Under the pieces are notes generated by a model. The model was not told where the DNA came from. It saw only the letters and a list, made by a program, of their open reading frames with translations, and did not search any database. Shown one piece after another: positions 1 to 37,506 of a stretch of DNA of 37,506 bases; the first letter of the stretch is position 1; the number at the start of each line of letters is the position of its first letter. Origin of the DNA: Campylobacteraceae bacterium. Its GTDB lineage: Bacteria; Campylobacterota; Campylobacteria; Campylobacterales; Sulfurovaceae. The stretch covers positions 1 to 37,506 of the forward strand of contig JALTGP010000044.1 in NCBI GenBank assembly GCA_027076905.1, given 5' to 3'. The position numbers and the translations under genes are program-made.

Positions 1-3000
1 TGATGTGGTGTATTACTGTTGGTTCTCTCTATATTAAAAACCCCTTTAAGTGGTACAACTCCATCTCCAAATTTAATAGCATAATCCTCAACCTCTCCAT
101 CTGTTGCATTTTGAGTTGAGTCTAGGTTTTTAGTTGATGAGTATCTAAAACGTATATAGCTGGTCTCATTTAGTTTTGTAATTGTATTAGGAGTAGTAAA
201 CTGAATATTATGTTCCCCAGCTGTCAAACTTTTTTGGTCAAATATTTTCTCTCCAGCATCTTTAAAATCACCATCTATATTATAATCTATCCATGCATTT
301 AGATATCCATCTTTTGAGACTTTAATGGTTAGGTTTTGCTCTGTATCTAATTTAAAATAACTACCATTGATATCTGTTCCATCGGCTAGAGTAACGCCAT
401 CTTCATCATCAATCCCATTGATATCATCACCATCAGCTCCTACGCTAAAGTAAGGGTTGATATCATGGTCAACCTCATCACCCATAAAAATACCACCTCT
501 AATATCATGAAGTGCCTCTCCATAAGTACTTGGAGCATCACCATAATCAGTAAAGACTAAAGAGGCATTTAAACAGTTTGCACCATCATTAAAGGTTGCA
601 GGTTGCGAATTAGATAAGAACTGTTTGTCTCCTGTATCTAAGTTAAACTCAAAAAATCCATTTCCATCACTGTCATTGGCAAAAAAGCGTCCATTTTTAT
701 CAGAAAAGGTGGAGTCAAACTCATACCCCGTATGGTCAATACCTTTTTGTGTAACTATACCTGTGGTAACTTCAATAGTCGTTAGTTTCCCTTGTCTATC
801 TATTCCATATAGGTATCTACCATCATGAGAGAACGAGAAATCTTGAATGGCTACTTTTTGAGTAAGTGTAATAGGCGTAACTGTTTTATTGGCATCATTA
901 AGATTGATTTTATATAGCTCTTCTAATTTGGTTCTTCGACCAGAAACATAGTAAAAACCTCCATAAATAGTACCAGCATATAGCTGTTTGTTCTCAAATC
1001 TATCAGGTAGTCCTGTAATAACCCCTAAACTGGTAACATTGCCTGTTTTACTCAATTTAAGAAGTTCCCTATGATAGAGTCCATAGATATATTTATCATC
1101 AGGATTAAAGGCTGTGGCGTTGTATGTCTCATCTGCTCCATCTTGGTTGATAACTTGAAATCCAAAAGGGTTTTGGGTGGTGTCTATCTTATGTAACCAC
1201 ATTTTTCCTGTATCCCCTGTCTCTCTGTTGGTACTACTAGAGATATACATCTCATTATCATTACACTCAAAAGGGTCATCATTATGCTCATCATCATTGA
1301 TAATGGTAAACTCTACGCTACTATTGTCTTCTGATATGGTAGCATGGTGAGGATTGAGTAGTTCTATAGAAAATGTCTCATTATCTTCTACTTTAGTATC
1401 TCCATTCATCTTTACAAATAGGGTTTTTTCACTCTCCCCTTTATTAAAAACAACTGTAGTTGTAGATATATTCTCATAATCATGGTCACTATTTTTTGCT
1501 GTGCCATCTACCGTTTGGTATTGGATAGAGACCCCATCTTCTGTGGCATTGGTATCTAGTTTAATAGTAAAAACTAGATTTTTTGTGCCACTGTTACCCT
1601 CTGTACCATCTGTTACCAAAGCTTCAATAGAGAACTCTGATAAGTTCCCATCATCATTTATTATCTCTCCTGTTGGGGATTGTGTTCCAGATATAGTTAA
1701 GTTATGCTCATTGTCTATCTTTAGATAAAAATTCTCATCATCTTCGATATTGGTGTCCCCGTTTATCTTTACAGAAATACTGATTTGAGTCTCTCCTTCA
1801 GGGATAAAATAGGTTGTTCTGTTAATCTCATCATAGTCACTGTCTGAAATTTCAGCTCTATTGTCTTGTGTATAGTACTCAAATGAAGAGCCAACCATTG
1901 CAGGGGCATCAAGCGTCATACTAAAATTTATATCTTTTTGACCACTATCTCCCTCCCCTGTAGAGTAGCTATCCATATCAAAAGTAAGATTTGGGTAAGC
2001 ACCATCATCATTTAAAATATTCCCTTTGGCTGTATGACCATTAATAGTAATATTTTTTTCATTGCTAAATTTAAGATAAAAGGTCTCATCTTCCTCTATA
2101 TGTGTATCACCAATAATGGTAACAGGGATATTAATATCTCTAGTTCCTACAGGAATATCATAGGTTTTTATCTCTATTTTAGTGTAGTCATTATCTGAAA
2201 CTTCTGCTTCATCATCTTGGGTATGGTAGTCAAAGGAGCTACCTTCTAGTGCATCAGCATCCAGTGTGAAGTGAAAATTTAATATTTTACTACTGCTATT
2301 TCCCTCGATAATAGAGACATCACCTGTAGAGAAATCAACACTAGGGTATGAGCCATCATCATTTATGATTTCCGATTCACTCTCTCCATCATTGATAATA
2401 TTGTCTCCTGAAATAACCATTTTAAGTAGCTCATCAGACTCAATAATATCATCTCCAATAATTGGAACATAGACAATTTTTTCTCTATCTCCATGAGTAA
2501 ATGTCACACTACCTAATGTTTTTATATAGTCAGAATTAGCAAGGGTTGCACTGGGGTCAGAGCCATCTTCTGTTGTATAATTTATGGTTAAATCGGCTAT
2601 ATTTGGATAATCTTTGGCAAGAAAAATTTTAAAAGCCATTTTATTGCTATCTCCACTGTTTCCCTCGTCAACATTTACACTGCTTATATCTACTTTTACT
2701 CTGTCATCATCAGTAATTGTAGCTTTGGCTTCACTATTGGTATTGGTAACAGTTCCTTGACTAATTGAGGTGATTTTAACTTTGAAGTTTTCTGTGTTGG
2801 TAGGCTCTGGTAGAGTATCTCCTATAATTGTTACAGGAATAAACCCATCTGTATCACCCTCTGCAATGGTGATTGAACCAGTTGTCGCGATATAATCATC
2901 ACCTGCAACAGCACTGCTGTCTTGTGTTGTATAGCCAATGGTAACCCCACCAGTAGGAGCAGGTTGATTTAATCTGGCTGTAAAGTTTAAGACCCAATTG

Positions 3001-3491
3001 CTATTTTTTTCTGTTTCAGACCTACTATGTAGAGTAAGTTTCAATGGAGCAGGATTATTATCAAGAATTTCTCCATATCCTCTACTATCAGTAATAACAT
3101 AACCCACTGTTGAGTTTGAAATATTCATATAAAGATACTCATCATCTTCGTAAGTTGCAGGAGTATTGGTAATATCTACAGTTACTGTTTTAGTAGTTTC
3201 TGGAAGATGAAGAGGAAACATACAAGCACCATAAAAAGTTTCAGAACCACTCTTGCTAATATAATCTTCTCCTGCTGTGGCTGAACCATCTGATGTTGTA
3301 TAGTTTACTGTCACTTCATCACACCAATCAGGAGCTTCGCTTAACTCTATGGTAAAACTCATAGTCTCGCTGTCTTCATGAACAGCTGGTGCATTATTAA
3401 TTTTAATGCCTATATCATCTCCATCGGCAAATAGTAAGCTTGTAAAAAATATCGTCCCTAAAAGTACTGTTTTTTTAAAAATTGAATTCAT
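1..3491 (-). CDS. Large secreted/surface protein: signal peptide, about 6 tandem Calx-beta-like repeats, a DUF6923-like beta-propeller region and a GEVED domain; 3' end runs off the left edge of the window
   Basis: Reverse-strand ATG at 3491 gives MNSIFKKTVLLGTIFFTSLLFADGDDIGIKINNAPAVHEDSETMSFTIELSEAPDWCDEVTVNYTTSDGSATAGEDYISKSGSETF..., open in the part I translated. The region near the left edge reads ...IRFRYSSTKNLDSTQNATDGEVEDYAIKFGDG..., which matches the GEVED motif. It is absent from the ORF track because it has no stop inside the window. Confidence 0.85.
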   Translation of the reverse strand, partial: MNSIFKKTVLLGTIFFTSLLFADGDDIGIKINNAPAVHEDSETMSFTIELSEAPDWCDEVTVNYTTSDGSATAGEDYISKSGSETFYGACMFPLHLPETTKTVTVDITNTPATYEDDEYLYMNISNSTVGYVITDSRGYGEILDNNPAPLKLTLHSRSETEKNSNWVLNFTARLNQPAPTGGVTIGYTTQDSSAVAGDDYIATTGSITIAEGDTDGFIPVTIIGDTLPEPTNTENFKVKITSISQGTVTNTNSEAKATITDDDRVKVDISSVNVDEGNSGDSNKMAFKIFLAKDYPNIADLTINYTTEDGSDPSATLANSDYIKTLGSVTFTHGDREKIVYVPIIGDDIIESDELLKMVISGDNIINDGESESEIINDDGSYPSVDFSTGDVSIIEGNSSSKILNFHFTLDADALEGSSFDYHTQDDEAEVSDNDYTKIEIKTYDIPVGTRDINIPVTIIGDTHIEEDETFYLKFSNEKNITINGHTAKGNILNDDGAYPNLTFDMDSYSTGEGDSGQKDINFSMTLDAPAMVGSSFEYYTQDNRAEISDSDYDEINRTTYFIPEGETQISISVKINGDTNIEDDENFYLKIDNEHNLTISGTQSPTGEIINDDGNLSEFSIEALVTDGTEGNSGTKNLVFTIKLDTNATEDGVSIQYQTVDGTAKNSDHDYENISTTTVVFNKGESEKTLFVKMNGDTKVEDNETFSIELLNPHHATISEDNSSVEFTIINDDEHNDDPFECNDNEMYISSSTNRETGDTGKMWLHKIDTTQNPFGFQVINQDGADETYNATAFNPDDKYIYGLYHRELLKLSKTGNVTSLGVITGLPDRFENKQLYAGTIYGGFYYVSGRRTKLEELYKINLNDANKTVTPITLTQKVAIQDFSFSHDGRYLYGIDRQGKLTTIEVTTGIVTQKGIDHTGYEFDSTFSDKNGRFFANDSDGNGFFEFNLDTGDKQFLSNSQPATFNDGANCLNASLVFTDYGDAPSTYGEALHDIRGGIFMGDEVDHDINPYFSVGADGDDINGIDDEDGVTLADGTDINGSYFKLDTEQNLTIKVSKDGYLNAWIDYNIDGDFKDAGEKIFDQKSLTAGEHNIQFTTPNTITKLNETSYIRFRYSSTKNLDSTQNATDGEVEDYAIKFGDGVVPLKGVFNIERTNSNTPH
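1290..3420 (-). repeat. Approximately six degenerate tandem Calx-beta repeat units of about 330-360 bp each
   Basis: Recurrent 'ccatcatcatttat...' (DDG/DN linker) blocks near 1290, 1650, 2015, 2360, 2705 and 3055, with Calx-beta-type signatures (TATAGxDY, YTTxDGSA) between them. Boundaries are approximate. Confidence 0.65.
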
Positions 3492-3647
3492 ATTCAACCT
3501 TTCTTAGTTAAAATTATTAATTTATTTATTGTATCATCATTTTATATAAATAAAGATAAAGTAAAATATTATACTTAATATTAAAAAATAAGCATAAATT
3601 AAAACAATTAAGGTTAAAATTTGTTAAATATTAACTAAAGGACAGTG

Positions 3648-4775
3648 ATGTTTTTTCTAAAACATAGTGTATTTTTACTTGGTTTACTTATTATTTTAAT
3701 GACAGAAGCTAATGCTAAAAGCTATAACAGTTGGCATCTTCTTTATCAAGATACTTATGGTGTTATCAAAAAAATAAAAGACCCAAAAAAGGACAAGACA
3801 GTTATTGAATTTAAGAGTAAAACAAGTCGAGATACCTATATTAATGGTGCGAAAACAGGAAAAAAAGCTTGGAATAATAGAAAAGATAAAACTATAAGAT
3901 GGGATTTTAATTTTAATAAAAATTTTGTAATTATGGTGAGTCTAAAGACCAAAGATGGTTATCGTGACCTTATCTATACTTCGGGTGAAGATAATGGTAA
4001 TCTATATTTTGGTCTAGGAAAGTATCTCGTAAAAGGTACTTGGCAAACAATAAGAAGAGATTTAAAAGCTGATTTACACAAATATGAGCCTGATAATGAG
4101 ATAGTCTCGGTTAATGCTTTTTTAATTAGAGGAAGTGGTCGAATTTCTAAAATTGAGATGTTGAGTCCAAAAAAGAAGAAAAAGAGTTTTTCTATAAATG
4201 AGAATATGAACAAAAATAACTTTACAGATAAAAAAGTTGAAAATATTGTTAAAAATGTGGAAGAGAAGATTAAAAATATTATTAGAAAAGAGCAAAAGAG
4301 TAAAGATAAAAACAATTATGTTAGAGAAAATAAAGAACAGGAGTTATCAACTTTATCGTCAAAGGATAGTAACAGTTTAGCTCCAAAAATTATATTAGAG
4401 GAGGGAAGTCTTGTTTATCATAAATTAGGAGAACCTTTTTTTGACCCAGGTGCAACAGCTATTGATTTTGAAGGGGTGGCTATTGATGTAGATGTCATTG
4501 GAGAGGTGGATATCAATAAAGTAAACCGATATGTGTTGAGCTATATTGCTACGGATGAAAATGGGTATACCACCACCAAAGCCAGAGTGGTAATGGTACA
4601 TAAAGCAGGAGAATCAGTTAAGCAAAAAAAAGAGATAAAAAAAGATAAACTTCCTTTAAAAAGCATAGAGAAAAAGCAGATGGAAAATTATGAAGAGCTG
4701 ATGCCCCTCTCCCCATTGGATGATACTGAAAATATGGGGATGGGAATGGATGAAGAGTTAATGTATTATGATTAA
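3648..4775 (+). CDS. Secreted protein with N-terminal beta-sandwich-like region, Lys/Asn-rich linker and C-terminal DUF5011-type Ig-like domain
   Basis: ORF 3645..4775 with a signal peptide; ATG at 3648 preferred over the GTG at 3645. The C-terminal part, APKIILEEGSLVYHKLGEPFFDPGATAIDFEGVAIDVDVIGEVDINKVNRYVLSYIATDENGYTTTKARVVMV, fits the DUF5011/Cry22-like Ig pattern. Confidence 0.7.
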   Translation: MFFLKHSVFLLGLLIILMTEANAKSYNSWHLLYQDTYGVIKKIKDPKKDKTVIEFKSKTSRDTYINGAKTGKKAWNNRKDKTIRWDFNFNKNFVIMVSLKTKDGYRDLIYTSGEDNGNLYFGLGKYLVKGTWQTIRRDLKADLHKYEPDNEIVSVNAFLIRGSGRISKIEMLSPKKKKKSFSINENMNKNNFTDKKVENIVKNVEEKIKNIIRKEQKSKDKNNYVRENKEQELSTLSSKDSNSLAPKIILEEGSLVYHKLGEPFFDPGATAIDFEGVAIDVDVIGEVDINKVNRYVLSYIATDENGYTTTKARVVMVHKAGESVKQKKEIKKDKLPLKSIEKKQMENYEELMPLSPLDDTENMGMGMDEELMYYD

Positions 4776-4778
4776 CTT

Positions 4779-5525
4779 TTACTTTTGTGTAATCTTAAAT
4801 GCTTCACCCACGGCTTTTATAAAACTGCTTCTCACAGCTCCCTCTTCAAGTGCTGAGTAGGCCGCTGCTGTAGTGCCACCTGGACTCATAACTGAATCCT
4901 TTATTAAAGCAGGATGATTAGATGCTAGGAGTGGTGCAAAGCCTTTAAAGAGAGAGGTGGTAATCCCTATGGCATCTTGACGTTTTAACCCCTCTTTGAC
5001 CAAACCATCCATCATTGCTTCTGCTACTAGCGTCAATAGGGCAGGACCTGAACCTGCAATTGCAGTTGCAATATCTATCTCTTTTTGACTATCCACCCAA
5101 AAGGTATCACCAATTTGAGAAAATATCGCAATTGCATCCTCTCTTTTAGAAGGGTCACCTGTTATAACACTGGTCGAAGCACCAAATTTGGCAGCAACAT
5201 TTGGCATGACTCGAATGTAGTTATCAGCTTGAATATTTGAGCGTAATTGCTCTATGGTTGACCCTGCTAATACAGAGTAGAGGCTATCTGCTTTGCCTGT
5301 TAGAAGCTCTCCCACAGATGCCAAGGCATAAGGTTTTACTGCCAATAAAATATTTTTTTGACTGATGTCAAAACTTTTTAAAGGGTGTATCTCTGCACTG
5401 TATCTCTCTTTTATTGCTTCTAGTTTTGAGATGTCTCTTGCTACAAACTCTAGCTCATAGTTATCTTTTAACCCCTCTGCCATTGCGATTGCCATTGCTC
5501 CTGGTCCAACGATAGTTAATCTCAT
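4779..5525 (-). CDS. proC: Pyrroline-5-carboxylate reductase
   Basis: MRLTIVGPGAMAIAMAEGL..., RVMPNVAAKFGASTSVITG, AGSGPALLTLVAEAMMDG, SPGGTTAAAYSALEEG. Confidence 0.92.
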   Translation of the reverse strand: MRLTIVGPGAMAIAMAEGLKDNYELEFVARDISKLEAIKERYSAEIHPLKSFDISQKNILLAVKPYALASVGELLTGKADSLYSVLAGSTIEQLRSNIQADNYIRVMPNVAAKFGASTSVITGDPSKREDAIAIFSQIGDTFWVDSQKEIDIATAIAGSGPALLTLVAEAMMDGLVKEGLKRQDAIGITTSLFKGFAPLLASNHPALIKDSVMSPGGTTAAAYSALEEGAVRSSFIKAVGEAFKITQK

Positions 5526-5611
5526 TTTTACCTCTTTTTAGGTGGATTATAGCAAAATATAATAGATTTTGAGGTATTATATTTTCTTAAATTAATATCG
5601 TAAGGTTATAA

Positions 5612-6274
5612 ATGTTTAAAAATTATAAAAAGAGTTTTCTATTGAGTTTTCTGCTCTCATTGGTATTTTTATTTTTTGCTGGTTGTTCAGGTAAAGATGC
5701 TGTAAAAGAGTATGATAAACCCGCTCTATATTGGTATAAAAATATTATTAAAAGTGTCTCATCTTCAAGTTTTGATAAGGCAGATAACTTCTATATCTCA
5801 TTGCGTAGTGAACATATGCGTTCACCACTTCTTTCCACAGCAACTATGATATTGGCACAAGCACATATGGAGGATAAATCCTATTTGATGTCAGACTACT
5901 ATCTTGATGAGTATCTTAAAAAATACGCCTCCTCAGGAAAGATAGAACAGGCACGATTTTTAAAAATCAAGGCAGCTTTTTTGGGGGTAAAGAATATTAA
6001 CCGAGACCAAAAATTGATGATAGATACCCTACGTGCGGTGGATGATTTTGTTATTGCTTATCCAAAATCTCACTATAGACCCATTGTGGATACGCTAAAA
6101 GTACGTCTACATATGGCACAATACCTTTTAAATGAGAGCGTTGCACGACTCTACAACCGTATTGATAAAGATGAGGCAGCCAAGATATATCGTGCAAAAA
6201 ATGAGCGTTCGGTATTAAATTCTAGCGATATCGAAGCTCCAAAAGAGGGCTTTTTTGCCAAAATATTTAACTAA
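5612..6274 (+). CDS. bamD: Outer membrane assembly lipoprotein, BamD-like (TPR)
   Basis: Lipobox FFAGC, followed by ADNFYISLRSEHMRSPLLSTATMILAQAHMEDKSYLMSDYYLDEYLKKY, a BamD-like TPR pattern; located directly upstream of lon. Confidence 0.75.
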   Translation: MFKNYKKSFLLSFLLSLVFLFFAGCSGKDAVKEYDKPALYWYKNIIKSVSSSSFDKADNFYISLRSEHMRSPLLSTATMILAQAHMEDKSYLMSDYYLDEYLKKYASSGKIEQARFLKIKAAFLGVKNINRDQKLMIDTLRAVDDFVIAYPKSHYRPIVDTLKVRLHMAQYLLNESVARLYNRIDKDEAAKIYRAKNERSVLNSSDIEAPKEGFFAKIFN

Positions 6275-6288
6275 AGGATTTACTTTTA

Positions 6289-8703
6289 ATGCAACTTTCT
6301 AACTATGAACCATTTCCCACACAACTCCCTTTAATTATAGAGGATGATATTTTTTTGTATCCTTTTATGATTAGCCCAATTTTTTTAAAAGAGCAAAAAG
6401 ATATTGATGCGGCAACGTTTGCAATGGAAAAGAATTCCCTACTTTTCTTAACCACTACCAAAGAGGGCTTTGAGGGTTCAAGAGATTTGGATAGTCTCAA
6501 TAGGGTTGGTGTGATTGGTTCCATAATGCGTAAGGTACATATTCCAGATGGTCGTGTTAAGATTCTTTTTCAAGGGTTGGCAAAAGGTGAAATTGCAATG
6601 CCAATAGAGGAGTTGGAGTTGGAAACGCTTAGTTTTCAAAGTTCACTGATTAATCTGGTTGAAAATCAAAAGTACTCCAATCTAAAAGTGGAGGCGTTAA
6701 TCGGAATTTTAAATGAAAAACTTCAACTGTTATCAAAAATTTATGGAAATATTCCTTCCGATTTACTCAAGACCATTTCAGAGACTGATGAGCCTTATCG
6801 TATTGCTGATTTGGTATCCTCTATTTTAAAAATTACCAAAACCGAAGCGTATGAAATTTACAAGATTGAAGATGTGGAAGAGCGACTGATGAAGCTTATT
6901 GATATTATTATAGGAGAGATGGAGTCTGCTAGAGTTGAAAAAGAGATACGTTCAAAAGTACATAATAAAATTGAGCAAACTAATAAAGAGTATTTTTTAA
7001 AAGAGCAGATAAAAGAGATTAACAAAGAGTTGGGGGTGGATGCTCAAAGAGATGAGGAGATAGAGGAGTTTCGAAAAAAGCTTGATGCCATTAAAGAGCA
7101 TATCTCCCCAGAGATAGAAAAAGAGATATCTAAACAGCTTGATAGATTTTCAAGAATGCACCCTGATAGTGCCGATTCTAGTCAGATACATACCTATTTG
7201 GAGTGGGTTTTCGAGCTTCCATTTGGTGTGCATAGTCAAAAGAGTCTAAGTGTGGCAGATGTACAGTTTGAGCTAGATAATGACCACTACTCTTTGGTTA
7301 AACCAAAAGAGCGTATTGTAGAGTTTTTTTCGGTCAGAGAACTAGCTGAGAGAAGAGAGATGACCTTGGACTCTAATGCAGGGGTTATCCTCTGTTTTTT
7401 TGGCCCTCCAGGGGTAGGTAAAACATCATTGGCAAACTCCATTGCCAAAGCACTTGGCAGACCTCTTATACGTATGGCACTGGGAGGACTAGAAGATGTT
7501 AATGAGCTACGAGGACATCGAAGAACCTATGTAGGAGCGATGCCTGGTCGAATCGTACAGGGGCTTATAGATGCCAAGAGTATGGATCCTGTGATTGTAC
7601 TTGATGAAATTGACAAAGTAGGACGAAGCCAAAGAGGAGACCCCACTTCTGTTTTATTGGAGATACTTGACCCTGAACAAAATAGTGAATATAGAGACTA
7701 TTATCTAAACTTCAATATTGACCTCTCCAAAGCAATTTTTATCGCCACGGCAAATGATATTGGAGCAATTCCCGCACCTCTTCGTGACAGAATGGAGTTT
7801 ATAACCGTATCCTCTTATACGCCTGATGAGAAGTATGAGATAGCCAAGCAGTACCTCATCCCTCAAGAGCTAAAAAAACACGCTCTTTTAGATGGAGAGT
7901 TTGGGATAACACCAAAGGCACTAAAGATTCTTATTGATGAGTACACGCGAGAACCAGGGGTACGTGGTCTTCGTCGTAAGATATCAGAACTGATGCGAAA
8001 ATCTGCAACACTGCTTCTCAGAGATGAGACAATTAAAAATATTAAAATAAAAGTAAAAGATTTAGCAAAATTTGCCGATAAAAAAGTGTTTGAAGTATCT
8101 GCCATTGATAAAGTACCATTAATTGGTGTGGTGAATGGATTGGCATGGACTTCTGTTGGGGGTGATGTACTCAAAATTGAGGCGATTAAAATCAAAGGAA
8201 AAGGGCTGGTTAAACTCACAGGTAGTCTAGGAGATGTGATGAAAGAGTCTGCGTATATCGCTTTTTCTGTGGTCAAAATTTTAATTGATAATAAGAAGTT
8301 AAAAGTCAAAAAAATAGATAAAGAGAACGATAAAAATAATAATATAGAGATTTATAATCAGTATGATTTACATATCCATGTTCCAGAGGGAGCAACCCCA
8401 AAAGATGGACCAAGTGCAGGAATCACTATGGCAACGGCTATCGCCTCTATTTTATCAGAGAAAAAGATAGATAACCAAGTGGCGATGACAGGAGAGCTAA
8501 CCCTTACAGGCAAAGTTCTACCCATAGGAGGACTCAAAGAGAAGTTAATCGCAGCTTATAAAGCAGGAGTGACCAAAGCACTTATTCCTGATAAAAACTA
8601 TGAGCGTGATTTGGATGAGATACCAAATGAGGTTAAAGATGCGATTAAAATTATCCCTGTCTCTACGGTAGAAGAGGTACTCTTTGAGGTTTTGATTGAT
8701 TAG
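6289..8703 (+). CDS. lon: ATP-dependent Lon protease
   Basis: Walker A GPPGVGKTSLANSIAKAL; GGLEDVNELRGHRRTYVGAMPGRI; catalytic GPSAGITMATAI; TGELTLTGKVLPIGGLKEKLIAA. Confidence 0.97.
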   Translation: MQLSNYEPFPTQLPLIIEDDIFLYPFMISPIFLKEQKDIDAATFAMEKNSLLFLTTTKEGFEGSRDLDSLNRVGVIGSIMRKVHIPDGRVKILFQGLAKGEIAMPIEELELETLSFQSSLINLVENQKYSNLKVEALIGILNEKLQLLSKIYGNIPSDLLKTISETDEPYRIADLVSSILKITKTEAYEIYKIEDVEERLMKLIDIIIGEMESARVEKEIRSKVHNKIEQTNKEYFLKEQIKEINKELGVDAQRDEEIEEFRKKLDAIKEHISPEIEKEISKQLDRFSRMHPDSADSSQIHTYLEWVFELPFGVHSQKSLSVADVQFELDNDHYSLVKPKERIVEFFSVRELAERREMTLDSNAGVILCFFGPPGVGKTSLANSIAKALGRPLIRMALGGLEDVNELRGHRRTYVGAMPGRIVQGLIDAKSMDPVIVLDEIDKVGRSQRGDPTSVLLEILDPEQNSEYRDYYLNFNIDLSKAIFIATANDIGAIPAPLRDRMEFITVSSYTPDEKYEIAKQYLIPQELKKHALLDGEFGITPKALKILIDEYTREPGVRGLRRKISELMRKSATLLLRDETIKNIKIKVKDLAKFADKKVFEVSAIDKVPLIGVVNGLAWTSVGGDVLKIEAIKIKGKGLVKLTGSLGDVMKESAYIAFSVVKILIDNKKLKVKKIDKENDKNNNIEIYNQYDLHIHVPEGATPKDGPSAGITMATAIASILSEKKIDNQVAMTGELTLTGKVLPIGGLKEKLIAAYKAGVTKALIPDKNYERDLDEIPNEVKDAIKIIPVSTVEEVLFEVLID

Positions 8704-8777
8704 AGGGATGAATTGTTCTAGGAAGAAAAATTGAGTGCAAATTTTAGTTATAATGGGGAAAAAAATAGGGAAAAATT

Positions 8778-9830
8778 TTGAAATTAAATATAGTAAATTT
8801 TATTTTATTGCTATTGTTGTTTACACTTACTATTCAAGCCAAAGATTACACACAAAAAGAAGTTACAAAAAACTTTATTAATATGATGGTGAAAGAGCAT
8901 CAGTTTGAAAAGTCATACCTGACCAAACTCCTTAGTGATGTCAAGTTTCAACAGGAAGCATTGGGAATGTTTAACCCAAAGTATCGTAAAAAAATAAAAA
9001 AGAGTAATGACAAAAAGATTAATAAAAAAAAGCAAATAGTAAAACATGGAAGTTGGGATAGATATGAGAAGATGTTACTAGGAGATACCCGAGTCAAAAA
9101 AGGAGTGGCGTATATGCGAGAGCATCGTACAATATTTGCTGAGGTCTATAGAGAGTATGGTGTACCTCCTGAGTATATTACGGCTATTATTGGAGTAGAG
9201 AGCTACTATGGTTATAATCGTGGGAAGTTTCCTGTATTTGATACGTTAACTACTTTGGCGTTTGAGGATAATAGACGAAGCAAATATTTTAGATATGAAC
9301 TTAAGAAGTTTTTGCTTCTCTCTAAGTCTGAAAAATTTAATCCTAAAAAAGTCAAAGGCTCATTTGCAGGGGCAATTGGATTGGGGCAGTTTATGCCAAG
9401 TGCCTATAAACCTTTTGCTGTGGACTTCAACAAAGATGGTAAAAAAAGTATGCAGACCACTTCAGATGCCATTGCAGGGATAGCAAATTATTTTAAAAAA
9501 AATGGATGGAAAAAAGGAGAGACTGTAGCAGTTAGGGTCTCTTACAAAGGTAATCGCTATACAGAGAGGAAAACAGGCTACCCTTATAAATATTCACGAG
9601 TAGAGCTAGAGGGTATAACTCCAAAATATGCCAAATGGCATTATGATGGTAAAGTTAGAATTATCAAACTAAAGAGATATGCGTATGATGAGCTTTGGTA
9701 TGGGGCTAAAAATTTTTATGTGATAACGCGATATAACCATAGTTCCTATTATGCTATGGCAATACACCAACTGGCTCAAAAGATAAAAAAAGGTTACAAA
9801 AAAAAATATGCTGATAATTTTTCTAACTAA
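8778..9830 (+). CDS. mltB: Membrane-bound lytic murein transglycosylase B family
   Basis: EVYREYGVPPEYITAIIGVESYYGYNRGKFPVFDTLTTLAF and SFAGAIGLGQFMPSAYKPFAVDFNKDGKKSM. Confidence 0.85.
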   Translation: MKLNIVNFILLLLLFTLTIQAKDYTQKEVTKNFINMMVKEHQFEKSYLTKLLSDVKFQQEALGMFNPKYRKKIKKSNDKKINKKKQIVKHGSWDRYEKMLLGDTRVKKGVAYMREHRTIFAEVYREYGVPPEYITAIIGVESYYGYNRGKFPVFDTLTTLAFEDNRRSKYFRYELKKFLLLSKSEKFNPKKVKGSFAGAIGLGQFMPSAYKPFAVDFNKDGKKSMQTTSDAIAGIANYFKKNGWKKGETVAVRVSYKGNRYTERKTGYPYKYSRVELEGITPKYAKWHYDGKVRIIKLKRYAYDELWYGAKNFYVITRYNHSSYYAMAIHQLAQKIKKGYKKKYADNFSN

Positions 9831-10207
9831 TGAATAGTATTATACAATTTAAGAATCGAAGAGAGTAGTTTCTCTTCAGTAATAGGGTTGATAAGAAAGT
9901 CATGTGCTCCTGCGTTGAAGGCATCTTTTTTAAAGAGGTCATTGGATGAAATAGCAATAACTGGGGCGTGTTTCAGAAGAGGGTTACCTAGATACTCTTG
10001 TAGAAACTCTATTCCATTGAGAATAGGCATCTCGATATCAAGTAAAATAAGATTAATATCATTCTCTTTTTGACAGATATTCAATGCCTCTCTTCCATTA
10101 CTAGCTTCAAGAGTTTGCACTTTGTATAGCTCTTTATAAAGAATGGAGCTTAAAAGTTTCCTATTAATATAATCATCATCTACCATCAATACTTTAAATT
10201 CAACCAT
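9827..10207 (-). CDS. Stand-alone receiver-domain response regulator with non-canonical Asn in place of the conserved Lys
   Basis: VLMVDDDYINRKLL..., ILLDIEMPILNG, VIAISSND, HDFLINPI (normally K-P); no output domain. Confidence 0.88.
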   Translation of the reverse strand: MVEFKVLMVDDDYINRKLLSSILYKELYKVQTLEASNGREALNICQKENDINLILLDIEMPILNGIEFLQEYLGNPLLKHAPVIAISSNDLFKKDAFNAGAHDFLINPITEEKLLSSILKLYNTIH

Positions 10208-13200
10208 CTATCTTCTCCTGTATTTTTGAATTGCACTCATTAGTTTATCTTTACTCATCACACCGATAATCTCCTCTTGAATATAGCTGTTTTGCAACTT
10301 ATCATCAGGCTTATTAAGACTAAGACGAATAATATTCATTCGATTATGATGCTTGGAAAGGGCTTTTTGATGCAGTTTTTCAATCTCAATATCAATAAAT
10401 AGTAAATCATAATTAGTATCTTGAACTTTACTTTCGAGATTCTTAACGGTGTCTAAAATTTCAATTTTATATGTTAAATTAGAGAGAACCTTAGAGAGTA
10501 TTTGTGCTTCAAGAGGATTTTTTTTTGCAATCAGTATGATTCGTTCAGTTGTCTCATTTTCCTCTTCCTCCTCTTCAAAGAGCAGTGAAATTCCATTTGC
10601 TTGGGTGATGGATGTTGGTTTTATCTCCTCTAGGACATCGCTCTGTTGCTGTTTATTTCTATCTTGTTTTTTATCATTTTCGGGTTCTTTCTCCTCCTCT
10701 TCATTACTAGAGAAGTCCTGTTCTAAAAACTTTTTAAGAATAAACAGCAGTTCACTAGTCTCAATAGGTTTGGGAATATAATCATCTAATCCCTCCTCTA
10801 TAAAACGCTCTTTGTCCCCTTTAAGTGCATTGGCGGTAAGTGCTATGATTGGGGTATGTGTAATTTTTTCCTCTTTTTCATAGTTGAGTATCTCGTTTGT
10901 TGCTTCAACTCCATCCATGACAGGCATCTGTATGTCCATAAATATTAAATCATAGCTATTGGTTCGGTATCTTTCAAATGCTTCAAGACCATTGTTGGCA
11001 AGTTCAACCTCTAGTCCATAACGTATGAGAATCTGTTTGACAAGCTTTTGGTTAATAAAGTTATCTTCTGCTACTAAAATTTTACCTTTGAATTGAATGT
11101 TTTGAAACTGTACAGCTTTGTTAGATAGTTTGTTTTGCTCTTCTGTGTTGCTATATTGCTCTTTTTGAACCTCTGCAATGGCATTAATATTATTGAGTAT
11201 TTTTGTTGGTGTAACAGGTTTATAGATAATTTTACTTTTAGAGAGACCAAAGCCTTCAATTTTTGCTCTATTTGAAAAACTTGAGATGATAGTAATCCTC
11301 TTGGAGTTTAGTTTTTTTATATGTGTTAAGATGTCATCGTTTATGTTGTCAATATCTATCCATATATTATTGGATTTAGACTCATCTCCAAACAGTTTTA
11401 AATCAGAAGCAGTATGTAGTTTTTGAATCTCAAGGTTAAAATAGTTTAGATACTTTTCAATATTGATATCACTTTGACTGGCTACTCTATTTTGATACTT
11501 CACAATAGAAACATCTCGATCTATACTCATGTCACAAAGTGCTGTATCCTCTTGAATCTCTTCTAGTTTTAGGGTAAAGTGAAATCTTGTTCCTTTCTCT
11601 TTTTGGCTCTCTAGTTTTAGCTCACTTTTCATCAGCTCCAAGAATTTTGTTGAGATGGTAAGCCCCAATCCTGTTCCCCCATACTTTCGAGTAATAGAGA
11701 CATCAGCTTGTGTAAATGCAGCAAAGACATTGAGTTGTTGCTCTTTTGTCATTCCTACCCCATCATCTTCAATACTAAATGAAATAACGGCGTTGTTGTC
11801 ACTGGTCGTAACTTTTAGTATCTCAACAGTTATATGTCCTCCAAAGTCTGTAAATTTTACTGCATTACTCATAAGGTTAATGAGAACCTCTTTGATTTTT
11901 ATGGCATCACCTAGAAGTTTTTTGTTTATCTGTGGATCAAGATAGAAGGTAAGTTCTATCTCTTTCTCTGAAGCTTTTACTCCATAGGTCTCTATGGCAT
12001 TCTCAAACTCTATAATAGGGTCAAATATAATATTCTCAATCTCTACATTATTACTCTCTATTTTTGATAGATCAAGTATGTTATTGATAATACTTAAAAG
12101 ATTTTCTGAACTCTTTTCAATAATTGAGGTAAACTCTGTCTGTTCTCCATCTAGTTGTGTGCTTTGTAGCAGTTGTGTAAAGCCTACAATTCCATTGAGT
12201 GGTGTTCTGATTTCATGAGACATATTGGCTAAAAATAGAGATTTTGAAGCATTTGCTTCGAGTGCTTGTCGTTTATCTTGTCGTGCATTCTCTATTAAAA
12301 TTTCTAAAAATCGATAGGCATCTTTAATCCCTTTATTGGTATTGAGATTAATGCTTTTTAGGGTATTTAAGCTAGGAACATCAAAATTTTCATCGGATTC
12401 TACCTCTTTTACTGTATTGTTTAAGATATCCTCTAAGCTTTTTATATTATTAGAAATTTCATTTCTTGTTTTGTAGCCTAAAAAAGTAAGAAGCAGTGCT
12501 AAAATCCAGAAGAAAGTTGCCACAATTAAAATAATAATATATTTTAAGATATAGGCATCATTTTCTATTGCCAATGACTTCTCAATCTCTTTTTGAATTA
12601 AGGCAAACTGATTGATTTTATCGGTGTGCATAATATGCCAACTTACAGGGTCAATAGAGAACTTTCCATCATTGATATTTGATTGTAATTTTGAGTAAGA
12701 GGTCTCTATCTCTCGGTGGATATTTTTATAATCACGGGTATCAGTATGGAGGTTGATTCTATCTCTTAAATCCAAATCACCAACTTCTAAAGGAGAAAAA
12801 GTATTGGATTTACTCTTAGCATAGTTCCAAAAGGTAATATCTTTTTGTGTTAATGCTATCTGTTTCATTAAAAAATAGTTGACAAAATCTCTCTCTAACG
12901 AAGAGTACTCTGTGGCAATATATAGTTGAGATAGAGAAGTGACCAACGAGGCTATCTCATTATTAAGTTTATAGTGGTTAATCAGAAGTTGCTGTTCTAG
13001 TATTGGAGTGGTAAGGGTTTTGGTATATTTTTTCTCAAATGCCTGATAAAATGATAGCTTTCTTTGGTCAATTTCTGCTCGATAGGAGGGAAGTTTGTCA
13101 AGATTATCAAAAATATTTTGGGAGATATGTTTATTTTGAAATTTTGACAATCCAGAGAAGAGAGACTGCTTATTGATAGGAACAATATGTTGTTTCATTT

Positions 13201-13471
13201 TTTCAATAGAGGCATCAGTATTGAGTCTCTGTCTTATAAGTTCATCTTTTGCTTTTTTACCTTTTGAGCCAAGAAAAATAGAGTTTAGCCCTCTCTCTTT
13301 TCCCAATTGTGTAATGGTATCATTAAAAAAAACATTATTTTTTATAATAATTTTTAGCTCATTTGCTTTATGGTATTGACCGTAAGAGTTAAAAAAAAAG
13401 TAGCTAGAGACAATGAAAAGTAGCATTATAGGCAACATACTTATTAATCGTAATTTATTGTTTATTTGCAT
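10208..13471 (-). CDS. Hybrid sensor histidine kinase: NIT-like periplasmic sensor, HisKA, HATPase, receiver, C-terminal degenerate receiver
   Basis: LGKERGLNSIFLGSKG...RQRLNTD (NIT-like); FLANMSHEIRTPLNGIVGFTQLL (H-box); YGGTGLGLTIST; ILVAEDNFINQKLV...DLIFMDIQMPVMDG...IPKPI. Confidence 0.9.
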   Translation of the reverse strand: MQINNKLRLISMLPIMLLFIVSSYFFFNSYGQYHKANELKIIIKNNVFFNDTITQLGKERGLNSIFLGSKGKKAKDELIRQRLNTDASIEKMKQHIVPINKQSLFSGLSKFQNKHISQNIFDNLDKLPSYRAEIDQRKLSFYQAFEKKYTKTLTTPILEQQLLINHYKLNNEIASLVTSLSQLYIATEYSSLERDFVNYFLMKQIALTQKDITFWNYAKSKSNTFSPLEVGDLDLRDRINLHTDTRDYKNIHREIETSYSKLQSNINDGKFSIDPVSWHIMHTDKINQFALIQKEIEKSLAIENDAYILKYIIILIVATFFWILALLLTFLGYKTRNEISNNIKSLEDILNNTVKEVESDENFDVPSLNTLKSINLNTNKGIKDAYRFLEILIENARQDKRQALEANASKSLFLANMSHEIRTPLNGIVGFTQLLQSTQLDGEQTEFTSIIEKSSENLLSIINNILDLSKIESNNVEIENIIFDPIIEFENAIETYGVKASEKEIELTFYLDPQINKKLLGDAIKIKEVLINLMSNAVKFTDFGGHITVEILKVTTSDNNAVISFSIEDDGVGMTKEQQLNVFAAFTQADVSITRKYGGTGLGLTISTKFLELMKSELKLESQKEKGTRFHFTLKLEEIQEDTALCDMSIDRDVSIVKYQNRVASQSDINIEKYLNYFNLEIQKLHTASDLKLFGDESKSNNIWIDIDNINDDILTHIKKLNSKRITIISSFSNRAKIEGFGLSKSKIIYKPVTPTKILNNINAIAEVQKEQYSNTEEQNKLSNKAVQFQNIQFKGKILVAEDNFINQKLVKQILIRYGLEVELANNGLEAFERYRTNSYDLIFMDIQMPVMDGVEATNEILNYEKEEKITHTPIIALTANALKGDKERFIEEGLDDYIPKPIETSELLFILKKFLEQDFSSNEEEEKEPENDKKQDRNKQQQSDVLEEIKPTSITQANGISLLFEEEEEENETTERIILIAKKNPLEAQILSKVLSNLTYKIEILDTVKNLESKVQDTNYDLLFIDIEIEKLHQKALSKHHNRMNIIRLSLNKPDDKLQNSYIQEEIIGVMSKDKLMSAIQKYRRR

Positions 13472-13493
13472 GATAGGACCTTTCTTTATCTAT

Positions 13494-14744
13494 TTAAATG
13501 CTGTTTCTTTGTTTCATATAATCCTCTAAAGAGATAAAAAGACCCCAGTATTTTTTAAATAAGGGTTCTAATTTATCATAGTTTGTAGCGAATTGAATCT
13601 CTTCTAAGACATCGGCTAGTTCATTAATACGAAGGTTACTTGCCGCCCCTTTTAATTTATGTCCAAGCTCATGAATATTGTCAAGGTCTTTTTGATAATA
13701 GGATGTCAAAAGATGGTCTTTGTCATGGTGCGCTTGTTCAATAAAGTCCTCAACAAACTCTTCAATTAAAACAACGGGTAGATTTAATTCATTGGCTGCA
13801 ATTTTAGGGTTGTAGTTGATAGGAAGAGCTTTTATATTATCAAGGGTAAACTTGGTCTCCTTTTTACTACTCTCTTTTGCTTGAGGTGTAGGGGTGGTTT
13901 CCTTTTGAGTATCTTCTAAATCAAAAAGTGCCAAATCATTATCAAAGTCGATGTCTAGGTCAAGTTTATCAGGTGTGGTTGGATGAGATGTGGTGGTTTG
14001 GGATATGGTAGTTTTAGAAACGTTTGTATCTGTAAAGTCAAGAGAGAGTTCCTCCTCTTTCTTATCTACATTAGAGAGAAGTTCAGTAAAAGTACTATTA
14101 AGCTTCTCCTCTTTTTGAACACTATCTAAGGAGTCTTTTTCTAAAAGATTTTTCATCTCTGATTGATGTATATTTTTAGGCTTTTTAAGCGTTAAAAGTG
14201 CTAGTTTAGTATAGTACTCATCAACTAAAGGCAGACGCTCATCTTTTGGTAGTTTTTTGATTTTTAGTAGCAGTATATTGATATTTGGTATCTTTAGCGT
14301 CAAGGCGAGGTTTGATAGGTTTTTAACAACCTTATCATCTCCATCTTGAAGACGTTGTTCATCAATAATTGATTGGTCTATAAAGCTATCAAGATAGAGT
14401 TTATAATCGTCAACAGTCAATCCAATCTCTTGTGCAATTTTAGCCACATCAAGATAGATTGGTTCGTAATTAATATGGATATTATACCCATCACTGTTGG
14501 TCTCAATAGCATTAGATAGCTCTATTAATTTTATCTCTTTACCATTTGTATAGAGTATGTTCTCTTTAAAATTGGCGATAATTTTTCTCTTTTGGTCTAA
14601 AAATTCTAATTTATTGTTCTCAAACTTAATACTGTCTATAGCTCTAGCAGTGAAAAGCTCATCAAATGTTGCGTACCCAAGTAGCTCAATAAATTTCTTG
14701 TCTGCTAATATTAGTTCTTTTTTATCATTGTATCCGTAATACAT
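13494..14744 (-). CDS. Histidine phosphotransfer (Hpt) domain protein with N-terminal PAS-like region
   Basis: HELGHKLKGAASNLRINELADVLEEIQ (Hpt HxxKGAAxNL) near the C-terminus; upstream module with parallel spacing but no His. Confidence 0.78.
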   Translation of the reverse strand: MYYGYNDKKELILADKKFIELLGYATFDELFTARAIDSIKFENNKLEFLDQKRKIIANFKENILYTNGKEIKLIELSNAIETNSDGYNIHINYEPIYLDVAKIAQEIGLTVDDYKLYLDSFIDQSIIDEQRLQDGDDKVVKNLSNLALTLKIPNINILLLKIKKLPKDERLPLVDEYYTKLALLTLKKPKNIHQSEMKNLLEKDSLDSVQKEEKLNSTFTELLSNVDKKEEELSLDFTDTNVSKTTISQTTTSHPTTPDKLDLDIDFDNDLALFDLEDTQKETTPTPQAKESSKKETKFTLDNIKALPINYNPKIAANELNLPVVLIEEFVEDFIEQAHHDKDHLLTSYYQKDLDNIHELGHKLKGAASNLRINELADVLEEIQFATNYDKLEPLFKKYWGLFISLEDYMKQRNSI

Positions 14745-14762
14745 ACTTATTTACCTCATTTT

Positions 14763-15161
14763 TTAATCATATTGAGCGTATCGCTCAAGTTCTTCTTCTA
14801 TATCTATTTTTGATGCTGGTTTATGTACCACAATAAAACCGATGATAGTATCATCTTTATCACGTTTTGGTGTACAATGAATACTGCTCCAAAAATACAT
14901 ACCATCACGTCTTATATTTTTAATAGTAGAAAACCATTTTTTTAGTCTTTCTTCCGTTGACCATAGTTTCTCATAAATTTCATCGGGGACATCAGGGTGT
15001 CTAAAAACCTCATGATTTTTTCCAATTAACTCTCTTTTTCGAAAACCTGTCACTTCAGCAAAGTTTGAATTACTAAAAGTGATGATACCATTTATATCAA
15101 TTTCATATATTAAATTTGTTGTATAGGTATATTCAATATCTAATGCAATAAGCTGATGCAC
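14763..15161 (-). CDS. Stand-alone PAS domain protein (Aer-like PAS)
   Basis: ITFSNSNFAEVTGFRKRELIGKNHEVFRHPDVPDEIYEKLWSTEERLKKWFSTIKNIRRDGMYFWSSIHCTP; no transmitter or MCP output domain. Confidence 0.85.
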   Translation of the reverse strand: MHQLIALDIEYTYTTNLIYEIDINGIITFSNSNFAEVTGFRKRELIGKNHEVFRHPDVPDEIYEKLWSTEERLKKWFSTIKNIRRDGMYFWSSIHCTPKRDKDDTIIGFIVVHKPASKIDIEEELERYAQYD

Positions 15162-15337
15162 AAATTTCCTTTCTAAGAGAGTAAATTAATTTATAACCAG
15201 TAACTTTATTATAAAAATACTAAATATTTATTTAAATAAAACTATTTGATTGTATTAAAGAAAAATTTTAAGGTCTATTTTACACTTATAAATAATAAAT
15301 GTTCATTTTAAGCTCCGAATTAACATTATACAATAAA

Positions 15338-17131
15338 TTATGTTTTTAAATTCTTAGCGATTGTGGTAGAGGTGGCAAGTGCTAATTCTTCGAAACTAGC
15401 ATTTTTTATCGCTTCAAAAGTACCAAAATAGTTCAGAAGTTTCTTAATCGTAGCAGAACCTATTCCCTTTTTTTGAAGCAGTGAGTTTTGGGTATCCTCT
15501 TTTCGTTTTCTATTTTGGTGATAGGCGATGGCAAAACGGTGTGCCTCATCTCGTTGACGCTGTACCCACTGTAGATATTTATCTGTAGGGCTTAATTTAA
15601 AAACAGACTCTTTGGTATAGATAATGTCTTTAGCCGATCCTTTAGCTCGGTGGGCTTTATGATCTAGCTTCTCTTTGGCGATGGCGATGACATCTAATCG
15701 CATATTCACCTCATCAAGTAGTTTGAGTGCGAGTTGTCTTAGTGTCTCTCCTCCATCAAGTATCCACAAGTTGGGTGCAGGGTTTTTGCCAAAGCTATCA
15801 ATCCTACGGCGTAGCATCTCTCTCATCTGTCCATACTCATCTTTGGCTTGAAGTTTATACCGTCGGTAGTGATTCTTTTGCCATTTTCCCTCATTCCAAA
15901 CCACCATAGCTCCTACCGTGGCGACCCCCATCATATGAGAGTTGTCAAATGATTCCACCCTATATGGTAGCGTCTCTAGCTCAAATAGTTCAGATATTTT
16001 AGGCTCTATCTCCTCTTGGTCTCTCTGTTTTAGAATCTCATGAGCATTGCTAATAGCAAGTGTGGTTAATCTTTTTTTTGAGCCTTTTAAGGGATGATGA
16101 ATAGTTATTGTTTTAGAGAAGCGTTTTGATAAAAGGGTTGATATCTCCTCTTTGTCTTCAAAATTATCAGCAACCAAAATTGTTTTGGCTATTTGTGGTG
16201 TTTCATTGTGATAAAACTCCAATAACGCCTGTTTATAGGCTTCATTCTCATCATAGATATTTACGCCTCTAAATGTTGAAAATGCTGAAGAGATAATTTT
16301 TCCTTGACGCATAAAAAGTTTAATGATAACCCCTTTACTCTTTCCATTGACAATGGCAAAAATATCCATATCTTCCAATGATTTTAGGTCAAGATGTGAG
16401 CCAATAGTTAGTTTTTCAAGCGTTTGAATATTGTCACGAAGTTTTCCCGCCTCTTCATAGCGTTCACTAAGTGCGAGTTTCATCATTTTCTCATGTAATA
16501 CTTTTATGAGAATATAACGTTTGCTTATTGATTCTTTGGCTTTGGTAATGATGATTTGATATTCCTCTTTTGTGATTTTCCCTTCGCATGGGGCTAGACA
16601 CTTCTCTATTTGATAAAAGAGACAGGCTTTTTTCCCATTAAGGCATGACTTTTTTTGAACCATAGGAAAAACCTCATAGAGCGTATCAAGCAGAACCTTT
16701 CCCCCATTTGGGAAGGGTCCATAATAGGAGATACTGTTACCTTTGATATTTTTATTTTTGATAATTTTTCGAGTGAGTTCAAATCGTGGAAATGCTTGGG
16801 ACTCATCTATATAGATATAGGGATAGGTTTTATCATCACGAAGTAGAATATTATATTTGGGATTTAACTGCTTAATAAGAGAGTTCTCCAAAATCAGTGC
16901 ATCTGTTTCTGTCTCTACGATAATATACTCAATTGTTACAGCTTGTGCTAACATTCGTCTGATTCTAACTTCAAGGGTAGGGTTGGGTTGTAGTGTTGGG
17001 GTGAAACGCCAATAACTTTTGACACGATTTTTTAAATTTTTTGCTTTTCCCACATAGAGCACTCTTCCACTTTCATCAAAATATTGGTAAATACCTGCTT
17101 GGGTAGGTAGGTTTTGAATAATTTTTAGCAT
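15338..17131 (-). CDS. uvrC: Excinuclease ABC subunit C
   Basis: LPTQAGIYQYFDESGRVLYVGKAKNLKNRVKSYW (GIY-YIG); ILLRDDKTYPYI; SFDNSHMMGVATVGAMVVW; IGSATIKKLLNYFG (HhH). Confidence 0.96.
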   Translation of the reverse strand: MLKIIQNLPTQAGIYQYFDESGRVLYVGKAKNLKNRVKSYWRFTPTLQPNPTLEVRIRRMLAQAVTIEYIIVETETDALILENSLIKQLNPKYNILLRDDKTYPYIYIDESQAFPRFELTRKIIKNKNIKGNSISYYGPFPNGGKVLLDTLYEVFPMVQKKSCLNGKKACLFYQIEKCLAPCEGKITKEEYQIIITKAKESISKRYILIKVLHEKMMKLALSERYEEAGKLRDNIQTLEKLTIGSHLDLKSLEDMDIFAIVNGKSKGVIIKLFMRQGKIISSAFSTFRGVNIYDENEAYKQALLEFYHNETPQIAKTILVADNFEDKEEISTLLSKRFSKTITIHHPLKGSKKRLTTLAISNAHEILKQRDQEEIEPKISELFELETLPYRVESFDNSHMMGVATVGAMVVWNEGKWQKNHYRRYKLQAKDEYGQMREMLRRRIDSFGKNPAPNLWILDGGETLRQLALKLLDEVNMRLDVIAIAKEKLDHKAHRAKGSAKDIIYTKESVFKLSPTDKYLQWVQRQRDEAHRFAIAYHQNRKRKEDTQNSLLQKKGIGSATIKKLLNYFGTFEAIKNASFEELALATSTTIAKNLKT

Positions 17132-17575
17132 TTAGTTGTCTCTTATTGAGTTTTTAATTTTGGAAAATGCCTCTTGTAGCTCTTTGTCTTCACTTTTTAC
17201 CATAAAATCACCATGAGCAACCTCTTGATAATAGGGAACAGTTGAGACGATTTTTTTCTCTTTTAGAATTGAGATATGTTTTGAGTTAAAAAGTATCACC
17301 TTTGAGGCTTTCATCTGTTGACACTTTTCATCACTCTTTGCTAACATACTTAATATAGTTTTTAATAAATCTTTATTATAATTGAGCTCCATTTTAAACC
17401 CTGGGTGAGATAGTGCCACAAAAAGTGTATCTTCTCGAAGATATACAAAGGCGATTGCTTTTTGAAACCTAGGTGCTAAAAAGGAGAGAAACTTCTGATA
17501 GCAGTAGTGCTTCTTAAGTAATTTAAACTCAGGTAGGTTGGTTATATGCGAAAGAATAGTATGGGCATTTTTCAT
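17132..17575 (-). CDS. Hypothetical protein, DUF721/DciA-like
   Basis: LFVALSHPGFKMELNYNKDLLKTIL resembles the DUF721 core ('...V.HPAWKQEL..NK..LL...'); short size; assignment tentative. Confidence 0.5.
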   Translation of the reverse strand: MKNAHTILSHITNLPEFKLLKKHYCYQKFLSFLAPRFQKAIAFVYLREDTLFVALSHPGFKMELNYNKDLLKTILSMLAKSDEKCQQMKASKVILFNSKHISILKEKKIVSTVPYYQEVAHGDFMVKSEDKELQEAFSKIKNSIRDN

Positions 17576-17674
17576 ATTTTAATTATAACATTTTTTAGCT
17601 TTTTTTTATTGAGTGGTTGTGGATATAAAGCTGACCCATATTGGATTGATAGAAGTGACAAAGGGGGAAAATAG
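17546..17674 (+). CDS. Small (42 aa) lipoprotein, LptM/YifL-like size and architecture; not in the ORF track
   Basis: Manual translation: MRKNSMGIFHILIITFFSFFLLSGCGYKADPYWIDRSDKGGK*. Basic N-terminus, hydrophobic core, perfect lipobox LSGC. Ends 2 nt before the nadB ATG. Confidence 0.78.
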   Translation: MRKNSMGIFHILIITFFSFFLLSGCGYKADPYWIDRSDKGGK

Positions 17675-17676
17675 TT

Positions 17677-19122
17677 ATGAGAAAGTATGATATATTGATA
17701 ATTGGTGCAGGTATAGCAGGGCTTTATTCTGCAATGAATATTCCAAAAGATAAAAAGGTTTTGGTAGTCTGTAAAGATATTCCGTGGGAGTGTAATACTT
17801 TTTATGCCCAAGGGGGAATAGTTACGGCATTAAATGAAGCCGACATCCCCTCACACGTAGAGGATACGATGTCTGCAGGGGCATTTCATAATGACAGGGA
17901 AGCGGTGGAGATTATGAGTCGAACCTCTATCGCTACGACCAAAGATATTATAGAAAGAGGAATGGAGTTTGACAGTGATGAGGAGGGAAATATTCTCTAC
18001 ACCAAAGAGGCAGCTCACTCAGCAGAGAGAATTATCCACGCAGGAGGGGATGCTACAGGGCGATATATGCACTACTTTATGATGGTTCAAAACAGGCATC
18101 AACTCCAAAGAAATACATTGGTTTATGACCTTTTAATAGAAAATGGTCGCTGTTATGGGGTGAATGCGTTGGTGAACTATCGACAAGAGACTATTTTAGC
18201 GGATGACGTGATTATTGCCTCAGGTGGTGTAGGGTCACTCTATGAATTTAACACCAATTCGCGAACTGTTTCAGCTGATATTCATGGTATCTGTGTTGAA
18301 AAAGGGATAGAATTAGCAGATATGGAGATGATGCAGTTTCATCCAACGGTATTTGTTAAGACTCCTTTTGCTAGAAAACTGTTACTAACTGAAGCACTAC
18401 GAGGAGAAGGGGCGTGGGTGGTTGCAGAAGATGGCAGACGCTTTTTGTTTGATTATGATGAGCGAGGAGAGTTGGCAAGTCGTGATATTGTAAGCCGAGC
18501 TATTTTTGACCATAAGAGAAAAACAGGGGAAGAGGTCTATTTGGATTTTTCTATGTTCGAAGAGAAGTGGTTTGCCAAACGTTTCCCCAATATTACACGA
18601 AGTTTTGAGGCGATTGGATATACGTTTCCACAAGACAGAGTCCCCATCTCCCCTGCATTTCACTACGCAGTAGGAGGAATAAAGTGTGATACTGATGGGT
18701 GTGTTGAGGGAATAGAAGGGCTGTATGTTATTGGTGAAGCATCAAGCACAGGAGTGCATGGAGCGAACCGTTTGGCATCAAACTCTCTACTTGAAGGGGT
18801 GGTATTTGCCAAACGGGCTGTTGACCATCTTCTAGCAAAAGCCTCTGTCGAGATAGTTGTGCCAAAATTTGATAAAGAGTATAAAAATATTGTTCATCAT
18901 GAAAAGGACACGGTTTACAAGCATCGTCTAAGAAAAATTATGTGGGATGAGATAGGGGTTATTCGTACTAAAAAAGGGCTACTTAAGGCCAAAAATGCGA
19001 TTTTTGACATGAAAAACCGTGATATTGGACGGCTATTGGAGCTTAGACTAAATACTGCCTCTGCCATTGTTGAGGCGGCATTGAAAAGAAAAGAGAGTTT
19101 GGGAACGCACTATGTAGAGTAA
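17677..19122 (+). CDS. nadB: L-aspartate oxidase
   Basis: DILIIGAGIAGLYSAMN; FYAQGGIVTAL; HSAERIIHAGGDATGRYM; QFHPTVF; GVHGANRLASNSLLEGVVFAKRA. Confidence 0.93.
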   Translation: MRKYDILIIGAGIAGLYSAMNIPKDKKVLVVCKDIPWECNTFYAQGGIVTALNEADIPSHVEDTMSAGAFHNDREAVEIMSRTSIATTKDIIERGMEFDSDEEGNILYTKEAAHSAERIIHAGGDATGRYMHYFMMVQNRHQLQRNTLVYDLLIENGRCYGVNALVNYRQETILADDVIIASGGVGSLYEFNTNSRTVSADIHGICVEKGIELADMEMMQFHPTVFVKTPFARKLLLTEALRGEGAWVVAEDGRRFLFDYDERGELASRDIVSRAIFDHKRKTGEEVYLDFSMFEEKWFAKRFPNITRSFEAIGYTFPQDRVPISPAFHYAVGGIKCDTDGCVEGIEGLYVIGEASSTGVHGANRLASNSLLEGVVFAKRAVDHLLAKASVEIVVPKFDKEYKNIVHHEKDTVYKHRLRKIMWDEIGVIRTKKGLLKAKNAIFDMKNRDIGRLLELRLNTASAIVEAALKRKESLGTHYVE

Positions 19123-19283
19123 GGAATACAAATTAAATAAGTGCCAGTTTTCATAGGTAAATAAACGAATAGATTTAGCTATAGTTTGACGCAGGACTAC
19201 TCCCCGTAATTCAAGGAAAATTAGAGTTAAAGATATTTGTTTAGTTGCCTTTGAAATTTGGTAGTTATTTAATTTGTATTCCT
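19122..19283. mobile_element. MITE-like 162-bp long imperfect hairpin with 19-bp perfect terminal inverted repeats and candidate TAA target duplication
   Basis: AGGAATACAAATTAAATAA (19122-19140) versus TTATTTAATTTGTATTCCT (19265-19283), perfect inverted repeat. Complementarity continues inward to about 67 nt per arm. TAA at 19120-19122 and 19283-19285. Confidence 0.75.
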
Positions 19284-19459
19284 AAGAGAAGTGTAGCATG
19301 TTAATAGTACTCTGAGAAAATTGATAAAAATTAGAAACATATTATATTTAAAAATCATAAATAGAAATAAAGTTTAAGCTGTAAGTGTTACGAAATAGCC
19401 TAGTTTCTCTCTTTTAAAATCCTCCTCTTTTATCGTGCCAAAAATTATATTTTTTTAAC

Positions 19460-19501
19460 TATAATTAGAACAAATTAAAACTATTAGACCCTTTTGGGTC
19501 T
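19460..19501 (+). promoter_or_regulatory. Candidate nhaD promoter (TATAAT 19460-19465) and 5'-UTR hairpin AGACCC-TTTT-GGGTCT (19486-19501)
   Basis: TATAAT followed about 20 nt later by a perfect 6-bp stem with 4-nt loop, just upstream of the GGAG RBS and ATG at 19519. Confidence 0.45.
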
Positions 19502-19518
19502 CTATATATGGAGTACAA

Positions 19519-20838
19519 ATGCACGATTTACATTTAGCTACCACGTGGGTAGGTTGGGTATCATTAGCAATCTTTATTATTGGATACTATTTTATTGCCG
19601 CAGAGGATACATATCGTATCAATAAAGCCAAACCAGCACTTTTAACAGGTACTGGTATCTTTATGCTTATTGGTGTATATTTTGCGATAAATGGCTTAGA
19701 TGGGCATATTCTTGAAAAAGAGGTAGAGCATTTGATTGTAGAGATTTCAGGAATTTTCTTCTTCTTATTTGTCGCAATGACCTATATTGAAGCGATGATT
19801 GACCGAGGTGTCTTTATGGCTTTACGTTATAACTTGGTCTCAAAAGGGTATAGTTATGGTAAACTTTTTTGGGTAACAGGTCTTTTGGCATTTTTTATCT
19901 CTCCTATTGCTGATAACTTAACCACCGCACTTATTCTTTCCACAGTTCTCTTGACAATTGATAAAGATAAAAGAGAGTTCTTAGTACCAAGTGCCATCAA
20001 TATCGTAGTCGCTGCTAATGCAGGTGGGGCATGGTCTCCTTTTGGAGATATCACCACACTAATGGTATGGGTAGATGGTAGAGCTGAGTTTACAGAGTTT
20101 CTCTTTTTATTTCCTGCAGCATTTTTGGGTTGGAGTGTAACAGCATTTCTCTTAAGCCGATTTGTACCAGAGGGAACACCTCCATTTAGCAGTGATGAAG
20201 AACCTACTCAGATTTTAGAGGGTGGTAATGTAATTATGGGACTTTTTGGTCTAACCATATTCTTTGCAATTATCTCTCATCAAGCACTTCATCTTCCTGC
20301 AATGTGGGGAATGCTGTTTGGTTTAGCCATCTTAAAACTCTACATCTATAAGATTAATGAGAGTGAGTCAGAGACACAGATTAATGTATTCTCATGGATT
20401 GCAAAAGTAGAGAATGATACACTTCTATTCTTCTTTGGTATCTTGGCAGCTGTTGGTGGACTTCATTTTCTTGGATTCCTCGAATATTTTACGGCACTCT
20501 ATGAGATATTTGGTGCAACAGCTGTCAATATTGGGGTTGGCTTCTTGTCTGCTGTAGTTGATAACGTTCCTGTTATGTCGGCTGTATTAAAAGCCAATCC
20601 AAATATGGGGACAGACCCTATGGCGATTCAAGAGCAGTGGATGCTAGTAACTATGACTGCAGGTGTGGGTGGGTCATTAATCTCATTTGGTTCAGCCGCA
20701 GGTGTAGGAGTTATGGGAAAAATGCATGGCATCTATACCTTTGCTTCTCATATGAAATTGGCTTGGACAGTACTTGTGGGATATATTGTTTCTGTAACTA
20801 TTTGGTTTATACAGTTCAATATGTTACACATAGGTTAA
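19519..20838 (+). CDS. nhaD: NhaD-type Na+/H+ antiporter
   Basis: ISPIADNLTTALILSTVLL; NIVVAANAGGAWSPFGDITTLMVW; AVVDNVPVMSAVL; GVGGSLISFGSAAGVGVMG. Confidence 0.93.
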   Translation: MHDLHLATTWVGWVSLAIFIIGYYFIAAEDTYRINKAKPALLTGTGIFMLIGVYFAINGLDGHILEKEVEHLIVEISGIFFFLFVAMTYIEAMIDRGVFMALRYNLVSKGYSYGKLFWVTGLLAFFISPIADNLTTALILSTVLLTIDKDKREFLVPSAINIVVAANAGGAWSPFGDITTLMVWVDGRAEFTEFLFLFPAAFLGWSVTAFLLSRFVPEGTPPFSSDEEPTQILEGGNVIMGLFGLTIFFAIISHQALHLPAMWGMLFGLAILKLYIYKINESESETQINVFSWIAKVENDTLLFFFGILAAVGGLHFLGFLEYFTALYEIFGATAVNIGVGFLSAVVDNVPVMSAVLKANPNMGTDPMAIQEQWMLVTMTAGVGGSLISFGSAAGVGVMGKMHGIYTFASHMKLAWTVLVGYIVSVTIWFIQFNMLHIG

Positions 20839-20864
20839 TTCTCATTTCTTAAATGGTGCGTTAC

Positions 20865-21245
20865 CAAAAATTAGCGTAAAGCCCCTTGCTTTAGCTATGG
20901 GGATATAAGCATACTTTAATTAAAAGAATTGTAGAATTTGAACAGAATAATATTTTTTGTTTTTTTATGTTATTTAAAATTCTTAAAATATCTGGTTGAG
21001 AATAGAATAGTCTTGTATTCTCATAAAATTTTAACAAGTTTGGTTTAATAGAAAATATATTGCGAAGGGTAAAATCTAGGATATATTTTAAATTTTTAAA
21101 ACAGAAATATGATAGAGAAGGGGCATCTTCTCTTAGTTCAGAAACTGTTAGACCTGCGTCAGTAGGCTAGTTTCGCTTATCCTAGAATCCCCCTGCTTTA
21201 GGAATGCAAATTAAATAAGTGCCAAAGCTATGGGGAGTATGTCAA
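20865..21245 (+). mobile_element. Decayed IS608/IS605-like element (381 bp), no intact TnpA or TnpB; left hairpin about 20882-20903, right end about 21189-21245
   Basis: TTAC at 20861-20864 as candidate left cleavage site; CCCCTTGCTTTAGCTATGGGGA hairpin, nearly the IS608 TnpA-recognition hairpin as I recall it; GAATCCCCCTGCTTTA...GCTATGGGGAGTATGTCAA at the right, ending in TCAA. Right-end hairpin is interrupted. Confidence 0.7.
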
Positions 21246-21274
21246 ATTAAAAAATAATCATAGGAATTACCTAC

Positions 21275-22810
21275 ATGAAACAAGTACCCATTCTAGTCCT
21301 CGATTTTGGCTCCCAATATACACAACTCATCGCAAGAAAACTAAGAGAGTCAGGAGTTTACTGTGAAGTTGTTCCTTACAGAGAAAACATTGCTAATATT
21401 AAAGCCCGTAAACCACAAGGTATTATCCTCTCTGGTGGTCCTGCTTCTGTCTATGCTGAAGATGCCTATAAACCAAGCGAAGAGCTTTGGTCCTTAGGGC
21501 TTCCCATACTAGGAATCTGTTATGGAATGCAGTTGATTACTCAGCGTTATGGTGGAGAGGTGGTAGCCGCCGACCATCATGAGTATGGAAAGGCAAAACT
21601 AACCCTAAATGAATCACCACTCTTTAGAGGTATGACTAATAATGAGATTGTATGGATGAGTCATGGAGATAGAGCAGAGAGAATTCCTGATAATTTTGAG
21701 GTGATTGGAACTTCGGAAAACTCTCCATTTGCAGCTATTGGAAATGAGGAGATGAAAGTCTATGCTTGTCAATTTCACCCAGAGGTTCACCACACTGTAG
21801 AGGGAACAAAGCTTCTTAAAAACTTTGCAAAATATATCTGTGGATGTGATAGTACTTGGAATATGGGTGGATTTGCAAAAGAGAAGATAAATGCCATTAA
21901 AGAGCAGGTTGGAGATAAAAAAGTTCTTTGTGGTGTGAGTGGTGGAGTTGACTCCTCTGTGGTTGCTGCGATGCTCAATGAAGCACTTCCCAAAGAGCAA
22001 CTTATCTGTGTTTTTGTGGATCAAGGATTGCTTCGTAAAGATGAGGCGGTGGATGTTAAAAATATGTTTAATCTTCTTGATATTCCTCTAATTACAGTAG
22101 ATGCCAAAGTAGAATTCATGAAGGCTTTGGAGGGGGTAAGTGACCCTGAGACCAAACGTAAAGTGATTGGTGAAAAGTTTATTGAGGTGTTTGATGCAGA
22201 GGCAAAAAAATATACCGATGTGGCATTTTTAGCACAAGGGACACTCTATACCGATGTAATTGAATCAGTTTCTGTTAAAGGACCTTCTAAAACCATTAAA
22301 TCTCACCACAATGTTGGGGGTCTTCCTGATTGGATGACCTTTGAGCTAGTTGAGCCTCTTAGAGAAATTTTTAAAGATGAGGTTAGAAAACTTGGACTTG
22401 AACTTGGACTTCCCAAAGAGATGATAGGTCGTCATCCATTCCCTGGACCTGGTCTTGCGATTCGAACCATGGGAGCGGTGACGCAAGAGGGGCTTCACCT
22501 GATTCGTGAGTCTGATGCGATTATGCAAGAGGAGCTAAAAGCCACAGGCTATTATGATAAAGTTTGGCAAGCATTTACCGTGCTTTTAAACGTGCAATCA
22601 GTGGGTGTTATGGGTGATAATCGTACTTATGATAACACTGTTTGTATAAGAATGGTAGAATCTGTTGATGGAATGACGGCAACCTTCGCACATATTCCAC
22701 ATGATGTGCTTGAAGGAATGAGTAGAAGAATTATTAATGAGATAGACGGGATAAATAGAGTAGTATATGATATCAGCTCAAAGCCACCTGCAACAATTGA
22801 GTGGGAGTAA
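21275..22810 (+). CDS. guaA: GMP synthase (glutamine-hydrolysing)
   Basis: [69 protein letters not shown]. Confidence 0.98.
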
Positions 22811-22829
22811 ATTTTAAGGAGGAGAGATA

Positions 22830-23378
22830 ATGTTACGAGAGATATTTTTAATTGCTTGGGTATCTACTACGGTACTGTTTGCAATGGGAGGACCTGTTCC
22901 TAATTATGATGAGAAGTTTAATGAGCGTATAAATCAGAGAATTAAAGAGACTATGCCCATTATAGAAGATAGTATGCCTATTAAACAAGAGGTTGTTTCT
23001 GTTGTAAAAGTAGAACAACACTCTAGTAACATAACAAATATTCGACTCAAAAGCTTGGTTTTTCAAGAGGTAAATCATAAAAATATTCCTGTAAGAGAGG
23101 TAAAGTCTGGTTCAAAAGTTGTCTATATAAATGTTGCAATAAATGATAGTTCAGATATTAAAAAAGATGTTATTATCAGAAATCCTATCCCAAGTGGAAC
23201 AGAGTATATTAGAGGCTCGGCTACTTGTGATAACCGATGTATTATCTCATACTCTAGTAGTTTTGGAGATGCTTTGAGCTTACATGAGGATGATAATGTT
23301 AACTATATTGAGTATCATTTTAAGCGTATGGATTTAGGAAAAGAGTACCGTATGGGATTTAGAGCAGTTGTGAAATAA
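22830..23378 (+). CDS. Exported protein with DUF11-like beta-sandwich domain
   Basis: Signal peptide MLREIFLIAWVSTTVLFAMG; VVYINVAINDSSDIKKDVIIRNPIPSGTEYIRGSA is DUF11-like. Confidence 0.6.
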   Translation: MLREIFLIAWVSTTVLFAMGGPVPNYDEKFNERINQRIKETMPIIEDSMPIKQEVVSVVKVEQHSSNITNIRLKSLVFQEVNHKNIPVREVKSGSKVVYINVAINDSSDIKKDVIIRNPIPSGTEYIRGSATCDNRCIISYSSSFGDALSLHEDDNVNYIEYHFKRMDLGKEYRMGFRAVVK

Positions 23379-23396
23379 GAGGGGGAAAAGAGACAG

Positions 23397-25019
23397 ATGA
23401 ACAGTGTTTTATTGATATTTATAGCGACTATCGCCATCTCTACGGTGATTAATGTTTTTTTGAAAAAGTTTGATATTCCAACAGTTATTGGTTATATCTT
23501 AACAGGTCTGGTGACCATGCAAATCTTTAGTTTTGGAGAGCATTCACAAGAGACGTTGGCACATCTTGCTGAGTTTGGAATTGTTTTTTTAATGTTTACC
23601 ATAGGCTTGGAGTTCTCTATTGGACATATGAAAGCGATGAAAAAAGAGGTTTTTGTTTATGGGGCATTACAGGTTATTGTCTCAGGAGTTCTCTTTACTA
23701 TTTTGGCAAATTTAGTGTTTGGAATGGAGATAAAGAGTGCCATTGTAATTGGTTTTGCTCTCTCCCTCTCCTCTACAGCTATTGTGATTAAAGTTTTAAC
23801 TGAAAAAGATGAGACACACTCAGGCTATGGACGTATTGCTGTAGGTGTTTTGATTTTTCAAGATCTTGCCGTGATTCCAATGCTTTTAATGATTTCTATC
23901 TTCACCTCTCATGATAGCTCTATCTCTGAACTTTTACTTCACACGCTATTTCATGCCATACTGGTATTTTTTATTCTCTTTATTGTGGGTAAGTATTTTA
24001 TAGAACGATTCTTTGACTGGGTCACATCATCTGATTCAGAAGAGATATTTTTAGTCTCTGTTATGCTAATTGTGATAGGGGCATCAGTAATTGCAGACTT
24101 TTTTGGATTCTCTTATACTTTGGGGGCATTTTTAGCAGGTATGACCATTGCTGAAACCAAATACCGTTACCGTATAGAGGCAGACCTTGTCCCTTTTAGA
24201 GATATTCTTTTGGGAGTCTTTTTTGTTACCATTGGTATGCAGATTGATTTAAATATCGTAGTAGAGTACGGGTTTGTTATCTTGGGGCTTTTAGTACTTA
24301 TTATGCTTATCAAAGCATTGGTTATTTTTGTGGTAATACAGTTTTTTACTGTCAAGAGAACGGCAATAAAAAGTTCATTGACATTAATGCAAGTAGGAGA
24401 GTTTGCCTTGGCTATTTTTGCCTTGGCGTATAGTAATAAACTTATCTCATCTGATATTAACCAAATAATGATTATGACGGTGGTTCTCTCTATGGTGTTG
24501 ACCCCATTTATTTTAAATAATCTCAAATACCTAGCCAATATGCTTTTTAAAGAGCCAACCAACCTTCGTGAAAGAGCAATACAATCAACAGGGTACAAGA
24601 ACCATATCATTATCTGTGGATATGGTCCTTTGGGGAAGCTCTTGGCCAATAAGCTTAAAGAGAAAAATATACTCTATCTGATTCTGGAACATGATGTAAA
24701 AGTAGTTGATAAAGGGATAGCTTCTGGTGAAGAGTCGATATTTTTTGCTAATGCTGCTCAAAAAGGAGTCTTGGAACATTTCTGTATCAAAGACTCTTCG
24801 GCAGTTATCGTTGCGATTGAAAATGAGCATCAATTACGGCTTATCTGTGAAAATTTAGACTCATTTGATGGTTATGTAAATTCAGTGGTTAAGGTTAAAA
24901 ACAGCTCTGAAGAGGAGATTATTCGCAATTTAAATGTTAAGCATATTATTAACAGTCGAGATAGTATCTCTTCTGTCTTAGTAGAACAAGCATTGGTATG
25001 TCAAATTGGAGTAAAATGA
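23397..25019 (+). CDS. Kef/CPA2-type cation:proton antiporter with TrkA-N domain
   Basis: Multi-TM; IGYILTGL; EFGIVFLMFTIGLEFS; GFALSLSSTAIVIKVL; FSYTLGAFLAGMTIAET; C-terminal HIIICGYGPLGKLLANKLKEK. Confidence 0.9.
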   Translation: MNSVLLIFIATIAISTVINVFLKKFDIPTVIGYILTGLVTMQIFSFGEHSQETLAHLAEFGIVFLMFTIGLEFSIGHMKAMKKEVFVYGALQVIVSGVLFTILANLVFGMEIKSAIVIGFALSLSSTAIVIKVLTEKDETHSGYGRIAVGVLIFQDLAVIPMLLMISIFTSHDSSISELLLHTLFHAILVFFILFIVGKYFIERFFDWVTSSDSEEIFLVSVMLIVIGASVIADFFGFSYTLGAFLAGMTIAETKYRYRIEADLVPFRDILLGVFFVTIGMQIDLNIVVEYGFVILGLLVLIMLIKALVIFVVIQFFTVKRTAIKSSLTLMQVGEFALAIFALAYSNKLISSDINQIMIMTVVLSMVLTPFILNNLKYLANMLFKEPTNLRERAIQSTGYKNHIIICGYGPLGKLLANKLKEKNILYLILEHDVKVVDKGIASGEESIFFANAAQKGVLEHFCIKDSSAVIVAIENEHQLRLICENLDSFDGYVNSVVKVKNSSEEEIIRNLNVKHIINSRDSISSVLVEQALVCQIGVK

Positions 25020-25044
25020 AGCTAAAGAGTTAACTCTTTAGCTT
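25019..25044. terminator. 26-bp perfect palindrome serving as candidate terminator of the Kef gene and overlapping the 3' coding end of ribF
   Basis: AAGCTAAAGAGTT|AACTCTTTAGCTT followed by TTTC on the + strand; the same bases encode the ribF C-terminus (KELTL*). Confidence 0.75.
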
Positions 25045-25828
25045 TTTCTATATCCTCTTTTATGGCACTTTTTAACGCATCAAGCCCCTTAAATTTTTGA
25101 TTTTCACGAATAAAAGCGATAAACTCTAGCTCTATATTACCTCTGACCACGCCAATATCCTTATCTAAAATATGTGTCTCTACAGCAAATGAGCCATCAG
25201 TAGTAACGCGATGTCCAAAAAAACTAACACTACGAAGCCAAGTATCATCAATAAGAGTTTTTGTAGCATATACTCCTTCTTTAGGAAGTAGATGGTTTAA
25301 AACATTTAGATTAAGTGTCGGTACAAGCTCTTTTTTTCCAATCCCTTGACCTTCAATAACCTCTCCTGTTATCGTATAGTTACGATTAAGTAGCTCATTT
25401 GCCAGTCGTATTTCTCCATTTTTGATAAACTCTTTGATGGAGCGAGAGTGTACAGATACCTCTTTGTGTTTGACCTCGGCGATGACTATAACTTCCCCTT
25501 CAAATAGCTCTTGCAGGAGAGAAGTATCGCCCTCTTTTTTATACCCAAAACCAAAATCATATCCAACCACAATGCTCTCAAGTTGTGGAAAATCTTCAGA
25601 TAGTGTTTGGATAAATGCTTTAGCAGAGAGGGATTTTATTTTGTCAAAATGGTAAAAAAAACAGGGTCGCTGAATATACTCTACTCGTCTATACCCTGTG
25701 GTCATAACGGAACGGTTACGCTCAATAATGACGACTGCTTCTGCCTGTTTTATAAGAGCCTGATGCCCAAGATGAATACCGTCAAATGAGCCAATGGCAA
25801 TAGATTTGATGTTGTTATTGAGTTCCAT
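25022..25828 (-). CDS. ribF: Bifunctional riboflavin kinase/FAD synthetase (RibF family)
   Basis: IAIGSFDGIHLGHQALIKQA; VVGYDFGFGYKKEGD; SRSIKEFIKNGEIRLANELLNRNYTITGEVIEGQGIGKKELVPTLNL. Confidence 0.9.
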   Translation of the reverse strand: MELNNNIKSIAIGSFDGIHLGHQALIKQAEAVVIIERNRSVMTTGYRRVEYIQRPCFFYHFDKIKSLSAKAFIQTLSEDFPQLESIVVGYDFGFGYKKEGDTSLLQELFEGEVIVIAEVKHKEVSVHSRSIKEFIKNGEIRLANELLNRNYTITGEVIEGQGIGKKELVPTLNLNVLNHLLPKEGVYATKTLIDDTWLRSVSFFGHRVTTDGSFAVETHILDKDIGVVRGNIELEFIAFIRENQKFKGLDALKSAIKEDIEKAKELTL

Positions 25829-25834
25829 AGTGTC

Positions 25835-26548
25835 CTAAGATAGTTTTCTGAAATGATACATATATTCTATATTGCCAGATTTTCCTGCCAATTTTGAGAG
25901 CGTACTATAGCATAATTCCCACCCCAATTTACTTGTTTTTAGCTCAAAATGCTCTATCGCTTCCTCTATCGCTTTTTTATCAACTACCACCCCACGACTA
26001 TCTCGTTTTATATTTCGTCCCACTTCAAATTGAGGTTTAAATAGTAAAATCATATCTCCATCACTCAATCGGTCAATATCCTCTATAATTTGCAAAATAG
26101 AGATAAAAGAGACATCACAAGTAATTACATCAAAAGCATTATCACTTCGAAATACTCGTATATCCATCTCTTCAAAAATTTTTACTTTTGCATTGTCTCT
26201 AAGAGAGTGATGAAGCTGATTTGAACCAACATCTACAGCAGTTATAGATTTTACCTCATTTTCAAGTAAAATCTGCACAAATCCCCCTGTAGATGAACCG
26301 ATATCCAATGCTCTTTTATCTTTTAAATTCACGGGATACTCTTCTAAAAATAGCTCCAGTTTTTTGGAAGCACGACTCACATAAAACTTCTCTTCATCTA
26401 TATCTATATTTGAGTTTTCATCACATTTAGTAGAGGGTTTTGCTACTTTTCCATCTACAAATACTTTTCCTCTTTTTATGGCATCTATGGCACGGTTTCG
26501 GCTCTCGAAATGGTTGTTTTTTACTAGGTATTTGTCAAGGCGTTGCAT
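25835..26548 (-). CDS. tlyA: TlyA family 23S/16S rRNA 2'-O-methyltransferase / hemolysin-like; start probably at 26548 rather than 26614
   Basis: MQRLDKYLVKNNHFESRNRAIDAIKRGKVFVDGK (S4-like); ALDIGSSTGGFVQILLENEVKSITAVDVGSNQLH; FKPQFEVG. Confidence 0.9.
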   Translation of the reverse strand: MQRLDKYLVKNNHFESRNRAIDAIKRGKVFVDGKVAKPSTKCDENSNIDIDEEKFYVSRASKKLELFLEEYPVNLKDKRALDIGSSTGGFVQILLENEVKSITAVDVGSNQLHHSLRDNAKVKIFEEMDIRVFRSDNAFDVITCDVSFISILQIIEDIDRLSDGDMILLFKPQFEVGRNIKRDSRGVVVDKKAIEEAIEHFELKTSKLGWELCYSTLSKLAGKSGNIEYMYHFRKLS

Positions 26549-26662
26549 TGGTGACCTTATAAATATTTTTATTATGTTGCTCATCATTTTGTATAAACTG
26601 TTTTGTTTTATCATCTGTTCCCCATTTAGAGCGTAATAACCAATAATTCATTTTCTTCCTTT

Positions 26663-28036
26663 CTAACTATCTAATAATACCACTTTAATATCCGAATGAG
26701 CAATATAAACCACACTCTTTCCACGCTTAGAACCAATCAAAATCTTATCATCTACTAACATATTAAGATATTTTCGAGCCGAATTTGCAGAGATGTCATA
26801 ATCTACTAAAACCTCTTTGGCCGTAAAAATTCGCCCTGGGGTTTTTATCGCTTTTTTGACAATGTCTTTTTGTACAAAGTTAAGCTTTTCTCCTATCTTA
26901 GAGCCTGATAGCAGTGCATCAATCTCTTCAAACTCACGGCTTTTGGCTTGTAGATAGCCTAGTAACTCATCTACAGCGCGTAATATAACTTCGACTTGAT
27001 AGTAGATAAAATAGGTCATGTCATTATCATCTATTTCAGAATGTAGATAGCTCATACCATATTTTTTTGGGGCTTCTTTTAGAAATTTTGAGATAGAGAT
27101 ATACTCAAAGTATTCAAATCCATTTTTTAGCATATACCAGTAAAATATGGCTCGTGCTGTTCGTCCATTGCCATCACTAAATGGGTGTTCGTAGCCTATC
27201 ATAAAGTGTAAAATAATCGCTTTGACAATGGGGTCGATGAATACACTTCCATTTTCTCCATCGTGTTGCTCATTGGCAAAGATGCAGAGTTTAGCAAGTC
27301 GTGAGGGGATTTGGGTGTAGCATGGGGGCTGGTGGACTACTTCATTGTCTCTACCACTACTAATAAATATCTCATTATCTTCTCTAAATTCACCTGGAAC
27401 TACACCATTTTCACTGGTGTTTTGAGTGGCAATTTTATGAAATGAGAGTATCATATCTATACCAAGCTCCTCATTTTTGACAATTTTTATCTCTTTCATT
27501 AGCAGATAGTTGTTGAGTATCATCTGCTCATCTTCACTTTTTGGTTTTCTCTCATGTGAGAGCATATCTTTGGCGATTCTTCGTGTGACGGATGCCCCTT
27601 CGAGTTGTGAACTGCTAATCGCCTCTTCCATAATCAGTGAAGAGATTAGAAAATTCTGTTTTAGAGAGTTGTGTGGCACAATTCCTTGGCGAGAGAAGTT
27701 GACTATCTTGTAGAGTTTGGCTTGGAGTGAGTCGGGGATACAAAAAGAGAAATGGTTCTCCTCTTTGTCATAAAGCTCTATCTGTTTTAGTTTAAAGAGA
27801 CGCATCATTTTAGTTGACCACCATGCCATCTCTGGATTGTCCTCTTTGTCTACACGCCAACGAAATTCGTCCCAATAGAGATATCGACCTTTTGAGTCTA
27901 CATCTTGATACTTGGTGAAGTAGTTCATCATTTGTGTATATTGACTATTTTGACCTAAAAATTCATGTATTTTTTCTATATTTTTACTAGAGAAGTTGAA
28001 TTCAGTAGGTGCTTTTACTATAATTTTTTTTGCCAT
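26663..28036 (-). CDS. Fic family protein with N-terminal inhibitory-type motif and C-terminal winged-helix-like region
   Basis: HPFSDGNGRTARAIFYWYML (HPFxDGNGRxxR); SSSQLEG as a candidate (S/T)xxxE inhibitory motif; C-terminal VLVDYDISANSARKYLNMLVDDKIL. Confidence 0.92.
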   Translation of the reverse strand: MAKKIIVKAPTEFNFSSKNIEKIHEFLGQNSQYTQMMNYFTKYQDVDSKGRYLYWDEFRWRVDKEDNPEMAWWSTKMMRLFKLKQIELYDKEENHFSFCIPDSLQAKLYKIVNFSRQGIVPHNSLKQNFLISSLIMEEAISSSQLEGASVTRRIAKDMLSHERKPKSEDEQMILNNYLLMKEIKIVKNEELGIDMILSFHKIATQNTSENGVVPGEFREDNEIFISSGRDNEVVHQPPCYTQIPSRLAKLCIFANEQHDGENGSVFIDPIVKAIILHFMIGYEHPFSDGNGRTARAIFYWYMLKNGFEYFEYISISKFLKEAPKKYGMSYLHSEIDDNDMTYFIYYQVEVILRAVDELLGYLQAKSREFEEIDALLSGSKIGEKLNFVQKDIVKKAIKTPGRIFTAKEVLVDYDISANSARKYLNMLVDDKILIGSKRGKSVVYIAHSDIKVVLLDS

Positions 28037-28059
28037 ATCTACTCTTTTAACGCAAAATT

Positions 28060-28950
28060 TTATTTTGTAAAGGCTGAACCCAGCATCCCTTTAATCGCTC
28101 CTTGAATATCAGCAGGGTAGATTACAAATTTAGAATTTGGAGAGAGGGTCATCTTTTCTAAAGTATTGATATAACGGTCACCAAGTAAGAACATAGCAGG
28201 AAGCTCTTGTCCTTCAGTCGCTTGTGCAATCATCTGCATCGCTTTGGCAGAGGCATTGGCTAGTGCTACCTGTGCTTGTGCTTCGAGTTTTGAGGCTTCT
28301 AGCTTTCCTTGTGCTTCCAAAATGGCTGCATTTTTATTACCCTCTGCTGTGGTCTCAATGGCACGTCTTTCACGCTCGGCTGCTGCTTGACGCTCCATTG
28401 AGTCTTGCATTGAGCCACTTGGGTTGATGTCTTGAATCTCTACGGATTTTACGGTGACTCCCCAATCGGCTACATCGTCGATAATACTATCTTTGAGTCG
28501 AGCTTTTATTGCCTCACGGTTACTTAGTGCCTCATCAAGCTTCATCTCTCCGATAATAGAACGAAGGGTTGTCATAATCAGACTCGCAATGGCAAGTTGA
28601 AAATCCTCCACACCATAAAGAGCATCTTTGGGGTTCGTGACACGTACAAAGGCGATGGCATTGGTTCGTATGACTGCATTATCTTTGGTAATAACCTCTT
28701 GTTGAGGGATATCCATAATAATATCACGAGTAGAGATACGTTGACGCACCGAGTCCACATATGGGATGATGAGGTTAAGACCAGGGTGAAGTGTTCGTGA
28801 GAACTTCCCTAGTTTTTCTATGACCCACTCTTCGCCTTGTGGGACAATTTTAATCCCTTTGTAGAGTGTGACAAGCATGGCGATAAGCAACACCACGAGT
28901 ATATTTAAACTTTCCATTTTAAAATCCTTTAATTTTTTATATTGAAGCAA
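28060..28950 (-). CDS. SPFH/stomatin-like (slipin/QmcA) protein
   Basis: IVPQGEEWVIEKLGKFSRTLHPGLNLIIPYVDSVRQRISTRDIIMDIPQQEVITKDNAVI; C-terminal Ala-rich coiled-coil. Confidence 0.92.
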   Translation of the reverse strand: MLQYKKLKDFKMESLNILVVLLIAMLVTLYKGIKIVPQGEEWVIEKLGKFSRTLHPGLNLIIPYVDSVRQRISTRDIIMDIPQQEVITKDNAVIRTNAIAFVRVTNPKDALYGVEDFQLAIASLIMTTLRSIIGEMKLDEALSNREAIKARLKDSIIDDVADWGVTVKSVEIQDINPSGSMQDSMERQAAAERERRAIETTAEGNKNAAILEAQGKLEASKLEAQAQVALANASAKAMQMIAQATEGQELPAMFLLGDRYINTLEKMTLSPNSKFVIYPADIQGAIKGMLGSAFTK

Positions 28951-29389
28951 CTTCTATCAGTTGCCCTTTGACCATTACAATACGGATACGGGTATTTTTA
29001 TCCAAATTCTCTTTGGCTGTGGCTGTCCATGTAGTATTACCCAAGACAGGCGTGTCAAACCGTACAATCCCTTTTCCATTGATAATAATTTTCTCTTCGA
29101 CCATTCCCAAGGTCTCTAGTGAGTAGTTAGATTGTCCTGAATTCTCTTTTGTTTTATCTTGCATATATTTAAACCAAATAGCAATAGAGAGGAGGGAGAG
29201 TATTATCCATAAGATAATCTCGGTCTCTAAGGAGATGGGATAAATCACATCAATGACCCCAATAATAATAGCAGACAGTCCCAGTCCTAGCATCATAAAA
29301 GTAGCGGTAAACATCTCTATGGTCAGTAGTACTAGACCCAAGATAACCCAGTGCCACCAGAGCAGATTTTGTGTTAAAAGTTCTATCAT
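28937..29389 (-). CDS. NfeD-like membrane protein, partner of the SPFH protein
   Basis: WHWVILGLVLLTIEMFTATFMMLGLGLSAIIIGVI; C-terminal OB-fold GKGIVRFDTPVLGNTTWTA; overlaps the SPFH gene by 14 nt. Confidence 0.88.
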   Translation of the reverse strand: MIELLTQNLLWWHWVILGLVLLTIEMFTATFMMLGLGLSAIIIGVIDVIYPISLETEIILWIILSLLSIAIWFKYMQDKTKENSGQSNYSLETLGMVEEKIIINGKGIVRFDTPVLGNTTWTATAKENLDKNTRIRIVMVKGQLIEVASI

Positions 29390-29467
29390 TGGTTACTCCT
29401 CTTATTGTTTTTAAAAGTTAAACTATATTATACATCAATAACCTAATTATCATAAGTAATGTTACGC

Positions 29468-29473
29468 TATAAT
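29468..29473 (+). promoter_or_regulatory. Candidate ilvC -10 element TATAAT
   Basis: gttacgcTATAATcgcg 32 nt upstream of the ilvC ATG. Confidence 0.5.
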
Positions 29474-29501
29474 CGCGAAATTTTTTTAACTCCAAGGATA
29501 A

Positions 29502-30541
<1,040 letters not shown>

Positions 30542-30552
<11 letters not shown>

Positions 30553-31525
30553 CTCTTCTATTTGCCAAAATAGAAGAGATAGCAGAAACCCCAATAATAC
30601 CAATACCCACTGTTCCAACAACAACTTCTGGAATAATATGTGCATCAAAAACTTTAATAATCATGATAATTGCAAGTACCAAGATAGCATAGTGTGCTCC
30701 ATGCTCTAAATATCTATATTGATTAAGAGTACCTTTTCTTAACATGAATAGTGTTAAAGACCTCACAAACATCGCTCCAATTCCTAGACCAATCATAATG
30801 ATAAAGATATTTGAACTCAATGCAAATGCACCGATAACCCCATCAAAACTAAATGAAGCATCCAAAACCTCTAGGTAGAGCAGTCCCATGACTCCACTTC
30901 GTACACCATCGGTATTTAAAAAGTCATCGGCAGAGGCGATAATCTCATAGAGAATAACCCCTGTGAAGTATGCTAATGCTATTTGATGGTCACTGGTTAG
31001 TTTGGTAAGGGTAAGACCCATAGCTAGAGATATCACCAGTTGAATAGTATGGAGTTGTTTGAGTTTATTGATAATGAAGCTATTTTCAAATGACTCTATC
31101 CAGTAGTGGGTATGCTCTCCATCAAAGATAAAGTCCAAAAATACCATCAGTAAAAAAGCACCACCAAAAGCGTAGATAAGATGCTCTACAGAGACCAGCG
31201 TTTCGTGATATTTTTCAGGTGCATTAAGGGCAATCTGAAATGTTTCAAAAAGTCCCGTACCACTGGATATTGCGACTACGGCAATCGGAAAAATAAAACG
31301 CATACCAAAAACAGCAATTGGCATCCCCCATGTGATAAATCTATCTTGCCATTTCTCCTCCATTGTCTCTAAAACTTTTGCATTGACAACAGCGTTATCA
31401 AATGATAATGAGACCTCCAGTATGGCTAAGAGTGTTACGATATATAGAGCCTCCCATTGCCCTATATAGAAGCCTAATCCTAGACCAATAATTGTGATAA
31501 TAATAGAACTGTAAAAGTATTTCAT
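30542..31525 (-). CDS. DUF475 / TerC-like integral membrane protein
   Basis: LLAILEVSLSFDNAVVNAKVLETM...; LYEIIASADDFLNTDGVRSGVMGLLYLEVLDASFSFDGVIGAFALS. Confidence 0.85.
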
Positions 31526-31705
31526 TATTTTTCTCCCTTTAAGTTTAATAACTAATAGATGAAAGTATAAAATGATTAACTTAAAAAGAGACTTTTTATA
31601 AAATTTCTCCCAAAAAAGATTAAAATTTAATATAAATAGGCTTCGTCTTGTCTGCTTTTAGATATAATTTTTGAGTAAATATATAAAATTAAGAATGGAG
31701 ATATT

Positions 31706-33091
31706 ATGATTCAATTAAAAAATTTAAAGTTAAACCGTTTTATAGAGACCTATAGACTAATTATCTATGCTGTGGCGATAGGTATTCTGTTTTATCTATT
31801 TGCCTTAATAACATTTTCAGATGTTCAAGCACGACTTGTGGGGGTTATCGCCTTTTTGGTGACCTTGTGGACAAATAATGGATTGCACATGGGGGTGGTC
31901 TCCATGTTACCTATTTTGCTCTTTCCAATGTTTGGATTGGTGGAGTCAAAAGATGTGGTGACCAACTACTCTAAGACCACGATTTTTCTCTTTGTGGGTG
32001 GGTTTTTGTTGGCAATCGCTACAGAGAAATCACAACTGCATAAGAGACTTGCCACCAAACTTCTCTCTATCTTTCCCAATACTCCACGAGGGGTTTTGTA
32101 CTCATTGATGTTAACAGCAGGGATGCTTAGTTCGATTCTATCAGATACCACTACGGCACTCCTCATTATTCCCATTGCTGCGTTTTTAACGGATAATCCT
32201 GATTATAAATTTCGTTTACTTTTGGGGGTGGCATATGCATCACTGATTGGGGGGATTATCACTCCTGTAGGTACACCACCAAATCTGATTTTGATGGATT
32301 TTATTGAGAGCAATGGATTGGAGATGATACCTTTTGCTACATGGACAGCGATGATGTTGCCTTTGGCGATTATTATGATGGTAGCCGCTGCTGAGATTTT
32401 ACTCTATGGTCTTAAAAAAGAGGATTTTGAGTTAGTTGAGATAGACATGACTAAAAAACCGTTAACGCATGACCAGAGAAAACTGGTCTGGATACTCTCC
32501 TCTTTAGCGATAATATTGGCATCTAATCCTATCTTGATGTATCTGTTTGATATTCATATCAATGAGAAGCTTACACTCTTGGCTTTTGGTCTTTTTCTCT
32601 TTTTACCCAATGTTAATCTCTTGGAGTGGAAAGAGGATTTTGCCAAGATTCCTTTTGCGATTATCTTTCTATTTGGGGCAGGGTTCTCCATCGCAATGGC
32701 ATTTCAAAAGACAGGACTTGCCACAGAGATTGCCAATATTTTGGTGAGTTTCAACTATCTCCCTCCTATGGCATTGATGCTTATTATTGGGGTAGGGGTG
32801 GTGTTTGCTACAGAGCTTACGAGCAACACGGCTTTGACCTCTATTATGATACCTATCATCTACCCTTTTGCGATACAGAGTGGGCTTGACCCGATGCTCT
32901 TTATGCTAATTGTGGCGATTTCGGCAAGTTATGCATTTATGTTACCCATTGCTACTGCTCCTAATGCCATTGCGATGTCTACAGGTCATGTCAAAACGAC
33001 ACAGATGATACGGCGTGGGATTTGGCTTAATATCTTTGGGATAGTGATTACCTTTACCGTAGCACTCACCTACTGGAAGCTCTTTTTATGA
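31706..33091 (+). CDS. DASS/SLC13 family anion (dicarboxylate/sulfate/phosphate) symporter
   Basis: LSDTTTALLIIPIAAFL; LLLGVAYASLIGGIITPVGTPPNLILM; FATELTSNTALTSIMIPII; ASYAFMLPIATAPNAIAMSTGHV. Confidence 0.9.
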   Translation: MIQLKNLKLNRFIETYRLIIYAVAIGILFYLFALITFSDVQARLVGVIAFLVTLWTNNGLHMGVVSMLPILLFPMFGLVESKDVVTNYSKTTIFLFVGGFLLAIATEKSQLHKRLATKLLSIFPNTPRGVLYSLMLTAGMLSSILSDTTTALLIIPIAAFLTDNPDYKFRLLLGVAYASLIGGIITPVGTPPNLILMDFIESNGLEMIPFATWTAMMLPLAIIMMVAAAEILLYGLKKEDFELVEIDMTKKPLTHDQRKLVWILSSLAIILASNPILMYLFDIHINEKLTLLAFGLFLFLPNVNLLEWKEDFAKIPFAIIFLFGAGFSIAMAFQKTGLATEIANILVSFNYLPPMALMLIIGVGVVFATELTSNTALTSIMIPIIYPFAIQSGLDPMLFMLIVAISASYAFMLPIATAPNAIAMSTGHVKTTQMIRRGIWLNIFGIVITFTVALTYWKLFL

Positions 33092-33876
33092 GCAATGTAA
33101 TAAATAGAGTAGAGGTGCATATCTCTGAGCTAGAGAGGATGAAAAAATATCCAAAAGAGCTCTTCTCTATTGGAAATTTAGAGCTTTTAAAACGACCAAA
33201 AGTATCCATCGTAGGTACACGACGACCCTCTGGATATACCAAAGATTTTACGCTTAACCTTGCCAAAGCGTTGAGCAGTAGAGGGGTTTGTGTGGTCTCA
33301 GGAGTGGCGATGGGGGTAGATGCACTTGCTCATATAGGAGCAGGGTCTTCCAATACCATAGCAGTGGTTGCTAATAGCTTAGATGTGCGTTATCCTTCAG
33401 TTAATAGTTCGTTGATTAAGGGGATAGAGGAGGATGGTTTGATGTTAAGTCAATATTTCCCTACTTTCAAAGCCACCCCTTGGAGTTTTGTGGTTCGCAA
33501 TGAGGTAGTGGTAGCATTGGGAGATGTTCTTATTGTCACCGAAGCAGACCTCAAAAGTGGTTCTATGCGTTCGGTAGAGTTTGCTTTACAGATGGAAAAA
33601 GAGATATATGTCTTGCCCCATCGTCTCAATGAGAGTAGGGGGAGTAATGAGCTATTGGAAAAAGGGTTGGCAAAGCCCATCTATAATATAGAGGAGTTTG
33701 CCAACCGTTACGGGGTGATTCCTAGAGATGAAGAGATAGAAAAAGATGATTTTTTCTATTTTTGCCAAACCTCTCCCACACTTGATGAGGCGGTTGCTAA
33801 GTTTGAGTCACGCGTCTATGAAGCAGAGCTTTGTGGGGAGATAACTATTGAGAACGGTACTATTCGTTTAACATAA
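33088..33876 (+). CDS. dprA: DNA-processing protein DprA
   Basis: VSIVGTRRPSGYTKDFTLNLAKALSSRGVCVVSGVAMGVDALAHIGA; SLDVRYPSVN; PWSFVVRNEVVVALGDVLIVTEADLKSGSMRSVEFALQMEKEIYVLPHR. Confidence 0.92.
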   Translation: MSNVINRVEVHISELERMKKYPKELFSIGNLELLKRPKVSIVGTRRPSGYTKDFTLNLAKALSSRGVCVVSGVAMGVDALAHIGAGSSNTIAVVANSLDVRYPSVNSSLIKGIEEDGLMLSQYFPTFKATPWSFVVRNEVVVALGDVLIVTEADLKSGSMRSVEFALQMEKEIYVLPHRLNESRGSNELLEKGLAKPIYNIEEFANRYGVIPRDEEIEKDDFFYFCQTSPTLDEAVAKFESRVYEAELCGEITIENGTIRLT

Positions 33877-34978
33877 TAGAGAATTTTGCACCCATTTTGG
33901 TATTGCAAACAGAAATTTTTCCCTTAAGTTTGGTCTCTATAATCAGTTTTGACATATAGAGACCTAGTCCTGTTCCTCCTTTGTTCATCTTGGTGCTAAA
34001 ATAGATATCAAAAATCTCTTTGATAATTTTCTTATTTATGCCACCTGCATTATCCAAAACGGAGATAACCACCTCTTCGCTAATACGCTTTGTCTCTATT
34101 TTTATGGTGGGATGTTCTATTTCTCGCTCAACTAGTACATCTTTTGCATTGTTTAGAAGATTGAGGATAACTTGTGAAAACTCACTAGGATACCCTAAAA
34201 TATAGACAGGCTTTGGGGGAGTTACAATCTCTATTTTAATATGGTGATAGGTGAGAGTAGCTTCTATGATATTAATCGCACTTTGAATATACTTAGAGAG
34301 TTCAAAAAGCTCCTTGTCTCGGTTTGGAACAAAAAAATTACGAAAGTCATCAATGGTGTTGGACATATATTTAATAAGCTCATTACCATTTTTTACTTTC
34401 TCTTTGAGATATTTTCTGTCCAGTTCATCAAACTCATACGCAGAGTCCAAATTCATAAAAACCCCACCCAGCTCTGCTAGAGGTTGTCTCCATTGATGTG
34501 CAATGTGACCTATCATCTCTCCCATGGTAGCAAGTTTGGACTGTTGCATCAAAAAGTACTCTTTTTCTAGTCGTTTCTCAACCTCTTGTTCCATATTGAA
34601 ATTATCAATATCCTCTCCCAAATGGTTAAATAGTCTCTCTTGTAGTACCACCCCACAAAAGTGTTGCTCTTGGTTCACTAGTACAATTCGTCTAATATTA
34701 TGTTTAGAAAAGAGTTTAATTGCAAACTCTATGGGGCTGTTTTCATTGGCAGATATAATTTCCTGTGTGGAATATTCATAGATATTTTCCGACAAATTAC
34801 CCTGTTGCCCCAATGCATTTATAATGTCACTCTGTGTCAATATAGCAATGGGAAATCCCTTTTTTATCAGTACAACAGAACCGTTACCATTACGGTTCAT
34901 AGTGGCTGTTACCTCTTTGAGTGAGGCTTTGTAGTCGATAAAAAAATCTTTATAATTGGCTATCTGTTTGAGACTCAT
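33860..34978 (-). CDS. Soluble sensor histidine kinase with N-terminal CBS pair
   Basis: Two CBS-like units (MNRNGNGSVVLIKKGFPIAILTQSDI; FSKHNIRRIVLVNQEQHFCGVVLQERLF); MGEMIGHIAHQWRQPLAELGG; VSVLDNAGGI; GGTGLGLYMSKLII. Confidence 0.88.
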   Translation of the reverse strand: MSLKQIANYKDFFIDYKASLKEVTATMNRNGNGSVVLIKKGFPIAILTQSDIINALGQQGNLSENIYEYSTQEIISANENSPIEFAIKLFSKHNIRRIVLVNQEQHFCGVVLQERLFNHLGEDIDNFNMEQEVEKRLEKEYFLMQQSKLATMGEMIGHIAHQWRQPLAELGGVFMNLDSAYEFDELDRKYLKEKVKNGNELIKYMSNTIDDFRNFFVPNRDKELFELSKYIQSAINIIEATLTYHHIKIEIVTPPKPVYILGYPSEFSQVILNLLNNAKDVLVEREIEHPTIKIETKRISEEVVISVLDNAGGINKKIIKEIFDIYFSTKMNKGGTGLGLYMSKLIIETKLKGKISVCNTKMGAKFSIMLNE

Positions 34979-35757
34979 TTTAATGCCTCAAATCTATAAC
35001 CTACCCCAGCGATATTTTTAAGACATGGTACTATTATCTTTTTACGAATATTGCGTACTTGACTACGAATCGCATCTCGTGTCATCACCCCACTGCTCCA
35101 AATCTCATTTTCAAGCATATCATAACGAAGTACCTCCCCTTCATGCTCTATAAAAAACTCCAATATCTCTGACTCTTTTTTACGAAGTAGTATGGTGCTA
35201 TTTTTATGCAAAATAGAGGTTGTTTTTTTATTATAAATATAATCCTCTCCAAGCTCAAAATAACTCCTCTTTTTTAACTGATTGAGGGCTTTTTCAAAGG
35301 CAGATAGTAGCTCCTCATTAGTAACAGGCTTAACAAGATATCGACAAAGTCCCAACTCAACAGCTTTGATGGTAAATTCAGGATTGGTATATGCCGTATA
35401 GATAATAATCCGTGTCTCTTCGTCATCTTTACGAATCTCAGTTGCAAAATCAATACCATTCATATTGGGTAGATTAATATCAATCAGAAGAATATCAGGC
35501 TTATATTGTTGATAGAGTTCAAGCCCCTCTTCGCTACTCTCACAAGAGTAGACTCGTGGGCAGTAACGAAGTAGAAACTCTCGTATCTGTTTTCTTACAT
35601 TTGGGTCATCTTCGATATAAAGGATGCTATAGTGACTCATTTTTTTTGCAAAAGCTTTGTGGTTCATGGGTTCTCTTTCTATCATAAATGTTTGACAAAT
35701 ATTATATTCGTTTGGAATCAGAGAGTTACCAAAACTAGCACAAAATAAATAATACAC
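34975..35757 (-). CDS. OmpR-family response regulator (receiver plus winged helix); true start probably internal (MNHKAFAKKMSHYSILYIEDD)
   Basis: ILYIEDDPNVRKQIREFLLRY; DILLIDINLPNMNG; YLVKPVT; C-terminal LLRKKESEILEFFIEHEGEVLRYDMLENEIW. Confidence 0.9.
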   Translation of the reverse strand: MYYLFCASFGNSLIPNEYNICQTFMIEREPMNHKAFAKKMSHYSILYIEDDPNVRKQIREFLLRYCPRVYSCESSEEGLELYQQYKPDILLIDINLPNMNGIDFATEIRKDDEETRIIIYTAYTNPEFTIKAVELGLCRYLVKPVTNEELLSAFEKALNQLKKRSYFELGEDYIYNKKTTSILHKNSTILLRKKESEILEFFIEHEGEVLRYDMLENEIWSSGVMTRDAIRSQVRNIRKKIIVPCLKNIAGVGYRFEALK

Positions 35758-35764
35758 TAGCTAT

Positions 35765-35796
35765 AACTATAACTAATTATAAAAAAAGTTATAGTT
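35765..35796. repeat. Inverted repeat AACTATAACT...AGTTATAGTT upstream of the OmpR-type regulator
   Basis: 10-bp arms with a 12-nt AT-rich loop; left side also has CTATAACTATAACTA direct repetition. Confidence 0.6.
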
Positions 35797-35949
35797 AGGC
35801 AACCCTGTAATAGTCTTCAAGAATAAATTTTATAGATTCTTTTGGTATCCTTCATAACAGCTATACAGTTCCACCCAAAATCAATTCAAGAATAATTTAA
35901 GAAAAATAGAGTAAAACAGAAGTATCATCCAACAAAACTAATTTATTGA

Positions 35950-36436
35950 GTGAAAAAATACCATCAAAGGTGTCAATATGTTACCAAAAAAAACTTAGAT
36001 TTACTGCTAGAAGTAACCCCAAAGTCGAGAAGACGACTAGAATTAACAGATGAAATTCGTAGTTATTTTATTTGCTAGTCCTAAATCAAAACCGATACTA
36101 ATGACAATAGAGCCTAAGAGTACACTTCTGTTTGATATATCGTTGGCAGAAGATAGAACAGCTGATACTTGGTCAGAACATTTTAAATCAATACTGAAAG
36201 CCAATCCTCAATTAGAGATAACTGGTGAGACAACTGATGAAGGAAAGGGATTGAGTTCAGCCATTGAGACAACCTTTCCATTTATAACTCGACAACCAGA
36301 CACCTATCATATAAAAGTGGAAAGAGAAAAGGTAAAACTCCAATGGAGATATTTACAGGTCAAAAGCAAGAGAAAGATTGGATTGAACTTTTGCTTGATG
36401 TTGTCGAGAAGAAGAAGCCTGATTTCTTTCTGTAGA
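35950..36436 (+). pseudogene. Decayed transposase fragment (frameshifted)
   Basis: ORF 36050..36439 contains EPKSTLLFDISLAEDRTADTWSEHFKSILKANPQLEITGETTDEGKGLSSAIETTF, a DDE-transposase-like catalytic region. A preceding segment, LLLEVTPKSRRRLELTDEIRSYFIC, is in another frame. Confidence 0.5.
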
Positions 36437-36638
36437 TAAACTTTTCTTTATATAAACTTATGTTATTAGATTACCTTAAGTGGTAAGGGGATTCTATTGT
36501 CTATGAACTTTTGGGGATGTGAACTGTCAACTTGTTTTTGGGAGTTATGAAGGATGCCCCTAAAAAGAAGTGGTTTTTGCTTAAGTTAGTGCCATTCATC
36601 ACTGGGGTGAATGACCTGATAGGGGTGATTAGTTACAA

Positions 36639-37502
36639 TTATTTTAAACACATAACTGACTCAACATTAGTTTTATCATACCAACCATTCAAACCATCAC
36701 GAAAATCTATAAGCCATGCAATTTTATTTCCAGATATAGTATAAGAAGACCAATAACGATTAGATCTAAACCCTTGTTCCCGATAACAGGATTGATAAAA
36801 CTTATTACAATTATTAAGAATTTCTTTTAATGCTGTACTTGTAGCTAATTCATATCCACTTTCATTACAAATTTTATTTGCATTTTGCCAATTAGCATGG
36901 CACTCATTATTTTTACTATTATAGTCTATATACTCTCCACCATTACTATTACAAGCAATTTTTGATGGTTTTACCCATTTACCATAGTAGAGTTCATCTC
37001 CTGATAAATATGTTGGTGTTGGTGTTGATGTTGATGTTGATGTTGATGTTGATGTTGATGTTGGTGTTGGTGTTGGTGTTGTTGGTGTTGTTGGTGTTGT
37101 TGGTGTTGGTGTTACTGTTGGAGTAGGTGTTACTGTTGGAGTAGGTGAGGAGACATTTACACTTCTTTCATCAGAATAACGGTCTAAAATGTCACGGTCA
37201 TAAAGAAGCATCTGAATATCTGTTGCTAACTGAATATCATCAGCACCAATTTTATCTTCTTTTAGAACATTATTAATTTGTATTAAAATTTTATTGCTCT
37301 CTACCCCTCTAACTCCTGCATTTTGGTAATCTTTAATTTGAGGCATTTTTGTCATGCCATTTGTACGTGCATACTCTCTAATTATTGATATCGCATTATC
37401 AGAAGCACTTACTTCTGTCTTCTCTGTTGTACCACATGATGTTAGTAGTATTAACGTTGAAAATAGTAGTGTTATACTTAATAAAAAAAATTTAAATTTC
37501 AT
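36639..37502 (-). CDS. Lipoprotein with Thr/Pro/Ser repeat linker and C-terminal DUF1566-like domain
   Basis: LLTSCGTTEKTEV lipobox; TPTPTVTPTPTVTPTPTTPTTP...TSTSTSTSTSTPTPT; WQNANKICNESGYELATSTALKEIL...YWSSYTISGNKIAWLIDFRDG. Confidence 0.82.
   Translation of the reverse strand: MKFKFFLLSITLLFSTLILLTSCGTTEKTEVSASDNAISIIREYARTNGMTKMPQIKDYQNAGVRGVESNKILIQINNVLKEDKIGADDIQLATDIQMLLYDRDILDRYSDERSVNVSSPTPTVTPTPTVTPTPTTPTTPTTPTPTPTSTSTSTSTSTSTPTPTYLSGDELYYGKWVKPSKIACNSNGGEYIDYNSKNNECHANWQNANKICNESGYELATSTALKEILNNCNKFYQSCYREQGFRSNRYWSSYTISGNKIAWLIDFRDGLNGWYDKTNVESVMCLK
37012..37147. repeat. In-frame tandem short repeats (GGTGTT/GATGTT hexamers, GTTGGTGTT 9-mers, and two 18-bp GTTACTGTTGGAGTAGGT units)
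   Basis: Visible directly: (gatgtt) x6 flanked by ggtgtt units, then gttggtgtt units, then the 18-mer twice. Confidence 0.9.
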
Positions 37503-37506
37503 ACCT

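What the first reader, a model, noticed from the sequence alone, without database searches (positions are those of the whole stretch)
21189..21245. IS608-type right-end hairpin with about 26 bp of MITE terminus in its apical loop
Seen: CCCCCTGCTTTA[GGAATGCAAATTAAATAAGTGCCAAA]GCTATGGGGAGTATGTCAA. Without the bracket this is an almost canonical IS608 right-end hairpin ending in the TCAA cleavage sequence. The bracket matches the MITE left end at 19123 (GGAATACAAATTAAATAAGTGCCA) at 23 of 24 positions. One mobile element's terminus sits in the loop of another's TnpA recognition hairpin and can add a GCTTT/AAAGC stem. Inference: a nested insertion followed by loss of the rest of the MITE, or a previously undescribed hybrid end. 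The repeat of the same terminus 2 kb away is unlikely to be chance.
Basis: partly seen in the sequence, partly recalled or inferred. Interest (0 to 1): 0.72.

Follow-up and report, generated by a model that had tools for sequence, protein, structure and literature searches.

The report
Mobile-element scrap in another's hairpin loop
A 25-base leftover of one small mobile DNA element sits in the recognition hairpin of another small mobile element, a real but ordinary case of one genome parasite landing in a second and then decaying.

Summary
Window 20865-21245 is a 381-bp transposase-less element with IS608-type ends (a PATE). It has a TTAC target, AAAG and GAAT guides, two subterminal hairpins and a TCAA right end. 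Its right-end hairpin loop holds 25 extra bases (21201-21225) identical to the end of a 160-bp MITE. That MITE has 91 termini in this genome and makes 3-bp T[A/T]A target duplications.

A sibling PATE elsewhere in the same genome (92% identical) has the same hairpin without those bases. None of 96 other right-end matches of this type, from Helicobacter, Sulfurovum, Clostridioides and others, carries the insert. So it is secondary, not native.

The insert begins exactly at the MITE terminus, directly after a TTA target. Best reading: the MITE transposed into the hairpin loop, then a deletion removed the other 135 bp and one TTA copy. About 15 other decayed MITE copies in the genome show that such loss is common here.

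The MITE shows no significant preference for hairpins. Insertion of small elements into PATE/IS605 palindromes is already described in Haloquadratum. Whether the hybrid hairpin still works is untested; no copy of it has spread. This is a well-documented curiosity, not a new kind of end.

The parts
20865..21245 (+). PATE: transposase-less IS200/IS605 (IS608-type) element, 381 bp, between ORF 19519-20838 and the guaA-like ORF starting at 21275
   Evidence: Ends, guides and hairpins read directly; sibling copy at G000:C259 about 36841-37186 (L009 842-1187), 92% identical; related copies in G142 and G174
20861..20864 (+). TTAC, left cleavage/target tetranucleotide
   Evidence: Sequence; TTAC also precedes the sibling copy
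20878..20881 (+). AAAG, left guide
   Evidence: Sequence; conserved in left ends of relatives
20882..20902 (+). Left-end hairpin CCCCTTGCTTTAGCTATGGGG, intact
   Evidence: Sequence; the same in the sibling
21185..21188 (+). GAAT, right guide
   Evidence: Sequence; conserved in related right ends
21189..21235 (+). Right-end hairpin CCCCCTGCTTTA[insert]AGCTATGGGG, with enlarged loop
   Evidence: Distance between CCCC and GCTATGGGG is 33 nt here against 7-8 nt in relatives with an intact CCCC arm
21201..21225 (+). 25-nt remnant of the MITE left terminus (GGAATGCAAATTAAATAAGTGCCAA) in the loop, preceded by the TTA target 21198-21200
   Evidence: 0 mismatches to GGAATRCAAATTAAATAAGTGCC; absent from the sibling
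21242..21245 (+). TCAA, right cleavage tetranucleotide
   Evidence: Sequence
19123..19282 (+). Full-length 160-bp MITE, the family that supplied the remnant
   Evidence: 28 full-length copies with both flanks (26 own genome, 2 in G167), all 160 bp, 25 of them with a perfect 3-bp duplication
19120..19122 (+). TAA target duplication, left copy (also the stop codon of the upstream nadB-like ORF)
19283..19285 (+). TAA target duplication, right copy

Best explanation
A non-autonomous IS608-type element (PATE) upstream of guaA was hit by a 160-bp MITE, which transposed into the TTA of its right-end hairpin loop. A later deletion removed MITE bases 26-160 and one copy of the TTA duplication, leaving 25 bases in the loop. 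Shown: the sibling without the insert, the exact MITE terminus, and the family's T[A/T]A target. Inferred: the order of events and the deletion. The breakpoints share only about 1 nt, so slipped-strand or end-joining deletion of a palindrome is likelier than homologous recombination. The result is probably a weakened or dead right end, because the loop base that TnpA reads in IS608 (T10) is now in a different setting and can be paired. That last step is untested.
For: The sibling PATE in the same genome has TGCTTTAAGCTGTGGGGAGTATGTCAA where the window has TGCTTTA[25 nt]AGCTATGGGGAGTATGTCAA. In 96 other right-end matches the insert never occurs. The insert equals MITE bases 1-25 and starts directly after TTA, as the family's copies do. 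Full-length copies are 160 bp with perfect 3-bp duplications in 25 of 28. About 15 truncated or internally deleted copies lie away from contig ends, among them 35-bp and 53-bp forms and a second stub of about 24-26 nt. The MITE end in the loop matches the family consensus perfectly while the two PATE copies differ by about 8% including gaps, which fits a later MITE insertion. IS608 TnpA contacts T10 in the hairpin loop and the unpaired T17 (PMC8266576).
Against: No second TTA copy survives, so the duplication that would prove transposition is missing. No full-length MITE in the same hairpin is known from a relative. The right breakpoint falls within about 3 bp of the MITE end, which a random deletion would rarely do. 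The locus is seen in one fragmented assembly only (318 contigs, about 85% complete).
Confidence: 0.88

Rival explanations
1. A variant of the same path: a shorter MITE derivative (such as the 35-bp form GGAATGCAAATTAAATAAGTGCCAATTTGCATTCC) inserted, and only about 10-13 bp were lost afterwards.
For: Two 35-bp forms exist in the genome, at G000:C256 (L003/L042) and G000:C30:4818 (L059).
Against: Only two such forms are known against about 30 full-length copies; one has mismatched flanks (TTA/TAA), so their mobility is not shown.
Confidence: 0.2
2. The 25 nt were copied in during repair or template switching at the hairpin, without transposition.
For: There is no target duplication at the locus, and palindromes are prone to breakage and template switching (general knowledge).
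Against: The copied piece starts at the exact MITE terminus right after a T[A/T]A site, which repair copying would hit only by luck.
Confidence: 0.06
3. A new functional hybrid end: the enlarged loop with the GCTTT/AAAGC stem is recognised and the element moves with it.
For: Guides, lower stem, the T next to GGGG and TCAA are all intact; a GCTTT/AAAGC stem can form in a DNA fold.
Against: One copy only in the own genome; none in 96 other right-end matches; the fold is no better than shuffled sequence (z -0.67); no IS608-like TnpA gene was found in the own assembly.
Confidence: 0.04
4. Assembly artefact: a repeat was collapsed in a fragmented metagenome-type assembly.
For: Many MITE copies lie at contig ends in this assembly.
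Against: The remnant lies deep inside a contig with clean unique flanks, and its junction GTGCCAAAGC is not found in any other MITE copy examined.
Confidence: 0.03

Closest known systems
PATEs and IS605-type elements of Haloquadratum walsbyi with SMR-A elements or MITEs inserted in them (PMC3119063)
   Same: Small non-autonomous elements inserted into transposase-less IS605-type elements; SMR-A insert within the near-terminal palindromes, and 30 of 31 nested MITE insertions lie in PATEs or IS605-type elements
   Different: Here only 25 nt of the inserted element remain. SMR-A make no target duplication, whereas this MITE makes a T[A/T]A duplication and shows no significant hairpin preference
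IS608 and related IS200/IS605-family elements
   Same: TTAC target, AAAG and GAAT guides, CCCC-GGGG hairpins, TCAA end. An autonomous element with the same type of ends and an IS200 transposase gene is present in Campylobacteraceae bacterium BB28 (L131)
   Different: No transposase gene, and the right-end loop is enlarged by 25 nt
Bacterial MITEs with 3-bp T[A/T]A duplications (resembles targets of some IS5-family groups; assignment from memory)
   Same: 160 bp, imperfect foldback, terminal inverted repeats, T[A/T]A duplication
   Different: No parent transposase with these ends was found, so the family is not assigned

Membership tests
IS200/IS605 (IS608-type) derived PATE | Subterminal palindromes, no terminal inverted repeats, no target duplication | tested here: met
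   Hairpins at 20882-20902 and 21189-21235; TTAC on the left, TCAA on the right, different flanks on the two copies
IS200/IS605 (IS608-type) derived PATE | Guide tetranucleotides and cleavage sites as in IS608 | tested here: met
   AAAG with TTAC, GAAT with TCAA; the same right end in dozens of relatives, one with an adjacent IS200 tnpA. The IS608 assignment of these tetranucleotides is from memory
IS200/IS605 (IS608-type) derived PATE | Too short to code for a transposase | tested here: met
   381 bp; no ORF of 80 aa or more lies within 20865-21245
IS200/IS605 (IS608-type) derived PATE | Mobilised in trans by a TnpA | not testable with these tools
   No IS608-like TnpA in the own assembly; only a 479-aa frame with a weaker Y1 match (E 3e-13). 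The assembly is about 85% complete
IS200/IS605 (IS608-type) derived PATE | Right-end hairpin with a short loop | tested here: not met
   The window copy has a 33-nt spacing instead of 7-8; the sibling copy meets it. This bears on the copy's integrity, not on its descent
MITE with T[A/T]A duplication | Terminal inverted repeats, fixed length, target duplication, many copies | tested here: met
   160 bp, TIR of about 23 bp, 25 of 28 perfect duplications, 91 termini
MITE with T[A/T]A duplication | The loop remnant is itself a complete MITE | tested here: not met
   25 of 160 bp, one end only, no second TTA
MITE with T[A/T]A duplication | Shares ends with an autonomous parent element | tested here: inconclusive
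   None found among PF01609 genes of three genomes or by end pattern in 397 genomes; a transposase near a MITE end in G167 appears to have other ends of its own

The most novel reading that the evidence does not exclude
The hybrid right end is still recognised and cut by an IS608-type transposase, so such transposases tolerate large loop insertions and a PATE could carry another element's terminus as part of its own end.
Probability: 0.05. Interest if true: 0.4.

Novelty: new member of a known kind. Interest (0 to 1): 0.14.

Why it matters
It is a clean example, with a sibling control in the same genome, of one small mobile element landing in the recognition hairpin of another and decaying there. 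It offers a natural loop-insertion variant for testing how much loop change an IS608-type transposase tolerates. Otherwise it adds a bacterial (Campylobacterota) case to a pattern already described in a haloarchaeon.

Tried and rejected
Native hybrid end: rejected, 96 other right-end matches lack the insert. Chance or low-complexity match: rejected. A second MITE-in-hairpin case at G000:C69 (L047, GAATCCCCTTAGGAATAC): no GGGG arm or TCAA follows, so not counted. MITE preference for hairpin targets: mean stem 4.4 against 4.0 in controls, p = 0.22; mean fold energy -3.0 against -2.5, p = 0.17; a slight excess of long stems (4 of 28 with 7 or more against 5% of controls) is not convincing. MITE parent: the DDE transposase at G167:C62 near a MITE end seemed promising, but its own ends seem to read CATAACTTTCTACACAAC, so it is probably a neighbour. 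PATE parent: the ten strongest IS200-type genes of the genus show no matching ends in the flanks fetched. Empty PATE site upstream of guaA in relatives: the intergenic region is too diverged for an exact empty site. Viral contigs contain no such MITE end.

Full report
What is there. The quoted sequence is present at the stated place. It is the right end of a 381-bp element (20865-21245) that follows the tetranucleotide TTAC, carries AAAG before its left hairpin and GAAT before its right hairpin, and ends in TCAA. It has no ORF of 80 aa or more. This is the anatomy of a transposase-less IS608-type element, called a PATE in the literature (PMC3119063). The IS608 tetranucleotides are from my own knowledge.

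Related ends. An autonomous element with the same type of ends was found in Campylobacteraceae bacterium BB28 (L131). It has TTAC..GTAAAGCCCC on the left, GAATCCCCTAGCTTTAGCTATGGGGAGTATGTCAA on the right, about 1.68 kb in all, and a tnpA whose product matches Y1_Tnp (E 4e-43) and NCBIfam IS200/IS605 transposase (E 6e-46).

The control copy. The own genome holds a second copy of the PATE at contig C259 (L009 842-1187, 346 bp). The two align at 92% identity. Besides a 10-base internal gap, the one large difference is 25 bases present only in the window's right-end loop: TGCTTTA[GGAATGCAAATTAAATAAGTGCCAA]AGCTATGGGG against TGCTTTAAGCTGTGGGG. An exact-pattern scan of the right end in GTDB genomes and viral contigs gave 96 further matches, many in Helicobacter but also in Clostridioides, Selenomonadaceae, Synergistales, Sulfurovum and others; a few are probably chance sites. 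None carries the insert. Where the CCCC arm is intact next to the hairpin the spacing is 7 or 8 bases, against 33 in the window. The insert is therefore secondary.

The donor. The 25 bases are the terminus of a 160-bp MITE, of which 19123-19282 is a full copy. In the own genome there are 49 + 42 termini and about 30 full-length copies. All 28 copies analysed with both flanks (26 own, 2 in G167) are 160 bp, and 25 have a perfect 3-bp duplication, TAA or TTA in all but one case. Of 175 genomes of the family, only G167 also has this MITE. The remnant starts at the exact MITE end and directly after TTA, as expected for transposition into the loop; the right-hand TTA is gone.

How it came about. 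The simplest path is insertion at TTA in the loop followed by a deletion of MITE bases 26-160 plus one TTA. The breakpoints share about one base. Loss of MITE sequence is common here: about 15 copies away from contig ends are truncated or internally deleted, with retained pieces of about 24 to 121 bp, including two 35-bp forms, one 53-bp form, and a second stub of about 24-26 bases at G000:C99 (L045). A 35-bp derivative as the starting point cannot be excluded. The MITE end matches the family consensus perfectly while the PATE copies differ by about 8% including gaps, so the MITE probably arrived later.

What it does. Probably nothing now. In IS608, TnpA contacts T10 in the hairpin loop and holds the unpaired T17 (PMC8266576). 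With the insert the loop is 25 bases longer, and the old loop bases TTT can pair with AAA in a GCTTT/AAAGC stem. DNA folding gives -6.4 kcal/mol for the hybrid and -5.3 for the sibling, but the hybrid is not better than shuffles (z -0.67). No copy of the hybrid end occurs elsewhere in the genome. The own assembly shows no IS608-like TnpA, although it is only about 85% complete. Whether the hybrid end can be cut is open.

Targeting. The MITE's targets were tested for hairpins by rebuilding 28 empty sites and comparing them with 1105 nearby T[A/T]A sites. There is no significant preference (p = 0.22 for stem length, 0.17 for fold energy).

Novelty. Insertion of small elements into the palindromes of PATEs and IS605-type elements is described for Haloquadratum, where 54% of 192 nested insertions are SMR-A elements in such elements and 30 of 31 nested MITE insertions lie in them (PMC3119063). 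The present case is a new, decayed example in a bacterium. Interest is low.

Noticed in passing
L067:227, L137, L151, L152, L163:4657, L165, L194, L200, L204: Single-hairpin elements of 46-48 bp with the IS608 left guide and the right TCAA end on one hairpin (TTAC..GTAAAGCCCC..GGGGAGTATGTCAA), in Helicobacter, Sulfurovum and others. They resemble the 52-bp terminal-only PATEs reported in Haloquadratum.
   Followed up: partly
window 20850-21275: The PATE insertion lies close to where other members of the genus have a conserved -10-like TATAAT upstream of guaA, so it may have altered guaA transcription.
   Followed up: partly
window 19120-19122: The full MITE at 19123 inserted exactly at the TAA stop codon of the nadB-like ORF 17677-19122, the duplication keeping the stop.
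   Followed up: no
L042/L003 (G000:C256:19393 onward), L059 (G000:C30:4818), L053 (G000:C30:37128-37180): 35-bp and 53-bp miniature forms of the MITE; the first is a near-perfect 16-bp palindrome including its flanks and lacks a matching duplication, suggesting template switching.
   Followed up: partly
L095, L101, L104, L106 (G054): A different foldback repeat with related ends (GGAATAGAACTAAAATAACTACC) in another genus of the family.
   Followed up: no
L229 (G000:C22:1906-2232): An open frame of about 470-480 aa with a moderate Y1_Tnp match recurs across the genus and may be a domesticated HUH protein.
   Followed up: no
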